A DNA stretch of 64,000 nucleotides from Eubacterium sp. (GTDB lineage Bacteria; Bacillota; Clostridia; Lachnospirales; Lachnospiraceae): positions 1-64,000 of the forward strand of contig JAILRB010000014.1 of assembly GCA_024698585.1 (NCBI GenBank). The letters run 5' to 3'. Below, piece by piece: positions 1-64,000 of this stretch (positions are counted from its first letter, which is position 1; each line of letters starts with the position of its first letter). Below the pieces are notes generated by a model that was not told where the DNA came from, did not search any database, and saw only the letters and a list, made by a program, of their open reading frames with translations. A program made the position numbers and the translations under genes.

Positions 1-11
1 TCAATGAAATT

Positions 12-1148
12 CTATACATCTTCATTACAAAAACCATCAACTAAGTTATTCAAAAAAAGCTGTATTCTATCTATTAGTTTTTCATAGCGAATCCATTTTT
101 TTATTTGCTCAATCACTATGGAAAAGGCTAATGAAATTACCAATACAACCATTAGGATTAACCAGACATTTTTTAAAGAATAAAGGTCCTTTTCAAAGAT
201 TCCATATCGCAGGAAATTTTGGAATAAATAAATATTCATGGAATGAATTCCTATCAAGCGTAAAATCGAATCAATTCCTTTAATCGCAATAATACAATAT
301 TTAAAAAATAGAATCATGATAATTGTAAAAATGCTATACGAAATCTGCCAATTGCTCTTAAAATCTAATTTTTTGAAAATAAACAACCATCCAATGAACA
401 GCCCTCCTAGTGTCATCCAAGTCACTGCCAATCTTGTCCATATATTTTTAGGAAGCTTTTCTCCTATTTTCACAAATAAATCATAGTCGGCAAATATCAT
501 TCCCATCAAAACGGACAGAATAAAAGGATAAGGATTTACTCCCTTAAAATGTCCAATATTCAGTAATCTTGGGAGCGCAATCATAAATAATAAGATAGGT
601 AAATAGCCCACCTTTTTACTACACCGATAGATTAACGGGATTAAAATGATAAATAAAATCGCCGCTGACATATACCACCAAGAAATACGCAAATATGGCG
701 TTTTGAAAAAATTGCTCAAGCCCAAAAAATTCAACAATAAATAATATATACCATGGACTATGGACTTCTTAAAAAATATTCGTTCCACGTCCCCTGAAAC
801 AATTTGTGTCACAACTGCCATCAGTATAAAAATGAAATAGTAGCCAGACATCGTTTTCAACAATCTGGAAATATACCATTTTAACGTTTGCTCTTTTGGC
901 ATCTGCCGATTTTTAATTGATAACAACAATCCATATCCGGTGATAAAGGCAAAAACACAAATTCCCATTTTACACAAATCCGATAAATAAGCCATTGAAT
1001 TTACAGAAAAAGGAATTGTTACCAATGATAATTTTTTCATTGCTTTAGCACTTCTAAAAAAATGAAAAATCAAAATCATCAATGCTGCAATTCCTTTTAT
1101 TTTTAATGAATCATCTTTTGTATAAGTATTTCTTTCTTTAAAGTCCAT
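12..1148 (-). CDS. Membrane acyltransferase, acyltransferase-3 (OafA/YrhL-like) family
   Basis: Predicted integral-membrane O-acyltransferase of 378 aa. The family transfers acetyl or other acyl groups to envelope sugars or lipids at the membrane. The N-terminal segment KGIAALMILIFHF (residues about 18-30) matches the family's first membrane helix, which carries a conserved basic residue and His29. About ten hydrophobic segments follow, and a short basic tail ends the protein. Start: ATG at 1148 behind GAGGAC about 7 nt upstream, with a TATAAT -10 box at 1190-1195. It stands alone, and the next gene upstream is separated by a terminator. The acceptor substrate cannot be read from the sequence. 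Length is usual for the family. The gene ends 12 nt from the window edge and is complete. Confidence 0.8.
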   Translation of the reverse strand: MDFKERNTYTKDDSLKIKGIAALMILIFHFFRSAKAMKKLSLVTIPFSVNSMAYLSDLCKMGICVFAFITGYGLLLSIKNRQMPKEQTLKWYISRLLKTMSGYYFIFILMAVVTQIVSGDVERIFFKKSIVHGIYYLLLNFLGLSNFFKTPYLRISWWYMSAAILFIILIPLIYRCSKKVGYLPILLFMIALPRLLNIGHFKGVNPYPFILSVLMGMIFADYDLFVKIGEKLPKNIWTRLAVTWMTLGGLFIGWLFIFKKLDFKSNWQISYSIFTIIMILFFKYCIIAIKGIDSILRLIGIHSMNIYLFQNFLRYGIFEKDLYSLKNVWLILMVVLVISLAFSIVIEQIKKWIRYEKLIDRIQLFLNNLVDGFCNEDV

Positions 1149-1263
1149 TCTAAAGTCCTCACAATATAATACAGTATTCTCTGCTAACTATTATAATACA
1201 TTTTTTACTTTTGCGTTAGTTTTTTTCATTTCATAGCATTGCCCTAAAATGTTCCACAAAGAT

Positions 1264-1290
1264 AAAAAGAGGTGTCATAATGACACCTCT
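1264..1290 (-). terminator. Rho-independent terminator of the NifU-like/GGGtGRT operon
   Basis: A perfect 10-bp inverted repeat (AGAGGTGTCA, loop TAA, TGACACCTCT at 1268-1290) is followed on the minus strand by a T-rich run (CTTTTTAT). It lies 42 nt past the stop codon of the GGGtGRT gene. Confidence 0.85.
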
Positions 1291-1332
1291 TACTCATTTC
1301 TGAAATTACGTTTCACGTATAAAATAAATATC

Positions 1333-2343
1333 TTAGAACTTACCAGCTGTAGCTGCTTCTTCGATAGATACAGCAACTGCTACAGTCATACCAACCATTG
1401 GGTTGTTACCTGCACCAATTAATCCCATCATTTCTACGTGAGCTGGTACAGAAGAAGAACCTGCAAACTGAGCGTCAGAATGCATACGTCCTAATGTATC
1501 AGTCATACCGTATGAAGCAGGACCTGCAGCCATGTTATCTGGATGAAGTGTACGTCCTGTACCACCACCTGATGCTACTGAGAAGTACTTCTTACCCTGT
1601 TCGATACATTCTTTCTTATAAGTTCCTGCAACTGGATGCTGGAATCTTGTAGGGTTTGTTGAGTTACCTGTGATAGATACACCAACGTTTTCATGCTGCA
1701 TGATTGCAACACCTTCCTGAACATCGTCAGCACCGTAACATTTTACAGATGCACGAAGTCCATCAGAGTAAGCCTTTTCGTATACGATGTTAAGCTTAGC
1801 TTCTTTATAATCATACTTTGTTTCAACGAATGTGAAACCGTTAATTCTAGAGATGATCTGTGCAGCATCTTTTCCAAGACCATTTAAGATAACTCTTAAA
1901 GGTTTCTTACGAACCTTGTTAGCCTTTTCAGCGATACCGATTGCACCTTCTGCAGCTGCGAAAGATTCATGTCCAGCAAGGAATGCGAAACATTCTGTTT
2001 CTTCTTCCAAAAGCATCTTTCCTAAGTTACCATGTCCTAAACCTACTTTTCTGTGGTCAGCAACAGAACCCGGAATACAGAAAGACTGAAGTCCTTCACC
2101 GATTGCTGCAGCAGCGTCAGCTGCTCTTCTACAATCTTTCTTAATTGCAATTGCTGCACCTACGATATAAGCCCAGCATGCATTTTCAAAACAAATTGGC
2201 TGGATACCTTTTACAAGGTTATATACATCAAGACCAGCGTCCTTTGTAATCTTTTCAGCTTCTTCAATAGAAGCAATACCATAGCTGTTTAATACAGCGT
2301 TGATCTGATCAATTCTTCTTTCATAAGATTCAAATAATGCCAT
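1333..2343 (-). CDS. GGGtGRT family protein
   Basis: 336-aa member of the GGGtGRT protein family, named for a Gly-rich motif seen here as GGGTGRT at residues 259-265, followed by LHPDNMAAGPASYG. The biochemical function of the family is not established. Seven Cys residues are scattered through the N-terminal and central parts (for example C51, C56, C71, C89). The upstream ATG at 2391 would overlap the preceding gene and has no RBS. The ATG at 2343 has AAGGAGGTAAC just upstream, so it is taken as the start. It lies 13 nt behind a NifU-like scaffold gene and ends at a strong terminator, so the two form a two-gene operon. That context suggests a role in Fe-S or redox chemistry, which is inference only. 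Confidence 0.85.
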   Translation of the reverse strand: MALFESYERRIDQINAVLNSYGIASIEEAEKITKDAGLDVYNLVKGIQPICFENACWAYIVGAAIAIKKDCRRAADAAAAIGEGLQSFCIPGSVADHRKVGLGHGNLGKMLLEEETECFAFLAGHESFAAAEGAIGIAEKANKVRKKPLRVILNGLGKDAAQIISRINGFTFVETKYDYKEAKLNIVYEKAYSDGLRASVKCYGADDVQEGVAIMQHENVGVSITGNSTNPTRFQHPVAGTYKKECIEQGKKYFSVASGGGTGRTLHPDNMAAGPASYGMTDTLGRMHSDAQFAGSSSVPAHVEMMGLIGAGNNPMVGMTVAVAVSIEEAATAGKF

Positions 2344-2356
2344 TTTTGTTACCTCC

Positions 2357-3049
2357 TTATTCCTTTCTTGGGTCGATAATCTTAACAGCATCAGCTACAC
2401 GACCATACTGTCCTTTAGCCTTTTCCCAAGCTGTAGTTGGATCATCACCATTCTTAATGAAGTCTGTCATCTTTCCAAGAGAAACAAACTGGTAACCAAT
2501 TACTTCATCATCTGCATCTAAAGCGATACCTGTTACATATCCTTCTGCCATTTCAAGGTAACGAACACCTTTTTCCTTAGTAGCGTACATTGTACCTACC
2601 TGAGAACGAAGTCCTTTACCTAAATCTTCAAGACCTGCACCAATTGCAAGACCGTCATCTGAGAATGCACTCTGTGTACGTCCGTAAACGATCTGTAAGA
2701 ATAATTCTCTCATAGCTGTATTGATAGCATCACAAACAAGGTCAGTATTTAATGCTTCAAGAATTGTCTTTCCCTGAAGAATTTCTGCAGCCATAGCTGC
2801 GGAATGAGTCATACCTGAACAACCAATTGTTTCAACTAATGCTTCTTCGATAATACCTTCTTTTACGTTTAAGCTAAGCTTACATGCTCCCTGCTGAGGT
2901 GCACACCAGCCCACACCGTGTGTAAAACCTGAAATATCTTCGATTTTTTTAGAATGAACCCACTTTCCTTCTTCTGGGATTGGAGCTGGTTCATGTTTTG
3001 CGCCCTTTGCTACAGGACACATGTTTTCAACTTCCTTTGTGTAAATCAT
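2357..3049 (-). CDS. Iron-sulfur cluster assembly scaffold-like protein (NifU N-terminal/IscU fold)
   Basis: 230-aa protein resembling the IscU/NifU N-terminal scaffold on which Fe-S clusters are built. Candidate ligand Cys are C49 (GWCAPQQGAC), C56, C77 (ETIGCSGMTHSA) and C106 (DLVCDAI). Spacing and flanking motifs echo IscU, but it is longer and has an extra C-terminal region of about 100 aa. Start ATG 3049 follows AAAGGAG at 6-8 nt. It is the first gene of an operon with the GGGtGRT gene. No cysteine desulfurase or SufBCD gene is nearby, so it may be a specialised scaffold rather than the housekeeping one. A 15-bp palindrome at 3077-3091 in its leader could be an operator. Confidence 0.8.
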   Translation of the reverse strand: MIYTKEVENMCPVAKGAKHEPAPIPEEGKWVHSKKIEDISGFTHGVGWCAPQQGACKLSLNVKEGIIEEALVETIGCSGMTHSAAMAAEILQGKTILEALNTDLVCDAINTAMRELFLQIVYGRTQSAFSDDGLAIGAGLEDLGKGLRSQVGTMYATKEKGVRYLEMAEGYVTGIALDADDEVIGYQFVSLGKMTDFIKNGDDPTTAWEKAKGQYGRVADAVKIIDPRKE

Positions 3050-3076
3050 CTGAATACTCCTTTCGAAATATAATAA

Positions 3077-3091
3077 GAAACAGATTGTTTC
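3077..3091. promoter_or_regulatory. Palindrome upstream of the NifU-like gene (candidate operator)
   Basis: GAAACA-gat-TGTTTC is a perfect 6+3+6 inverted repeat located 28 nt upstream of the NifU-like start codon. It is too short and lacks a T-tail for a terminator, so an operator or mRNA-leader hairpin is possible. No regulator is assigned. Confidence 0.35.
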
Positions 3092-3200
3092 ATATATTAA
3101 TGAGGCAATTAGCCCACACTTCTGTTTATTCTCTCATAAATTTACAAATTAGTCCATAGTTTGATAAAAAATAATCAATCTTTTTTTGTTTTTCATAACA

Positions 3201-3225
3201 ATAGGCTCAGCACCGCTGAGCCTAT
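3201..3225 (-). terminator. Inverted repeat, possible terminator of the LRR protein gene
   Basis: A 10-bp perfect repeat (ATAGGCTCAG / CTGAGCCTAT, 5-nt loop) lies 32 nt past the stop of the 1560-aa LRR gene. On the minus strand it is not followed by a clear T-run, so it is a weak intrinsic terminator or needs other factors. Confidence 0.45.
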
Positions 3226-3257
3226 CATCATTTCATTTTTCGCTAGAGAAATTATAA

Positions 3258-6200
3258 CTATTTCACTTTAGCCTTCTTAACCGCACTCCATCTACCATAT
3301 ACCTTAATGGTACCCTTATATGTGAATGCTCTGACTCTGAAGAAATATTTTTTCTTTCTCTTTAATTTTTTCTTAACATATTTAACTTTTGAACCGGAAT
3401 TAATTGTTGCAATTGTCTTAAATCCTTTTTTCGCCTTCTTAGACATCTGTACCTGATAGCCTGCAGCTCCTGCAAGTTTCTTCCAACGAACAGTAACTTT
3501 CTTCTTTCCAGCTTTAGGTTTCGACTGAACAACTTTTCCAACACTCACGGAAACAGGATTAATCGTTCCAATTGTAACCTTGACTGATTTTCTAACTTTG
3601 CTTCCATTATTATTTTCAATCGTTAAGGTGAAGATTGCACTACCTTTTCTTTCTCCTGTAACTTTCAACGTTAACTTATCACGGTTCCAGTCATATTTTA
3701 AGATATCACCATTCGTAACTTGAAGATCAATTCTACGATAAACCACATCTGCTGGAAGAGTAGAGAATTTAATTGTACCAGTCTTTCCAACTCCAATTAC
3801 AGTAGAACCTAAATATGAAATATCCTTAACTCTTGCTTTTTCAACAGTAATCGTGACACTTTCCGCTTTCACAACTTTTCCATCACGTGTTACAGTACAT
3901 GTAATCGTTACACGGTCAGAATCAGAAGGAATTTTCTTTGCAGTAACTTTTCCGTAATTATCAACTGATACACAATCCGGTGCACTGGAGCTAAATTCCA
4001 CCTGCGCATCTGTAATAGATTTGTACTTTTCGTCAGAGGCGGACTTAATTTCCTGATTAAAATTATTCTTCATCATGATGAAAATATTTTGCGAATCGCC
4101 CAGTGCAATTGCTTCTCTGGATAATGAAATTTGATTGATATCGCCATCAACTCTAACGATATAACTTCTACCATTTTTTTCTTTTGATCCAAGTTTCGGA
4201 TACAGTACAATCTTTGTTGTCCCCTTCTTCTTTCCTCTTAAAGTAACCTCTTTGTAACGTGAAGAAGTACCAACTTCCAATATACTTTCGTCTTCAATAT
4301 AATATGCCAACTCTTCTGTATTCAAAGTTTCATTAAATGCATATTTTAATGTCTTTGTACCACCACCGATTACATCAATACGAGAGTTTTCTTCAATCAA
4401 AACATCCTTATCAAATAAATTCGATTTAAGACTCGCAGAGCTAACTCTTACTTTACATGTTTTGATAATGTTAGCTGCAAGTGCTTTTACTGTAATTGTT
4501 GCTTCACCAACACCAACTGCAGTAAACTCACAAGTTGTTTCACCAGTCTTTTCTATACGATTTGTAATCTTGACTACATTAGGATCACTGCTCTTAAATT
4601 CGACCTTATCCGGATATGTATCCTTGATTGTGTTAAACTCATCCGCATATCTCGTCGTTGCCTTCAGCGAACCATTTGTTGCAATAAGCATATCAATATT
4701 TGCAGTTTCTAAATTAAGTTCTCTTGCCGGAGCAACAATATGAATTGGAAATTCTTTTGTAACTGCCCCTGCCTCAATCTTAACCCTAGCAGTTCCATAG
4801 TCATTCTTTGTCGGTTTGAATGTTGCTGACTTTCTGTCATCAGACACCTTCATTGTGACATATTCTTCTCCTGCTGTCAGCGTCCAAGTAACTACATCTG
4901 TCATATCAGCATCTGAATACGTTGGCACAAATTCCGGTTGGATTTTCGTATCAAACATCGTATTATACGAAATAAAATATTCTTCTTCTGTATTAATGCT
5001 CGCACATGGATTGGCAGTTACATCAACAGAATAATTCACTGTGCTTACCACCGGAACTACATAATTATTATCTATCGGAAATTGTTGATAAAACTGAAGT
5101 TCAACAGGATTATCTTCCGAAGCTTTTTGTCCCATGACAAACATTCCCAAAACATCTATATTATAAGTACCATTTGTTGCCGGATCCACAAATGTATGTC
5201 TTACCTTTTTAACCATTGGCTTTAATGGGGCCGTAGGAATCGTAAAAGTCGGTTCTCCGTTTTCATCAAAAGTATAGTCATACGAATCAATTTTAAAAGT
5301 ATTTACAAGATTCTTATCATTATATGCGGCCGTATAGAACGGTAGAACCTTTTCATTATTTTCTCTTGCAGCCTGATCAACAGAAAGTGCTCGAACCGAA
5401 AGAGAGAAACTACTTGTTGCGATAAAGTAATCCGTTCTATTTGCACTAGAATTAAACTGCTGGTAATACTCTACATTAAGAAATCTTTCTCCAACACCAA
5501 CAATATCCCTACAAATATCCTGATCTAAGGTACATGCATCAGAAATGTCAAGTTTACTTAAAGAAGCACAAAGAGAAATCGCCCTACCTTTGACATATTC
5601 CACATTCTTTGTAAGTTTTATATTCTGCAACAGCTCACATTTGTAAAATGTTCCGCCTTCGATTACTTTCAATGGGGCTTCATCATTCATTTGGAATGTT
5701 TGAAAACCACAGGCATTAAATGCATCTGAACCAATTTTCTTAATATGGATGGCATTTCTCACATCCATTTCCGTCACACCGGTTCCTGGAACAATCTGAT
5801 TATTAATAATTCTACAACTTTCTTTAAAAGCCGCATTTCCAATGTTTTCTATGCTAGAAGGCATTGTAATTTTACCAATTGCCTCGCATGATTCAAACGC
5901 GCTATTTCCAATTGTCACAATTTTTTTCGGCAATTTATTCTGAAGTTCTAAAGCTTCACACTTAAAAAATGCCTTTTCACCAATCTGAGTCACATTATCA
6001 CTCATAACCACGGTCTTAAGTCCATGATACCAACGAACAGTAGGATCGTATGTCTTAAATGCCCTATATTCATTTCCTCTATTAGAAATCTTCGGAGTAG
6101 AACAATTCATAAATAATTCATTCGGAATCACTGTCAAGTCATTCGGCAATGTAACTTTTTGAAGATTGAAGCATCCAAAAAATGCGCCTTTACCAATTTG

Positions 6201-7940
6201 TAAATCCGTAGTACTTGATAAGTCAATTTCCGGAATACCTGTAAAAAACTGTTGATGAATTCGAATCCCCTCGGTAGCACCCGGATTATATTCGATAATT
6301 GAAATCAATCTCGAGAATTCTTCCTTACATTCTTCTTGTGTCTTTCCATAATGTTCAGCATACTGTGCCAATGTCGGCTTTCCTGGAAACCATCTTGACG
6401 AACTAATATATGCCGTTCCGATTTGGTAATATTCCGGGATTGAATCAGAACAGATTTGATGAGCCGAACCCACACCGGCTGTTTGATGTACATCCTCTGG
6501 TAATACCCAATGCTCTGTTCCGTACCATCCATCAACATTTAAGGAACCGTATCGATTCCAGTCAGTCCATGTATCTGCGCAATTCTTAAAAGCATAATTT
6601 CCAATTTTCTTTAAATTCTTCGGAAAGTTCATCTCACTAAGAACCAAGCAATTCTCAAATGCATAATCAAGAATTTCAATTCGAGTATGAATATCATTTT
6701 CACGCTCTGTTGGTAAAATAACTTTTGTTAAACCTTTACAATTCTTAAAGCATTCCATGCCAATTGTCTTTGTTCGGTCCTGATCGCTTTTTTCCGTATA
6801 ATCTTTAAATTCTACAGTCGTAATTGATGAACCATAAAATGCTCCCTTCCCTAGAGTCTGAAGATTTCCAGGAAGGATTAATTTAGATATTTTAATATTC
6901 AGGAAAGCAGAATCCTCAATTGTTTTTAAATTAATTAAATCTTTTAAGAACAACAAACTTTCAATAGATCCACAATTTGCGAAGGCATTTGATTCTATTT
7001 TTTCAAGTGAAATCGGCAAAGAAATTGTTCTTAAAGCAGAACATCCACTGAATGCACTCTTGCTAATCGTGGTCAAACCGGTATTTTTTGAAATATCTAA
7101 AGAGGTCAACCCACTACCGCGGAATGCATTTTCACGAATGGAAATAATTTTTTCAGGAATATTAATCGTCTTCAAATTCTTTGCATCCTGAAGAAATCCA
7201 ACAGGAATAGCAGTCATTCCTGCCCCCAAGGTAACACTTGTTAAGGCTTCGCATTCAAAAAATACATCTGTACCAATTCCTTTGGAAGCATCTGTTCCTG
7301 CATTTTCAGTGGAAGCATTGATTCCATCCGGAATAACAATACTACGCAAAGATGTACAAGAAGAAAATGCCGAGTTTCCAATTTTTTCAATTCCGCTTGG
7401 CAATGTAATATTATCAAGTTTTTTACAACTATCAAACGCCAATCCTTCAATGGTTTTCAAACCGGAAGGGAGATTAATCGTCGTTAAATTTTCACAATAA
7501 CGAAAAGCTCCTTCACCAATTTCGGTAACACTGCTCGGTAATTTAAAGGATGAAAACGTACAAGACTGAAATTCATTTTTTTCAATCTTCTTAAGTTTAT
7601 CTAATTTTGATAAATCAATAGATTTTGCAGCGTATGCATAACCTAAACCTTTTACACTTTCAATCTCAGGGTATGACGATAAATCAATATTTCCGTTATA
7701 TTCCTTTAATTGTTTAAACGTAAAATCCTTTCCAATGATATTAGACAAAGCACCCATTAATTTCATATCCGAAATAATTGTACGGTCTACAACGTAATTG
7801 TCCGGATAGGATAATGGATTTGTTGCAGCTTCAACTTTTTTTCCTAAATCAATTCCCACCCCTTCGCTAATTGGGACAAGAGAAATCGATAATGCTGCAA
7901 CCATTACACAACTTACAATTTTTTTGGCAATTTTGCGCAT
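3258..7940 (-). CDS. Giant secreted BspA-like leucine-rich-repeat surface protein with Ig-like and Fn3 domains
   Basis: 1560-aa exported protein. The chosen start (ATG 7940, MRKIAKKIVSC) follows AGGGGG and gives a normal signal peptide ending near VEAAT. An ATG 35 codons upstream would bury the signal peptide. Residues about 70-830 carry many LRR_5 (BspA/TpLRR) units of the type 'IGNSAFSSCTSLRSIVIPDG', interrupted by a Trp/Tyr-rich stretch near 495-570. Residues about 1050-1470 look like several Ig-like Big_2 repeats (GKVTAKKI, VTITVEKA). The last 80 residues form an Fn3-type domain ending in a Lys-rich tail (YGRWSAVKKAKVK). No LPXTG motif is present. BspA-like proteins act as adhesins or ligand binders at the cell surface; the ligand is unknown. 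The same C-terminal style recurs in other secreted proteins of this window. Confidence 0.85.
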   Translation of the reverse strand: MRKIAKKIVSCVMVAALSISLVPISEGVGIDLGKKVEAATNPLSYPDNYVVDRTIISDMKLMGALSNIIGKDFTFKQLKEYNGNIDLSSYPEIESVKGLGYAYAAKSIDLSKLDKLKKIEKNEFQSCTFSSFKLPSSVTEIGEGAFRYCENLTTINLPSGLKTIEGLAFDSCKKLDNITLPSGIEKIGNSAFSSCTSLRSIVIPDGINASTENAGTDASKGIGTDVFFECEALTSVTLGAGMTAIPVGFLQDAKNLKTINIPEKIISIRENAFRGSGLTSLDISKNTGLTTISKSAFSGCSALRTISLPISLEKIESNAFANCGSIESLLFLKDLINLKTIEDSAFLNIKISKLILPGNLQTLGKGAFYGSSITTVEFKDYTEKSDQDRTKTIGMECFKNCKGLTKVILPTERENDIHTRIEILDYAFENCLVLSEMNFPKNLKKIGNYAFKNCADTWTDWNRYGSLNVDGWYGTEHWVLPEDVHQTAGVGSAHQICSDSIPEYYQIGTAYISSSRWFPGKPTLAQYAEHYGKTQEECKEEFSRLISIIEYNPGATEGIRIHQQFFTGIPEIDLSSTTDLQIGKGAFFGCFNLQKVTLPNDLTVIPNELFMNCSTPKISNRGNEYRAFKTYDPTVRWYHGLKTVVMSDNVTQIGEKAFFKCEALELQNKLPKKIVTIGNSAFESCEAIGKITMPSSIENIGNAAFKESCRIINNQIVPGTGVTEMDVRNAIHIKKIGSDAFNACGFQTFQMNDEAPLKVIEGGTFYKCELLQNIKLTKNVEYVKGRAISLCASLSKLDISDACTLDQDICRDIVGVGERFLNVEYYQQFNSSANRTDYFIATSSFSLSVRALSVDQAARENNEKVLPFYTAAYNDKNLVNTFKIDSYDYTFDENGEPTFTIPTAPLKPMVKKVRHTFVDPATNGTYNIDVLGMFVMGQKASEDNPVELQFYQQFPIDNNYVVPVVSTVNYSVDVTANPCASINTEEEYFISYNTMFDTKIQPEFVPTYSDADMTDVVTWTLTAGEEYVTMKVSDDRKSATFKPTKNDYGTARVKIEAGAVTKEFPIHIVAPARELNLETANIDMLIATNGSLKATTRYADEFNTIKDTYPDKVEFKSSDPNVVKITNRIEKTGETTCEFTAVGVGEATITVKALAANIIKTCKVRVSSASLKSNLFDKDVLIEENSRIDVIGGGTKTLKYAFNETLNTEELAYYIEDESILEVGTSSRYKEVTLRGKKKGTTKIVLYPKLGSKEKNGRSYIVRVDGDINQISLSREAIALGDSQNIFIMMKNNFNQEIKSASDEKYKSITDAQVEFSSSAPDCVSVDNYGKVTAKKIPSDSDRVTITCTVTRDGKVVKAESVTITVEKARVKDISYLGSTVIGVGKTGTIKFSTLPADVVYRRIDLQVTNGDILKYDWNRDKLTLKVTGERKGSAIFTLTIENNNGSKVRKSVKVTIGTINPVSVSVGKVVQSKPKAGKKKVTVRWKKLAGAAGYQVQMSKKAKKGFKTIATINSGSKVKYVKKKLKRKKKYFFRVRAFTYKGTIKVYGRWSAVKKAKVK

Positions 7941-8020
7941 AATTAATAAACCCCCTATTTTTTTGCTTATTTCTAAAAATTTTAACACATTTCGTTTTTG
8001 AATACAATTCTTTTCAAAAG

Positions 8021-8052
8021 AAAATCCCCCTGATGAACGAACCACCAGAGGG
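8021..8052 (-). terminator. Rho-independent terminator of asd
   Basis: Stem of 10 pairs (CCCCCTGATG at 8026-8035 with CACCAGAGGG at 8043-8052; two G-U pairs on the minus-strand RNA, 7-nt loop) followed by ATTTTCTTTT on the minus strand. Confidence 0.8.
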
Positions 8053-8083
8053 ACTCCCCTTTGAATTATTTATAGAATAATTA

Positions 8084-9175
8084 TTATTTTGCTTCAATAT
8101 ATCCCTTTGCAACAAGAAGTTCTGCGGAAAGAACCGCTCCACCTGCAGCACCACGAAGTGTGTTATGAGATAAACCTACAAACTTGTAATCATATACGAT
8201 ATCTTCACGAAGACGACCGATGGAAACACCCATTCCTCTTTCAAAGTTAACATCCATAGCAACCTGTGGTCTGTTATCTTCTTCTAAGTACTGAATGAAC
8301 TGCTTTGGAGCACTAGGAAGTCCTAATGCCTGTGGTTCTCCACTGAATTTCTCTAACGCTTCGATTAACTGTTCTTTGGTAGGTTTCTTTGCAAACTTAA
8401 CAAATACAGCTGCTGTATGTCCGTCTAATACAGGAACACGGATGCACTGTGTTGTGATTACAGGGCCTTCTGCCTTCTTAATCACACCATCTTCTACTTT
8501 ACCCCAAAGTCTTAATGGTTCCTGTTCAGATTTTTCTTCTTCACCACCAATGAATGGAATGATGTTTCCAACCATTTCCGGCCAATCAGCAAAAGTCTTT
8601 CCTGCACCAGAGATTGCCTGATATGTTGTTGCTACAACTTCTGTCGGTTCAAACTCTTTCCAAGCTGTAAGAACAGGAGCATAACTCTGAATAGAACAGT
8701 TCGGCTTTACAGCAACGAATCCTCTTGTAGTTCCAAGTCTTTCCTTCTGGTACTTAATTACTTCGTAATGTTCCGGATTAATTTCAGGAACTACCATTGG
8801 TACATCAGGAGTCCATCTGTGAGCACTGTTATTAGAAACTACAGGAGTTTCTGTCTTTGCATAATCTTCCTCAATCTTCTTGATTTCTTCTTTTGTCATA
8901 TCTACTGCACTAAATACGAAATCAACCTGAGAAGCTACTTCTTCTACTTCGTTAACGTTTAATACAATTAGATTTTTTACATTTTCAGGCATTGGAGTTG
9001 TCATTTTCCAACGTTCGCCTACTGCTTCTTCATATGTCTTTCCAGCAGAACGTGGGCTAGCTGCCACACATACCACTTCAAACCATGGATGATCCGCTAA
9101 CAAAGTTACAAATCTCTGTCCAACCATACCAGTTGCGCCTAAAACACCAACTTTTAATTTCTTTTCTAAATTCAT
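8084..9175 (-). CDS. asd: Aspartate-semialdehyde dehydrogenase
   Basis: Catalyses NADPH-dependent reduction of 4-aspartyl phosphate to aspartate semialdehyde, the branch point to lysine/diaminopimelate, threonine and methionine. At 363 aa it belongs to the archaeal/fungal-type Asd branch (the E. coli type differs in sequence). Visible motifs are the nucleotide-binding GATGMVG (13-19), the active-site Cys160 in VKPNCSIQS and the conserved C-terminal SHNTLRGAAGGAVL. Start ATG 9175 has AGAGGAAG upstream. It is monocistronic: a terminator follows it, and the lipoprotein gene upstream ends 49 nt before it, so read-through from that gene is possible. No lysine riboswitch is seen in the short leader. 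Confidence 0.95.
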   Translation of the reverse strand: MNLEKKLKVGVLGATGMVGQRFVTLLADHPWFEVVCVAASPRSAGKTYEEAVGERWKMTTPMPENVKNLIVLNVNEVEEVASQVDFVFSAVDMTKEEIKKIEEDYAKTETPVVSNNSAHRWTPDVPMVVPEINPEHYEVIKYQKERLGTTRGFVAVKPNCSIQSYAPVLTAWKEFEPTEVVATTYQAISGAGKTFADWPEMVGNIIPFIGGEEEKSEQEPLRLWGKVEDGVIKKAEGPVITTQCIRVPVLDGHTAAVFVKFAKKPTKEQLIEALEKFSGEPQALGLPSAPKQFIQYLEEDNRPQVAMDVNFERGMGVSIGRLREDIVYDYKFVGLSHNTLRGAAGGAVLSAELLVAKGYIEAK

Positions 9176-9224
9176 AATTCTTCCTCTTTTCTATAATGTA
9201 TTAGTATTTTTAATAATTAACCAT

Positions 9225-9719
9225 TTAATAAATATCTGACCAACTGGAATCATTGTTGAAATCTTCGGTACTGTCTTTTGCCCAGTCATCATCGCCGCCA
9301 TCTGCATTTTGGCTTCCATTCGCAGGTTTCGTCGTGAACTCTCCTTGATCATTCGGTTCCACATCCACGAACTTCACGGTTCCGTCTTTTTTCGTCACAA
9401 CCTGCTTGTAAGAAGTCTTTCCTTTCGCATTTGTGACCTCTTCTACATAAATGTCATTTCCATCAGTGTCTTTTACTTTTTTAACATTTAAAACTGTTCC
9501 GCCGGGACCAATGATGGTCTCCTCTTCTCCCTTAATATCGCCGCCAGCTTTCTTTTCTGCTGTCGCTTCTTCCAAGGTTGAAGGAACTTCCCCTGCGGTC
9601 GTTTCCTGCGTAATTACTTTCGTTGTCTTCTCTGTGCTCTGTTCTTTTGTTTTCTCAGAACATGCCACTAAGAAAAGCAACATACAACTTACCATCATAA
9701 GGCTCAAAAACTTTTTCAT
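9225..9719 (-). CDS. Small acidic lipoprotein of unknown function
   Basis: 164-aa lipoprotein. The signal peptide MKKFLSLMMVSCMLLFLVAC ends in a lipobox (LVAC, Cys20). The mature part starts with a Ser/Thr/Lys/Glu-rich linker (about 21-60). A short domain with a repeated 'GxTVLNVKKVKDTDGNDIYVEE / GKTSYKQVVTKKDGTVKFVD' pattern follows, suggesting two short beta-hairpin repeats. The C-terminus is Asp/Asn/Gly/Ser-rich. RBS GGAG lies upstream of ATG 9719. The gene for a membrane protein ends 36 nt upstream, so the two may be co-transcribed. I do not recognise a family. Confidence 0.75.
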   Translation of the reverse strand: MKKFLSLMMVSCMLLFLVACSEKTKEQSTEKTTKVITQETTAGEVPSTLEEATAEKKAGGDIKGEEETIIGPGGTVLNVKKVKDTDGNDIYVEEVTNAKGKTSYKQVVTKKDGTVKFVDVEPNDQGEFTTKPANGSQNADGGDDDWAKDSTEDFNNDSSWSDIY

Positions 9720-9755
9720 TGAAACTCCTCCATTTCATTTTTCTATCTGAAAAAC

Positions 9756-10280
9756 TTAATTTTCTTCCATAGAAATTTCTTCGTCTGTTTTCGTTTCTTG
9801 TTCTAAAGTCATTTGTTCAATATCTTTCTGCACTTCTGTCTGGTATGCCTTTACAGATTCCTTATATTCCTTTGACATACAATAAAGATCCACATTCCAC
9901 ATAAAGTAGGAAAATATAATAACAATTAACAGACCAATCAGCCCTGAAGATACTGTCTTCTTTTTAAATAATGGCAAATACTCCACATACTTAAAGTCTG
10001 ACAAAAAAATCGCCGGACTAAACAAAGCAATTCCGATGAATAAATACTTGGAAACAAACAAAACCATATCTGCTCCGGTAAATGAATAATGTTTCAGTTC
10101 ATTCACAATGCTGGAGATAAAGACTGCTGTCACAACAAGATAATACATCATCGCCGGAATCATTCGATACGATAATCCCGAGCGAAACCCGAATAATTTT
10201 ATCGGGCTATCATCAATCCTAGCATGGTTCTTATTTTTTGTATTCAAACCTCGATTCGGTTTATACGGTTTATATGCCAT
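9756..10280 (-). CDS. Membrane protein of unknown function
   Basis: 174-aa protein with a basic cytoplasmic N-terminus (about 1-40), three hydrophobic helices (about 42-62, 72-95 and 112-130) and an acidic Glu-rich C-terminal tail (EVQKDIEQMTLEQETKTDEE) that is probably helical. No catalytic motif or known family is recognised. Start ATG 10280; the upstream sequence CAGGAAATGGC gives a plausible RBS (AGGAA). It lies between tRNA-Thr(CGT) and the lipoprotein gene, all on the same strand. Confidence 0.65.
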   Translation of the reverse strand: MAYKPYKPNRGLNTKNKNHARIDDSPIKLFGFRSGLSYRMIPAMMYYLVVTAVFISSIVNELKHYSFTGADMVLFVSKYLFIGIALFSPAIFLSDFKYVEYLPLFKKKTVSSGLIGLLIVIIFSYFMWNVDLYCMSKEYKESVKAYQTEVQKDIEQMTLEQETKTDEEISMEEN

Positions 10281-10329
10281 TTCCTGAGTTCCTAATCTAT
10301 GATTCTATTTTGCTTTTTAAGGCAAAAAA

Positions 10330-10402
10330 AGCTCCCGGCGTGACTCGAACACGTGACCTGCTCATTACGAGTGAGCTGCTCTACCAACTGAGCTACGGAA
10401 GC
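10330..10402 (-). tRNA. tRNA-Thr (anticodon CGT)
   Basis: Full cloverleaf on the minus strand: acceptor GCTTCCG/CGGGAGC, D-stem GCTC/GAGC, anticodon stem GCTCA/TGAGC with loop CTCGTAA (anticodon CGT, reading ACG) and a TTCGAGT T-loop. CCA is not encoded; a run of T follows at once and may itself help termination. Confidence 0.95.
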
Positions 10403-10414
10403 TTGGCTCTATTT

Positions 10415-10443
10415 AATTTACTATACTCATTTTAAAAAGTCAA
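10415..10443 (-). promoter_or_regulatory. Promoter of tRNA-Thr(CGT)
   Basis: TTGACT (10438-10443, minus strand), 17-bp spacer, TAAATT (10415-10420), 12 nt upstream of the tRNA 5' end. An alternative TATAGT lies inside the spacer but at only 12 bp. Confidence 0.55.
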
Positions 10444-10494
10444 TTATGGAATGACCGCTTTTTCACTTTTTTTAAGTCTTTCGTTTCCTTCTTA

Positions 10495-10523
10495 TTGAAT
10501 GAGTACTTTTTCTCTGCTATAAT
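10495..10523 (+). promoter_or_regulatory. Consensus promoter abutting the ATG of the DUF5721-like gene
   Basis: TTGAAT (10495-10500), 17-bp spacer, TATAAT (10518-10523) preceded by TGC (extended -10). The expected transcription start, about 7 nt downstream, falls on the A of the ATG at 10530, implying a leaderless mRNA. Confidence 0.75.
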
Positions 10524-10529
10524 TTTCAC

Positions 10530-11021
10530 ATGATTTCAATAAGAGTTAATGATATTAATCATTTTATGCAACATTTACTGACCAAAGATACCTTTGACCG
10601 TTTTATATTTTATGAAGGACAGATTTCTACTGCGTCAACTTTTGAACTGGACGGGAGAATTAATCGCGAGTTTTTTGATTCGGAGGAACTCGCTTCACTT
10701 CCGGATGAATTTGTCTCCTGGCATAAAATTAAAACAGTCTGTTTTGAAATAATTAAAGGAAAAAAAGTTCCCACAAAAATGAAATTGGTTTTAGGGCTTT
10801 CCAAAACCCATTACGAGGAACTTCTAAACCAATGTGGTGTGAATTATTCTGCTTCTGACGTTGGCGGACTATATCTCCACATTCATTATGAACAAGGTGA
10901 AATCCAAATCATTACCGGTTCTACCTTAAACATCTTTACTATGGATAAATCCTTGGACAAACATTGGGATGAAATGATTCAAGCCTTTCTCCGTAAACAA
11001 TTTGATATCGATATCGAATAG
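10530..11021 (+). CDS. DUF5721-family-like protein, possibly leaderless
   Basis: 163-aa soluble protein resembling DUF5721, a family of unknown function that I know mainly from Lachnospiraceae. The assignment is from memory of its N-terminal pattern (I-x-V-x-D-I-x-x-F-M-x-x-L-L-x-x-x-T-F-D). Mixed alpha/beta composition with no signal peptide or membrane helix. No Shine-Dalgarno sequence precedes ATG 10530; a consensus extended -10 promoter ends only 6 nt before it. The next in-frame Met (10566) also lacks an RBS. The stop codon lies 3 nt before the CIRCE element of htpG, which could act as its terminator. Co-orientation with htpG may be incidental. Confidence 0.75.
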   Translation: MISIRVNDINHFMQHLLTKDTFDRFIFYEGQISTASTFELDGRINREFFDSEELASLPDEFVSWHKIKTVCFEIIKGKKVPTKMKLVLGLSKTHYEELLNQCGVNYSASDVGGLYLHIHYEQGEIQIITGSTLNIFTMDKSLDKHWDEMIQAFLRKQFDIDIE

Positions 11022-11024
11022 TTA

Positions 11025-11051
11025 TTAGCACTCTTTTATGTTGAGTGCTAA
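11025..11051 (+). promoter_or_regulatory. CIRCE operator (HrcA binding site) of htpG
   Basis: TTAGCACTC-N9-GAGTGCTAA, an exact match to the CIRCE consensus, lies 7 bp upstream of the htpG -35 box. HrcA binding would repress htpG until heat or protein stress. Six T residues follow the repeat, so its RNA form could also fold as a terminator for the gene ending at 11021. Confidence 0.95.
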
Positions 11052-11058
11052 TTTTTTA

Positions 11059-11086
11059 TTGACTTTTTTTATCACGGTGTTAAAAT
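11059..11086 (+). promoter_or_regulatory. htpG promoter (sigma-A type)
   Basis: TTGACT (11059-11064), 16-bp spacer, TAAAAT (11081-11086), followed by a leader of about 65 nt to the htpG ATG. Confidence 0.8.
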
Positions 11087-11156
11087 ATGCCATAGAAGCA
11101 ATTGACAGACTGCACTGATGCATCTGTCTTATTATATGTAAAAGGAGTGATTTATT

Positions 11157-13151
11157 ATGGCAAATAAACAAGGAAGTTTATCCATTAACAGCGAAAACAT
11201 CTTTCCAATCATCAAGAAATGGTTATATTCTGACCATGACATCTTTTTCAGAGAATTAGTTTCCAATGGTTGTGATGCAATCACAAAATTGAAGAAACTG
11301 GATATGATGGGCGAAATCAACTTACCAGCTGACGAAAAATTTCAGATTCAGGTTTTAGCAAATCCAAAAGATAAAACATTGACCTTTATTGATAACGGAA
11401 TTGGTATGACTACTGATGAAGTTGATGAATATATTAACCAGATTGCTTTTTCCGGAGCAGAAGCCTTCCTAGCAGAATACAAAGATAAGACTTCAGAAGA
11501 TCAGATTATCGGACATTTTGGTTTAGGGTTCTACTCTGCGTTTATGGTTGCAGATCGTGTTACCATTGAAACGCTTTCTTATAAAGAAGGTTCTTCTGCT
11601 GTCCTTTGGGATTGTGACGGCGGAACGGAATTTACCATGAGCGATTCTGATAAATCAGACCGTGGAACAAAAATCACATTGTTCTTAAATGAAGACAGTC
11701 TGGAATTTGCAAACCTGTATCGCGCACAGGAAGTTCTGGATAAGTACTGCTCTTTCATGCCGACAGAAATCTACTTAAGTGACCCTTCTGCCGAACCGGA
11801 ATATGAAACGATTCTGGAAGAGGAAGTTACAGAAGAAGATACTGTCATTGAACATATTGTGGAACCGGCAAAGACCGAAGAACAGGAAAAGAAAGATGGT
11901 ACTAAGGAAACTGTGGAAATCGAACCGGAAAAGAAAAAGGCGAAAGTCCTGAAACGTCCTGTTCCGATTAACGACACGACTCCTCTTTGGGCTAAGCATC
12001 CAAATGAATGTAGCGACGAAGAGTATAAAGCGTTTTACAGTAAAGTATTCATGGATTATAAAGAGCCTTTGTTCTGGATTCACTTAAATATGGATTATCC
12101 ATTTAATCTAAAGGGAATCTTATACTTCCCTAAAATCAATATGGAATACGAATCTATTGAAGGGACTATTAAATTATATAACAACCAGGTGTTTATTGCT
12201 GACAACATCAAGGAAGTTATTCCGGAATTTCTAATGTTATTAAAGGGTGTCATAGACTGTCCGGATCTTCCATTGAACGTTTCCCGTTCTGCTCTTCAGA
12301 ATGACGGATTCGTAAAGAAGATTTCCGATTATATCACAAAAAAGGTGGCTGATAAGCTTTCCGGAATGTGTAAAACAGATAAGGAAAACTACGAAAAATA
12401 CTGGGATGACATCAGTCCATTCATCAAATTTGGTTGTTTAAAGGACGAGAAGTTCTGTGAAAAGATGTCAGACTATGTACTCTTTAAGAACTTAGACAAT
12501 AAGTTCCTAACTTTCAAGGAAGCCTTGGAAGCAAATAAGGAAAAACATGAGAACACTATTTTCTACACCAACGACCCGGTTCAGCAGAGCCAGTACGTGA
12601 AAATGTTCAAAGATGAGGGAATCGACGCTGTAATTTTGAAAGACAATATCGACCAGCCATTCATCACCCAGTTAGAGTCCAAAAATGAAGGCGTTAAATT
12701 CAAGAGAATTGACGATGAATTAAATGAGTCCTTTACTGAAGAACTCAGTGAAGAAGATGCAAAGGAATATACAGAAAAGTTATCTGATTTATTCAAGAAA
12801 GCATTAAACAGAGACAATGTCGAAGTTAAGGTTCAAAAGTTAAAGGATGCCAAAGTTTCCTCTATGATTAATATCAGTGAAGAAACCCGTCGTATGCAGG
12901 ACATGATGAAGATGTACGGTATGGCAGGCATGGACCCTTCCATGTTCGGTGGTGCCGGCGAAATCCTTACATTAAATGCCAACAATACTTTGGTTCAGTA
13001 CCTTCTGAACAATCCAGAAGATGAACATACGGATTTAATTTGTAAACAGCTCTATGACCTAGCATTAATCAGTCATACGCCGCTGAATCCGGATTCCATG
13101 ACCGCTTTCATTGAACGAAGCAACAAGATTTTGGAATTACTGACCAAATAA
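11157..13151 (+). CDS. htpG: Molecular chaperone HtpG (Hsp90)
   Basis: ATP-dependent cytosolic chaperone of 664 aa. The N-terminal GHKL ATPase motifs are NGCDAITKL (near 37-45), DNGIGMT (79-85) and GHFGLGFYSAFMV (119-131). The middle domain carries the catalytic Arg region PLNVSRSALQND. RBS AAGGAGTG precedes ATG 11157. Unusually for a bacterial Hsp90, residues about 213-270 form a charged Glu/Lys-rich linker between the N and middle domains, making the protein about 40 aa longer than E. coli HtpG (624 aa) and reminiscent of eukaryotic Hsp90. It is controlled by the CIRCE element and promoter just upstream, and is monocistronic with a strong terminator behind it. Confidence 0.97.
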   Translation: MANKQGSLSINSENIFPIIKKWLYSDHDIFFRELVSNGCDAITKLKKLDMMGEINLPADEKFQIQVLANPKDKTLTFIDNGIGMTTDEVDEYINQIAFSGAEAFLAEYKDKTSEDQIIGHFGLGFYSAFMVADRVTIETLSYKEGSSAVLWDCDGGTEFTMSDSDKSDRGTKITLFLNEDSLEFANLYRAQEVLDKYCSFMPTEIYLSDPSAEPEYETILEEEVTEEDTVIEHIVEPAKTEEQEKKDGTKETVEIEPEKKKAKVLKRPVPINDTTPLWAKHPNECSDEEYKAFYSKVFMDYKEPLFWIHLNMDYPFNLKGILYFPKINMEYESIEGTIKLYNNQVFIADNIKEVIPEFLMLLKGVIDCPDLPLNVSRSALQNDGFVKKISDYITKKVADKLSGMCKTDKENYEKYWDDISPFIKFGCLKDEKFCEKMSDYVLFKNLDNKFLTFKEALEANKEKHENTIFYTNDPVQQSQYVKMFKDEGIDAVILKDNIDQPFITQLESKNEGVKFKRIDDELNESFTEELSEEDAKEYTEKLSDLFKKALNRDNVEVKVQKLKDAKVSSMINISEETRRMQDMMKMYGMAGMDPSMFGGAGEILTLNANNTLVQYLLNNPEDEHTDLICKQLYDLALISHTPLNPDSMTAFIERSNKILELLTK

Positions 13152-13170
13152 ATTTATTAGGTACTCAAGC

Positions 13171-13221
13171 AAAAACAGGGATTGCTGAAACCCATTGCGT
13201 TTCAACGCTCCCTGTTTTTTT
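13171..13221 (+). terminator. Rho-independent terminator of htpG
   Basis: AAAAACAGGGA (13171-13181) pairs with TCCCTGTTTTT (13209-13219), with an inner TGAAAC/GTTTCA stem and a T-run. The A-rich 5' flank lets it also work for the convergent GH16 gene. Confidence 0.85.
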
Positions 13222-13276
13222 ACTGACAGTTATTCGCTTGTAATATTTGACGGAACAGGTCTCGTATAGATTATAT

Positions 13277-14614
13277 TTATTGATATACACGTACAGCATC
13301 TATTATCATAGAATCCTCATAGGTTTCAACATCCCCTTCTGTCGCCACTTTCGTCCAGTTATCTGGCTTAATTGAGATTCCCTGAACAAACTGACTGGAC
13401 AAGCACACGATAAAAGGCTTATTAAACGGCCAATAATCTTCATTATATTTTAATTCTGATACCTTTCCAAAATCAGCTAAATTATAGGAATAGGTCTGTT
13501 TCCCATCAATCCAATATGTAATGCTGTTTTCATTCCATTCAATTGCATAAGTATGGAATTCATCGCAGGCATTCTTTACCTGCGTTTCACAGTGCTTTGT
13601 ATTTCTCTTTCCTGAAAAACTATTAAATTTTCCGTTCAGAAGCAATTGATTAATAATACCGTTGGTTCCAGATTTATTTTCAAATAAATCAATCTCTCCG
13701 CCTTTTGGCCAAATCAATCTTTCATTCAACAACCAACCGGCTGATACTAATCCATCTCCCTTCGGAAGCTTTGCTACAATTTCAAATCTTCCATAGGTAA
13801 ATGTTTTCAATCCATTCGTGGAAAGGTTTACGTCAGCCAGGGAATCCGCAATCACGGCTCCCGATGCTGCATTTCTCTTAAATGAAGGGGTAATAACTAA
13901 ATTTCCATCTTTTACTTCATAAGTTCCCTGGTTCTCTGAAACAGAAGAATACGCTAACGTCTTATCAGTCCATTTGGTTCGATCTAAAGAATTACCATTG
14001 AATTCATCGGACCAGGTCAGCTGATATGTCTTAATTCCTACGGCAGATGAATACTTTCCTTTCGTTTTCTTGTTTCCAAGAGCTCTTACCTTATAATAGT
14101 AATATTTTCCTTTTGTCTTTTCATCCGTATAAGAATTCTTCTTCACTGTTCCTAGTTTTTGATATCCTGATTTCTTATCTGTAGAACGCCAAATTTCATA
14201 TTTCACAGCGCCCTTTGCTTTTCTCCACTGAAGTTCTACTGTTTTCGTTCCCTGTAAAGCAGCTTTCACAGCTTCCACTTTTTTCGGAGCAACCGTAACA
14301 CAAACTTTTTTCTTTTTTCCATTTACTGTTACAATTAATTTTGTTTTTCCGGTCTTCTTCCCCGTTACACGAATAACTGTATCTTTTGTCTTTTTTCCTT
14401 TGATTTTCTTTACAGAAACTACTTTTTTATCAAGACTCTTAACTTTTGCAGAACCTTTGATTCCAAAGACATGACTCACTCCGGAATCCACAGTAATTTT
14501 CTTTCCCAAACGGTACTTCACAGCACCATGAACCTGTGCAGTTTCTTGTACGGTCATACTGAACAACAAAACGATACTAAGCAGGATTGTTCCAATCTTC
14601 TTTAAATTTCTCAT
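13277..14614 (-). CDS. Secreted GH16 family glycoside hydrolase (beta-glucanase-like) with Ig-like and Fn3 domains
   Basis: 445-aa exported enzyme. Signal peptide about 1-31. A Lys-rich Ig-like (Big_2-type) domain spans about 33-110 and an Fn3 domain about 112-197, followed by a GH16 catalytic domain (about 199-445) beginning LTWSDEFNGNSLDRTKW. The catalytic signature GGEIDLFE is at 305-312 (E-x-D-x-x-E; nucleophile and acid/base Glu present). GH16 enzymes cut beta-1,3/1,4-glucans or galactans. Substrate is not certain; similarity is strongest to laminarinase/lichenase types. RBS AGGAGAAGG precedes ATG 14614. It sits convergent to htpG and downstream of dus. The surface-type domains suggest attachment to the cell wall rather than free release. 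Confidence 0.85.
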   Translation of the reverse strand: MRNLKKIGTILLSIVLLFSMTVQETAQVHGAVKYRLGKKITVDSGVSHVFGIKGSAKVKSLDKKVVSVKKIKGKKTKDTVIRVTGKKTGKTKLIVTVNGKKKKVCVTVAPKKVEAVKAALQGTKTVELQWRKAKGAVKYEIWRSTDKKSGYQKLGTVKKNSYTDEKTKGKYYYYKVRALGNKKTKGKYSSAVGIKTYQLTWSDEFNGNSLDRTKWTDKTLAYSSVSENQGTYEVKDGNLVITPSFKRNAASGAVIADSLADVNLSTNGLKTFTYGRFEIVAKLPKGDGLVSAGWLLNERLIWPKGGEIDLFENKSGTNGIINQLLLNGKFNSFSGKRNTKHCETQVKNACDEFHTYAIEWNENSITYWIDGKQTYSYNLADFGKVSELKYNEDYWPFNKPFIVCLSSQFVQGISIKPDNWTKVATEGDVETYEDSMIIDAVRVYQ

Positions 14615-14659
14615 ATTCCTTCTCCTATTTTCAACTTTCGCATTGGTCTTTCGATTAGA

Positions 14660-15613
14660 TTACTTGATTTCCATTGTGCCAAATATTTCTTCTATGGCAA
14701 GTTGATATTTATACAGGTTCTGACACTTCCGAACCATTTTTGCGCACCGATGTTCCTCCACAAAATTCCAGGATACATAATTCCAGAACTCCTTCATCTT
14801 ACATAACAAATGCTTGTCTGCCTGCATGATTTGTTCGAAATCCGAATACAATCGATCATGATATCGCTTAATTTGTTCCAGAGTAATATGCTTTGCACCT
14901 TTCATCTCATTTACCAGATTTGGATTTGCTATCAGCCCTCTTCCAAGCATCATCCCCCGAATATCATACTTTTCAGCAATCAAATGATAATCTTCCGTGG
15001 TGTTTACATCCCCATTATAAATCAGCGGGTTCTTGGAATGTTCCACAGCATAACCAAAAGCCTTCATATTTGGAATATCACGATACATTTGCGCTCTGGT
15101 TCTACTATGGATGGTTAGTTCACTGATTGGAAATTGATTGTAAACCTCCAGGATCTCCGGAAATTCTTCCTCACTGTAAATTCCAATTCTCGTTTTTACG
15201 GAAATCTCCGGCTTTTCTTCCGTCTGGTCTCTCCAGGAAAATACTTCCTCAAAAAAGCGTTCCATTCCTTCCAGGTCTCGCAGAAATCCAGCCCCTTTAT
15301 TTTTGGCCACAACCGTTCCTGATGGACAACCAATATTAATATTGAATTCTTCCGTGTATCCTAACGTCATCAGCTGTTTTGCAGCCTTAATAAAATATTC
15401 CCCTTTATTCGTCAAAATCTGAGGGATTAAATGAACCATCGGATTATTGTTTTCCGGTAACAGGTCCCGGATTTCTTTTCCCTTAAAGCAGGGATTGACT
15501 GTCGGTGAAACAAATGGTGCATAATACTTATCGGGGCCACCGAAAAGTTCCGCATGTGCATTGCGGTATACTGCTCCGGTGACCCCTTCTAATGGTGCAA
15601 AATATATTTGCAT
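14660..15613 (-). CDS. dus: tRNA-dihydrouridine synthase
   Basis: FMN-dependent enzyme of 317 aa that reduces uridines in the tRNA D-loop. TIM-barrel motifs in order: MQIYFAPLEGVTGAVYRNA at the N-terminus, NIGCPSGTVVAKNKGAGFLRD with the catalytic Cys, SVKTRIGI, LTIHSRTRAQMYRD, IYNGDVNT and GMMLGRGLIANPNL (phosphate binding). The subfamily (DusA, B or C) is not assigned. The ATG overlaps the trpB2 stop as TAATG, implying translational coupling; this is the second gene of a two-gene operon. Confidence 0.92.
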   Translation of the reverse strand: MQIYFAPLEGVTGAVYRNAHAELFGGPDKYYAPFVSPTVNPCFKGKEIRDLLPENNNPMVHLIPQILTNKGEYFIKAAKQLMTLGYTEEFNINIGCPSGTVVAKNKGAGFLRDLEGMERFFEEVFSWRDQTEEKPEISVKTRIGIYSEEEFPEILEVYNQFPISELTIHSRTRAQMYRDIPNMKAFGYAVEHSKNPLIYNGDVNTTEDYHLIAEKYDIRGMMLGRGLIANPNLVNEMKGAKHITLEQIKRYHDRLYSDFEQIMQADKHLLCKMKEFWNYVSWNFVEEHRCAKMVRKCQNLYKYQLAIEEIFGTMEIK

Positions 15614-16989
15614 TATAAGTCAATCTTAGGGATTGTTGCGAATCCCTTTTCCAGTTCTTCGTCGGATGGGATATGATCCATCATAACACCATCATTGAAT
15701 TTTTCGTATGCAACCATATCGAAATATCCGGTTCCTGTTAAACCAAATACAATTGTCTTTTCTTCACCTGTTTCTTTACACTTTAATGCTTCATCCATAG
15801 CCACCTTAATTGCATGAGAGCTTTCCGGTGCCGGAAGGATTCCTTCGACTCTGGCAAACTTTTCTGCCGCTTCGAATACTTCAGTCTGTTCCACGGAAGT
15901 TGCTTCCATGAGTCCATCATCATAAAGCTGAGATAAAACGGAACTCATTCCATGATAACGAAGTCCACCGGCATGATTTGCTGATGGAATAAATCCATGA
16001 CCTAATGTATACATCTTTGCCATCGGACAAACCATTCCTGTATCACAGAAATCATATACATATTTACCACGGGTAAGACTTGGACAAGAAGCCGGTTCTA
16101 CCGCAATAATTCGATAATCTGCTTCTCCTCTTAATTTTTCACCAATAAATGGAGAAACTAAACCACCTAAGTTAGAACCGCCGCCGGCACATCCAATAAT
16201 AATATCCGGCTTAATGTCATACTTATCTAAAGCAGCCTTTGTTTCCAAACCAATGACTGTTTGATGCAAAAGTACCTGAGAAAGTACCGAACCTAATACA
16301 TAACGGTATCCTTCCTGTGTTGTTGCTGCTTCCACTGCTTCAGAAATCGCACAACCAAGACTTCCTGTAGTTCCCGGAAACTCTTCCAGAATCTTTCTAC
16401 CAACTTCTGTGGTATTAGACGGTGATGGAGTCACTGATGCTCCATAAGTTCTCATCACTTCTCTTCTAAATGGTTTCTGTTCATAAGAAACCTTTACCAT
16501 ATATACCTGACAATCCAAATCAAAGTAAGAACATGCCATAGACAGTGCTGTTCCCCACTGACCTGCTCCGGTTTCTGTAGTAACACCCTTAAGTCCCTGT
16601 TTCTTTGCATAGTAAGCCTGTGCAATCGCAGAGTTCAACTTATGGCTTCCGGATGTATTATTTCCTTCAAACTTATAATAAATCTTTGCCGGTGTATCCA
16701 AATATTTTTCCAAGAAATATGCACGAACCAATGGTGATGGACGGTACATCTTATAGAAATCCTGAATTTCTTCCGGAATATCAATATAAGGGGTTGTATC
16801 ATCTAACTCCTGCTTTGCCAATTCCTCACAAAAAACAACCTTTAATTCCTCTAAGGTCATTGGTTTCAATGTTCCCGGATTTAACAATGGTGCCGGCTTA
16901 TTTTTCATATCAGCACGAACGTTATACCATTGCTTTGGAATTTCACTTTCCTCCAGGTAAATCTTGTATGGTATTTTCTTTTCTGCCAT
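15613..16989 (-). CDS. TrpB-like PLP-dependent enzyme (tryptophan synthase beta, TrpB2 type)
   Basis: 458-aa member of the TrpB2 branch, longer than classical TrpB (about 400 aa). TrpB2 enzymes make tryptophan from indole and serine, often without a TrpA partner. PLP Lys117 lies in NNTSGSHKLNSAI; the phosphate-binding GCAGGGSNLGG and the TETGAGQWG substrate loop are present. ATG 16989 follows AGGAGG. No trpA or other trp gene is in the window, so it is an orphan beta subunit, possibly salvaging indole. The promoter TTGACA-18-TATAAT at 17029-17058 is divergent from argH. It is coupled to dus, an unusual partner. Confidence 0.88.
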   Translation of the reverse strand: MAEKKIPYKIYLEESEIPKQWYNVRADMKNKPAPLLNPGTLKPMTLEELKVVFCEELAKQELDDTTPYIDIPEEIQDFYKMYRPSPLVRAYFLEKYLDTPAKIYYKFEGNNTSGSHKLNSAIAQAYYAKKQGLKGVTTETGAGQWGTALSMACSYFDLDCQVYMVKVSYEQKPFRREVMRTYGASVTPSPSNTTEVGRKILEEFPGTTGSLGCAISEAVEAATTQEGYRYVLGSVLSQVLLHQTVIGLETKAALDKYDIKPDIIIGCAGGGSNLGGLVSPFIGEKLRGEADYRIIAVEPASCPSLTRGKYVYDFCDTGMVCPMAKMYTLGHGFIPSANHAGGLRYHGMSSVLSQLYDDGLMEATSVEQTEVFEAAEKFARVEGILPAPESSHAIKVAMDEALKCKETGEEKTIVFGLTGTGYFDMVAYEKFNDGVMMDHIPSDEELEKGFATIPKIDL

Positions 16990-17028
16990 TCCTTTCGTCC
17001 TCCTATTTTTCCGAATTTAATCCTTTAA

Positions 17029-17058
17029 ATTATAACCGCTTTAAAGTGTGAATGTCAA
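17029..17058 (-). promoter_or_regulatory. Promoter of the trpB2-dus operon
   Basis: TTGACA (17053-17058, minus strand), 18-bp spacer, TATAAT (17029-17034). It is back-to-back with the argH promoter, 12 bp apart at the -35 boxes. Confidence 0.75.
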
Positions 17059-17070
17059 ATTGTATAGGGT

Positions 17071-17099
17071 TTGAAAAATACCCTGGATAATGGTATACT
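17071..17099 (+). promoter_or_regulatory. argH promoter
   Basis: TTGAAA (17071-17076), 17-bp spacer, TATACT (17094-17099) with an extended TGG element. A leader of about 55 nt follows. No clear ARG box is seen. Confidence 0.75.
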
Positions 17100-17161
17100 T
17101 TTATGGATGTTTTGGCTTTCTTCCCAAAGCCATAAAATTTACAATAAGCGAGGTAATACAA

Positions 17162-18532
17162 ATGAAATTATGGGGTGGTCGTTTTACAAAAGAAACAAAC
17201 CAGTTAGTATTTAACTTTAATGAATCCCTTTCTTTTGATAGAAAGTTTTATAAACAGGACATTCGTGGAAGTCTTGCACATGTTCGTATGCTTGGAAAAC
17301 AGGGAATTATTTCGGAAGACGAAATGAATACCATCATAAACGGATTAGAAGGAATCTTAGCAGATTTAAATTCCGGTGCTTTGGACTTTGATCACAGCGA
17401 AGACATCCACAGTTTCGTAGAAGCACACTTGATTGAACGTGTTGGTGATGCCGGTAAGAAACTTCATACCGGACGTAGCCGTAACGATCAGGTTGCATTG
17501 GATATGAAATTATACACCAGAGACGAAATTGTTGAAATCAATGAATTGTTAAAAGATTTACTTTCTTCCCTGTTAAAGGTCATGGAAGAAAACACGGAAA
17601 CATTCATGCCTGGTTTCACCCATTTACAGAAGGCTCAGCCAATCACTTTAGCTCACCACTTTGGTGCATACTTCGAAATGTTTAAAAGAGACCGCAGTCG
17701 TTTAGACGATATTTATAACAGAATGAATCTTTGTCCATTAGGTTCCGGTGCTTTAGCAGGAACTACTTATCCATTGGACCGTGAATACACTGCTGAATTG
17801 TTGGAATTCGACGGACCTACTTTAAACAGTATGGATTCTGTTTCTGACAGAGATTACCTGATTGAATTAATGAGTGCACTTTCAACAATCATGATGCACT
17901 TAAGCCGTTTCTGTGAAGAAATCATCATCTGGAACTCGAACGAATATCGTTTCGTAAACATCGATGATTCTTACAGCACAGGATCAAGCATCATGCCACA
18001 GAAAAAAAATCCGGATATTGCTGAATTAATTCGTGGTAAGACCGGACGTGTTTACGGTGCTCTCACTTCTATTTTAACAACTATGAAGGGAATTCCTCTT
18101 GCATATAACAAAGATATGCAGGAAGACAAGGAATTTGCCTTTGATGCCATAGATACAGTAAAAGGATGTATCCTTCTTTTCACAGGAATGATTGATACCA
18201 TGACATTTAATAAAGACATTATGGAAAACAGCACTAAGAACGGATTTACCAATGCTACTGACGCGGCAGACTATCTTGTAAATCACGGGGTTCCATTCAG
18301 AGATGCACACGGCATCGTAGGACAGTTAGTGCTCTTCTGTGAAGAAAAGAAGATTTCATTAGACGACATGACTTTAGAAGAATATAAGGCAATCAGCCCG
18401 GTATTCGAAGAAGACATCTATGATGCAATCAGCCTTCAGACTTGCGTGGACAAGCGACTCACCATCGGTGCTCCAAGTCCGGAAGCCATGAAGAAAGTGA
18501 TTACAATTTATAAAGACTATCTCAGTAAATAA
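17162..18532 (+). CDS. argH: Argininosuccinate lyase
   Basis: Last step of arginine synthesis: cleaves argininosuccinate to arginine and fumarate in the cytosol. 456 aa from the ATG at 17162 ([11 protein letters not shown], the canonical N-terminus, with GAGGT upstream). An in-frame ATG 24 codons upstream lies in the promoter and is rejected. Fumarase/aspartase superfamily signatures: [18 protein letters not shown]-like [10 protein letters not shown], and [12 protein letters not shown]. It stands alone between its own promoter and a bidirectional terminator; argG is not in the window. Confidence 0.97.
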
Positions 18533-18544
18533 TTGTAGAACGAG

Positions 18545-18577
18545 AAAAGGATTCGCAAAAATGCGAATCCTTTTTTA
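18545..18577. terminator. Bidirectional terminator between argH and the ABC transporter operon
   Basis: AAAGGATTCGCA (18546-18557), loop AAAA, TGCGAATCCTTT (18562-18573), with T-runs on both strands. It overlaps the stop codon of the convergent ATP-binding protein gene. Confidence 0.9.
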
Positions 18578-19330
18578 TTTATACTTTCCAAGAAACTCAA
18601 TGGTTCTCTGATTTGTTGACGAGAACAGTTCCTCTGGCGTTCCCTGATCTACAATATATCCATTCTCCATAAATATAATTCGGCTGGATACATCTCTGGC
18701 AAACAGCATTTCATGGGTTACAATCACCATGGTCATATGCTCCTGCGCCAGTTCCTTAATAACTTTTAAAATTTCAATGGTAAGTTCCGGATCCAGGGCA
18801 GATGTTGGTTCATCAAAGAACAAAATATCCGGATTTAATGCCAAGGCTCTGGCAATGGATACACGTTGCTGCTGTCCGCCGGACAATTCACAAGGATAAG
18901 CATCCTTCTTATCAGCAATTCCCATCTTTTCCAATAATTGCATCGCCTGTGCTTCCACTTCTGCTTTATCACGCTTTTGAATCACCAGTGGTGCTTCTGT
19001 GACATTTTTCCAGACGGAATAATGAGGAAACAGATTAAAGTTCTGGAAAACCAATCCAAAGGAAGAATGTATCTTTTTCAATTCCTTTGAAGGGGCATAA
19101 GATACGACGCCATTTATTGTTTTTGCCATATACTTATCATGATACATTATTTCTCCACCGTTAATTTTTTCTAAATCAACCGCACAACGAAGCAAAGTAG
19201 ATTTTCCGGAACCGGATGGTCCAATGATAGAAACCACTTCTCCTTGATTAACTTCCAGAGAGATATCTTTTAATACTTCTAAATCATCAAATTTCTTTTC
19301 AATATTTGTCATTTTTAAAACAGTACTCAT
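18575..19330 (-). CDS. Polar amino-acid ABC transporter, ATP-binding protein
   Basis: 251-aa ATPase of the GlnQ/HisP type that drives amino-acid import at the inner face of the membrane. Walker A GPSGSGKS at 37-44, signature LSGGQQQRVSIARAL, Walker B ILFFDEPTSALDPE, and the H-loop His in VTHEM. RBS GGGAGGTC before ATG 19330. It is the last gene of a three-gene operon (binding protein, permease, ATPase). Substrate specificity is not readable. Confidence 0.93.
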   Translation of the reverse strand: MSTVLKMTNIEKKFDDLEVLKDISLEVNQGEVVSIIGPSGSGKSTLLRCAVDLEKINGGEIMYHDKYMAKTINGVVSYAPSKELKKIHSSFGLVFQNFNLFPHYSVWKNVTEAPLVIQKRDKAEVEAQAMQLLEKMGIADKKDAYPCELSGGQQQRVSIARALALNPDILFFDEPTSALDPELTIEILKVIKELAQEHMTMVIVTHEMLFARDVSSRIIFMENGYIVDQGTPEELFSSTNQRTIEFLGKYK

Positions 19331-19339
19331 AAGACCTCC

Positions 19340-20026
19340 CTATTCGTAATAACTATATTTCTTCTCCAGCTTACGCATGATAATTGCAACTGTAAAATTG
19401 AAAACATAGTAAAATGCTCCGGCTACCAAAAGCGGAGTAAAACTAGCTGTGGATGCAGCCAACTGTTTCGCAATCGAAAACATTTCGATATAAGAAACAG
19501 AAAATGCCAATGACGTATCCTTGACCAGACAGATAACCTCATTGGTTACTGAAGGTAAAATTCTTTTGATTACCTGAGGCCATATGATTTTGATAAAGGT
19601 CTGGAACTTATTGTACCCCAAAAGGCGCGCAGCCTCATATTGCCCTACCGGCATGGATTCAATCCCTGAACGATAGATTTCTGCAAAATATGCTGCATAG
19701 TTTACAACAAATGCAATAATAATTGCCGTAAATTTATAATCACTGCTTAAAGAGATTCCAAACAGGTAGAACGGTCCGAAATAAATCGCAATAATCTGAA
19801 GCATCAGCGGTGTTCCGCGCATTATGGAAATGTAAAGATTTACAATCCAACGAACCGGACGAACCTTCGACATTCTACCAAAAGAAACAATTAACCCCAA
19901 AGGCATGGATAAAATCAGAGTGATAAAAAAGATTTTTAAACTCTCAATGATTCCATCTGACATTCTCTCAATAATAACGTTTAACGGCAACGCAGTTGCC
20001 GTTAAAACATTCGATAAACCTATCAT
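19340..20026 (-). CDS. Polar amino-acid ABC transporter, permease
   Basis: 228-aa HisM/GlnP-type permease with about five membrane helices and the EAA-like loop motif EAARLLGYNKFQTFIKIIWPQ that contacts the ATPase. The ATG at 20026 is preferred, because GGAG and AAGGA lie just upstream. An in-frame TTG at 20041 would overlap the binding-protein gene and has no RBS. The ATG lies 5 nt past the stop of the upstream gene, so translation is probably coupled. Confidence 0.9.
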   Translation of the reverse strand: MIGLSNVLTATALPLNVIIERMSDGIIESLKIFFITLILSMPLGLIVSFGRMSKVRPVRWIVNLYISIMRGTPLMLQIIAIYFGPFYLFGISLSSDYKFTAIIIAFVVNYAAYFAEIYRSGIESMPVGQYEAARLLGYNKFQTFIKIIWPQVIKRILPSVTNEVICLVKDTSLAFSVSYIEMFSIAKQLAASTASFTPLLVAGAFYYVFNFTVAIIMRKLEKKYSYYE

Positions 20027-20030
20027 ATCC

Positions 20031-20834
20031 TTATTCTCCAATACAAATCATTGCAGGATCAATGTCGTATTTCTTTGCAAGTTCTTCTACAGTTCCATCT
20101 GCATTCAATTTCTTTAAATCTTTATTAATGATTTCACAAAGTTCCTGATTTCCCTTTTTCATTCCAACACCATACTGTTCAGAATTTAATTGTTCATCTA
20201 AAATCACAAAACCTTCTCCACGCTCTTTTAACTGATATTTTGCAACTCCGATATCAATTGCCAACGCATCAATGCTACCGGACTGCAATTCTGTAAATGC
20301 TGTGTTGTAATCTGAGAACGGATTCAGTGCCTTAAAAGTCTTTCCTAATTCAACCTGCGCTCCATCCTCTGCAAATAATGCTTCAGCAGCACTTGCAGCC
20401 TGAACCCCAACGGTCTTATCCTTTAAATCCTGTAATGTAATAATTCCGGAATTATCTGCCACTACAATAACCTGTGTATTATTAATATATGGTTCTGACC
20501 ATTCGTAGTCATTTTCTCTTCCATTAATGGTAAAACCATTCCAAATACAATCAATACTTCCTGAATTCAATTCCGTATCCTTTGTATCCCAGTTAATTGG
20601 TTTCTTTTCCAATTCCCAACCTTCCATTTCACATACCTTCTCAGCAAGGTCGAGATCAAATCCCACATATTCTCCACTTTCCTGGTCCATATATCCATAT
20701 GGAGGATATTCCGCATCAAAACCAACAGTAAGTACTTTCCCATTGTCCTTAGAAGTTTTCTTTCCTGTGTTTCCACACGCTGTAAAAGATAAAATCATCA
20801 CCATGGATAAACCAATTGCTAAAATTTTTCTCAT
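20031..20834 (-). CDS. Amino-acid ABC transporter substrate-binding lipoprotein (SBP_bac_3)
   Basis: 267-aa extracellular solute-binding lipoprotein. The lipobox is FTAC with Cys20. Family 3 motifs follow: LTVGFDAEYPPYGYMD, EYVGFDLDLAEKVCEMEGW and SGSIDCIWNGFTINGRE, which bind the alpha-amino and carboxylate groups of amino acids. RBS AAGGAG before ATG 20834. It is the first gene of the transporter operon. The ligand could be a polar amino acid or cystine, which cannot be decided here. Confidence 0.92.
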   Translation of the reverse strand: MRKILAIGLSMVMILSFTACGNTGKKTSKDNGKVLTVGFDAEYPPYGYMDQESGEYVGFDLDLAEKVCEMEGWELEKKPINWDTKDTELNSGSIDCIWNGFTINGRENDYEWSEPYINNTQVIVVADNSGIITLQDLKDKTVGVQAASAAEALFAEDGAQVELGKTFKALNPFSDYNTAFTELQSGSIDALAIDIGVAKYQLKERGEGFVILDEQLNSEQYGVGMKKGNQELCEIINKDLKKLNADGTVEELAKKYDIDPAMICIGE

Positions 20835-20931
20835 AATAATTCTCCTTAATTCTTTTGCAAGTTATCACATTAGTAACCTAAAGCAATACACCTTAATGCT
20901 ATCAAACCTTTACTGTGTTGTCAATATTCCA

Positions 20932-21798
20932 TCACTTTTCAATAACGTGAACATCTAACTGATTATATGGAATATGAATTCCATTTTTATCGAAAGCCTC
21001 TTTAATCTGCTGATTCATAGAGAAATATGCAGGCCAATACTGCTCTGTGCTAACCCACATCCGAATCTGTAATGTTACGGAATGGTCAGCCAATTCCCGA
21101 ACAACCACCTGATTTTCCTTTTCTTTCAGTAAGAATTCGCATCCATTCATAACATCGGTTGCTATCTTCAACGCCTGATCCACGGAATCTTCGTAATGAA
21201 TCCCAACCGATAAATCAATTCGGCGCATAGCTTCTTTCGTATAGTTTGTAACCACACTGTTTGCCAAATTTCCATTCGGTAATGTAATTACCTTGTTATC
21301 AACTGTATTTAAGCGAGTATAAATGATGTCGATTTTCTGAACGGTTCCTTCCGTTCCTTCCACAGCAATATAATCGCCAACTACAAACGGTTTCGCAATA
21401 AGAATCAATACGCCTCCGGCAAAGTTTGACAAACTTCCCTGCAAAGCCAAACCGACAGAAACTCCGGCAGTACCAAGCAATGTAATGAAGGATGTTGTCT
21501 GAATCCCAATCTGACTGCAAATTATAATGATAATAATGATATATCCCAAAACTTTCACAATGGAATCAATAAAACGAACAACTCCTACATCCACATTGGA
21601 GCGATTAAAGACATCCCTAAGAATTTTTCGAATAATTTTAAGTACCAGTTTACCGATAAAAAAGATCAGGACTGCAATAAGCAGATTGATTCCAAACTCA
21701 AAAACCTTATCTGCGATTCCGTTCATCCATTCTGATACTTTGTTTACCTTTTCATTGATTTCTTCCGGAGCATCAACTGCTGTACCAAACATAAACAC
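20932..21798 (-). CDS. mscS: Small-conductance mechanosensitive channel (MscS family)
   Basis: 288-aa osmotic safety valve in the cytoplasmic membrane. Three N-terminal helices are visible (about 33-55, 75-100 and 105-130). The pore helix VSVGLALQGSLSNFAGGVLIL and the MscS beta-domain KPFVVGDYIAVEGTEGTVQKI with LPNGNLANSVVTNYT follow. The start is taken as GTG 21798, because AGGAGG lies 9 nt upstream. An ATG two codons later (21792) is the alternative, at a less favourable 15 nt. It is monocistronic, downstream of serA's terminator. Confidence 0.93.
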   Translation of the reverse strand: MFMFGTAVDAPEEINEKVNKVSEWMNGIADKVFEFGINLLIAVLIFFIGKLVLKIIRKILRDVFNRSNVDVGVVRFIDSIVKVLGYIIIIIIICSQIGIQTTSFITLLGTAGVSVGLALQGSLSNFAGGVLILIAKPFVVGDYIAVEGTEGTVQKIDIIYTRLNTVDNKVITLPNGNLANSVVTNYTKEAMRRIDLSVGIHYEDSVDQALKIATDVMNGCEFLLKEKENQVVVRELADHSVTLQIRMWVSTEQYWPAYFSMNQQIKEAFDKNGIHIPYNQLDVHVIEK

Positions 21799-21825
21799 AC
21801 TCTTTGTCCTCCTAACATATAGAAT

Positions 21826-21859
21826 AAAAAAGGGTCATCGCACCGACAACCCTTTTTTT
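21826..21859 (-). terminator. Terminator of the leuB-ilvD-ilvB-serC-serA run
   Basis: AAAAAAGGGT (21826-21835) pairs with ACCCTTTTTT, with inner TCG/CGA pairing and a T-run on both strands. Confidence 0.85.
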
Positions 21860-21873
21860 ATTCGTAAATTCGA

Positions 21874-23037
21874 TTATTTTACGACTCTTACTCTGATTAC
21901 ACCATCAACAGCTTTGATTTTTTCAACCAATTCATCTGTTGCAGGAGCATCTAAGTCAAGAATTGCGTAAGCAAAATCTCCTTTAGACTTATCAACCATA
22001 TCAGAAACATTAATTCCAGCTTCTGCTACTGCAGATGTTAACTGTCCAATCATGCTCGGAATATTCTTATGTGCAACTGTTACACGTCCAGCCTTATCAC
22101 AAACACCAAGGTCTGCTCTTGGATAGTTTACAGAGTTAATGATATTTCCGTTTTCTACGAAGTTCATGATTTCTTCTACTGCCATTACTGCACAGTTATC
22201 TTCAGATTCTTCTGTAGAAGCTCCAAGGTGAGGTGTAGCAATCACACCTTCCATGTTTGCAGTTTTTGCATTAGGGAAGTCAGTTACATATTTACGAACC
22301 TTTCCTGAAGCAAGTGCTTCTGCCATATCATCATCGTTAACCAAAAGATCTCTTGCGAAGTTTAAGATGATAACACCATCTTTCATTTCTGCAATTGTAT
22401 CTTTGTTAATCATTCCCTTAGTATCATCTAACAATGGAACATGCACTGAAATGAAGTCACATTCCTTGAAGATTTCGTCTCTTGATTTTACAAGGTGAAC
22501 AGTTCTCTTAAGACCTAATGCAGCATCAACAGAAAGGAATGGGTCATGTCCGATTACGTCCATTCCCATGGAAACACCGATGTTAGCTACTAATCTTCCG
22601 ATTGCTCCAAGACCGATCACACCAAGTTTCTTTCCCTTTAATTCAGTACCTGCAAAGTTCTTCTTTGCCTTTTCCATTGTCTTTCCAATGTTTTCATCAG
22701 CTTTGTTATCAGCAACCCATTTGTTACCACCGATGATATCTCTGGATGCAAGAAGCATTCCACAAAGAACTAATTCCTTAACACCATTTGCGTTTGCACC
22801 TGGAGTATTGAAAACTACGATACCTTTTTCAGCACATTTATCCAATGGAATGTTATTTACACCAGCACCAGCTCTAGCGATTGCTACTAAGCTTTCTGGT
22901 AAATCTAAATCATGCATTGCAGCACTACGTACTAATGCTACGTCTGCTTCTGCAAAATTATCTGTTAATTCATAATTATCACTAAATAAATCGGTTCCCA
23001 AATTAGAAATCGGATTTAAACAATTAACCTTTGTCAT
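21874..23037 (-). CDS. serA: D-3-phosphoglycerate dehydrogenase
   Basis: First step of serine synthesis: NAD-dependent oxidation of 3-phosphoglycerate. 387 aa, the short form with a C-terminal ACT domain (about 320-387) likely sensing serine. NAD-binding GVIGLGAIGRLVAN, catalytic Arg in LNFARDLLVND, and catalytic His in ATPHLGASTEESE. ATG 23037 has AGAAGGAG upstream. It is 20 nt behind serC, so the two are co-transcribed. SerB is not in the window. Confidence 0.95.
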   Translation of the reverse strand: MTKVNCLNPISNLGTDLFSDNYELTDNFAEADVALVRSAAMHDLDLPESLVAIARAGAGVNNIPLDKCAEKGIVVFNTPGANANGVKELVLCGMLLASRDIIGGNKWVADNKADENIGKTMEKAKKNFAGTELKGKKLGVIGLGAIGRLVANIGVSMGMDVIGHDPFLSVDAALGLKRTVHLVKSRDEIFKECDFISVHVPLLDDTKGMINKDTIAEMKDGVIILNFARDLLVNDDDMAEALASGKVRKYVTDFPNAKTANMEGVIATPHLGASTEESEDNCAVMAVEEIMNFVENGNIINSVNYPRADLGVCDKAGRVTVAHKNIPSMIGQLTSAVAEAGINVSDMVDKSKGDFAYAILDLDAPATDELVEKIKAVDGVIRVRVVK

Positions 23038-23056
23038 TTTATTTTCTCCTTCTTTC

Positions 23057-24139
23057 TTATGCGTTTGCTTCTTCGAACTTCTTCATGAAGTCAACTAATG
23101 CCTGAACACCTTCGATTGGCATAGCATTGTAAATGCTGGCTCTCATACCACCTACAGTTCTGTGTCCCTTTAAGTTTTCAAAACCTGCAGCCTTTGCTTC
23201 AGCAACAAACTTCGCATCTAATTCTTCATTTCCTGTTACGAAAGGAACATTCATTAAGGAACGGTCTTTCTTTTCAACAGTACCCTTGAATAATTTACTT
23301 TCATCAAGGAAATCGTAAAGAATCTTAGCTTTCTTTTCATTGTGTTCTTTCATTGCCTGAAGACCACCCATCTTCTTGATCCATTTAAATACCTTGCCAC
23401 AGATATAGATTCCGTAGCATGGAGGTGTGTTGTAAAGAGAACCTGCGTCTGCCTGTGTCTTCCATGCAAGCATCGTAGGAACTGTTTCATCTACTGATTC
23501 AGGAATTAAATCTTCTCTGACAATTGCGATTACAACACCAGCTGGTCCGATGTTCTTCTGAACACCACCGTAGATTACTCCGTATTTTTCAACGTCTACC
23601 GGTTCAGATAAGAAACATGAAGAAACGTCTGATACTAATACATGTCCCTTTGTGTTAGGAAGTTCTTTAAACTTTGTTCCGTAAATTGTGTTGTTTTCGC
23701 AGATATATACGTAATCCACATCATCATCGATTGCAAGATCACTACAATCAGGAATGTATGAGAATGTCTTATCTGCTGAAGATGCTACAACCTGAACATC
23801 TAAGTACTTAGCTGCTTCCTGAGAAGCTTTCTTAGCCCACTGTCCAGTCACAATATATGCAGCCTTTCCGTTTTTCTTTAAGTTCATAGGAACTGCAGCG
23901 AACTGCTGAGAAGCACCACCCTGAAGGAATAATACCTTGTAGTTATCAGGAATGTTCATTAAATCTCTTAAATCCTGTTCTGCTTCATCAATAATTGTCT
24001 GGAATGCTTTGGAACGATGACTCATTTCCATAACGCTCATTCCTGTTCCTTTGTAATCAAGCATTTCATCTGCCGCTTCTTTTAATACTTCTTCCGGTAA
24101 TACTGCCGGACCTGCTGAGAAATTGTATACTCTAGCCAT
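23057..24139 (-). CDS. serC: Phosphoserine aminotransferase
   Basis: PLP enzyme of 360 aa converting 3-phosphohydroxypyruvate and glutamate to phosphoserine; it may also act in pyridoxine synthesis. N-terminal YNFSAGPAVLPEEVL and PLP-lysine motif GGVQKNIGPAG are canonical. RBS AGGAGG before ATG 24139. A 65-nt gap separates it from ilvB without a clear promoter or terminator, so it may be read from the leuB promoter. Confidence 0.96.
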   Translation of the reverse strand: MARVYNFSAGPAVLPEEVLKEAADEMLDYKGTGMSVMEMSHRSKAFQTIIDEAEQDLRDLMNIPDNYKVLFLQGGASQQFAAVPMNLKKNGKAAYIVTGQWAKKASQEAAKYLDVQVVASSADKTFSYIPDCSDLAIDDDVDYVYICENNTIYGTKFKELPNTKGHVLVSDVSSCFLSEPVDVEKYGVIYGGVQKNIGPAGVVIAIVREDLIPESVDETVPTMLAWKTQADAGSLYNTPPCYGIYICGKVFKWIKKMGGLQAMKEHNEKKAKILYDFLDESKLFKGTVEKKDRSLMNVPFVTGNEELDAKFVAEAKAAGFENLKGHRTVGGMRASIYNAMPIEGVQALVDFMKKFEEANA

Positions 24140-24204
24140 TTTGATTTTTCCTCCTAAATATATAAATTGTATTTTGATTATTAATTAAAGAACTGATGCT
24201 ATTC

Positions 24205-25896
24205 TTAGCAGTCATATCCTCTTTCAGCTAAATCTTCTTCTGAGAATGCTTCACTAATCGCTGTTCCTGCTGGAACCATTGGGAATACTTTATCATCCTT
24301 TTCAATCTGACATTCGATTACGCAAGGGATGTCCATAGCGATTGCATCTTTTAATGCATCTTCAAATTCGTTTAATGTAGTAACACGATAAGCCTTTGCT
24401 CCAAGACCTTCGGAAACTTTTACGAAATCAACTTCGTCTTCTAAGATTGTATTAGAATATCTCTTTCCATAGAATAATGTCTGCCACTGACGAACCATTC
24501 CTAATACTCTGTTATTGATTACAATCTGAATGATTGGAATATTATATCTGGTTGCTGTAGCAATTTCATTCATGTTCATACGGAAACATCCATCACCGGC
24601 AATGTTTACACATACCTTGTCTCTGTTACCCATCTTAGAACCGATACATGCACCAACACCGTATCCCATAGTTCCAAGACCACCGGATGTGATTAACTGT
24701 CTAGGTGCCTTGAACTGATAGAACTGTGCTGCCCACATCTGATGCTGTCCAACGTCTGTTGTAATGATAGCATCCCCATTTGTAATGTTATATAAAGCAT
24801 CAATGATGGATGGACCATTTAAGCTGCTCTTATCCAATGTTAAAGGATACTGTTCCTTCATTTCATTAATGTATGCATTCCATTCGTCATGCTTCTGCTG
24901 TTCTAACTTAGCGTTAACTCTTGTAAGAACTTCCTTGATGTCACCAATGATGCTGGAATCAGCATGAACGTTCTTATTAATTTCAGATGGATCTACATCG
25001 ATATGGATAATGTTAGCATTTACCGCAAACTTCTTAGCATTACCGGTTACACGGTCGCTGAATCTTGCACCAACAACAATTACTAAATCACTTTCTGTAA
25101 CTCCAAAGTTAGAAGTCTTTGTACCATGCATACCAATCATACCGGTATAACGTGGATTCATTCCTTCGATAGCACCTTTACCCATTAATGTATCACACAC
25201 AGGAGCATCTACTAATTCAACGAACTTACGAAGTTCTTCGTGTGCTTCTGAAATAACGGCACCACCACCAACTAATACGAAAGGCTTCTTAGATGCCTTA
25301 ATCATTTCGATTGCTGTATCTACATCTTCATCAAGGATTGTATCGGAAACACGCTCGATTGGAGCAACTTCCTTGTTTGTGAATTCAATCTTGTTTGCAG
25401 TAACGTCTTTCGTAATATCAACTAATACAGGGCCCGGTCTTCCGGTCTTTGCAATCTTGAAGGCCTTGCGAAGTGTATCCGCTAAATCACCGATTTCCTT
25501 TACAATAAAGTTATGCTTTGTGATTGGCATTGTTACGCCTACGATATCAATTTCCTGGAAGGAATCTTTTCCTAATCCTGATTTTGCAACGTTTGCTGTG
25601 ATTGCAACCAATGGAACGGAATCCATATATGCTGTTGCAATACCTGTAACAAGGTTTGTAGCACCAGGTCCGGAAGTAGCGAAACAAACACCAACCTTTC
25701 CTGTAGAACGTGCATATCCGTCTGCAGCATGTGCTGCTCCCTGTTCATGAGAAACTAAGATATGATTGATATCCTCACGATTTTTATACAATTCATCATA
25801 AATATTAAGAATTGTTCCACCCGGGTATCCGAAAACTGTATCAACACCCTGTTCTTTTAAACATTCAATTACGATTTGTGAACCATTTAATAACAT
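24205..25896 (-). CDS. ilvB: Acetolactate synthase, large (catalytic) subunit
   Basis: ThDP-dependent acetohydroxyacid synthase, first common step of valine, leucine and isoleucine synthesis. 563 aa with the three usual domains. Glu in SHEQGAAHAADGYAR activates the cofactor, and the ThDP/Mg motif GDGCFRMNMNEIATATRYN is near 434-452. RBS GGGAGAG before ATG 25896. It lies 21 nt behind ilvD. The small regulatory subunit ilvN is about 17 kb away in another operon. Confidence 0.96.
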   Translation of the reverse strand: MLLNGSQIVIECLKEQGVDTVFGYPGGTILNIYDELYKNREDINHILVSHEQGAAHAADGYARSTGKVGVCFATSGPGATNLVTGIATAYMDSVPLVAITANVAKSGLGKDSFQEIDIVGVTMPITKHNFIVKEIGDLADTLRKAFKIAKTGRPGPVLVDITKDVTANKIEFTNKEVAPIERVSDTILDEDVDTAIEMIKASKKPFVLVGGGAVISEAHEELRKFVELVDAPVCDTLMGKGAIEGMNPRYTGMIGMHGTKTSNFGVTESDLVIVVGARFSDRVTGNAKKFAVNANIIHIDVDPSEINKNVHADSSIIGDIKEVLTRVNAKLEQQKHDEWNAYINEMKEQYPLTLDKSSLNGPSIIDALYNITNGDAIITTDVGQHQMWAAQFYQFKAPRQLITSGGLGTMGYGVGACIGSKMGNRDKVCVNIAGDGCFRMNMNEIATATRYNIPIIQIVINNRVLGMVRQWQTLFYGKRYSNTILEDEVDFVKVSEGLGAKAYRVTTLNEFEDALKDAIAMDIPCVIECQIEKDDKVFPMVPAGTAISEAFSEEDLAERGYDC

Positions 25897-25917
25897 AGTA
25901 TCTCTCTCCCTTACCTT

Positions 25918-27588
25918 TTATTTCTTAATCTCCAAAATAGCACCTCTGTTACCAGATGTGACCATTTCAGCGTATCTAGCTAAATAACCGGTAGTAACCT
26001 TAGGTTCTCTCGGCTGCCATTTTGCTCTTCTTGCTTCCATTTCTTCATCGGAAACCTTAACATTTAAGCTGTATTCAGGAATGTTAACCTGAATGATATC
26101 TCCTTCTTCCACCAATGCAATTGGTCCACCAACTGCAGCTTCCGGTGAAACATGTCCAATGGATGCTCCTCTGGACGCTCCAGAAAATCTTCCGTCTGTA
26201 ATTAAGGCAACACTTTCGCCCAATCCCATACCTGCAATTGCAGAAGTCGGGTTCAACATTTCTCTCATACCAGGGCCACCCTTAGGTCCTTCGTAACGAA
26301 TTACCACAACATCACCTGGGTTAATCTTTCCACCCTTGATTGCTGCGATTGCATCTTCTTCACATTCAAAGACTCTTGCAGGTCCTTCATGTACTAACAT
26401 GGATTCTGCAACAGCGGAACGTTTTACAACGGAACCGTCCGGAGCAAGATTTCCCTTTAATACTGCAAGACCACCAGTCTTTGTATATGGATTATCAACC
26501 GGTCTGATAACTTCCGGATTTTTATTAATACAGTTCTTGATGTTTTCTCCAACAGTCTTTCCTGTAACAGTCATACAATCAAGATTCAATAAACCAAGCT
26601 TACTGATTTCATTCATAACAGCATAGACACCGCCAGCTTCATTCAGATCCTGCATATAGGTTGGACCTGCAGGTGCTAAATGACAAAGGTTCGGAGTCTT
26701 TTCACTAATCTCATTTGCAAATGCAATATCAAAATCAAATCCGATTTCATGAGCAATTGCCGGTAAGTGAAGCATACTGTTTGTAGAACATCCAAGAGCC
26801 ATATCGATGGTTAATGCATTTAACATAGATTCTTTTGTAATGATATCTCTCGGACGAATGTTCTTGCGATACATTTCCATAACTGCCATACCTGCATGTT
26901 TCGCAAGTTTAATTCTCTCTGAATAAACAGCCGGGATGGTTCCGTTTCCTGGAAGTCCCATACCAAGAACTTCAGTTAAGCAGTTCATGGAGTTTGCTGT
27001 ATACATTCCGGAACAAGAACCACAAGTCGGACAAACTTTTGCCTCAAATTCCTTAACCTGTTCCAATGTCATATTGCCGGCTGCATGTGCACCAACAGCT
27101 TCGAACATGGAAGATAAACTTCTTCTCTGTCCCATAACATTTCCAGCTAACATTGGTCCACCGGAAACGAAAACGGTTGGAACATTAACTCTGGCAGCTG
27201 CCATTAAAAGTCCCGGTACGTTCTTGTCACAGTTTGGAATCATAACCAATGCGTCAAACTGATGAGCCAGTGCCATAGCTTCTGTACTATCTGCAATTAA
27301 ATCTCTTGTTACAAGGGAATATTTCATTCCTGTATGTCCCATGGCAATACCATCACAAACTGCGATAGCCGGGAACATTACCGGTGTACCGCCTGCCATG
27401 GCAACACCTAATTTTACTGCTTCAGCAATTTTATCCAGATTCATATGACCCGGAACAATTTCATTGTAGGAACATACAATACCAACCAACGGCTTCTGAA
27501 GTTCTTCTTCTGTCATGCCTAATGCATTAAAAAGAGATCTGTGAGGTGCCTGCTGGATACCTGTTTTTACTGCATCACTCTTCATCAT
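25918..27588 (-). CDS. ilvD: Dihydroxy-acid dehydratase
   Basis: Fe-S enzyme of 556 aa that dehydrates 2,3-dihydroxyisovalerate and its homolog in branched-chain amino-acid synthesis. Cluster-binding Cys motifs [18 protein letters not shown] and [18 protein letters not shown] are present, as is the C-terminal [28 protein letters not shown] before ATG 27588 (a second ATG follows directly). 12 nt behind leuB. Confidence 0.97.
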
Positions 27589-27600
27589 TCAATACCTCCC

Positions 27601-28683
27601 TTAAATTCTTTCACAGATAGCATCACCCATTTCCTTACATCCTACTAAGGTCATGCCTTCTGACATAATATCAATTGTTCTAATATTGTCTTCCAATACC
27701 TTCTGAACCGCAGCTTCCACTGCATCCGCTTCTTTGTCCAAATCGAAGGAATAACGAAGCATCATCGCTGCACTGAGTACTGTTGCAATCGGATTCGCCT
27801 TGTTCTGGCCGGCAATATCCGGTGCTGCACCATGGCTTGGTTCATAAAGTCCAAATTTATCCTCACGAAGGCTGGCTGATGACAACATTCCGATGGAACC
27901 TGTTACCATGCTGGCTTCGTCAGAAAGAATATCTCCAAACATGTTTTCTGTTACAACAACATCAAACTGTGCCGGATCTTTTACTAACTGCATCGCGCAG
28001 TTATCAACTAACATGTGTGTTAATGTCACTTCCGGATAATCCTTAGCCACTTCATTGACTACCTTGTCCCAAAGTCTGGATGAATCCAATACATTGGACT
28101 TATCCACGCTAATGACATTTTTACGACGTTTCATTGCAATATCAAATGCCTTAATTGCAATTCGTCTGATTTCTTCTTCATTATATGTTAATGTATCTGT
28201 TGCGGTAAGGACGCCATTCACCTCTTCCGTCTTTCTTTCACCAAAGTAAAGACCACCGGTCAACTCTCTTACAATAATCATATCAAAGCCTGCATCTGCC
28301 ACTTCTGCTTTCAATGGACATGCATCCTTTAATTCCTTGTAAAGATAAGCCGGACGAAGATTCGCGAAAAGATTCAAACCTTTTCGAATCGCAAGCAGTC
28401 CTGCTTCCGGTCTTAAATTCGGTGGTAAATCGTACCAGCTATCCTGTCCGACGACACCACCGACAGCTCCTAACAATACAGCGTCATTTTCTTTCGCTGT
28501 AGCCAAAGCTTCATCGGTCAATGGAACACCATGCTTGTCAATGGAAACTCCTCCCATATCAACTTCTGTGTAGTTGAAGGAATGTCCAAATTTTTTTCCT
28601 ACGGTGTCGAGAACTTTCTGTGCTTCAGCGACGATTTCCGGTCCAATTCCATCACCTGGAATCACTGCAACATTAAAATTCAT
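27601..28683 (-). CDS. leuB: 3-isopropylmalate dehydrogenase
   Basis: NAD-dependent oxidative decarboxylation in leucine synthesis. 360 aa. Motifs: [18 protein letters not shown], the loop [12 protein letters not shown] and the metal/substrate segment [15 protein letters not shown]. First gene of the leuB-ilvD-ilvB(-serC-serA) run, under the promoter at 28786-28814 with a leader of about 95 nt. leuA and leuCD are not in the window. No T-box is recognisable in the leader, which is too short for one. Confidence 0.96.
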
Positions 28684-28771
28684 ATGAGTTCCTCTTTTCT
28701 CTATAGTTTCATTTTTTCAGGATTTTTCACGCCTTAAAATCGAAAAAAGGGTATAAAAGTCCTAAAAACCT

Positions 28772-28782
28772 ACAGTAACTGT
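28772..28782. promoter_or_regulatory. Palindrome at the leuB transcription start (candidate operator)
   Basis: ACAGT-A-ACTGT covers the expected transcription start, just downstream of the -10 box, a common repressor position. No regulator is assigned. Confidence 0.3.
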
Positions 28783-28785
28783 TAA

Positions 28786-28814
28786 ATTATACAGCAAATG
28801 CCCCGACTTTTCAA
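28786..28814 (-). promoter_or_regulatory. Promoter of the leuB-ilvD-ilvB operon
   Basis: TTGAAA (28809-28814, minus strand), 17-bp spacer, TATAAT (28786-28791). It lies just downstream of the yajC terminator. Confidence 0.85.
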
Positions 28815-28824
28815 CCTATTCCAA

Positions 28825-28853
28825 AGAAAAAAGACAGGTCAAAAACCTGTCTT
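28825..28853 (-). terminator. Terminator of tgt-yajC
   Basis: AAGACAGGT/ACCTGTCTT stem (28831-28839 with 28845-28853), 5-nt loop, followed on the minus strand by TTTTTTCTTT. Confidence 0.9.
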
Positions 28854-28872
28854 AAATAAATTTCTTATAATT

Positions 28873-29184
28873 TTATTCTTCTACCTTTTCTACATCAACA
28901 ATAGCATTTTTTTGCATTGGGATTCGGCAGTTCTTATTATTACCAAATTCCACAATTACAGTGTCGTCCTGAATATCAATAATCATTCCGATAAATCCGC
29001 TGGTAGTCAACACAGTATCACCAATTTCAATATTTGCTAAAATATCTTTCTGACGCTTTTCTTGATTTTTCTGTGGTCTGATTGTCATAAAATACAGTAA
29101 GCCACCAAAAAATGCAATATATGCAATAATTCCAACAACACCAATCCCTGATGCACCTGCCGCCGCTTTTGCTGCTAATAACAT
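28873..29184 (-). CDS. yajC: Preprotein translocase subunit YajC
   Basis: 103-aa single-pass membrane protein accessory to SecDF. One membrane helix (about 13-33) is followed by the family motif RPQKNQEKRQKDILANIEIGDTV and a small beta domain (TTSGFIGMIIDIQDDTVIVE). ATG 29184 has AGGAGG 6 nt upstream; an in-frame upstream ATG would overlap tgt and is rejected. The tgt-yajC order is typical of Firmicutes. Confidence 0.93.
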   Translation of the reverse strand: MLLAAKAAAGASGIGVVGIIAYIAFFGGLLYFMTIRPQKNQEKRQKDILANIEIGDTVLTTSGFIGMIIDIQDDTVIVEFGNNKNCRIPMQKNAIVDVEKVEE

Positions 29185-29194
29185 ATCTATCCTC

Positions 29195-30331
29195 CTAATT
29201 CTGTTCTTTCTCATAAAAGCCCGCAAGTTTACGTGCTTTATACTCTTTATAAGTTCCGGTGGCGATTGCCTCCCGAATTTCTTCCATCATTGTATTATAA
29301 AAGTATAAGTTATGCAATACACACAACCTCATACCAAGCATTTCCTTTGCTTTCAGCAAATGTCTGATGTATGCTCTGGAATGAAGCCTGCATGCCGGAC
29401 AACCACAACCTTCTTCAATCGGTCTGCTATCCTTCTCATACTTTGCATTAAACAAATTCATTTTTCCGTGATTCGTATACACATGACCATGGCGACCGTT
29501 TCTTGATGGATAAACGCAATCAAAGAAGTCTACTCCTCTATCTACCGCTTCCAAAATATTCGCCGGAGTACCAACGCCCATTAAATATACCGGTTTATCT
29601 GCTGGAAGATGTGGTACCACCGCATCTAACACCCGATACATTTCTTCATGAGTTTCTCCGACTGCCAATCCACCAATGGCATAACCTTCACAGTCGATCT
29701 GTGCAATCGCCTTAGCATGTTCAATACGAATATCTTCATAAACACCACCCTGATTGATACCGAAAAGCATCTGCTGTTTATTAATGGTATCATCAAGACT
29801 ATTTAAGCGATCCATTTCCTTACGGCATCGCTCCAGCCATCTGGTTGTTCTCTCCACTGACTTTTGAATATAACGGCGATCCGCTTTACTGGACGGGCAC
29901 TCATCAAAAGCCATAGCGATAGTTGATGCTAAATTTGACTGAATCTGAATGCTTTCTTCCGGGCCCATAAAGATTTTTCTTCCATCTACATGGGAATTAA
30001 AATAGACACCTTCTTCTTTAATTTTGCGAAGTTTCGCTAAAGAAAACACCTGAAATCCACCGGAATCCGTTAGAATCGGTTTATCCCAATTCATAAACTG
30101 ATGCAACCCACCAAGTTCTTTTACAATTTGGTCTCCGGGTCTCACGTGTAGGTGATATGTATTGGACAATTCCACCTGGCATTTTATTTCTTTTAAATCC
30201 TCAGCAGCCACTGCACCTTTAATCGCTGCAGCAGTTCCAACATTCATAAATACCGGAGTCTGTATCGTCCCATGAACGGTATGAAATTCACCACGCTTTG
30301 CCAAGCCATCTTTACTAACAATTTTAAACAT
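29195..30331 (-). CDS. tgt: Queuine tRNA-ribosyltransferase
   Basis: 378-aa enzyme that swaps guanine 34 for preQ1 in GUN-anticodon tRNAs. Catalytic Asp in ILTDSGGFQVFSL, second Asp in GVDFFDCVYPSRNGRHGH, and zinc site CGCPACRLHSRAYIRHL with the following His. ATG 30331 follows AGGAAAG. It lies 10 nt upstream of yajC and is co-transcribed with it. Confidence 0.97.
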   Translation of the reverse strand: MFKIVSKDGLAKRGEFHTVHGTIQTPVFMNVGTAAAIKGAVAAEDLKEIKCQVELSNTYHLHVRPGDQIVKELGGLHQFMNWDKPILTDSGGFQVFSLAKLRKIKEEGVYFNSHVDGRKIFMGPEESIQIQSNLASTIAMAFDECPSSKADRRYIQKSVERTTRWLERCRKEMDRLNSLDDTINKQQMLFGINQGGVYEDIRIEHAKAIAQIDCEGYAIGGLAVGETHEEMYRVLDAVVPHLPADKPVYLMGVGTPANILEAVDRGVDFFDCVYPSRNGRHGHVYTNHGKMNLFNAKYEKDSRPIEEGCGCPACRLHSRAYIRHLLKAKEMLGMRLCVLHNLYFYNTMMEEIREAIATGTYKEYKARKLAGFYEKEQN

Positions 30332-30365
30332 ATATCTTTCCTGAATGCTGTTCGTTCATAAAACC

Positions 30366-31838
30366 TTAGTGAACAATAACAGGCATTCCAATGTATCCTT
30401 TATTATAAATTTTCTTCATTGCATCCAATGGTGTGTTTACGCATCCATGAGATCCGTTTCCTTTGTAAATCGTTCCACCAAATGCTGAACGCCAGGTACT
30501 GTCATGAAGTCCCTGTCCGTCGGCAGTAAATCCTAACCAGTAGTGTACCGTTACATCCCAGGAAGAGCCATTGTAGGATCCCTGTAAACGGCAAGGCGAT
30601 GATTTACTACGTACATAATGAACACCCTTTGTTGTGGACAATGCACCGGCATTTCCGGTAACAACTGGAGTCTTTACATATAATTTTCCGTGAACATACA
30701 TATACATCATCTGCTTTGCAATAGAAACCTCAACCCAGGTACCATCTTTCATGTCACTGGTATTTGCTTCAATGCAAGCAGCTTCGCTCTTTGTTTTTTT
30801 CTTATTATAATTTCGAACCGCTTTTACAGCATACTCATAAGTAATTCCGTTTTTTAACTTCTTATCCACAAAAGAAGCTTTTTTTGTCTTCTTAACCAAC
30901 TTACCATCTCTGTAAACTTCATATTCTGTAGCATGCTTCACTTTCTTCCAAGTGAGTTTCAAGCTAGTGTCTGACACCCTCTTCTGTTTTAATTTCTTTG
31001 GAGCATCCAACGGTGCAACAGTTTTTGCGATTTTTCCTTCACTAAACGAATTAAGTCCACCTGTCGAACGCTGAACAACAACTTTATATCCAAAGATTTT
31101 TCCCATGGTGATTTTTTTATCCGAATAAGAAGTTTTTGTTTTTTTCACAGTCTTTACGTACTTATAAGCACCTAAAACACCATTATTTTTTTCTTCAGCG
31201 CGATAAACAAGATACTTACTGGCTTTAGAATTTTTCTTCCATTCCACTTGAACAGACTTTGCTGTCTTTTTCGTTACAGTGACCTTTTCCACTGCTTCCG
31301 GTTTTGTTAAGACACTAACCTTTACCGCTTTGCTATGAGTTTTTGCACCCTTAACAATTCGATAAGAATAAACGGCATACTGATACTTTGTTGCCTGCTT
31401 TAATCCTTTGTCCACAAAGGATGTTGTTTTCGATTTCACAGTCTTAATCTTTTTATATTTAGACATTTTTCCGTTTTTCTTCTGCGCGGAACGATACACC
31501 CAGTATTCTGTAGCATTCTTTCCTGCATTCCAACGTAATGTAACAGTATTTGTGTTTACATTTTCTGTTTTTAAGTTTTTAACAACGGCCGGAACGATTT
31601 TTTTAACCGGAGTAACACCTGATGTGGTTTTCACTTCCGGTACTGTCGTTGACACTTCTGTTGCTGTGCTGGTTTCTTCTCCGGAAATTGTGGTTCCCTC
31701 ATCCGGAGCTGCAGAAACAGTTTGGGAATTCAATTCTCCAAACACACTCCCTTCTCCTGAAAAACACATTGTTGAGCATACTAATGCTCCTACTAAAATG
31801 TAAGCAATCATTCTAAATTTCTTTGATACTTCATACAT
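30366..31838 (-). CDS. Secreted L,D-transpeptidase (YkuD) with Fn3 repeats
   Basis: 490-aa exported cell-wall enzyme. An N-terminal signal/anchor (about 8-28) precedes a Thr/Glu-rich linker (about 40-75). Three Fn3-type repeats (about 82-180, 183-275 and 278-362) share the pattern 'YWVYRSAQKKNGK...TSFVDKGLK'. The YkuD domain (about 365-490) has the catalytic signature GSHGCVNTP with Cys466 and the upstream His445 (GLHDST). It would form 3-3 peptidoglycan crosslinks or attach proteins to the wall. RBS GAGG before ATG 31838. It lies 34 nt upstream of tgt, with no terminator seen between them. Divergent from aroC. Confidence 0.88.
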   Translation of the reverse strand: MYEVSKKFRMIAYILVGALVCSTMCFSGEGSVFGELNSQTVSAAPDEGTTISGEETSTATEVSTTVPEVKTTSGVTPVKKIVPAVVKNLKTENVNTNTVTLRWNAGKNATEYWVYRSAQKKNGKMSKYKKIKTVKSKTTSFVDKGLKQATKYQYAVYSYRIVKGAKTHSKAVKVSVLTKPEAVEKVTVTKKTAKSVQVEWKKNSKASKYLVYRAEEKNNGVLGAYKYVKTVKKTKTSYSDKKITMGKIFGYKVVVQRSTGGLNSFSEGKIAKTVAPLDAPKKLKQKRVSDTSLKLTWKKVKHATEYEVYRDGKLVKKTKKASFVDKKLKNGITYEYAVKAVRNYNKKKTKSEAACIEANTSDMKDGTWVEVSIAKQMMYMYVHGKLYVKTPVVTGNAGALSTTKGVHYVRSKSSPCRLQGSYNGSSWDVTVHYWLGFTADGQGLHDSTWRSAFGGTIYKGNGSHGCVNTPLDAMKKIYNKGYIGMPVIVH

Positions 31839-32011
31839 AATTTAGTTCCTCATCTCTTCCTATTTAATCTAAATCTTCCTAATGAAGATATAAAAAATAC
31901 AACGCATCAATCAAAATATAATATATTTCTCAAATTCTGTAAAGACACTCTGTTAGATTTTTAACAATATTTTTTTATACATTCTCCGAAAAAGGTCAAA
32001 ATAGTTATCAT

Positions 32012-32040
32012 TTGCCATTCCCTATGGAACTTGATATAAT
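32012..32040 (+). promoter_or_regulatory. aroC promoter
   Basis: TTGCCA (32012-32017), 17-bp spacer, TATAAT (32035-32040), 29 nt before the aroC ATG. The rest of the 230-bp divergent gap (31839-32069) is AT-rich with no gene; the L,D-transpeptidase promoter must lie in it but is not clear. Confidence 0.75.
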
Positions 32041-32069
32041 ACATACAGTTTTTTATAAAGGAGGTTCTC

Positions 32070-33167
32070 ATGGCAGGATCAACATTTGGAAATATTTTTA
32101 AAATCACTACCTGGGGAGAATCCCATGGCAAGGCTTTAGGCGTTGTCGTAGACGGATGCCCTGCAGGAATTGAAATATCAGAAGAAGATATCCAATCATT
32201 CTTAAATAGAAGAAAACCGGGACAATCGTCCTTTACAACCCAGAGAAACGAAGATGATAAAGTAGAAATTCTATCCGGAGTTTTTGAGGGAAAAACTACC
32301 GGCACTCCGATTTCTCTTCTTGTCTTTAATAAAGATCATCACTCTGCTGATTATTCCCAGATTGCAAATTGCTATCGTCCGGGACACGCAGATTATACCT
32401 TTGATCAGAAATACGGATTCCGTGACTATCGCGGAGGCGGACGTTCTTCCGGAAGAGAAACCATTGGTCGTGTGGCGGCCGGTGCCATTGCTTCAAAAAT
32501 TTTGGATCAGTTAGGTGTGAAGATTTTAGCGTACTCACAGGAAATTGCCGGCATCGGAATTGACTATGCTAAATTTGATGCAGAAGAGATTCTAAAGAAT
32601 CCAATGTACATGCCGGATGCAAATGCTGCAGAAATGGTTTCAGAAAAGGCGAAAGAAAAAATGTCAGAAATGGATTCCATTGGCGGAATCATTGAATGTA
32701 AAGTAGCCGGCATGCCTGCCGGTGTAGGCGATCCGGTTTTTGATAAGCTGGATGCCAACCTTGCAAAGGCAATGATGTCCATCGGCGCTGTAAAGGGTGT
32801 GGAAATCGGCGATGGATTTGCTGTGGCAAAATCCTTTGGTTCTACCGATAACGATGGTTTTGAAATGAAAGATGGTGAGATTGTAAAAACCTCAAATCAT
32901 GCCGGTGGTATTTTAGGCGGAATGAGTGACGGTTCTGAAATCACATTGAGAGCTGCCATTAAACCGACTCCTTCCATTGCTCAGACTCAGAAAACTGTAA
33001 ACAAAAACGGAGAAAACATAGAAATCAAGATTAAGGGGCGCCATGATCCAATCATTGTCCCAAGAGCCGTTGTGGTTGTGGAATCCATGGTTGCTGTTAC
33101 ATTGGTTGACGCCCTGTTTACCAATATGACATCCCGTATGGATAAAATCAAAGCTTTCTATCAGTAA
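32070..33167 (+). CDS. aroC: Chorismate synthase
   Basis: Last shikimate-pathway step, EPSP to chorismate, using reduced FMN. 365 aa. Signatures: GSTFGNIFKITTWGESHG, RPGHADYTFDQKYGFRDYRGGGRSSGRET (flavin/substrate binding; quoted in part), and GGILGGMSDGS. RBS AAAGGAGG before ATG 32070. Single-gene unit between its own promoter and a strong terminator. Confidence 0.97.
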   Translation: MAGSTFGNIFKITTWGESHGKALGVVVDGCPAGIEISEEDIQSFLNRRKPGQSSFTTQRNEDDKVEILSGVFEGKTTGTPISLLVFNKDHHSADYSQIANCYRPGHADYTFDQKYGFRDYRGGGRSSGRETIGRVAAGAIASKILDQLGVKILAYSQEIAGIGIDYAKFDAEEILKNPMYMPDANAAEMVSEKAKEKMSEMDSIGGIIECKVAGMPAGVGDPVFDKLDANLAKAMMSIGAVKGVEIGDGFAVAKSFGSTDNDGFEMKDGEIVKTSNHAGGILGGMSDGSEITLRAAIKPTPSIAQTQKTVNKNGENIEIKIKGRHDPIIVPRAVVVVESMVAVTLVDALFTNMTSRMDKIKAFYQ

Positions 33168-33177
33168 TTATCAATGC

Positions 33178-33217
33178 AAAAAACTGTGTTATTCAAATCA
33201 ATAACACAGTTTTTTTA
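33178..33217. terminator. Bidirectional terminator between aroC and the ATPase operon
   Basis: Perfect 13-bp stem AAACTGTGTTATT/AATAACACAGTTT (33181-33193 with 33200-33212), with T-runs on both strands. Confidence 0.92.
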
Positions 33218-33856
33218 TCATTTTATTAAGTAATAATCTTGATACTGCAAAATTTTTATTTTTTGATTCATTAAAAATGGACGATCTCCAGTCTTCAAAT
33301 TATATTTGATTAACCATTCTCCCTCCAAATCCTCAATGACGATCAAGCATATTTGTTCATAATTAGGTTTTGTAATAAACCATAATTCATTTCTTTCAAG
33401 CATCATTCCATTTTCATATCCGATTACAGTTCCCGTAACCTCATCTCCCCATTTCCGGATGGAATATGAATGCCATACCTTATCCCCAAACAGCACCGCT
33501 AATATAACCACCGGAAATGTCAGCAACACAACCGCCACAGGGATTACTGAAAAAGTTTGCGGTTCCGTTAAGAATACCAAGGCAATCATCCCAATATAAA
33601 TCCATAAAAAAATAAACACAAAAAAAACAATTTTGATTGTTAGAATCCCATTTACATGACTTCCCCAACCGGCTTCTATACATTTCTTTTCCGGATAGTC
33701 TCTTTGAGTTTCTATTTCATCCCAAATCGTTTTTTCTTCCTGAAACGGAGTCCAAGCCTCTCCTTCCCATTTCTCTTCATAAGTGCTTTCAACACCGGGG
33801 CTATGTTTTATTTCATTGTCAAAACCAAAATCATCTTCATATTTTAATGATTTCAT
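33218..33856 (-). CDS. Membrane protein of unknown function, paralog 1 (DUF3592-like layout)
   Basis: 212 aa: acidic cytoplasmic N-terminus (about 1-70) with repeated Trp (WEGEAWTPFQEEKTIW), two membrane helices (about 74-97 and 103-125), then a beta-rich domain running from TGTVIGYENG through CLIVIEDLEGEWLIKYNL to DYYLIK. The last domain is clearly related to the two proteins encoded at 35565-36119 and 36124-36639. RBS AAGGAAC before ATG 33856. Last gene of a four-gene operon, 13 nt behind the ABC-class ATPase. The layout (two helices, then a small beta domain) resembles DUF3592, but this assignment is tentative. Confidence 0.75.
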   Translation of the reverse strand: MKSLKYEDDFGFDNEIKHSPGVESTYEEKWEGEAWTPFQEEKTIWDEIETQRDYPEKKCIEAGWGSHVNGILTIKIVFFVFIFLWIYIGMIALVFLTEPQTFSVIPVAVVLLTFPVVILAVLFGDKVWHSYSIRKWGDEVTGTVIGYENGMMLERNELWFITKPNYEQICLIVIEDLEGEWLIKYNLKTGDRPFLMNQKIKILQYQDYYLIK

Positions 33857-33869
33857 AACAAGTTCCTTT

Positions 33870-35555
33870 CTATCTCCATCGATTTAAACAAGCGAAAATT
33901 TCCTGTCTTCTTGGCACTACCCAGTTTCCGGATATATTCCCTGATGCAATCTTATGGAATCGTTCTTTTTCCATCAATTCCTCCACCCGGTCAACCATTT
34001 CTTTCATGGATATCTGCTCAGTAAAATAGTGTGTACGAATAAACCAGATAATTTGTGCCAATCCGGACAATTGTCCCTGTTCCACCAGTTGTTCCACATA
34101 ACGTAAATCAATGGTTTCCTTGTTTATGGAAATCGTGTCTCTACCCACCACTTTCATCTTCACCCGTTCTTTTGCATCGGCCATCTTCCGCCAGATTCTT
34201 GTCTTCGAGAAATCGGGAAATTCTAAGGAATCTGCTTCTTTTGTCGGATGCGGATATTGACCGGCAAACTGTTTTGCACGTTCTGTGATATCCACCGGTT
34301 TATAGTCGAGCATCTGAATTACTTTATCTGCAGAATAAAAGAAGCTTCCGGAACTACCGGCTACTAAGACAGTGGAAATACCTGTGGAATGATAAATCTC
34401 AAGAACCGTATCACTAAACGGTGTAATCGGCTCCATATCACGATGTACTACCTGTTGCATCAATTCATCACAGACCATAAAGTTTGTAGCACTAGTATCT
34501 TCGTCCACTAAGAATAGTCTGCTCCCTGCTTCCATGGCTTCTACTACATTGGCGGCCTGAGAAGTACTACCACTGGCATCCGGTGTAGAAAAAGATTTTG
34601 TATCCTTTCCATTTGGAAGATTATTGATAAACATGGAAATATCTACCTTTTGAATACTTCTTCCATCTTCTGCTCGGATCTTCATGGCGGTCTCATCGGT
34701 AATGACATACTCCCTGCCATCACCTAACACATGATTGTAAACACCAACTTCCAGCGCCTTTAGTAATGTGGATTTTCCGTGGAATCCACCCCCCACAATC
34801 ATGGTGATTCCTTTCGGAATTCCCATACCTTTCATAGTTCCAAAATGCGGAAGATTCATTTCCACTTCCATGGTTTCCGGAGTTTTAAATGGAATGGCAT
34901 CTTTCATCGGTCTACTGCTAACGCCGGATTCTCTTGGGAGAATTGCCCCGTTTGCTACAAAAGCAACCAAGTCCATTGTCTTTAATTGTTCTCGAATGTA
35001 TGCCTGATCTTCTGCAAGATTTGCGACCTCCAAATATTTTTGTTCTTTGGCCCCTTCATAAACCAGTGTAGAAGATACAATCTTCGGGATATAAGATAAT
35101 AAAATTTTCTCCAAGCCGTTGCTTTGAATTCTTCTACCATTCGCCGGAAACCCCACCTCAAATCGAACGAGAACATCACCGTGTACAGAAATCTCACAAC
35201 CGGTCCGTGGAAGATTTTCCGGTCCCGGCGATGCTGCTCCCATAAACCCGGATTTTCCCGATCCCTTTTCACGGAATGCATATTTTTTCATTTCCCCGGA
35301 GAACCAACGTAACAACAGATTTTCCAAAGCAATCTTCTTTTCCTTCGTTTCGTAAAGATGTTTCGGAAAACCTGCTTTCGCTCCGGATATGAATACACTT
35401 AGCATGGAGGGAGATGCAAAAGGATCCCCTTGGACATGATCAATATTTAACACAAAATCAACCATATCATAGCTTCCTTTTAACTGCTTATATGCCGGAT
35501 AACTATTTCGATCCACATCATGCAATTTACTTATAAGATCTCGCTTTGTTTGCAT
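33870..35555 (-). CDS. ABC-class P-loop ATPase (PF09818-type, function unknown)
   Basis: 561-aa soluble protein of the predicted 'ATPase of the ABC class' family, whose role is not established. Walker A GGGFHGKST at 255-263, an ABC-signature-like SGSTSQAANVVEA, and Walker B RLFLVDEDTSATNFM with the catalytic Glu in place. No membrane helices. The N-terminal part (about 20-200) has the family motif YKQLKGSYDMVDFVLNIDHV. RBS AGGAG before ATG 35555. It is embedded between paralogous small membrane proteins (gaps of 9 and 13 nt), suggesting that they work together. Structural relatives handle nucleic acids or act as SMC/Rad50-like ATPases, but no such role can be claimed here. Confidence 0.88.
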   Translation of the reverse strand: MQTKRDLISKLHDVDRNSYPAYKQLKGSYDMVDFVLNIDHVQGDPFASPSMLSVFISGAKAGFPKHLYETKEKKIALENLLLRWFSGEMKKYAFREKGSGKSGFMGAASPGPENLPRTGCEISVHGDVLVRFEVGFPANGRRIQSNGLEKILLSYIPKIVSSTLVYEGAKEQKYLEVANLAEDQAYIREQLKTMDLVAFVANGAILPRESGVSSRPMKDAIPFKTPETMEVEMNLPHFGTMKGMGIPKGITMIVGGGFHGKSTLLKALEVGVYNHVLGDGREYVITDETAMKIRAEDGRSIQKVDISMFINNLPNGKDTKSFSTPDASGSTSQAANVVEAMEAGSRLFLVDEDTSATNFMVCDELMQQVVHRDMEPITPFSDTVLEIYHSTGISTVLVAGSSGSFFYSADKVIQMLDYKPVDITERAKQFAGQYPHPTKEADSLEFPDFSKTRIWRKMADAKERVKMKVVGRDTISINKETIDLRYVEQLVEQGQLSGLAQIIWFIRTHYFTEQISMKEMVDRVEELMEKERFHKIASGNISGNWVVPRRQEIFACLNRWR

Positions 35556-35564
35556 AACCCGCTC

Positions 35565-36119
35565 CTATCTCAAATAAGATTTCTTCTTTTTTAGATAAAA
35601 AATATCGTTGTATCTTTTAAGTTCTACTGGTTCATTAATCAGATACGGCTGACTCACTAAGCCAAGGCAATATTTAATTAAGCGCTTTCCCTCCGGCACA
35701 TCAATCACAATCTTGCATATCTGTCCAGGTAATCCATTATAGTATGTATTGTCATCCTCGTATCCAATGACATAACCATGGAGTAACTCCCCTTTACTTT
35801 TCACTAAAAGATAGTAATAAATATTGCGAAAAGAATAATACAGCGAACATACTCCAATAACAAAAAAGATTGAAAGCAATACAAATGCAAAAGTCCTCCC
35901 TCCTACACTCTCCTCCCCACGAACATTTTGTGGGTAAGATAATATTAAATATCCGAAAAATAAAGGGAAAAACAAAAAACCAGAACCAAAAATCAATCCA
36001 AAGGTGCAATTCCATTTTGTTAACGATGCTTCCTTGCATTCTATTTCCGTATAAGATTCTTCATTTGGTATACTGTTCCAAGTATTATTCCAATAATCAA
36101 ACTGATTGTTATTTTCCAT
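35565..36119 (-). CDS. Membrane protein of unknown function, paralog 2
   Basis: 184 aa from ATG 36119, which has AAAGGAG at 10 nt. An ATG 31 codons upstream overlaps the previous gene and is rejected. Trp/Asn-rich N-terminus (QFDYWNNTWNSIPNEE), two membrane helices (about 39-60 and 75-97), then GYVIGYEDDNTYYNG and VIDVPEGKRLIKYCLG, ending in NDIFYLKKKK. Same fold plan and motifs as paralogs 1 and 3. 4 nt behind paralog 3 and 9 nt before the ATPase gene. Confidence 0.75.
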   Translation of the reverse strand: MENNNQFDYWNNTWNSIPNEESYTEIECKEASLTKWNCTFGLIFGSGFLFFPLFFGYLILSYPQNVRGEESVGGRTFAFVLLSIFFVIGVCSLYYSFRNIYYYLLVKSKGELLHGYVIGYEDDNTYYNGLPGQICKIVIDVPEGKRLIKYCLGLVSQPYLINEPVELKRYNDIFYLKKKKSYLR

Positions 36120-36123
36120 CTCT

Positions 36124-36639
36124 TTATTTCTCCTTTCTAACAACCCAGAACCATTTGTTGTAATGCAAAATATCAACAACATCATTCTGACAATACACGG
36201 GAACTTTTTCATACGTCTGATAATCTATTATCCTTTTTCCAAAAGGCATATCTACCAATATGTCATATCGATATCCAATCATTTTCGGCCATTTGCTTCC
36301 GCTCCATTCTTCTTTCCCATGGCTAAGTACAATTCCACTTGTCAGTTTTCCCTTTTCTATCAATTCATTTTGTTTCCAATGTTCTTGAATCGCACCGATT
36401 ATTTGCACACAACCGAATAAAAAACAAACGATTATAAAAAACTTTCCTTTTGATGACTTCAAAAGCACATTATACTCTGGATAATAATTCATAACTGCCC
36501 CAAATACACTAAAAAAAAATATCAGCACAAGCCCTTTCATCGCTTTCTTCTTTGTATTATCTATGCTCGCTACTGAATTACATTTCGTTCTAACCGTATT
36601 CCTCTTAATCTCATCAATACTCATTTCATTTTCATTCAT
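36124..36639 (-). CDS. Membrane protein of unknown function, paralog 3
   Basis: 171 aa with two membrane helices (about 34-52 and 66-83) followed by GIVLSHGKEEWSGSKWPKM, YDILVDMPFGKRIIDYQTYE and NKWFWVVRKE, collinear with paralogs 1 and 2. RBS AAGGAG directly follows the T-run of the glyA terminator. No promoter is visible between that terminator and the ATG at 36639, so the operon may depend on read-through from glyA. First gene of the four-gene operon. Confidence 0.75.
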   Translation of the reverse strand: MNENEMSIDEIKRNTVRTKCNSVASIDNTKKKAMKGLVLIFFFSVFGAVMNYYPEYNVLLKSSKGKFFIIVCFLFGCVQIIGAIQEHWKQNELIEKGKLTSGIVLSHGKEEWSGSKWPKMIGYRYDILVDMPFGKRIIDYQTYEKVPVYCQNDVVDILHYNKWFWVVRKEK

Positions 36640-36652
36640 AATATATCTCCTT

Positions 36653-36677
36653 AAAAAAAGGCTGCCAACCGACAGCC
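36653..36677 (-). terminator. glyA terminator abutting the next gene's RBS
   Basis: GGCTG/CAGCC stem (36660-36664 with 36673-36677; longer with inner pairs) followed on the minus strand by seven T and then AAGGAG of the next gene. Confidence 0.75.
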
Positions 36678-36697
36678 CCTTCCATTTTTTTCATATA

Positions 36698-37939
36698 TTA
36701 CTGATAAAGCGGATACTTATCTGTTAATTCCTTAACCATAGCCTTAACCTTTTCTGTGTTTGCTTCCGCATCATCAGCGATTAATGCCATACATTCGGCA
36801 ATGGTATCCATATCCTCTTCTTTCAATCCACGAGTTGTAACAGCCGGTGTACCAATTCTCACACCGGATGTAATTCCCGGCTTCTGCGGATCATTAGGAA
36901 TCGCATTCTTGTTACATGTGATGTTTGCAGCATCTAATGCAATTTCAAAATCTTTACCTGTTACATTTTTACTTCTTAAATCAACTAACATTAAATGATT
37001 ATCTGTACCACCGGATACCAAATCAAATCCTCTGTCTGTTAATCCCTTTGCAAGCGCCTGTGCATTTGCTGCAATCTGCTTTGCATAAGCTTTAAATTCA
37101 TCAGATAAAGCTTCTTTGAAACATACAGCCTTTGCTGCAATGACATGCATTAAAGGACCACCCTGAATTCCAGGGAATACAGCCTTATTTAATTTATGTT
37201 CCAATGCAAATTCTTCACTGGATAAGATTAATCCACCACGTGGTCCACGAAGTGTCTTGTGTGTTGTAGTTGTTGTAACATGTGCGTATGGGATTGGACT
37301 CTGATGAACTCCTGCCGCAACAAGACCTGCGATATGAGCCATATCTACCATTAAGAATGCACCAACCTCATCAGCGATTTCTCTGAATTTCTTGAAATCA
37401 ATCTTTCTCGGATAAGCACTGGCACCAGCTACGATTAACTTTGGTTTTGCTTCCTTAGCAATCTTTAAAACTTCATCATAGTCGATGAATCCTTCTTCAT
37501 TTACTCCGTAAGGAACAATGTTAAAGTATGTACCGGACATATTAACAGGTGAACCGTGTGTTAAGTGTCCACCGGCATCAAGGCTCATACCCATTACCGT
37601 ATCACCAGGTTTAACCAAAGCAAAGAAAACTGCCATATTAGCCTGTGCTCCTGAATGAGGCTGAACATTTGCATAAGTACATCCGAAAAGTTTCTTTGCT
37701 CTTTCTCTGGCAAGTTCTTCCACGATATCAACGTATTCACATCCACCGTAATATCTCTTTCCCGGATAACCTTCTGCGTACTTGTTTGTTAACTGGCTTC
37801 CCATAGCTGCCATAACAGCCTTGCTGACAATGTTTTCAGACGCAATTAATTCCAAATGGCTCTGCTGTCTGTCGTTTTCCTGCTGAATTGCTGCAGCAAC
37901 TTCTGCATCAACGTTCTTCACTTCATCAAAAGTAAACAT
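36698..37939 (-). CDS. glyA: Serine hydroxymethyltransferase
   Basis: PLP enzyme of 413 aa interconverting serine and glycine with tetrahydrofolate, the main one-carbon source. Start ATG 37939 (MFTFDEVKN) has TGGAGG at 8 nt; an upstream in-frame ATG has no RBS. PLP-lysine motif [16 protein letters not shown], plus [12 protein letters not shown] and [11 protein letters not shown]. The leader holds a strong hairpin (GCACCGC/GCGGTGC). It complements the serC/serA genes elsewhere in the window. Confidence 0.97.
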
Positions 37940-37962
37940 ATATAAATCCTCCATTATGTATC

Positions 37963-37988
37963 GCACCGCTAATGCGGTGCTGTTTTTT
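37963..37988 (+). terminator. Hairpin in the glyA leader with a T-tail on the plus strand
   Basis: GCACCGC-taat-GCGGTGC followed by TGTTTTTT. In shape it is a plus-strand terminator, but no plus-strand gene ends here. On the minus strand it would be a leader hairpin about 23 nt before the glyA ATG. Confidence 0.45.
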
Positions 37989-38071
37989 CGTATATTGGCT
38001 AATCGCCCACTGATATATACTTTATCATATTCTGTCCTTTTTTGAAACGGATTTTCAGCAAAAATATTATT

Positions 38072-38998
38072 TTATCCCTTAGAATTTTCATTGTTTTGTC
38101 CATTACAAGGATCATTATTCGGTTCACATCCGCAAGGATTGAATACAACGATGTTTCCATCTTCTCTTTCGCAAGGACTTTCTGTGTCTTTCAGCTTTCC
38201 TTCACACTTTGGCGGTTCTAACTCCAACGGCTTAATTTCTCTGGAAAGTAAGCCACTTTCCACGAAATCAAGGCAGCTGTTCTGATCCTCAGTAAGGCTG
38301 GCTTTTGGTGGAATTGGTTTTCCTTGCTGTGCCACTTTGTAAGTTTCATAGTAAACCGTTCGTAAGAATAAGGAAATTCCTGCGGAAAATGTTCCTGTCA
38401 CAGAATTAAAATTCATTGCTTTTGCAACTGCTGTTGCATTAATTCCATTGGTTACCGAGTTTCCATCCGGTAAGAATCCTACTGTATTAATTACCGGCTC
38501 TCCATCTGCCGCAGTGTATCCTACCCCATACGGAGTGTAAAGTTCAACCGTCACGGAATCCGGATTTGTTTCCGCATCCAGATACTCTGCATCCGGGCTG
38601 GTAGTACTTCCCGGAAGATAATTGGCTGTAACAACTGTCGAAGTCAGATAGTTATTGCATTGGTCGAATAACTTCACAAGAAACGTCACTGACACATTCG
38701 TTAAGACAACTGTACTACAATTTGCCCGTGCCGTATTGGTTACTGTCGTTCCGGGAATTCCCGTGGAAGCTGCCGTAAATTCAACGTCGATGACATCCAG
38801 TCTTGCACAGGCTGCCGTTGGATTTGCAGCCAGCACATCTTCCGGCACTGTAACCGTTCTACAAATATTCAAACCGATTTCGTCATAAACCACCGGTGCA
38901 TAAACAGATAATAATTTTGGTCGACCACTTAAGGGGATATTACAGATTCCGCCACCACAATAGCAGCTCTGACATACCCCGCATTTTTCACCATTCAT
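38072..38998 (-). CDS. Cysteine-rich protein of unknown function
   Basis: 308 aa without signal peptide or membrane helix. Cys clusters mark both ends: CGVCQSCYCGGGIC at 6-19 and CEGKLKDTESPCE...NPCGCEPNNDPC at the C-terminus. The middle is Thr/Val/Ala/Asn-rich, probably all-beta (VTNTARANCSTVVLTNVSVT), with a helical segment near 215-235. The composition recalls disulfide-crosslinked coat or surface-layer proteins, and a weak SigK-like promoter can be drawn at 39023-39049, so a spore-coat role is possible but speculative. RBS GGGAGG before ATG 38998. It is divergent from a coiled-coil protein. Family not recognised. Confidence 0.7.
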   Translation of the reverse strand: MNGEKCGVCQSCYCGGGICNIPLSGRPKLLSVYAPVVYDEIGLNICRTVTVPEDVLAANPTAACARLDVIDVEFTAASTGIPGTTVTNTARANCSTVVLTNVSVTFLVKLFDQCNNYLTSTVVTANYLPGSTTSPDAEYLDAETNPDSVTVELYTPYGVGYTAADGEPVINTVGFLPDGNSVTNGINATAVAKAMNFNSVTGTFSAGISLFLRTVYYETYKVAQQGKPIPPKASLTEDQNSCLDFVESGLLSREIKPLELEPPKCEGKLKDTESPCEREDGNIVVFNPCGCEPNNDPCNGQNNENSKG

Positions 38999-39104
38999 AA
39001 GTTCCTCCCATTATTTTTTATATATTTTATGCAAAGGAATTCTTTTGGTTCTAAAGCAATTCACTTCTGAATAGAACTAATTAGAAGCATTAAAGGAGGT
39101 TTCT

Positions 39105-39863
39105 ATGGAAAATTATCAGATTCTAACACTTAGTTCAGGACAGCCCCTGATTCTTTATCAGGAAAACGAAAAAGTTTATATGTATACCGTTTATTCCGGC
39201 CGAATACAATCCCACGGAATTGTATTCGATGATGTTTCCGGCAAGTTGTCCCTTCAGTCCGGGGAAGTCAATTATGTCAGTTACATTTCCACACATGGTC
39301 GTCTAAGACTTTATCACTTAAAGGACATGCGTTTTTTGGAATTACTGTCCCTGTCAAACGACGCTGAGGAATATCGTGAATTTCTTCATTGCAGGTTACA
39401 TTCATTTCAAGCCAAAGTCTTTCTGTTTTACAGCGTTCACAATCCGGAGGACAGTTCTAACGCTCTGTTCTACGTATCCATGGATTCCCTACAGAAAAGT
39501 GCCCTCCTCTATCAGGGAAATTATTCCTTTCAGGGATTTTCCTTAATGAATTTACCGAATGCAATGCTTATTGCCGTTTTTTCCAAGGAACAGACCACTT
39601 ATTTTGAAATGGATTCCAGTCTGCAGATTCGTCCGTTCCAAAATACAGTTTCCCCTTCTTCCACAATTGATTCCAAGACGTTAGAAAAAGAACTCCAGAA
39701 ACAAAAACAACACTGCGAAGCCCTACAGCAGGAACTATATCAAAAAAATAATGAAATACTCGCCTTAAAAAGCACACAAAAACATATCACAGAGCAATAC
39801 AATGATCTGGCAGATTTTTCCGGTAAACTACAGGAAGAATTAAGAAAAGTCCGCTATCTGTAA
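39105..39863 (+). CDS. Protein of unknown function with C-terminal coiled coil
   Basis: 252 aa, cytoplasmic by appearance. Residues 1-170 are rich in short beta strands (YQILTLSSGQPLILYQENEKVYMYTV pattern, repeated Y/F at strand ends), like part of a beta-propeller. Residues about 188-250 form a heptad coiled coil (LEKELQKQKQHCEALQQEL). RBS AAAGGAGG before ATG 39105. Divergent from the Cys-rich protein gene, 106 nt apart, so the two may share regulation. Family not recognised. Confidence 0.7.
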   Translation: MENYQILTLSSGQPLILYQENEKVYMYTVYSGRIQSHGIVFDDVSGKLSLQSGEVNYVSYISTHGRLRLYHLKDMRFLELLSLSNDAEEYREFLHCRLHSFQAKVFLFYSVHNPEDSSNALFYVSMDSLQKSALLYQGNYSFQGFSLMNLPNAMLIAVFSKEQTTYFEMDSSLQIRPFQNTVSPSSTIDSKTLEKELQKQKQHCEALQQELYQKNNEILALKSTQKHITEQYNDLADFSGKLQEELRKVRYL

Positions 39864-39885
39864 CACTCAGATAACGGACTTTTTT
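39845..39885. terminator. Bidirectional terminator between the coiled-coil gene and azlD
   Basis: GTCCGCTATCTG/CAGATAACGGAC stem with one mismatch, overlapping the stop codon of the plus-strand gene; AAAA on the 5' side and TTTTTT on the 3' side. Confidence 0.85.
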
Positions 39886-40189
39886 AGATAAATAGTTCTA
39901 CAATAAATACCACCGCACAACTTGCCATGGCCACACGAAACAAATTACCATCCTTCCAGGACAGAATCACTGCCACTGCCAATGCCAGGGCACCGGAAAT
40001 CACGGACTGCGTCGCCGTAAGGATTGCCGGAAATGTCATAACCGATAGCGTAACATACGGCACATAATATAAAAACGAACGAATATATGTATTTTTAATT
40101 TCTCGTCGAATCAACAAAATCGGTAAAATTCGAATCAAATACGTCGCTACCGACATCGCCAATAAACAAACATAAATATTCCTTGTCAT
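39884..40189 (-). CDS. azlD: Branched-chain amino-acid exporter small subunit AzlD
   Basis: 101-aa membrane protein with three to four helices. N-terminal YVCLLAMSVATYLIRILPILL and LYYVPYVTLSVMTFPAIL are typical of AzlD. Together with AzlC it exports branched-chain amino acids. The ATG directly follows the azlC stop (TAA-ATG), so translation is coupled. Confidence 0.88.
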   Translation of the reverse strand: MTRNIYVCLLAMSVATYLIRILPILLIRREIKNTYIRSFLYYVPYVTLSVMTFPAILTATQSVISGALALAVAVILSWKDGNLFRVAMASCAVVFIVELFI

Positions 40190-40909
40190 TTATTCTCCTT
40201 CCTCCAGTTCCCTGATTGGATGTACAATCGTAAAAACTCCAGCAATTAAAATCGTCAGCACAATAATCTTCACGCCACTACTTACTTCCTTGATTCCTGG
40301 AATTACCGTGGATAGATAACTAAACAGAAAACTAACCACAATAACTAATGCAACCACTCTGTTTTTCTTTCCCTCGGGAACAACACATGCCATAAACATT
40401 CCATATAAACCGACACTTAATGCGCTCACAATATTTCCCGGTAAGGTATTTCCCAGTGCAACCCCTACAGCTGTTCCTGCAACCCATCCGGGAGATGCTA
40501 CTACAATCATTCCGAAAACATAATATGGATTTAGTTTTCCCGGAACGGTCATGGACGCCCCAAAGATTTCATCAGTCACAAAGTATCCCATAATAAGTCG
40601 TTTCCAAATCGGTGTATCTTCCGGAATCTTTTGACTTAGGGAACAGGACATTAATAAATATCTTGCATTTGCCACGATTTCCATCAGGACCATAATCAAT
40701 ACTCCGGATCCGGCACCATATAAAGAAAAGGCAATATATTCTCCTGCCGATGCATGCAGCCCGAAACTGGCCAATGCTGACTGGATTACTGTAATCCCTG
40801 CTCTTTTTGCCTGTATCCCCAAGGTTAATGCCACCGCAAAATAACCGAGACCTATTGGGATCCCGGTTTTCATTCCATTATAAAATTCCTGTTTATTATT
40901 GCTACTCAT
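40190..40909 (-). CDS. azlC: Branched-chain amino-acid exporter large subunit AzlC
   Basis: 239-aa membrane protein with the AzlC motifs GIPIGLGYFAVALTLGIQA, GLHASAGEYIAFSLYGAG and ANARYLLMSCSLSQK, plus YFVTDEIFGAS. About six helices. ATG 40909, 12 nt behind thiN. It fits the branched-chain biosynthesis genes in this window as an overflow exporter. Confidence 0.92.
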   Translation of the reverse strand: MSSNNKQEFYNGMKTGIPIGLGYFAVALTLGIQAKRAGITVIQSALASFGLHASAGEYIAFSLYGAGSGVLIMVLMEIVANARYLLMSCSLSQKIPEDTPIWKRLIMGYFVTDEIFGASMTVPGKLNPYYVFGMIVVASPGWVAGTAVGVALGNTLPGNIVSALSVGLYGMFMACVVPEGKKNRVVALVIVVSFLFSYLSTVIPGIKEVSSGVKIIVLTILIAGVFTIVHPIRELEEGE

Positions 40910-40921
40910 CTAATTTATCCT

Positions 40922-41542
40922 CTATCGCACTTTTATCAACAATAATGTTCCGTGCTCTACTGTAATTTTACTTTTCTTTCCAGGTAACACCTCGTTGCTC
41001 ACGCCATACTGATATTCACAGGTGATTTCACCATTTTCCAAAAGATATTTCGCATCCTCTATGTTTATGCCATGCGCCATTCCTGTAATGTTCAGTAACG
41101 AGAAATACGAATAGCAATCTTCGACATAAACCGGCTCCTTGGAAACCAATTCCATCTCGGAATAATCATCAACAATGATTCCCCTCTTCCCATAAGATTC
41201 CAGAAATAAAAGAATGGAAACATTTGCCAGGGTATGATCTAGTCGGTTTCCGACAACACCCACCAAAACAAATGTATCAAATCCACGCTTGATTGCTTCC
41301 TTTACTGCATACATTGTATCCGTATCATCTTTTTCACACGGGAGAACAATTGTCTCCGTCTCCGTATCCGGCTTCTCATAAGAATCAAAATCACCGATGA
41401 TTAAATCAGGAGAAACTCCCAGTTCCTTTTCATGTTTTAATCCACAATCACAAAAAATATAAAAAGCATCTGGTGTTAAATAGTTTTTTATTTCCGAATA
41501 AGCCGTGATATCGGCACCGCCTATAATAATACATTTCTTCAT
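40922..41542 (-). CDS. thiN: Thiamine pyrophosphokinase
   Basis: Transfers pyrophosphate from ATP to thiamine, giving ThDP (the IlvB cofactor). About 206 aa from ATG 41542 (MKKCIIIGGADITAY, the usual N-terminus). Substrate-binding DLIIGDFDSYEKP and EKDDTDTMYAVKEAI, GVVGNRLDHTLANVSIL and the C-terminal beta domain ending EHGTLLLIKV are present. The start is uncertain: an ATG 11 codons upstream (41575) has only a weak RBS. First gene of thiN-azlC-azlD. No TPP riboswitch is seen upstream. Confidence 0.9.
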   Translation of the reverse strand: MKKCIIIGGADITAYSEIKNYLTPDAFYIFCDCGLKHEKELGVSPDLIIGDFDSYEKPDTETETIVLPCEKDDTDTMYAVKEAIKRGFDTFVLVGVVGNRLDHTLANVSILLFLESYGKRGIIVDDYSEMELVSKEPVYVEDCYSYFSLLNITGMAHGINIEDAKYLLENGEITCEYQYGVSNEVLPGKKSKITVEHGTLLLIKVR

Positions 41543-41662
41543 CTTCTTCAAGTTTCCTTTTCTTGTATTTTGCATATGAGCATCTTTATTCTAGCACGTT
41601 TTTTATTAATTGAACACATTTGTTCTTACCACCATCTTGTTGTTTTGCACTTTGGTATGGGA

Positions 41663-41733
41663 CATTCGCCGAATGGCTCCTCCTTTTTACAAACGCCTTC
41701 TTATTGATTTCCGCTTACGCGTCAATCAATAAG
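41663..41733. repeat. Palindromic sequences outside element A
   Basis: CATTCG-C-CGAATG (41663-41675) repeats the centre of the element A palindrome. CTTATTGATT (41700-41709) is the inverted copy of AATCAATAAG (41724-41733), which lies inside element A. This looks like a degenerate inverted partial copy next to the main element. No gene lies in 41576-41852. Confidence 0.6.
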
Positions 41734-41852
41734 CGACGGACATTCGCCGAATGTCCGTCAAAATAAAAAGAACACGTAGCAGAGTTTCATGCGAGCATGA
41801 AATCTTGCTACGTGTTCTTTTTATTTTAAGCCGTTTGGCTCATTGTTTACGC
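41719..41852. repeat. Palindromic element A (MITE/REP-like), abutting the ilvC 3' end
   Basis: 134-bp element with imperfect terminal inverted repeats (GCGTCAATCAATAAGCGACGG at the left; at the right, inverted, GCGTAAACAATGAGCC...CGG). Inside are a 25-nt palindrome GACGGACATTCG-C-CGAATGTCCGTC (41735-41759) and a 68-nt hairpin (41760-41827). It has the same order of parts as element B at 49160-49312. The right end touches the ilvC stop codon (41853-41855). It codes for nothing. Confidence 0.7.
41760..41827 (-). terminator. Long hairpin of element A serving as ilvC terminator
   Basis: 22-bp perfect outer stem (AAAATAAAAAGAACACG... with ...CGTGTTCTTTTTATTTT), a 3-nt bulge region, and an inner stem TTTCATGC-GA-GCATGAAA. 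Transcribed leftwards from ilvC it ends in a T-rich arm. Confidence 0.75.
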
Positions 41853-42899
<1,047 letters not shown>

Positions 42900-42929
42900 T
42901 TATATATTAACTGTGTTTACAGTTATTAA

Positions 42930-43412
42930 CTATTTTGTTTCTCTTGCGAGACCTGTGATTCCTGTTCTTACAAGTTCAAGGATTTCGTAATCTTCTAATA
43001 ATGTAAGGAACGCCTGAAGTTTAGACTGGCTACCAATGATTTCAATCATAAGACTGTCTTTTTCCACATTTACAATGTTTGCTCTGAAAATTTCAGTCAT
43101 TGCATAAATCTGCTGTCTCTGTGTAGCGTTTGTCTTAACCTTTACGAGAATTAATTCTCTTGTAACAGAACTAGTTGGTTCTAACAAATCAACTTTCTTG
43201 ATGTCTTCCAACTTAGAAATCTGTTTAATAATCTGTTCAATAATATCATCATCACCGGTGACAACGATTGTCATACGAGAATATTTAGGATTTTCTGTTT
43301 CCCCAACAGTTAAACTGTCAATGTTATATCCTCGTCTGCTGAAAAGACCGGCAACTCTGTTCAGTACTCCTGATGTATTGTCAACTAATACTGATAATAC
43401 TTTCTTGTTCAT
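42930..43412 (-). CDS. ilvN: Acetolactate synthase, small (regulatory) subunit
   Basis: 160 aa. N-terminal ACT domain KKVLSVLVDNTSGVLNRVAGLFSRRGY (abridged to the motif) binds valine for feedback inhibition of IlvB; a C-terminal ACT-like domain follows (about 80-160, RELILVKVKTN). RBS GAGG before ATG 43412. First gene of ilvN-ilvC, with its own promoter at 43449-43477. Its catalytic partner ilvB is encoded about 17 kb away. Confidence 0.95.
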   Translation of the reverse strand: MNKKVLSVLVDNTSGVLNRVAGLFSRRGYNIDSLTVGETENPKYSRMTIVVTGDDDIIEQIIKQISKLEDIKKVDLLEPTSSVTRELILVKVKTNATQRQQIYAMTEIFRANIVNVEKDSLMIEIIGSQSKLQAFLTLLEDYEILELVRTGITGLARETK

Positions 43413-43448
43413 ATGTAAAACCTCTTTTCCTAGATTTTCGCTCCTAAT

Positions 43449-43477
43449 ATAGTACCACAGATAAAAATATGATGCAA
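43449..43477 (-). promoter_or_regulatory. ilvN-ilvC promoter
   Basis: TTGCAT (43472-43477, minus strand), 17-bp spacer, TACTAT (43449-43454) with an extended TGG. The leader is only about 30 nt, so no T-box fits downstream of it. Confidence 0.75.
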
Positions 43478-43538
43478 CAGAATCATTAACATCTTTTAAA
43501 TGTATTGCACCATCTGGTATACAAAAATTACTTTTTTT

Positions 43539-43579
43539 AAAAAAGAATCCTCCTATTATGTCTAGGAGGATTCTTTTTT
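43539..43579 (-). terminator. Strong terminator of the secreted metallo-hydrolase gene
   Basis: Perfect 17-bp stem (43539-43555 with 43563-43579; core GAATCCTCCTA/TAGGAGGATTC), 7-nt loop, T6 on both strands. Confidence 0.93.
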
Positions 43580-43584
43580 AAAAT

Positions 43585-44685
43585 TTAGAATGACGATTTC
43601 AGTTTAAAAATTCTGTTAGCTGGATACTCAATCTCATGATAATAACTTCTAAATGAGTCATAGAAATCGAAATTAATTCTTGCATCATTTGGTGTATCAT
43701 TCACCGAATTTCTGTTTGCCCAGTTTGTCCCTACTACATATGTAGGTTTGACAACGTTAAGAAGCTTCATCTCATTAATATATCTTTTTTCTCCTGGTAC
43801 GAGTACCTTGGATAATGCCTTTCCATGATGCGGAACCTTGTAGTATACATCTTTATACTTATCCCCTTTGAAATAAGAACTATAAGTAGAATCATCTGCA
43901 ATTCCACCAATTGCAGCTGTTTCGATATCACCTGTTAATACAATCTTAAATTTACGAGCATCATTACAATCATAATAAATAACACACATAGAATGATTGT
44001 TCTCATATTTATTTGTTGTCAATGTGCCTTTTGGATAATTCTTTAATGCCGGTAAAATTTTTATTTTATAACCGGCAGAGCCAATACCCTCTGTGATTTC
44101 TTTGTACTTATAATAATACTTCATAGAACTCACACGCTTATATACATTCTTCTTATTTGCCACAACATCTGAAAGATAGTTTACAAGATCTTTTGTTTCT
44201 ACTGTACCACTTTTATTGTTCAAATTTCCCATAACATAAACATTCTTCACCAAAACCCAGTCACTCTTAAAAATCGATTCAAGATTGTCATGTAATGGTT
44301 GATTGCGTTTAAAATCTAATCCATTTACATAAAGATTATTGATTGTTACAACTCTCTTTTCATTTTTGGCCTTCGTTGCCAATTTAGATAAACCACTTAC
44401 ATGATCATTATGCTTATGTGTAATAATAAAGTGGTTAATTGTATGTGTATTCTTGAAACTTGATTTACTATATAAATCATCAATAGCGCTCTTACCCAAA
44501 TCTACTAAGACGTTTTCTCCACCACACGTAATGTATGTTGAATCTTCATCGTAATCTGCCAATGTTTCAATGTAAGTTTTACCCCCTCCTGTTCCAAACT
44601 CAGTTGCTGATGCACTCTGTGAACTAAATAAAAATGTTAATGCTGTTACAAACAATGTTAATACCAAATATTTTTTCATTTTCAT
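43585..44685 (-). CDS. Secreted metallo-beta-lactamase-fold hydrolase (ComEC-domain-like)
   Basis: 366 aa with a signal peptide (about 1-27, ending SASA). Metal-binding HKHNDH (His90-x-His92-x-Asp94-His95), Asp in LTGDIET and KVPHHGK match the metallo-beta-lactamase domain of ComEC-like proteins, which usually act as nucleases or phosphodiesterases. Here the domain is a free exported protein without the ComEC membrane part. The first strand has VLVDLG instead of a more usual LIDxG. RBS GGAG before ATG 44685. Expression is probably governed by the A15-spacer promoter and palindrome just upstream. Substrate unknown. Confidence 0.82.
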   Translation of the reverse strand: MKMKKYLVLTLFVTALTFLFSSQSASATEFGTGGGKTYIETLADYDEDSTYITCGGENVLVDLGKSAIDDLYSKSSFKNTHTINHFIITHKHNDHVSGLSKLATKAKNEKRVVTINNLYVNGLDFKRNQPLHDNLESIFKSDWVLVKNVYVMGNLNNKSGTVETKDLVNYLSDVVANKKNVYKRVSSMKYYYKYKEITEGIGSAGYKIKILPALKNYPKGTLTTNKYENNHSMCVIYYDCNDARKFKIVLTGDIETAAIGGIADDSTYSSYFKGDKYKDVYYKVPHHGKALSKVLVPGEKRYINEMKLLNVVKPTYVVGTNWANRNSVNDTPNDARINFDFYDSFRSYYHEIEYPANRIFKLKSSF

Positions 44686-44742
44686 TCTCCTTTGTTTTTT
44701 TTAAGTTATTATGTCAATTTCTTCCCCGTCATATTATTTGTC

Positions 44743-44754
44743 TGAAACGTTTCA
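44743..44754. promoter_or_regulatory. LacI-family-type palindromic operator
   Basis: TGAAACGTTTCA, a perfect 12-bp palindrome with the central CG typical of LacI/GalR-family sites, sits at the expected transcription start of the metallo-hydrolase gene. The cognate regulator is not in the window. Confidence 0.55.
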
Positions 44755-44758
44755 ACAC

Positions 44759-44790
44759 ATTCTAGTCTACTTTTTTTTTTTTTTTGTCAA
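44759..44790 (-). promoter_or_regulatory. Promoter with poly-A spacer, candidate phase-variable switch
   Basis: Minus strand: TTGACA (44785-44790), then an A tract (15 A in total, 44771-44785), then GTAGACTAGAAT. Possible -10 boxes TAGACT (spacer 15) and TAGAAT (spacer 20) flank the optimal 17. Confidence 0.55.
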
Positions 44791-44889
44791 GTAATTTCAT
44801 ATCTCATACACATCTTTAGTAAAGAAATCAAGCAAAAGTCTATTTTCCACACATTTTTCTTTCATATTTCTTTATCCTTTACATAATTC

Positions 44890-44926
44890 AAAAAAGCACT
44901 ACACAATTTAATGTGTAATGCTTTTT
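44890..44926. terminator. Second terminator downstream of the subtilisin gene
   Basis: AAAAAGCACTACACA pairs with TGTGTAATGCTTTTT (one mismatch). It is the second of two tandem hairpins in the 344-bp gap 44686-45029, which has no gene. Confidence 0.7.
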
Positions 44927-44977
44927 GCACTTTTCATAATAAAAACTATCAACCACAAAGGTATTATTTTTATATTC

Positions 44978-45020
44978 AAAAAGAAGAACTTCTCAGGATA
45001 ATCCTTCAAAGTTCTTCCAA
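44978..45020 (-). terminator. First terminator of the subtilisin gene
   Basis: GAAGAACTT/AAGTTCTTC (44983-44991 with 45009-45017) with an inner AGGAT/ATCCT stem and TTTTT on the minus strand. Confidence 0.8.
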
Positions 45021-45029
45021 ACATACTAT

Positions 45030-48000
45030 TTAGTTATTTAAGATCACCGGGAATACTTCAATTTCGTATAAGGAATATCCGTATCCTGTAGCTCTCTGAA
45101 TTCCTTTTACTCTGATATATCTGGTATACTCCGGAAGAAATGCTTCTGTCGTATTCAGCATTGAATTATTTCTTGTACTTCTCTTATCATACCAGTCATT
45201 TCCATTTACTGAGAACTGTAAATCATAATCTTTTCCCATAGCCGTTTCCCAATAAAGTTTTACCATACCAATAGGAATTTCCTCGCCTAAATCTACCACA
45301 ATCCATTCATCATCTGTCCACTGAGAAGACCAACGTGTACTCATATCACCATCTATGGTCTTACCTGCACTTAAATCACCATTTTCTTCGCTCGATGCAT
45401 ATGCGGTTTTTCCTGTGGCAATATTTGTATTGGAAAGCGTATATCCGGAATAAACATATCTTCTAGTATACTCCGTTGTTGTTTCCGGAACCGTTGTCTG
45501 TTCTATGGTTGTAGGAACCTCTGTTGTTTCAGGAGCTGTTGTTGTTTCTCCACCTTTTCCATAAACCTCCATTTCATAAATGGAATAGCCATATGTTGTA
45601 TTACGACTGGTTCCAGCCACCTTTATGTATCTTGCATATACGCCACCAAGATAATCTGTTGTATTTTCTGCATTCTGACTATTGCTTGTAATCTTATTCC
45701 ATGTCGTACCATTTATGGAAATATAAACATCATAAGATGCAGCTCTTGCAGCTTCCCACTTAATGTTCATTCTCCCCACCTGATAAATGGAACCAAGGTC
45801 AACATAAATCCATTCATCATCTGTCCACTGGGAAGACCATCTTGTACTTTCATTACCATCAAAAGCCTTACCGGCAATCAGGTCACCATTTTCATTGGAT
45901 GAAGCATAAGCCGTTTTGTTTAAAGCAAGATTCACTGCCGGGATAGTTATTTCTTCTGTGGTTGTTTCTGTTTGAGCTTCCGTTGTTACTTCTTCTGTGG
46001 TCGGCTCAGTTGTTAGGTAATGATCCCAAACAATTGCTGTGGAGTATGTGGCGGCAATATCTGAAACTTCTCCATTATATTTTGATTGAACGGCATAACT
46101 CAAGCCTCCGGCTCTACCAACGCTATTTTCAAGAATAATTGTATTATCAGTTACCGTTGCCACCTTTGTTCCTTCATCATAAACGTCATATTCATAACCT
46201 TTTGCAATCATTCTTGCATCAACATCCCATGTTAATTTCACTCTGTGATAGCCTAAAATTTCTGCACGTAAATTTTTCGGTGCGTATATCGGTTCTTCTA
46301 AAGTACAGCTGTCTGCTGATCTTGTGTATGTCTGATCTGCCCATACCTGAATTTCTTTCAATGAAATAGTTTCGCTACAATTTGTATATTCAATCTTAAT
46401 AGATTTCAATTTCCGTGTGTCAATTCCGTTGTAAGTTAAGTTATATACGAGTTTATTTGCGGCAATTGTTCCTGAACTGCTATAACCAAGATTTGAATAA
46501 GTCACTCCATTTGTAGAATAATAAATTTTAAAATTAGCAGAATAAGAATTTGCATAATGTAATACGATTCTATGTGCATCAATTGTTTCATTAAAATTCA
46601 ACACAATATTCTGCGTTGCACCGCTTGCAACCGCCCCCAATGTTTCCACATTCTCATCAACCAAATTGCTGGCCGGGTATTGTGAAACAGGATTTGATAC
46701 TGTCACGTTTGCCTGTGATGCAATATTAAATTCATCTGCTTCTTCCCCTTCAAATGTTCCTACTAGGTCATAATCATCTGCTACTCTTACACACTTTTCG
46801 GCATTTACAATACCGTGACTGAATTGTGCGTTTGTTTCGAAATCTGCAATATGTCGATCTGTATTTTGCATAATTCGTCCCACATCATACGGTAATAAAT
46901 CCGGATTTACTGATAACATCATTGCCGCAACACCTGTTGTGGCTGGAGAAGAAAATGAAGTACCGTTCATTAATGTAATACTATTATTGTCATATGATAA
47001 ACACGGAATGGAAGCTCCCGGCGCACAGATATCCTTCTCACTTCCATAATTAGAGAATGATGCTCTAATATTTGTTGAATAAGTTGCTCCTACAGAGATG
47101 ACATATTTGGAATCTGAAGGATAGTGAATTTCAGAACTATTGTCATTTCCGGCGCTGGATATTAAAACAATTCCAGCATTGTACAATTTTCTCAAATAAT
47201 AGTCGTATGATGAATTTACACCCAAACTACCAAAACTCATATTGACTGCTTTTGCACCATGCTCATAAGCGTAATTCAATCCTTCAAACACTGCACTGTT
47301 TGGAAGAAGATATTTGTCACGATCCGGATAATAATCCCCTGCCTGAATTGCCAGAATTTCCGTAACACTATTATCGTATCCGCTACCAACACCTGCAATC
47401 AACTTTCCATTGTTTGCTTCCGCAGCAATCGTACCAATAACCGCAGTACCATGATACTGCTGACTATTATATGTAACCTCTCTGATTGGTTTTTTTGCAA
47501 CCATATCATAAGAATCGTCTGTGATTACGTTTGTGATATCCGGATTATCATAGTAACAACCGATATCAATAACAGCAACTTTAACTTTCTGATGTGCATG
47601 CGTACTCAGATAATCCCATGCACCTTTCACACGCATATTGTCAAAATGAAATGCTTCTGTCAAATTATCATTAGTCATTGCAGTAACTGTAGAACTGGAA
47701 TTTGTTTCCGGACTCATAGTATCCTGCGAAGCAATTTGTGGATTTTCAATTTCAGTTGGTTCTGCCAAATCATTGCTGTCTGCAGCCTTTACAAAGCTAA
47801 ATTCAGAAAAATCTTTTGAAGCCTGATCAACTGTTTTTGACATAGAAATCTCAATAACACTCATATACTCACCCGTATGAATCTTAAAACATTTCTTTAA
47901 TTTAGCATCCTGGGATTTACATACAGCTTTAATATCCTCTTTTGAAACATTCGCATCAAAAATCGCTGTAATCTCTCCCGGGACAAACCCATTTTTTGAT

Positions 48001-48389
48001 CCTTTAGAACGTTCCTTCGCAGCTTTTTCATAATTTACAGCGACTTTCCCTGCTCTTTTGTCCAGGTTATTCACGAAAGCTTTTAACTGCTTCTTATCAT
48101 CCTTTTTGTAGAAGGAAGTCATCGCTGAATTCAATGCTGCATTATAGTCTTCTTTGTTCTTATAAGAATTTACTTCTTTTGCAGCATTTTTACCGTCTAC
48201 TATAGCTTCCTTTGCCACGCCATCAAGTTCCTCTTTTGACAATTTTGATACTTTAATTTCATCATAAACTGTCTTCTGTTTTGCCACTGCTGTAGTTGTT
48301 GTCTTCTTTGGTGCAAATACACTAAGACCACCGACTAAAAGAGTTAGTGTTAAAACTACAGCTAAAAACTTTTTGATTTTACTGTTCAT
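45030..48389 (-). CDS. Secreted subtilisin-like serine protease with discoidin (F5/8C) domains
   Basis: 1119-aa exported S8 peptidase. Signal peptide about 1-26; propeptide region to about 210. The catalytic domain (about 255-535) has Asp275 (VAVIDIG), His313 (YHGTAVIG), oxyanion Asn415 (SSAGNDN) and Ser478 (NGTSFSSPATTG). Then come a discoidin-like domain (about 560-690), an Fn3-like domain (about 700-790), a Thr/Glu linker (793-818), an F5/8C domain (820-945), a second Thr/Pro linker and a second F5/8C domain (990-1119). The last two share TRWSSQWTDDEWI. F5/8C domains usually bind glycans or lipids, so it probably cleaves host or surface proteins while tethered. RBS GGGAGG before ATG 48389; an extended -10 (TGGTAAAAT) lies upstream. 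No LPXTG. Confidence 0.9.
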   Translation of the reverse strand: MNSKIKKFLAVVLTLTLLVGGLSVFAPKKTTTTAVAKQKTVYDEIKVSKLSKEELDGVAKEAIVDGKNAAKEVNSYKNKEDYNAALNSAMTSFYKKDDKKQLKAFVNNLDKRAGKVAVNYEKAAKERSKGSKNGFVPGEITAIFDANVSKEDIKAVCKSQDAKLKKCFKIHTGEYMSVIEISMSKTVDQASKDFSEFSFVKAADSNDLAEPTEIENPQIASQDTMSPETNSSSTVTAMTNDNLTEAFHFDNMRVKGAWDYLSTHAHQKVKVAVIDIGCYYDNPDITNVITDDSYDMVAKKPIREVTYNSQQYHGTAVIGTIAAEANNGKLIAGVGSGYDNSVTEILAIQAGDYYPDRDKYLLPNSAVFEGLNYAYEHGAKAVNMSFGSLGVNSSYDYYLRKLYNAGIVLISSAGNDNSSEIHYPSDSKYVISVGATYSTNIRASFSNYGSEKDICAPGASIPCLSYDNNSITLMNGTSFSSPATTGVAAMMLSVNPDLLPYDVGRIMQNTDRHIADFETNAQFSHGIVNAEKCVRVADDYDLVGTFEGEEADEFNIASQANVTVSNPVSQYPASNLVDENVETLGAVASGATQNIVLNFNETIDAHRIVLHYANSYSANFKIYYSTNGVTYSNLGYSSSGTIAANKLVYNLTYNGIDTRKLKSIKIEYTNCSETISLKEIQVWADQTYTRSADSCTLEEPIYAPKNLRAEILGYHRVKLTWDVDARMIAKGYEYDVYDEGTKVATVTDNTIILENSVGRAGGLSYAVQSKYNGEVSDIAATYSTAIVWDHYLTTEPTTEEVTTEAQTETTTEEITIPAVNLALNKTAYASSNENGDLIAGKAFDGNESTRWSSQWTDDEWIYVDLGSIYQVGRMNIKWEAARAASYDVYISINGTTWNKITSNSQNAENTTDYLGGVYARYIKVAGTSRNTTYGYSIYEMEVYGKGGETTTAPETTEVPTTIEQTTVPETTTEYTRRYVYSGYTLSNTNIATGKTAYASSEENGDLSAGKTIDGDMSTRWSSQWTDDEWIVVDLGEEIPIGMVKLYWETAMGKDYDLQFSVNGNDWYDKRSTRNNSMLNTTEAFLPEYTRYIRVKGIQRATGYGYSLYEIEVFPVILNN

Positions 48390-48557
48390 AAAAAACCTCC
48401 CTTTTGTAAAAATCTATTGCATTTTACCATATTTGTTTGGTTTTGTGTCGTTTTTTTAGAAAAGTGTTCGTTTTTTACACTTTTTCTTAAAAATATCCAC
48501 CTTTTCTAAATATTTTCAACTTATTTGTGAAATACATTATGGTTATAAGAATTTAGC

Positions 48558-48599
48558 AAAAAAAGGATGCCACCTCGTACAATATACAAGATAGCATCC
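48558..48599 (-). terminator. Terminator left over downstream of gene remnants
   Basis: GGATGC/GCATCC plus nine more pairs (three G-U on the minus-strand RNA), followed by seven T on the minus strand. It is oriented for the remnants at 48663-48824, not for an intact gene. Confidence 0.7.
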
Positions 48600-48662
48600 A
48601 TTTATTTCGGCTAATATTAGAAATTTTACGCTACATATGCCAGATTAAATAGAAATTATTCA

Positions 48663-48824
48663 TTATTTAGTCTTCTTGTTTTTAACCTTTGACCAGTTTG
48701 AATATGAAGTTACTTTATATTACGCTTTTTTTCTATACGTCATTTTGTATTCCTTTAGATAATTTTTTGCAATACCAATATCTTTAACCATCTGATAAAT
48801 TATAACTTCACCTTGATTTTCCAT
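48663..48824 (-). pseudogene. Gene remnants: RhuM-like N-terminus and Fn3-type C-terminus
   Basis: A 34-codon frame starts at ATG 48824 behind GAGGAGAG with MENQGEVIIYQ, which I recall as the N-terminus of RhuM-family proteins (normally about 330 aa). It then continues MVKDIGIAKNYLKEYK, possibly a fragment from further along the same gene, and stops at 48720. In the same frame after the stop, YKVTSYSNWSKVKNKKTK and another stop look like the Lys-rich end of an Fn3 surface protein such as that encoded at 3258-7940. A terminator follows. Both parts appear to be deletion relics; family assignment is from memory and should be treated as tentative. Confidence 0.4.
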
Positions 48825-48915
48825 CAGAAATTAACTCTCCTCAATTTATTTTAAACTTGCAAAAAAGATATAAATTCAAAGGTTGACCCTTTTTTTACTA
48901 AAAAGTCGTTATATT

Positions 48916-49083
48916 TTATTGATTCTTGGATTTTTTCATTCTTTCAGTAATTACGTAACAGGTAAGCATAATGATAGTTGCAATCCATTTAATGATATTC
49001 GTTACGCTTGGATTGCTAAACTCTCCTTCAAAGCCTTCAATTAAAATTAATATTGTCAATACGCTAATAATTAACTTTTCCAT
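48916..49083 (-). CDS. Small hydrophobic membrane protein, 55 aa
   Basis: 55-aa ORF with a strong RBS (AAAGGAG, 8 nt before ATG 49083) and a good promoter (TTGACT-16-TATAAT at 49109-49136). Sequence begins MEKLIISVLTILILIEGFEG. It has two hydrophobic stretches (about 3-17 and 29-45) and a basic C-terminus (TERMKKSKNQ). The regulatory signals argue that it is expressed. Function is unknown; small membrane peptides of this size include type I toxins and stress peptides. Located among gene remnants next to element B. Confidence 0.65.
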   Translation of the reverse strand: MEKLIISVLTILILIEGFEGEFSNPSVTNIIKWIATIIMLTCYVITERMKKSKNQ

Positions 49084-49108
49084 AGAAATCTCCTTTCCTA
49101 CATCTTTT

Positions 49109-49136
49109 ATTATACCTAGAGAATGTTTGGAGTCAA
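49109..49136 (-). promoter_or_regulatory. Promoter of the 55-aa membrane protein gene
   Basis: TTGACT (49131-49136, minus strand), 16-bp spacer, TATAAT (49109-49114), 25 nt before the ATG at 49083. Confidence 0.7.
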
Positions 49137-49159
49137 TGTTTTCTATAACACCTCGCTTT

Positions 49160-49312
49160 CGTTAGCAATGAGATGTGAACTCGGAGAGCGAAGCTCTCCT
49201 TCGTCACGGCATTCGCCGTGACGTAAAATAAAAAAGAAACGAAGTTCTTACGAAAGCGAGCTTTCGACGAACTTCGTTTCTTTTTTATTTTGTTCACTTC
49301 TCATTGCTAACG
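49160..49312. repeat. Palindromic element B (MITE/REP-like), abutting tRNA-Thr(GGT)
   Basis: 153-bp element. Terminal inverted repeats: GTTAGCAATGAGATGTGAAC (49161-49180) and its inverse at 49292-49311, one mismatch. Inside: hairpin GGAGAGC-GAA-GCTCTCC (49183-49199), palindrome CGTCACGGC-ATTC-GCCGTGACG (49202-49223) and a 67-nt hairpin (49225-49291). Same order of parts as element A. The right end lies 4 nt from the tRNA 3' end. Confidence 0.75.
49225..49291 (-). terminator. Long hairpin of element B, likely tRNA-Thr(GGT) terminator
   Basis: 23-bp perfect outer stem (AAAATAAAAAAGAAACG... with ...CGTTTCTTTTTTATTTT) and inner stem CGAAAGC-GA-GCTTTCG. The tip GCGAGC is the same as in element A. 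Confidence 0.75.
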
Positions 49313-49316
49313 TGAA

Positions 49317-49388
49317 AGCTGATGACGGGAATTGAACCCGTGACCTCTCCCTTACCAAGGGAACGCTCTACCCCTGAGCCACATCAGC
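49317..49388 (-). tRNA. tRNA-Thr (anticodon GGT)
   Basis: Cloverleaf on the minus strand: acceptor GCTGATG/CATCAGC, D-stem GCTC/GAGC, anticodon stem TTCCC/GGGAG with loop TTGGTAA (anticodon GGT, reading ACC/ACU), T-arm ACGGG/CCCGT with loop TTCAATT. CCA not encoded. Confidence 0.95.
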
Positions 49389-49411
49389 CTGCCAATTTTG
49401 GCAACGAAAAT

Positions 49412-49440
49412 ATAATAGCATATTTTTATTTGTTTTACAA
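49412..49440 (-). promoter_or_regulatory. Promoter of tRNA-Thr(GGT)
   Basis: TTGTAA (49435-49440, minus strand), 17-bp spacer, TATTAT (49412-49417) with extended TGC. A GCCAA-TT-TTGGC palindrome (49391-49402) lies between it and the tRNA. Confidence 0.65.
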
Positions 49441-49453
49441 TATTTTTTCCAAC

Positions 49454-49490
49454 AAAAAATCGACAACCTTATTTCAAAAAGTTGTCGATT
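49454..49490 (-). terminator. Terminator of the secreted Ig-domain protein gene
   Basis: AATCGACAAC/GTTGTCGATT 10-bp stem (49458-49467 with 49481-49490), followed on the minus strand by a T-run. Confidence 0.85.
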
Positions 49491-49508
49491 CTTAATTACG
49501 AAATATGC

Positions 49509-50660
49509 TTATTTCACTCGGTAGGTAACAACCTTACTTTTCTTATATCCCTTAAGTTTAGCTGATACCTTAATTTTAACCTTCTTCTTTAATTTTGCTT
49601 TTAACTTTACTGTAAATTTACCTTTTTTATTTGCCTTTACAGTATAAGATTTCTTTCCCACTACCACTTTTATCGTAGCATCTTTTTTGGCAGTTCCGGT
49701 AATTTTCTTTGTCCCTCTTTTATATTTCTTCAGTTTAGGAGCTGCGAGCCTTGAAATGCTTGTCGGAGGTGCGATATTCGCTTTTACCTTTACCACTGCT
49801 TCCTTCTGGTCCTGAAACACTTTGAGATAATAAGTTCCTACCCCTAACAATAACCCACCTGTGTTTGCTGATGATGGATATTTATTGCCCAAGAAATATC
49901 CATCGTAAATATACCACTCCTTATTCTTCTGCTTTTTTAATTGTGACGTTAAATCTGTTCTGTCATCAGAATATAATTTATAACCAACACATGGCTTTCC
50001 ATACACCGATGCAACAGAAACATTCATATCAAAACTAACAATTGATGGTTTCGTTAATTTAAACACAAAAAATTGTTCTTTACAGCTATCTGTAATCAAG
50101 CACGATTTAAATTCTCCGGCTTTTAAAGGAATTGCGTCTTCTTCTGTGCTTGCAGAAACATTTCCGCTTCTTGGAAGATACTGTGCTCTGATTTCTGTTG
50201 TAACCGTTCCCTTGGATTCTTTTCCGTTTTTTCCATGATACGCTACATAATATGTTCCTTCTTCCAAAATAACATATCTTTCGTTCTTTTTATTCTTTTC
50301 TGTATCGCATTGTAGTTTCTTAACAACAACTCCTGATAAATCTTCAACATTCGGCGTATTTATATTTCCCAAACTTTCCCAGTTTTCTTCACAAACTGAG
50401 GAAACAATTGTAAATTTCACATATGCTGGTTGCTTCAGTGAAAATTTAATGTAAAAATCATCATCCTTATGTTCATCGCCTTCTGCCCAATCAAATGAAA
50501 CAACTTTACCGTTTCCAGTCGCCGTAATATTACTTACTGCATTTACAGGTGCATCAATTGTTTGAGCCGCCTTTACTTTCTCCGAAAAATTCCCGAAAAA
50601 AAACATTCCGACAACTATAGCAGTCGTTAATACAACGCCTAAAAATCTTTTCATTCTCAT
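49509..50660 (-). CDS. Secreted protein with C-terminal bacterial Ig-like domain
   Basis: 383 aa from ATG 50660 (MRMKRFLGVVL), preceded by AAAGGAAG at 8 nt; upstream in-frame ATGs would lengthen the basic n-region and lack an RBS. Signal peptide about 1-31 (ending VKAA). The central region (about 35-300) holds two copies of a beta-rich pattern (ISFDW / FYIKFSLKQPAYVKFTI and FFVFKLTKPSIVSFDM, each ending in a 'GTYYVAYHG / GTYYLKVFQ' strand), like pre-peptidase C-terminal domains. The last 75 residues are a Lys-rich Ig-like (Big_6-type) domain with ITGTAKKDATIKV. Probably cell-surface bound; role unknown. Confidence 0.78.
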   Translation of the reverse strand: MRMKRFLGVVLTTAIVVGMFFFGNFSEKVKAAQTIDAPVNAVSNITATGNGKVVSFDWAEGDEHKDDDFYIKFSLKQPAYVKFTIVSSVCEENWESLGNINTPNVEDLSGVVVKKLQCDTEKNKKNERYVILEEGTYYVAYHGKNGKESKGTVTTEIRAQYLPRSGNVSASTEEDAIPLKAGEFKSCLITDSCKEQFFVFKLTKPSIVSFDMNVSVASVYGKPCVGYKLYSDDRTDLTSQLKKQKNKEWYIYDGYFLGNKYPSSANTGGLLLGVGTYYLKVFQDQKEAVVKVKANIAPPTSISRLAAPKLKKYKRGTKKITGTAKKDATIKVVVGKKSYTVKANKKGKFTVKLKAKLKKKVKIKVSAKLKGYKKSKVVTYRVK

Positions 50661-50728
50661 CGTTTCGCTTCCTTTCATGAAAAATATACTCTTCCGTAAT
50701 TCTATCACAGCCCAATTTATCCGTCAAT

Positions 50729-51466
50729 TTATCGTCTCTGTCGAACAATTTCATAAGCCAATACACCGGTTGCAACCGAAGCGTTTAGAGAATCAATATC
50801 TCCTGCCATTGGAATGGATGCAATGAAGTCACATTTTTCTTTTACCAGACGGCTAACTCCTTTCCCCTCATTTCCGATTACCAACCCCATCGGTCCTTTT
50901 AAATCCAAGTCATACATGGTTGTTCCGCCCATGTCGGCACAGACGAACCACAATCCTTCTTTCTTTAATTCTTCAATGGTCTTGGAAAGATTGGTGACTT
51001 TCGCTACTGGAGTATAATTCAATGCCCCAGCTGAAGTTTTTGCAACAGTTGCTGTTAAACCGGTTGCACGGTGTTTTGGAATAATCACACCATGAGCCCC
51101 GGCTAAATTTGCAGTACGGATGATTGCTCCCAAATTATGGGGATCTTCAATATCATCCAACAAAATGATAAACGGTGCTTCGCCTTTTTCTTCTGCATTC
51201 TTTAAGATATCGTCCACACTTGCATATTCATACGCTGCCATGTAGGCAATCACACCTTGGTGGCGTCCTGTCTCTGACATCTGATCCAGACGTTCTTTTT
51301 TCACATAATTGATTACAGTATCATGTTTCTTTGCCTCGCGGATTACCGTGTTCATGGAACCTTCTTTACAATGTTCCAAAACAAAAAGCTTATCAATGGT
51401 TTTTCCCGCACGATAAGCTTCAATTACTGCATTACGACCTTCTATGGTGAATTCTTCGTATCTCAT
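50729..51466 (-). CDS. rlmB: 23S rRNA (guanosine-2'-O)-methyltransferase RlmB, TrmH family
   Basis: 245-aa SPOUT methyltransferase with an N-terminal L30e-like substrate-binding domain (about 1-75) and the knotted SAM-binding domain. Motifs: LDDIEDPHNLGAIIRTANLAGAHG (abridged), LVIGNEGKGVSRLVKE and DSLNASVATGVLAYEIVRQR. ATG 51466 overlaps the mrnC stop as TAATG with GGAGAGG upstream; a longer start would overlap mrnC by 82 nt. Confidence 0.93.
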   Translation of the reverse strand: MRYEEFTIEGRNAVIEAYRAGKTIDKLFVLEHCKEGSMNTVIREAKKHDTVINYVKKERLDQMSETGRHQGVIAYMAAYEYASVDDILKNAEEKGEAPFIILLDDIEDPHNLGAIIRTANLAGAHGVIIPKHRATGLTATVAKTSAGALNYTPVAKVTNLSKTIEELKKEGLWFVCADMGGTTMYDLDLKGPMGLVIGNEGKGVSRLVKEKCDFIASIPMAGDIDSLNASVATGVLAYEIVRQRR

Positions 51467-51897
51467 TAATTTTCCTCTCCAATCAATTCCAATCCTTTTC
51501 GAATCAGTTCCATCATTCGTTCTGACTGTTCCGTAAGATACAGCCATCCCATCAACGCCTCAAATCCGGTTGCAGTACGGTAATCACTCATGGAAGCATT
51601 TTTTGCTCTGGTGATTGCCTTGGCATTTCTTCCACGTTTGAAAATCGCCATTTCCTGTTCTGTAAGTAAATCCTGAATAGCAAAAATCATCTTCGCCTGA
51701 GTCTGTGCCTTCACTAAATCGGAAGCAGCCTTGTGAATCTTATTTACCTGACGGTTTGCTTCATCCACAATGATGGTACGAATCACAATCTCATAGATTC
51801 CGTCCCCGATGTACGCTAAGGTCAACGGGGAATAATCTACGATATTGATATCCTTTAAATTCATTTGTTCTTTCACAATTCGAAAAATATCATTCAT
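51466..51897 (-). CDS. mrnC: Mini-ribonuclease III
   Basis: 143-aa RNase III catalytic domain without the dsRNA-binding domain; matures 23S rRNA in Firmicutes. Motifs: LTLAYIGDGIYEIVIRTI with catalytic Asp, KRGRNAK, and the C-terminal catalytic YRTATGFEALMGWLYL. It lies 3 nt behind cysS, with overlap into rlmB: the conserved cysS-mrnC-rlmB block. Confidence 0.94.
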   Translation of the reverse strand: MNDIFRIVKEQMNLKDINIVDYSPLTLAYIGDGIYEIVIRTIIVDEANRQVNKIHKAASDLVKAQTQAKMIFAIQDLLTEQEMAIFKRGRNAKAITRAKNASMSDYRTATGFEALMGWLYLTEQSERMMELIRKGLELIGEEN

Positions 51898-51900
51898 AAC

Positions 51901-53313
51901 TTAACTTCTGGACCACTTGGTTCCTTCTCTTGTATCCTTTAAAATAATTCCCTTTGCTGCCAATTCATCACGGATGCTGTCAGCTAAGGCGAAATCTCTG
52001 TCTTTCTTTGCCTGAGCACGTTTTGCAATCATTTCTTCAATGTAATCTTCATCGCCTACTGCCTCAGTTTCTTTCTCAAGAATTACCCCAAGAACATTGC
52101 AAAGCTGTTCTAAAATTTCATAAAGCTTTGTGGCAAATTCCTTTGTGCTTTCTGCAGTCACAATGCTGTTTGTAAATTTCACATATTCAAATACTGCTGA
52201 AATTGCATTGGCTGTATTACAATCATCTTCCATTGCTGATTCAAATTTCTTTACATATTCCTGTGCTTCAGAAAGATTCTTTGTTTCTGCTTCGGTCATG
52301 GAACCGTCTGCACCATTGGCTTTAGCATCACGAATCTTTTCGCCTGCATTGACGATTCGTTCCAAACCGTTCTTTGCCGCTTCCATTAAGTCCGCACTGA
52401 AGTTCAACGGGCTTCTGTAATGCGCGCTTAACATAAAGAATCTTAATACCTGTAAATCATATTTTTCTGAAATATCACGAACAGTAAAGAAGTTTCCTAA
52501 AGATTTTGACATCTTGGTACCATCAATATTTAAAAAAGCGTTATGCATCCAATATTTTGCAAATGGAACCCCGTTCGCTGCTTCACTCTGGGCAATTTCG
52601 TTTTCATGATGTGGGAAAACGAGGTCTTCTCCACCGGCATGAATATCAATTTCATCCCCCAGATATTTCTTTGACATTACAGAACACTCAATGTGCCATC
52701 CCGGTCTACCGTCACTCCATGGAGACTGCCAAGCCGGTTCTCCTTCTTTCTTCGGTTTCCAGAGAACAAAATCCAATGGATCTTCCTTAGACTCTTCACC
52801 TGCCACTTTAATGTTTCTATGACCTGCTTCCAAATCATCAATATTCTTCTTAGACAGTTTTCCGTAATCCTTGAACTTTCTGGTTCTAAAGTATACGGTT
52901 CCGTCTGCATCATATGCATAACCTTTATCAATTAAGGTCTGAATCATGGAAATCATTCCGTCAATTTCCTGCGTAGCCAATGGATGTTTTGTAGCCGGCA
53001 TTACATTCATGCCTTCCATATCCTTCTTACATTCTTCTATGTATCTCTGAGAAATTTCTTCCGCAGTCTTTCCTTCTTCAATAGCCTTTTTGATAATTTT
53101 GTCATCCACGTCGGTAAAGTTGGAAACGTAATTAACTTCATATCCTTTGTATTCCATATAACGTCTAAATGTATCAAACACAATCATCGGTCTGGCATTT
53201 CCAATATGGATAAAATCATATACAGTCGGTCCACAGACATACATGGTCAGTTTTCCTTCCTGCAATGGTACAAAATCTTCTTTTTTCTTTGTCAATGTAT
53301 TATAAATTTTCAT
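51901..53313 (-). CDS. cysS: Cysteinyl-tRNA synthetase
   Basis: 470-aa class I synthetase. Zinc/HIGH region CGPTVYDFIHIGNARP, the Zn residues CSVMSKK and HHENEIAQ, and KMSKS in GTKMSKSLGNF. The start at ATG 53313 (MKIYNTLTKKK) matches the usual N-terminus. An ATG 9 codons upstream has AAGGAG only 3 nt away, so the true start is not certain. Followed directly by mrnC. Confidence 0.96.
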   Translation of the reverse strand: MKIYNTLTKKKEDFVPLQEGKLTMYVCGPTVYDFIHIGNARPMIVFDTFRRYMEYKGYEVNYVSNFTDVDDKIIKKAIEEGKTAEEISQRYIEECKKDMEGMNVMPATKHPLATQEIDGMISMIQTLIDKGYAYDADGTVYFRTRKFKDYGKLSKKNIDDLEAGHRNIKVAGEESKEDPLDFVLWKPKKEGEPAWQSPWSDGRPGWHIECSVMSKKYLGDEIDIHAGGEDLVFPHHENEIAQSEAANGVPFAKYWMHNAFLNIDGTKMSKSLGNFFTVRDISEKYDLQVLRFFMLSAHYRSPLNFSADLMEAAKNGLERIVNAGEKIRDAKANGADGSMTEAETKNLSEAQEYVKKFESAMEDDCNTANAISAVFEYVKFTNSIVTAESTKEFATKLYEILEQLCNVLGVILEKETEAVGDEDYIEEMIAKRAQAKKDRDFALADSIRDELAAKGIILKDTREGTKWSRS

Positions 53314-53358
53314 AGTTGATCCGATGCACCTTTCGTACATCTACTCCTTTCCTACCAT

Positions 53359-54381
53359 TTAAACGTAATCATTAATATAAAATCCGTTCTCAGAACAAAT
53401 TTTAGGTAGTCCTTCGATGATTTTATAGCCAAAAATATGGGATGTCAACTCTCCAATGGTTAAATCAATCACCGGAAGATTATTTTGTTCTCCATCCTTG
53501 ACTTTGTCGATTGTCATAATTCCCTTTTCAAAAGAGACTTTATGCAATCCATTATTCTCCTGAATCATAGAATCGGACAGATTAATGAGTGCCTCTCCCG
53601 AGCCGTAGACATTCATACGCCGCACAAGATTCTTCAGGTTTACAATCCGCGCCATCACGTAAGGTTTTCCCTTTGGCTCCAGCCAGCTCATGGTGCTTTG
53701 AATAGATTCATCCAGGACTTCCTCCAACACCTCATCATCTAACCAGATACGGTATCCTACAATTACTTTATTTTCAATATAGATTTCGATGAAACCGCCT
53801 TCCACTTCAATGAGTTCCATCATCTTGCGAAAATAGTCCACATCCCTGCAAAGGGTAACATCATAATACTTTTCTGTGTAGGTCTGTGCAAAAATGGACA
53901 ATCTAACTAAATCAGATTTTTCCGCCTTTCTGGAAATCAACGTATGGATTGGCTTTCTTCGATGCACTTCCGGCTTCGTCTCCTGCTTATCCATTACGAA
54001 GGAAAAACCTAAGGAGCGATAAATGTCAGCATTCACCTCATTGGACGGAATAATATAAGTAAATGGTTCCTTATCCTGATACATATCATCCAATACCTGT
54101 GCAAACATATTCTTCATATAGCCTTTGTTTCTATAAACAATGTCAGTGCACACGCCGTAAATATATAGAATTCTGCTTTTGATTTTTCCAACAATCACAT
54201 TTTTCGGAATCAAATGAAGCCCACTGATGATTTGTCCTTTTTCTTCATTTACTGCCACATAAGAATTCTTCAACCGCTGATTAAGGAAATAATCCGTATA
54301 TGCTTTTGTGTCTTCCGGAAAGCATTGTTCATATAATTCTCGGATATTCTGCTTTTCCTGTTCTTCCAAATATCTAATCAT
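53359..54381 (-). CDS. Eis-like GNAT acetyltransferase with SCP2-type C-terminus
   Basis: 340 aa with the layout of Eis-type acetyltransferases: N-terminal GNAT domain (about 1-130) with the acetyl-CoA loop VCTDIVYRNKGYMKNMF, a second degenerate GNAT-like part (about 140-235) and a sterol-carrier-like C-terminal domain (about 240-340, VMARIVNLKNLVRRM ... IDLTIGELTSHIFGY). Eis proteins acetylate aminoglycosides or other amines; the substrate here is unknown. 45 nt upstream of cysS; 12 nt behind the DUF2156 gene. Confidence 0.8.
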   Translation of the reverse strand: MIRYLEEQEKQNIRELYEQCFPEDTKAYTDYFLNQRLKNSYVAVNEEKGQIISGLHLIPKNVIVGKIKSRILYIYGVCTDIVYRNKGYMKNMFAQVLDDMYQDKEPFTYIIPSNEVNADIYRSLGFSFVMDKQETKPEVHRRKPIHTLISRKAEKSDLVRLSIFAQTYTEKYYDVTLCRDVDYFRKMMELIEVEGGFIEIYIENKVIVGYRIWLDDEVLEEVLDESIQSTMSWLEPKGKPYVMARIVNLKNLVRRMNVYGSGEALINLSDSMIQENNGLHKVSFEKGIMTIDKVKDGEQNNLPVIDLTIGELTSHIFGYKIIEGLPKICSENGFYINDYV

Positions 54382-54393
54382 AAAAACTTCTCT

Positions 54394-55302
54394 CTATTTT
54401 TGAATTATTGTATACTTCTCAACCAGATAAATCGGATGATAGGATAACTTGGACTTTCGCAACCCTTCTAATCCCATATCATCTTCCCGATTTACTTTTC
54501 CGGCATTCGGAAATGCCTCTTTCAAAAATTCGCTACATAAATATTGGTATAATCCCCTAATGTTAGGATTCGCTTTTTCCACCGGGATATACACCATATC
54601 TTCTATCTCGCAATAATTCCCTATCGTAAACCCCTGAAGTTTTTCATCAATATAAACACCACCGATTCGATACGAAAATGTATTCTCATGTTCCAACAAA
54701 TATCGAATCCCCTGAATTTCACTGTCAATCAGTTCGTGTTCTTTCGTATGTTCCTTCCCCTTTTTCCATTCCTGAAGGAATGGAAGGATTTCTCCTTCGT
54801 TTTTTGAATCTAAGAATGCGAATCGGTATCTTCCTTCGTATTCTCTTCGGAATGCATTCAGATGATTTTTCTTTCCATGATATTTCTTACCGGAAAACTG
54901 TCTTAATTTTTCCGCATCATACACATAGTCCGCATAGGTTCGGTCCGGTATGATGACATATTGTTCTTCCGATATTCCCAGCTGCTCCAGTGCCCCTCGA
55001 TCCACCAGATACATGGTCAGCTTTTTCTTTAACACATCATTAAAATATGTTTCTGCCTGCGAAAAGCAGGTCTTTAAGTCCTCATTCTTACAACAAGGAA
55101 CAGACGTATAATATTGACCATCCGAACTTTTAGCAACCCAGATCAGCCCCTGCTCCGTCAGAAAATATTGAGTAGGATACTGTTCCTTCCACATATACAG
55201 TGCCATCAGATTACTATCCGCCGTCTCCGGTCTTCTAAGATTATAATATGACTGTAGCAAATCATAATCTTCTAATTTTATTTCTTTCAGATGATATTCC
55301 AA
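54394..55302 (-). CDS. DUF2156/LPG-synthase-C domain protein (GNAT fold)
   Basis: 302-aa soluble protein of the family related to the catalytic domain of phosphatidylglycerol lysyltransferase (MprF), but without its membrane part. Typical segments: TYADYVYDAEKLRQFSGKKY, HGKKNHLNAFRREY and DDMGLEGLRKSKLSYHP. May transfer an aminoacyl group from tRNA to a lipid or peptide; not proven. ATG 55302, 30 nt behind ispF; next to an Eis-like GNAT. Confidence 0.85.
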   Translation of the reverse strand: MEYHLKEIKLEDYDLLQSYYNLRRPETADSNLMALYMWKEQYPTQYFLTEQGLIWVAKSSDGQYYTSVPCCKNEDLKTCFSQAETYFNDVLKKKLTMYLVDRGALEQLGISEEQYVIIPDRTYADYVYDAEKLRQFSGKKYHGKKNHLNAFRREYEGRYRFAFLDSKNEGEILPFLQEWKKGKEHTKEHELIDSEIQGIRYLLEHENTFSYRIGGVYIDEKLQGFTIGNYCEIEDMVYIPVEKANPNIRGLYQYLCSEFLKEAFPNAGKVNREDDMGLEGLRKSKLSYHPIYLVEKYTIIQK

Positions 55303-55332
55303 ACTTTCACCTTCTTTGTATTTGGGATCTAC

Positions 55333-55800
55333 CTATTTCAATAGAACAATGGCCTGAGAAGAAATTCCTAACCCTTCTCCCGTAAAACCAAGTCCTTCCT
55401 CTGTAGTTGCTTTTACACAAATCTGGTCTTCCCTGATTTGCAATGCTTTTGCAATGTTCTTTACCATTTGCTCACGATAAGGCGCAAGCTTTGGTCTCTG
55501 ACAAATAACGGTGGAATCAATATTCCCGATTTCAAACTGATTATCTCGTAACAATTGACCCACATGCTCCATCAGTTTTATGCTGGAGATTCCTTTATAC
55601 TGCGGATCTGTGTCCGGAAAATGTTTCCCAATATCCCCTAACGCTGCAGCTCCCAGTAATGCATCCATAATCGCATGTAATAATACATCTGCATCTGAAT
55701 GGCCTAAAAGCCCTTTCTCGTAAGGAATTTCCACGCCGCCTAAAATTAATTTTCTGTCTTCTGCTAACTTATGAACATCATAGCCCATTCCTATTCTCAT
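55333..55800 (-). CDS. ispF: 2-C-methyl-D-erythritol 2,4-cyclodiphosphate synthase
   Basis: 155-aa enzyme of the non-mevalonate isoprenoid pathway. N-terminal [11 protein letters not shown] with metal ligands Asp8/His10, [19 protein letters not shown] (His42), [10 protein letters not shown], and the C-terminal [24 protein letters not shown] before ATG 55800. First gene of ispF-DUF2156-GNAT-cysS-mrnC-rlmB. ispD is not in the window. Confidence 0.97.
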
Positions 55801-55845
55801 GGTCTACCTCCTTGTCTCACGAAAAATATCTTATCATAAAATAAA

Positions 55846-55881
55846 GAAAAAGGCACCAAAACCGTAAAAGTTTCTGATACC
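55846..55881 (-). terminator. Terminator of the tRNA-Val/tRNA-Met unit
   Basis: GGCACCAAAAC pairs with GTTTCTGATACC (G-U pairs on the minus-strand RNA), followed by TTTTTC on the minus strand. Confidence 0.6.
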
Positions 55882-55911
55882 TTTTCTTTATTGTCTCTAA
55901 CGACCTGCTAG

Positions 55912-55985
55912 TAGCGAGAGAGGGATTTGAACCCACGACACCACGGGTATGAACCGTGTGCTCTAGCCAACTGAGCTATCTCGCC
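55912..55985 (-). tRNA. tRNA-Met (elongator, anticodon CAT)
   Basis: Minus-strand cloverleaf with acceptor GGCGAGA/TCTCGCT (G1-U72), anticodon stem CACGG/CCGTG and loop TTCATAC. It resembles the elongator tRNA-Met of Bacillus in the acceptor G-U pair. The T-stem has one T-T mismatch (GTGGG/CCCTC). Confidence 0.92.
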
Positions 55986-56009
55986 ATATGTGCATTTTTA
56001 AATGTGTAA

Positions 56010-56082
56010 TGGGACCTACAGGGCTCGAACCTGTGACCCCCTGCTTGTAAGGCAGATGCTCTCCCAGCTGAGCTAAGATCCC
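56010..56082 (-). tRNA. tRNA-Val (anticodon TAC)
   Basis: Minus-strand cloverleaf with acceptor GGGATCT/AGGTCCC, D-stem GCTC/GAGC, anticodon stem TCTGC/GCAGG and loop CTTACAA, and a T-loop TTCGAGC. First of the tRNA-Val/tRNA-Met pair, 24 nt upstream of tRNA-Met. Confidence 0.95.
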
Positions 56083-56105
56083 ATACAGATTTAAACTGCT
56101 CTGCT

Positions 56106-56134
56106 AGTATATAATTTTAGACCTTCTTTGTCAA
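56106..56134 (-). promoter_or_regulatory. Promoter of the tRNA-Val/tRNA-Met unit
   Basis: TTGACA (56129-56134, minus strand), 17-bp spacer, TATACT (56106-56111), about 24 nt upstream of tRNA-Val. Confidence 0.9.
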
Positions 56135-56244
56135 GCACTTTTTTAATAATTTTTATTATTTTTTTGACATCCGTTGCAGAGTTCCTTTTCTCTGGAATTA
56201 TCCCACCCTCTAAAACATCTTATCATCAGATTTCCCTATATTAT

Positions 56245-56267
56245 TTTTTTCGAAAAAATATTATAAT
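56245..56267 (+). promoter_or_regulatory. Candidate LysR-gene promoter with AT-rich palindrome
   Basis: TTTTTTCGAAAAAA palindrome (56245-56258) followed by TATAAT (56262-56267), about 48 nt before the LysR ATG. The palindrome covers the spacer region, where an autoregulator could bind; the -35 box is poor. Confidence 0.4.
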
Positions 56268-56314
56268 ATCACTATCACTTTCTGAATCGGAAGATATTAT
56301 TTTAAGGAGTCAAT

Positions 56315-57166
56315 ATGGAATTATTACAGTTAAGATATTTTAAGGAAGCTGCCGAATGTGAAAACTTTTCATCCGTGGCACAGAAATTTATGGTGCCACA
56401 GCCTTCCATCAGTAAGACCATCAAAAAACTGGAAGAAGAACTGGGCGTTCAGCTCTTCGATCGTCATGGAAAAAAAATCGCTTTGAACGGAAACGGAAAA
56501 TTTTTCTACGAAAAAGTGAATCTTTCTTTAACCAATCTGGATGAAGGGATTACCCATTTTTCTCATGCGAAGTCCAATATCATCCTTTATCCTCAGGCAG
56601 GGGGACGTCTTGTTTCTCTGCTCATCGCCGATTTTTTAACCAGTAATGCCGATATCTTTTTATCGTCTGTGTATTATTCCTCAGAAAACGAGAATCATTA
56701 TGACTTCACATTCATGCAACCTCAGGATGATATGTCTTCCTACGATTTTATCGACCTGATGAAAGACGAAATTATTGTGATTGTATCAACAAATCATCCA
56801 CTAAGTTCCAAGGACGAGATTTCTTTATCCGATTTAAAAGACGAGAAGTTCATTGCCCACTACCCTTCCATGAATTTAAGACAATTCACGGATCATTATT
56901 GTAAAGCCCAGGGCGGTTTTGAACCAATTGTCACCTTTGAAACCCACGACTACAGCGCCCTCCGCTATCTTGTGGAAAATAATAAAGGAATCGCATTATT
57001 GCCGAAGGCATTTTTTATGATCCAGCCCGGTCCCAACATTCACGTGGTCTCCTTAAAGGAAAAGGCATACCGCCCATTAATCCTTGCTTGGAAAAAAGGA
57101 AAGATATTAAATGAATCCGAAAAGAAATTCATTGAATATACAAAAAACTGGTTTAGTAAATTCTAA
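56315..57166 (+). CDS. LysR-family transcriptional regulator
   Basis: 283 aa. N-terminal winged HTH (MELLQLRYFKEAAECENFSSVAQKF region, with QPSISKTIKKLEEELGVQLFDR as recognition part) and a LysR substrate-binding domain (about 88-283). RBS AAGGAG before ATG 56315. Its effector and targets are unknown. Neighbours are tRNA genes and a convergent LRR protein gene, so a divergent target gene is not obvious. Confidence 0.9.
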   Translation: MELLQLRYFKEAAECENFSSVAQKFMVPQPSISKTIKKLEEELGVQLFDRHGKKIALNGNGKFFYEKVNLSLTNLDEGITHFSHAKSNIILYPQAGGRLVSLLIADFLTSNADIFLSSVYYSSENENHYDFTFMQPQDDMSSYDFIDLMKDEIIVIVSTNHPLSSKDEISLSDLKDEKFIAHYPSMNLRQFTDHYCKAQGGFEPIVTFETHDYSALRYLVENNKGIALLPKAFFMIQPGPNIHVVSLKEKAYRPLILAWKKGKILNESEKKFIEYTKNWFSKF

Positions 57167-57181
57167 ACCAGTTTCTTTTTT
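57145..57181. terminator. Terminator of the LysR gene (overlaps its stop codon)
   Basis: AAACTGGTTTAG/CTAAACCAGTTT 12-bp stem, 6-nt loop, then CTTTTTT. The A-rich 5' side may also serve the convergent LRR gene. Confidence 0.85.
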
Positions 57182-59108
57182 ATTCTGAGTAACCGTAATC
57201 TCCGGCCTTTTCAACCTTTGTCCACTTACCATATACATTCTTTCCATCTTTTGTGGTATAAGGTCGGATTCTAACGTAATACTTATCACTCAAATTCACG
57301 CTAACTTTCACATCCGTTGTCTTATTCTGGTTATCTAATGTCATCTTTTGAGAATTGCTATAATCACTCATAGAAGACCATTCTAGTTCATAGCCGGAAG
57401 CTCCAGTAAGCTTAGGTGTGTAAACCTTCATTACGTTTACAGAAGAATCTACTTTCGTTAAAATAGCCATAGTCATATATTTTTCCGGTGTCGTATCGCA
57501 GATAATCTCCTTTAACGCCTCATAGCCAAAGGACTCATCATCTTCCCTATAGTACTCATCATCAATCTTGAAATCTGTTGTACCCAATCGAAGGCTTCCA
57601 ATATTAGATTCACAGAAAGCCTTACAATCTAATTTTTTCAAGCTTTTTGGCAAAACAACCGTCTCCATGTTCTTACAATATCCAAAAGCATCTCCGGCAA
57701 TTTCTTCAACACCTTCTCTTAACGCAAGCTTTTTGATTTCACTATTGTAAAAAGCTCCAGCATCTATTTTTTTAACAGTTCCAGGAATTGTCAATTCATT
57801 AATATACGAAGCTGCAAACATTCCTTTCGGAATCACTTTCATATTTTGGGGCAATTTGATTTTTTTAATATAATTTTTTGCAAAACAATCACACCCCCAT
57901 TTTTTCACACTTGAAGGAACGTTCACAGAGCTCATTGTACACCCTGCAAATGCGGAATCTCCTACCTCTCTTAATTTTTTATTCCACTGAACCGTTTTCA
58001 GCTTTTTGCATTCATAAAAAGCTTCTCCACCTATTCTTTTAATGTCTGATGGAATCTTAACCTTTTTGTTTTTCCCATCATATCTTAAAAGGATATGATT
58101 TTTGATATACATATGGTTCTTAACTTTAATATCTAACTTTTTATTTTTGAAAAAAGCCTTTCTTTGTTTATTGCGTAACAACAATCCCAAATTTTCAATG
58201 GATTTTCCTGTCAGTTTTTTTGATTCAATCTTAATTTTTAATTTATATTCAAATAAATCATACGTAGGACAATCCTGCTTATCATCCTTTACTTCTTTCA
58301 CACTTGCAGGAATCTTAATTTCTTTTAAGTGACAACAAGATGCCGAGCCGTCAACACTTGCGTCAGTACTGCAAAAAGAACTAAGCAATACTTTTTTACA
58401 ACCTTTTCTGATTGTTAATTTGGTTGTTCCCTTTGGAACTGCCACCAATGTTTTACCGTCTTTCGTATAAATCTTTCCATCATAACTTTTATATTTTTTA
58501 TCTTTAGAATAAGTCTGAACAGAATCTGCTCTTAATAACCCATTGTTCTTCGGATCAAACGGACTGTTAAAAGCAATTGTTTTTACATAGTAATCCACAA
58601 GCTTATCTCCTACAAACATTTCATCGGCATCCGGTGCGGATACATACTTGAAATCTCCAGGAATTGTCATTTTTTTTAATTTTCCATTATCATCAAATGC
58701 TGCATATCCAATTTCCTTCACGGTTTTTGGTACTGTAACTGTCTTAAAGACTGCGCTCTTAAAGGCATAGCAACCAATCTTCCGTAAACCGGAAGACAAA
58801 TTCACCGTTTCCAATGAACTACAATCTTCAAATGCTTTATCTGCAATTCCGGTAATCCCTTTTCCTACAACAAGTTTCTTAATACTGCTTTTCTTACAAA
58901 CAGATGTGTAAGAGTCATCAATGATTCCGAAACCGGTAACTGTTAAGGTTCCTTTGTGAAAGGAATATTGAACCTTACTATTATCTTCCACCTTCTGTCC
59001 AAATAGTTTGATTGTTTTTGCACTCACCTTCTGTGTTCCCGCAAACGGCACACTCAATGCCAGAGCAATCGACACTACAACGCTACAAATAGCCTTTGTT
59101 TTTTTCAT
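57180..59108 (-). CDS. Secreted BspA-like leucine-rich-repeat surface protein
   Basis: 642 aa from ATG 59108 (MKKTKAICSVV) with TGGAGGG at 7 nt. Signal peptide about 1-33 (ending VSA). LRR_5 units in two blocks (about 50-165 and 345-560) with the pattern ITGIADKAFEDCSSLETVNL, separated by a Lys-rich region. C-terminal Fn3-type domain (about 565-642) ending KNVYGKWTKVEKAGDYGYSE. No LPXTG. Smaller relative of the 1560-aa protein at 3258-7940; probably an adhesin or ligand binder. Confidence 0.85.
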   Translation of the reverse strand: MKKTKAICSVVVSIALALSVPFAGTQKVSAKTIKLFGQKVEDNSKVQYSFHKGTLTVTGFGIIDDSYTSVCKKSSIKKLVVGKGITGIADKAFEDCSSLETVNLSSGLRKIGCYAFKSAVFKTVTVPKTVKEIGYAAFDDNGKLKKMTIPGDFKYVSAPDADEMFVGDKLVDYYVKTIAFNSPFDPKNNGLLRADSVQTYSKDKKYKSYDGKIYTKDGKTLVAVPKGTTKLTIRKGCKKVLLSSFCSTDASVDGSASCCHLKEIKIPASVKEVKDDKQDCPTYDLFEYKLKIKIESKKLTGKSIENLGLLLRNKQRKAFFKNKKLDIKVKNHMYIKNHILLRYDGKNKKVKIPSDIKRIGGEAFYECKKLKTVQWNKKLREVGDSAFAGCTMSSVNVPSSVKKWGCDCFAKNYIKKIKLPQNMKVIPKGMFAASYINELTIPGTVKKIDAGAFYNSEIKKLALREGVEEIAGDAFGYCKNMETVVLPKSLKKLDCKAFCESNIGSLRLGTTDFKIDDEYYREDDESFGYEALKEIICDTTPEKYMTMAILTKVDSSVNVMKVYTPKLTGASGYELEWSSMSDYSNSQKMTLDNQNKTTDVKVSVNLSDKYYVRIRPYTTKDGKNVYGKWTKVEKAGDYGYSE

Positions 59109-59181
59109 CTTAAAACCCTCCAATTTTAAATAAAGTAATTCATCTATTATAAAAACGCAATAAACTGCATTTTTATTTCAT

Positions 59182-59213
59182 AAAAATACCCGACGAAGGA
59201 GTCGCCGGGTAAC
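59182..59213 (-). terminator. Terminator of tex
   Basis: TACCCGACGA/TCGCCGGGTA stem (59187-59196 with 59202-59211, one G-U on the minus-strand RNA) followed by TTTTTA on the minus strand. Confidence 0.85.
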
Positions 59214-59224
59214 TTTTAAACGAA

Positions 59225-61366
59225 TTAATTACAGTTTTTCATGGATAATTGAATTCTCTTCTTCGCTTTATCCACCCCAATTACTCTTACATTCACCACA
59301 TCCCCAATGGAAACCACTTCAATAGGATGTTTAATGTATTTATCACTCATTTCGGAAATATGAACCAATCCGTCCTGATGAACCCCTATATCGATAAATG
59401 CTCCAAAGTCGATGACATTTCGTACGGTACCTTTCAGTTCCATTCCTTCCTTTAAGTCATCAAAGTCTAAAACGTCACTCTTAAGCACCGGCTTCGGCAT
59501 CTCATCTCTCGGGTCTCTTCCAGGCTTTTCCAGTTCCGCAATGATATCACGCAATGTTATGGCATCTGTTCCTATTTCTTCAGCCACCACTTTCACATCT
59601 TTTACCAGATTCTTCAATGCTACTTTTGAATTCAAAATATCTTCCGATGTAAAGCCGTATTTCTTTAACAGTTTCTTTGCCGCATCATAACTTTCCGGAT
59701 GAACACTGGTATAGTCCAGAGCTTCTTTTCCTTCTCTGATTTTCAAAAATCCGGCACACTGCTCAAAAGCCTTCGGTCCAAGTTTAGCCACCTTTAATAA
59801 TTCTTTTCTGGTTGCAAAACTTCCGTTTTCCTCACGATATAAAACAATGTTCTTCGCTAACGTCTTATTGATTCCGGAAATATATTCCAGCAACGCTGCA
59901 GAAGCAGTATTCAAATCTACTCCAACACTGTTCACACAATCTTCTACCACATTAGACAGGGCACCTTCCAGTTTCTTCTGGTTCATATCATGCTGATACT
60001 GACCAACACCCAATGCCTTCGGCTCAATTTTAACCAATTCTGCCAATGGGTCCTGCAATCTTCGTGCCATAGATGTGGCACTTCTCTGCCCCACATCAAA
60101 ATTCGGGAATTCTTCTGTGGCTAGTTTACTTGCCGAATAAACAGAAGCACCCGCTTCATTGACAATCACATATTCCAGTTTCGTCGGACATTCCTTAATA
60201 ATATCCACAACTACTGCTTCGGATTCTCTAGACGCAGTTCCGTTTCCAAGAGAAATCAACTCAATACCGTATTTCTTAACTAAATCCAGTACAATCTTCT
60301 TAGATTCTTCAATCTTGTTCTGTGGTGCAGTTGGAAAAATAACCTTTGTATAAAGAACCTTTCCTGTAGCATCCACAATGGCCAGTTTACATCCGGTTCG
60401 AAAAGCCGGATCCCATCCCAGAACCACTTTATCCGCAATCGGAGGCTGCATCAAAAGCTGTTTTAAATTCTTTCCGAATACAACAATGGCTCCATCTTCC
60501 GCACGTTCAGTCAGTGTGTTTCTGATTTCTCGCTCAATTGCTGGTTTAATCAGTCTGGTATAGCCATCCTCCACTGCTTCCTGAATCAACTGCTTAAAAG
60601 GGGAATCACCCACAATCACAGCCTTTTCAAGAACCTTAATAATATTTTCATCAGGCATCTCCACAGATACCTTTAAGAATTTCTCTTTTTCTCCACGATT
60701 AATGGCAAGAATTCGATGTCCCGGAATTTTACCAACAGACTCAATATAGTCATAATAGTTTTCATAAGGACTTTCTGCCTCTTCATCTTTTGCAACCGAA
60801 CGGATTTCCCCATGCTTCATGACAGTATTTCGAATCGCATCACGATATTCTGCATTATCCGATACGATTTCTGCAATAATATCCTTTGCGCCCTGAATCG
60901 CCTGGGAAACATCTTCCACGCCTTTTTCCGCATCAACAAACGCTTCTGCTTCTTCCTCCGGTGACTTGTTGCTTTTCTGCAACATAAAAATCATCGCCAA
61001 AGGTTCCAACCCTTTCGCTTTTGCTTCCGTAGCACGGGTCTTTCTCTTTGGACGATACGGACGATAAATATCATCCACAGCAACAATGGTAGTCGCCGCT
61101 TCAATCTTCTTTAACAGCTCCGGCGTCATCTTTTCCTGTTCTTCAATGCTGGCAATTACCGTCGCCTTCTTTTCTTCTAAATTTCTAAGATATTTCAAAC
61201 GCTCATCCAGAGTTCTCAACTGTTCATCGTTTAATTCCCCGGTAACCGGTTTTCGATATCTTGCAATAAAAGGAATTGTATTCCCCTCGTCAATCAAATT
61301 AATTGCTGCTGTAACCTGCCATTCCTTTACCCCTAATTCATCGGCAATTGTCTGGTTAATATTCAT
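59225..61366 (-). CDS. tex: Tex-family RNA-binding transcription accessory protein
   Basis: 713-aa cytosolic protein. N-terminal Tex region (IPFIARYRKPVTGELNDEQLR), YqgF/RuvC-like domain (about 320-440, VVLGWDPAFRTGCKLAIVD), helix-hairpin-helix repeats (about 485-560) and a C-terminal S1 RNA-binding domain (about 640-713, GTVRNVIDFGAFIDIGVHQ). Implicated in transcription and RNA metabolism in other bacteria. ATG 61366, 12 nt behind a glycosyltransferase gene. Length is usual. Confidence 0.94.
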   Translation of the reverse strand: MNINQTIADELGVKEWQVTAAINLIDEGNTIPFIARYRKPVTGELNDEQLRTLDERLKYLRNLEEKKATVIASIEEQEKMTPELLKKIEAATTIVAVDDIYRPYRPKRKTRATEAKAKGLEPLAMIFMLQKSNKSPEEEAEAFVDAEKGVEDVSQAIQGAKDIIAEIVSDNAEYRDAIRNTVMKHGEIRSVAKDEEAESPYENYYDYIESVGKIPGHRILAINRGEKEKFLKVSVEMPDENIIKVLEKAVIVGDSPFKQLIQEAVEDGYTRLIKPAIEREIRNTLTERAEDGAIVVFGKNLKQLLMQPPIADKVVLGWDPAFRTGCKLAIVDATGKVLYTKVIFPTAPQNKIEESKKIVLDLVKKYGIELISLGNGTASRESEAVVVDIIKECPTKLEYVIVNEAGASVYSASKLATEEFPNFDVGQRSATSMARRLQDPLAELVKIEPKALGVGQYQHDMNQKKLEGALSNVVEDCVNSVGVDLNTASAALLEYISGINKTLAKNIVLYREENGSFATRKELLKVAKLGPKAFEQCAGFLKIREGKEALDYTSVHPESYDAAKKLLKKYGFTSEDILNSKVALKNLVKDVKVVAEEIGTDAITLRDIIAELEKPGRDPRDEMPKPVLKSDVLDFDDLKEGMELKGTVRNVIDFGAFIDIGVHQDGLVHISEMSDKYIKHPIEVVSIGDVVNVRVIGVDKAKKRIQLSMKNCN

Positions 61367-61378
61367 GTCATCCTCCTA

Positions 61379-62392
61379 CTAGTTAAATCCGAAGAATTTC
61401 TGTGTAATCTTATAGCCCATAACAGACATTTTTCTTCCTGCTTTTCCCGGAAGATTCATGGTTCTTCCAAGCACAGACTTACGAACTCTTCTGTATAAAT
61501 CCGGATTCTTCTGTTCCAGACATCTCCACAACTCTTCCTTATCCTTCAAACGTTCTTCAGAACCCTCACGAATGGATAAAATGGAGCTGATACACATCAT
61601 CATGTCAAAATAATGAACCATGGCATCTCGACAATTATCCTTCTTGATGTCGGAATTCGTATAAACGTCCATCATAATCTTCGTAACACGGTACTGCTGA
61701 TCCAGACGTTTAATCATAATCTTTTCATTCACAGACTGGTCGTCTCTTCCAATAAAGTATTTATACAGACACACATCCAGATAATAAATGTTCTTTACAT
61801 ATGGCAATGGCTGGAACACATAAATATTATCCACATAGAACGTGTGCTTCGGAAGCATCATACCGCATTTCTGAAGTACCTTCGTTCTATAAATCACGGA
61901 ATGCATCAAAAGATATTTTGAAGCACCAAAATGAACATCATCCCATGTGATTAATTTATTTTTTGGCATACAATGCTTATAGTTCATTACCGCCTTATGT
62001 TTAGCCCCCTGTTTGTCATAAACAAAATCAGAAATTAATAAATCCAATTCCGCATCGCTGGCAACCATAGTTTCCAAGGTATCTAAAACCTTCTGGAGCG
62101 CTTTTCTTCCTAAACGGTCATCACTGTCCAAAACCTTGAAATATAATCCGGTGGCATTTTTAATTCCGGTATTCACCGCTTCTCCATGTCCACCATTTTC
62201 CTGATGAATTACCTTAACGATATTTGGAAATTTTTCCTGATATTTCTTTGCAATTTCCAATGTATTATCTGAAGAACCATCATCAACAATAATGACTTCA
62301 ACTCTGTCTTTTCCAGTCAACGCACTTTTAATGCTGTTTTCCATATAATCCTGGGAATTATAACATGGAATCGTAATCGTCAATAACTTCAT
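61379..62392 (-). CDS. Glycosyltransferase family 2
   Basis: 337-aa GT-A fold enzyme with TITIPCYNSQDYMENSI, nucleotide-binding VEVIIVDDGSSDNT (32-44) and the metal motif LDSDD (88-92). No membrane helix, so it acts at the cytoplasmic face on an envelope glycan or lipid. RBS GGAG about 10 nt before ATG 62392. The first 35 nt overlap the end of the CPBP protease gene, so the two are co-transcribed. Confidence 0.88.
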   Translation of the reverse strand: MKLLTITIPCYNSQDYMENSIKSALTGKDRVEVIIVDDGSSDNTLEIAKKYQEKFPNIVKVIHQENGGHGEAVNTGIKNATGLYFKVLDSDDRLGRKALQKVLDTLETMVASDAELDLLISDFVYDKQGAKHKAVMNYKHCMPKNKLITWDDVHFGASKYLLMHSVIYRTKVLQKCGMMLPKHTFYVDNIYVFQPLPYVKNIYYLDVCLYKYFIGRDDQSVNEKIMIKRLDQQYRVTKIMMDVYTNSDIKKDNCRDAMVHYFDMMMCISSILSIREGSEERLKDKEELWRCLEQKNPDLYRRVRKSVLGRTMNLPGKAGRKMSVMGYKITQKFFGFN

Positions 62393-63290
62393 TTTTCTTA
62401 ATCTCCTTTATTTTCACCCTATGGTTAATAATCATTCCTATCAGAACCACAAAAGCTCCTGTAATCCAAATCCAAAAAATATACGCAATCACCAATTGTC
62501 CGGTAGACGGCTGTTCAGTACTTTCTCCGCCTCCACCTAGCATAAACATAGACAGGACACTAAACATGTTTGCCATTCCATGAAAGAAAATTGTCGCAAA
62601 AATCGTCTGATATTTTTCGTAAACGAAAACGCACATAATTCCAATCAAAAATGCATATGGAGCCTGTAACCAATTCATATGAAACGCACCAAACAAAGCT
62701 GCAGAAATCACAGCCGCCGCTTTTAGGGAAGTCATCTGTTTCAATCGAGTATAAATCAATCCACGGAAAATCAACTCTTCCACAATCGGTGCAAGAATCA
62801 CTGATGCAATCACTTGAAGACTTCCAGGTGCATTATCAATGATTTCCTTGGTATCTGAATATGATTCTATCATAAAATCCGGCATAAACAATGACAAAAA
62901 TGAAACAACAAAATTCGCTGATAGCATTGCAAACAATCCAAATGGAATAATCCAGATAAATTTACCAAGTAGTTTAACCGGATAATCATTTTTCCAGAAA
63001 CTTTCATGGTTTTCTTCTCTCTGGTACATCATTGTAAAAATAGGAATCGCCGATATGGATGCAATCATATTTAGAATCAAAAGCAACTTTGTTGAAACCT
63101 GCACTCCATCACCTGCTAAATCTACCTTTCCAAACAATGCACTAAAGAACACCACTAGAAAATAGCCAAAGTTAACGCAAAAAAACTGAATCCCTAAATA
63201 CAATGCCATAGGCAAAATCAACATAAATATCTGCTTAAAAATATTGTCCTGCTTCATCTCTGTCTTTATACTCCAATAATCTCGTTTCAT
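62358..63290 (-). CDS. CPBP-family intramembrane metalloprotease (CAAX/Abi type)
   Basis: 310-aa membrane protein with about eight helices. Motifs in order: EELIFRGLIY with Glu171/Glu172 and Arg176, FGAFHMNW (F-x-x-x-H) and FFHGMANMFS (H-x-x-x-N), all needed for CPBP proteases. Such proteins are linked to self-immunity, envelope processing or maturation of secreted peptides; no bacteriocin gene is nearby. Start taken at ATG 63290; its RBS is weak, and ATG 63257 with GGAG further upstream is an alternative. Upstream TATACT at 63310-63315. Confidence 0.85.
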   Translation of the reverse strand: MKRDYWSIKTEMKQDNIFKQIFMLILPMALYLGIQFFCVNFGYFLVVFFSALFGKVDLAGDGVQVSTKLLLILNMIASISAIPIFTMMYQREENHESFWKNDYPVKLLGKFIWIIPFGLFAMLSANFVVSFLSLFMPDFMIESYSDTKEIIDNAPGSLQVIASVILAPIVEELIFRGLIYTRLKQMTSLKAAAVISAALFGAFHMNWLQAPYAFLIGIMCVFVYEKYQTIFATIFFHGMANMFSVLSMFMLGGGGESTEQPSTGQLVIAYIFWIWITGAFVVLIGMIINHRVKIKEIKKNEVIDDYDSML

Positions 63291-63328
63291 GTTTTCACAC
63301 TCAGTCCATAGTATAACACAAATGATAC

Positions 63329-63357
63329 TTGTTTTACAGCCACTTTTGTTTTATAAT
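63329..63357 (+). promoter_or_regulatory. Promoter of the 131-aa membrane protein gene
   Basis: TTGTTT (63329-63334), 17-bp spacer, TATAAT (63352-63357), 36 nt before the ATG at 63394. It lies in the divergent gap next to a minus-strand TATACT. Confidence 0.7.
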
Positions 63358-63393
63358 ATTTGAAGAATTTAGAAATTTGTGAGGTACATAACA

Positions 63394-63789
63394 ATGAGTC
63401 AAGAAAAAGTAGACAGATATAAGCAGGAAAAGTACAATCGTAAGCATAATCAGAAAAAGAACAACACAAAAAAATACCTTGCATATGCTGGTGTAACAGT
63501 TGTTGCCCTTGCATTGATTTGCTGGCTTGGTTATTCCGTAGCCATTTCTTCCGGTTTATATACACCACCTACTACTCCTGTTACCATGTCAGAACCTGAA
63601 ATCCAGAGTTTAAGACAGAAGTTAATTGATTCAGGAGATTCTAACGTGAAAAACGTTGAAACCACTGTAGCTCCGGATGCTCAGACTGTGGCAGTTGAAG
63701 AAACTACCAAGAAAGCAAAGGATAAGAAAAAATCTACAGATAAAAAAGAAGATAAAGAAGTAGATGAAACTACAGAAGAACAGGAATAA
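63394..63789 (+). CDS. Small single-pass membrane protein with Lys/Glu-rich tail
   Basis: 131 aa from ATG 63394 (MSQEKVDRYKQEK; GTGAGGT at 10 nt). Basic N-terminus (1-28), one membrane helix (about 29-51, YLAYAGVTVVALALICWLGY), a short domain (about 55-80) and an extended low-complexity tail of Thr/Lys/Glu/Asp. The positive-inside rule places the tail outside the cell. Function unknown. Own promoter and terminator. Confidence 0.72.
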   Translation: MSQEKVDRYKQEKYNRKHNQKKNNTKKYLAYAGVTVVALALICWLGYSVAISSGLYTPPTTPVTMSEPEIQSLRQKLIDSGDSNVKNVETTVAPDAQTVAVEETTKKAKDKKKSTDKKEDKEVDETTEEQE

Positions 63790-63798
63790 TTGTCCGAT

Positions 63799-63838
63799 AA
63801 AAGAATCGTTCGAATAATATTCGAACGGTTCTTTTTTT
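63799..63838 (+). terminator. Terminator of the 131-aa membrane protein gene
   Basis: About 17-bp stem around GAATCGTTCGAAT/ATTCGAACGGTTC with a 3-nt loop, then seven T. Confidence 0.9.
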
Positions 63839-63847
63839 ATGGAATGT

Positions 63848-63884
63848 AAAAAAACCCCGAAAGCTACTCTCGTAACTTTCGAGG
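63848..63884 (-). terminator. Terminator of argS
   Basis: CCCCGAAAG/CTTTCGAGG stem (63855-63863 with 63876-63884; one G-U on the minus-strand RNA), followed on the minus strand by TTTTTTT. Confidence 0.85.
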
Positions 63885-63893
63885 ATCAATCTA

Positions 63894-64000
63894 CTACATT
63901 CTTTCCGGAGCCTTGAATCCTAATAAGTCGATGCAAGTTTCCAAAATTTCTTTTGTAAGTTTAATTAAAGCAATGTAACCCTTCTGCTTTTCCGCATCGG
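63894..64000 (-). CDS. argS: Arginyl-tRNA synthetase, C-terminal fragment (runs off the window)
   Basis: The last 35 codons of a gene that continues beyond 64000. The translated end, ALIKLTKEILETCIDLLG followed by FKAPERM and a stop at 63894, matches the anticodon-binding-domain end of ArgS, whose proteins typically finish LLGIEAPERM. A terminator follows 10 nt after the stop. Only the 3' end is present, so the call rests on this short motif. Confidence 0.75.
   Translation of the reverse strand, partial: DAEKQKGYIALIKLTKEILETCIDLLGFKAPERM

Follow-up and report, generated by a model that had tools for sequence, protein, structure and literature searches.

A repeated, structured element at the 3' ends of ilvC and a tRNA-Thr gene in Eubacterium sp., and its likely relation to Clostridiales-1

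The stretch of Eubacterium sp. DNA that was analysed, 64,000 nucleotides long and called the window here, carries on its minus strand the gene call for ilvC (ketol-acid reductoisomerase, 41853-42878) and a tRNA call for tRNA-Thr (49317-49388), each with a multi-hairpin element directly on its 3' side. The element behind ilvC, copy A, spans approximately 41690-41852 on the minus strand. Read in the direction of the gene, it consists of a left box, GCGTAAACAATGAG (41839-41852), the 5' arm of a closing stem P1 (CAAACGGCTT, 41828-41837), a terminator-like hairpin H1 with A/U tracts and a GCTCGC tip (41760-41827), hairpin H2 formed by the CATTCGGCGAATG palindrome (41735-41759), hairpin H3 (41700-41733), which has a homologue at ilvC in congeners, and the 3' arm of P1, AAGGCGTTTG (41690-41699), which is the right end of the element. 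The three hairpins were located by repeat finder and folding. P1 is a terminal inverted repeat with 10-nt arms that are 90% complementary; it is not formed by RNAfold and was placed by the repeat finder and both of the covariance models described below, one of which (R2) matches at 41690-41854. Beyond the right end, a second CATTCGGCGAATG at 41659-41683 probably marks a decayed second right module, judged by eye against the tandem modules of other copies. The region folds far more stably than its shuffles (z -10.8, 0 of 200 as stable).

A first-pass annotation of this DNA had described the 68-nt hairpin and the CATTCG-C-CGAATG palindrome of copy A, and the inverted-repeat search returns both, the former with 33-nt arms, 91% complementary and 2 nt apart, and the latter with 12-nt arms, 100% complementary. 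The AT-rich outer arms of the hairpin, which it had pointed out, correspond to the A/U tracts that a two-way terminator normally has. It had begun the element at 41719, which falls inside H3, and the repeat spanning that interval (14 nt, 79%) is not the conserved terminal one. The element was also said to end exactly at the ilvC stop codon; it does directly abut the TAA (41853-41855), which is not part of it. Certain other copies include the stop codon in their left part.

Copy B follows the tRNA-Thr gene on the same strand. Its left box and P1 5' arm (CGTTAGCAATGAGAAGTGAAC, 49292-49312; repeat finder, folding and letters) lead into H1, with A/U tracts and the same GCTCGC tip (49225-49291), H2 (CGGCGAATGCCG, 49202-49223), H3 (49183-49199; folding and letters) and the P1 3' arm (49160-49180); H1, H2 and the closing arm come from repeat finder and folding, and R2 matches at 49167-49315. 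Here the terminal inverted repeats are those of the first-pass annotation, with 21-nt arms that are 95% complementary, and the folding z is -14.0 (0 of 200 shuffles as stable). On the strand of ilvC and the tRNA both copies thus have the same order: left box, P1, H1, H2 with GGCGAATG, H3 and the closing P1 arm. The left boxes, GCGTAAACAATGAG in A and CGTTAGCAATGAG in B, end in CAATGAG in both and recur in further copies, which bears out the noted likeness of the two ends. In H2, CATTCG pairs with CGAATG in A and CGGC with GCCG in B, so the letters GGCGAATG are kept while the pairing register shifts.

The left box, tip and H2 taken together as a pattern occur at five places in the 2.51-Mb host genome and at none in a reversed control. 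Across 23 genomes of the genus, host included, the pattern gave 15 rows in eight genomes (control 0), of which by eye 11 are elements and four, L173 among them, look unrelated. Five copies were aligned with structure ignored: the congener loci L174, L172 and L176, host copy D and a copy from G212 that is linked to a tRNA. Folded singly, all five give one plan, in which H3 is interrupted by internal loops of GA/GA and GAA/GAA type and capped by a three-base loop; DNA hairpins are stabilised by GNA loops and GA/GA pairs. In the alignment 94.4% of cells pair, against 34-44% in slid controls, and 14 of the 33 pairs change on both sides, a count matched by 0 of 500 shuffles; P1 and H3 covary too, so the signal extends outside H1. 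The compensatory change noticed between A and B is therefore real at the level of the family. An alignment fitted to the model (95 distinct rows) has two-sided change in 33 of 33 pairs, a figure that leans towards the model.

A covariance model built from the five aligned copies, R1, gave 25 rows in the host, which we interpret as 18 loci, including one remnant. It recovers five host copies on which it was not trained: B (58.8 bits), the rplQ copy (38.5 bits), the rplJ copy (65.1 bits) and, more weakly, A (20.2 bits, E 0.04) and a copy at an etfA-like gene (19.1 bits, E 0.08). Because A was weak with R1, a second model, R2, was made from 68 matches of 64 loci with A, B and the etfA-like copy left out. 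Applied to the window, this model scores B with 67.0 bits (E 2.9e-14) and A with 30.0 bits (E 2.3e-5), and its third-best match has 11 bits (E 0.87).

These results bear on the simplest alternative, that A and B are ordinary intrinsic terminators which resemble each other through chance pairing and the usual A/U tracts. H1 does have the form of a terminator, A/U tracts are common to unrelated terminators, and a plain terminator follows ilvC in most congeners. That a model blind to both copies matches both, with the next match in the window at E 0.87, rules out a chance likeness as the full account, although it could apply to the role of H1 alone. The left box, H2 and H3 common to A and B, the covariation outside H1 and the five pattern matches against none in the reversed control likewise count against it, and we regard the alternative as highly improbable.

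The first-pass annotation had staked its proposal on further copies in the host and its relatives, and such copies are plentiful and agree in left box, tip and stems. R1 matches all 23 genomes of the genus, with a best E value no higher than 1.8e-5 in any of them (as many as 133 candidates were scored in a genome), and at least 119 of 200 sampled Lachnospiraceae at E<=0.1 (15 candidates scored per genome). The copies are about 150 nt long, have no coding capacity, are multi-copy and dispersed, and carry terminal inverted repeats in the form of P1, which reach 15 nt in copies of G099 and G038; these are traits of a miniature inverted-repeat transposable element (MITE). An A/B-type copy had no match among plasmids and phages, nor had three exact end or motif patterns among viral contigs. 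We found no description of the family in the parts available to us of the open-licence literature, including PMC10969869, PMC8040213, PMC2864571 and PMC3049150.

In some copies the right module, H2-H3-P1', is tandemly repeated, three times in copy D. Tandem right modules or larger parts, with the P1' arm kept each time, are seen at L162 (host contig C14, minus strand), L174, L176 and L322:2286-2742. A multi-hairpin repeat of another sequence type, with its third hairpin and closing arm duplicated, lies at about 134640-134850 of host contig C41 (L050). Within G099 and within G143 the outer parts of copies are nearly identical at unrelated genes. The G143 copies (L282-L287) have longer outer parts in common, with AAATTCCGGTTT before and a terminator-like hairpin after the element, and several contigs of that genome end in or near a copy. 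In G106, AAATTATGGTTT flanks the element on both sides as a direct repeat in two copies (L288, L289) and is either part of the unit or a target feature.

The A/B copies are mostly placed in the sense orientation at the ends of genes. Placement was assessed for 73 full-length elements picked from 101 rows, leaving out tandem part-modules, opposite-strand echoes, duplicates and some weak rows; upstream genes were called by a simple open-frame rule and ARAGORN. An upstream gene could be called for 69, and the element is co-directional with it in 57 of these and starts within -21 to +6 nt of a stop codon or tRNA end in 34, counts that are not independent since copies within a genome are related. 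If each genome is represented by a single copy, an upstream gene is callable in 28 of 29 genomes; 24 of these 28 copies are co-directional and 13 lie at a gene end. In the host, co-directional loci number 14 of 18; of 13 host copies examined more closely, 10 have a co-directional frame whose end falls at most 6 nt ahead of the element or at most 21 nt within it. The upstream genes that could be named are rplJ, rplQ, purA, purL (partial), a purH-type formyltransferase gene, ung, glmS, an etfA-like gene and ilvC, the purL and etfA-like calls scoring below their curated cut-offs. Orientation varies by genus, with 7 of 7 fetched copies co-directional in G046, 2 of 4 in G038 and 1 of 7 in G099; the six G099 copies that oppose their upstream gene count against an account by oriented placement. 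The proposal of a multi-copy, non-coding, MITE-like family that sits mostly at gene ends and may serve as a portable terminator is thus supported as regards copies and placement.

The putative terminator is H1, which in both A and B is a stem with a U-rich tract in the direction of the gene. A T-rich 3' foot of H1 is found in 51 of 69 elements, and hairpins with both A and U tracts occur at four places in the genome and at none in the reversed control. A terminator scan flagged neither the H1 of A nor that of B, because the T tract lies inside the stem. This is also where H1 departs from intrinsic (Rho-independent) terminators: it likewise has a G/C-bearing stem followed by a U-rich tract, but its tracts are part of the stem and it sits inside a larger conserved structure. 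One copy (L258/L166, about 109850-109992 of host contig C59) lies between rplJ and rplL in a ribosomal operon, downstream of an L10 leader, and by a crude test its H1 foot is not T-rich, as the operon would require. We suggest from the form of H1 that the ilvC and tRNA-Thr transcripts probably end there. The presence of a U-tract and placement at a gene end show no association (p 0.78); the U-tract is thus unsupported as the cause of gene-end placement, terminator use alone does not explain that placement, and it is chiefly this lack of association that speaks against an account driven by termination alone.

The arms of H1 vary between copies and yet are 83-100% paired. In seven G046 copies the H1 arms are 63-65% identical against 83% for the right part, and in seven G099 copies 71-73% against 94%. 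At one site in G201 and G207 the copies L174 and L176 are identical to 100% in the left part, 95% in the right part and 94% over 300 nt upstream, and to 63% in H1. Such variation had been read as evidence of selection on structure. Template switching can equalise the arms of a hairpin, and the compensatory change in H1 might then be mainly mutational, with one arm templating the other, a reading we consider unlikely. The wholesale replacement of H1 at one site with its neighbours kept (L174 against L176) is what it would produce, as is the single H1 type that, by eye, the tandem copies of one array seem to have in common and that differs between G038 and G223. The covariation of P1 and H3 is less easily accommodated by it, as is a bias among mismatches: on the sense strand the H1 arms of the 73 elements, with wobble not favoured, hold 71 G.T against 22 A.C, an excess to which the gathering of elements with an RNA model may have added and which would not be expected from arm copying alone. 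Host copies alone show the bias as well (15 against 4), a separate count from which 11 weak hairpins were left out gave 32 against 6, and the bias points to a sense strand that folds as a single strand, be it RNA or DNA. A copying of H1 arms from elsewhere in the genome was also considered and rejected, as BLAST of copy A gave no strong arm match outside A.

The family is likely to be one of two sequence branches of a superfamily whose other branch is Clostridiales-1 (RF01699), listed as an RNA of unknown function by Weinberg et al. (2010; PMC2864571); in the portion of that article available to us, its table row has 'y' for RNA and 'n' in the next two columns. RF01699 matches neither A nor B up to E 5, and its gathering cut-off of 48 bits is not reached. 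Two siblings in the same genome exceed it (L272, 60.6 bits; L261, 52.0 bits), and two more lie below (L259, 43.3 bits; the etfA-like copy, 42 bits). The description of the element as undescribed therefore calls for a reservation, although A and B themselves have no such match. A fast genome-wide RF01699 search listed no host match over the cut-off, though L272 and L261 pass it, so the fast search misses some matches. Conversely, of 27 Clostridiales-1 loci R1 matches two in place (15.0 and 13.5 bits) and R2 six (16.5-25.4 bits, E 3.8e-4 to 0.053); the remaining 21 have no in-place R2 match at E<=1. Like A and B, Clostridiales-1 has a closing stem, H1, H2, H3 and the closing stem again in the same order, with a GCUUGC tip on H1 and GCGAAU on the 3' side of H2. 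A and B differ from it in having neither the GGGTCAAAAGG ends nor the extra end hairpin.

Clostridiales-1 looks like a MITE. At least 113 of 200 Lachnospiraceae have a match to RF01699 at E<=0.01 and at least 86 one over the cut-off (13 candidates scored in each), and G038 has 42 places including the query, the others 91-99% identical to it (40 candidates scored). Its copies are bounded by TGATRCCAGGGTCAAAAGG and CCTTTTGACCCCAACATCA, which form an inverted repeat. Exact 5-bp repeats, typically TTATA, TAATA or TGATA, flank 27 of 41 copies and exact 6-bp repeats six of 41, against 4.1% and 0.1% in a control with mispaired flanks; the 41 were required to have both terminal repeats (at most 3 substitutions) and a recognisable tip, and some of them are shared as orthologues by G222 and G224. 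At one of the loci occupied in G038, G222 and G224 have no copy and G223 has a shortened one. A copy of this type lies on the 243-kb Butyrivibrio fibrisolvens plasmid pNP243 (L365), with six places similar to the plasmid's own copy, and a Clostridiales-1 copy matches 12 unannotated phage records from human faeces. The pNP243 copy sits between response-regulator and histidine-kinase genes. In placement the two branches diverge: A/B copies are oriented and at stop codons, whereas Clostridiales-1 has no orientation bias and has 5-bp duplications. Called without ARAGORN, 16 of 39 Clostridiales-1 copies are co-directional with the upstream gene and five of 39 lie at a gene end (Fisher p against A/B 1.5e-5 for orientation and 1.4e-4 for gene-end start).

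Comparison with relatives shows that the element has persisted by vertical descent at ilvC. The gene is present in 21 of the 23 genus genomes, host included, and an R2 element lies directly after it in the host, G201, G206 and G207 (29.8-35.5 bits); G212 has a divergent form (R2 26.6 bits) and G210, by eye, a truncated one. The other 15 genomes have no R2 match behind ilvC and, by eye, have plain or differently shaped terminators there. In 30 of a set of 80 loci, two of them congeners, R2 found nothing behind ilvC, and one match elsewhere had E 0.7. The presence of the element at ilvC in several congeners indicates that copy A is old and inherited rather than a fresh insertion. Decay is also seen: L263 (host contig C3, 22665-22782) is a remnant that has lost the left part and the 5' arm of H1 and kept the right module, and its counterparts in G201 and G207 (L174, L176) are whole. 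An A/B-type array with inverted repeats GTTACAGTCCAGCCATGCA is present in G038 and G223 and absent from G222 and G224; here, as for the Clostridiales-1 copy of G038, loss rather than insertion may account for the difference. For A and B themselves no clean empty site was found in relatives, and in a target-site duplication test of the A/B branch (11 rows, two of them from one locus) no offset stands out.

We suggest, with reasonable though far from complete confidence, that A and B belong to an old, MITE-derived and structure-constrained 3'-end module in which H1 acts as terminator, and that this module is a divergent branch of the Clostridiales-1 superfamily. The superfamily would have arisen as a mobile, MITE-like element with P1 as its terminal inverted repeat, a state observed for Clostridiales-1 and extended here to A and B. 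Most A/B copies would then have come to lie co-directional with the preceding gene, many of them starting at its stop codon or tRNA end, and in A and B the H1 stem with its A/U tract would terminate transcription intrinsically. An RNA that stops at H1 leaves P1 unable to close; since P1, H2 and H3 are nevertheless conserved, they may have a role in read-through transcripts or in a once-mobile DNA form, and the sense strand may have to fold single-stranded either as read-through RNA or as DNA to which a mobility protein binds. The sequence of events that we favour begins with an old mobile origin and leads to later use as a 3' end, in effect a domestication.

Two other histories deserve weight. 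The A/B branch could be a 3'-UTR RNA element, concerned with processing, stability or regulation, that is inherited or recombined and is not mobile, mobility being confined to Clostridiales-1. The orientation (57 of 69, or 24 of 28 at one copy per genome), the sense-strand G.T excess, the inheritance at ilvC in four species and a divergent form, the failure to find target duplications in 11 rows and the rplJ-rplL copy with its foot poor in T all agree with such an element, which leaves the near-identical outer parts at unrelated genes in G099 and G143, the G143 contigs that end at copies, the terminal inverted repeat P1 and the presence or absence of an array at one orthologous site to be explained otherwise; on balance we hold it to be rather improbable. 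Alternatively, the branch may be a mobile element that moves as a folded single strand, places itself in sense orientation at the stop codon of its target, or at its 3' end in the case of a tRNA, and gives the target a new 3' end, H1 being rewritten in each copy and always paired, and would then be a sister to the classical MITE with its 5-bp duplication. We rate this proposal as doubtful. The preferred reading remains the older mobile origin followed by use as a 3' end.

Integron attC sites, too, lie near stop codons and are co-directional, with a variable paired stem between conserved ends; an attC site forms one hairpin, has R and L boxes and lies beside cassette genes, whereas A and B have three hairpins and lie beside core genes and tRNAs, and the likeness is a general one. 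REP sequences, single hairpins with a foot tetranucleotide and a linked gene for a RAYT (Y1) transposase, differ from A and B in anatomy by eye. The Drum RNA was considered as an identity and set aside, since the Rfam searches gave no match of that name. Comparable in character are SPRITE, BOX and RUP of Streptococcus pneumoniae, described in the parts of PMC3049150 available to us as short, dispersed and strongly folding repeats: SPRITE lies near the 3' ends of coding sequences and is thought to have been co-opted as a terminator, with no duplication or empty site found, and BOX is modular, with middle parts that can be repeated. The comparison is with these descriptions rather than with the sequences; by them, SPRITE consists of a single 18-bp duplex that has a U-rich tract and ends in AAAA/TTTT, unlike the A/B element with its three hairpins within a closing stem and its repeated right module.

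The results offer a testable answer to what Clostridiales-1 is, namely a MITE that has terminal repeats and duplicates 5 bp of its target, and describe a sister branch that is sense-oriented at the ends of core genes and tRNAs in Lachnospiraceae, a major gut family. Because H1 changes freely and yet stays paired, it makes a good case in which to separate selection for structure from mutation by arm copying. Together, the two branches allow a recently mobile structured repeat to be compared with one that has apparently come to be used as the 3' end of a gene.
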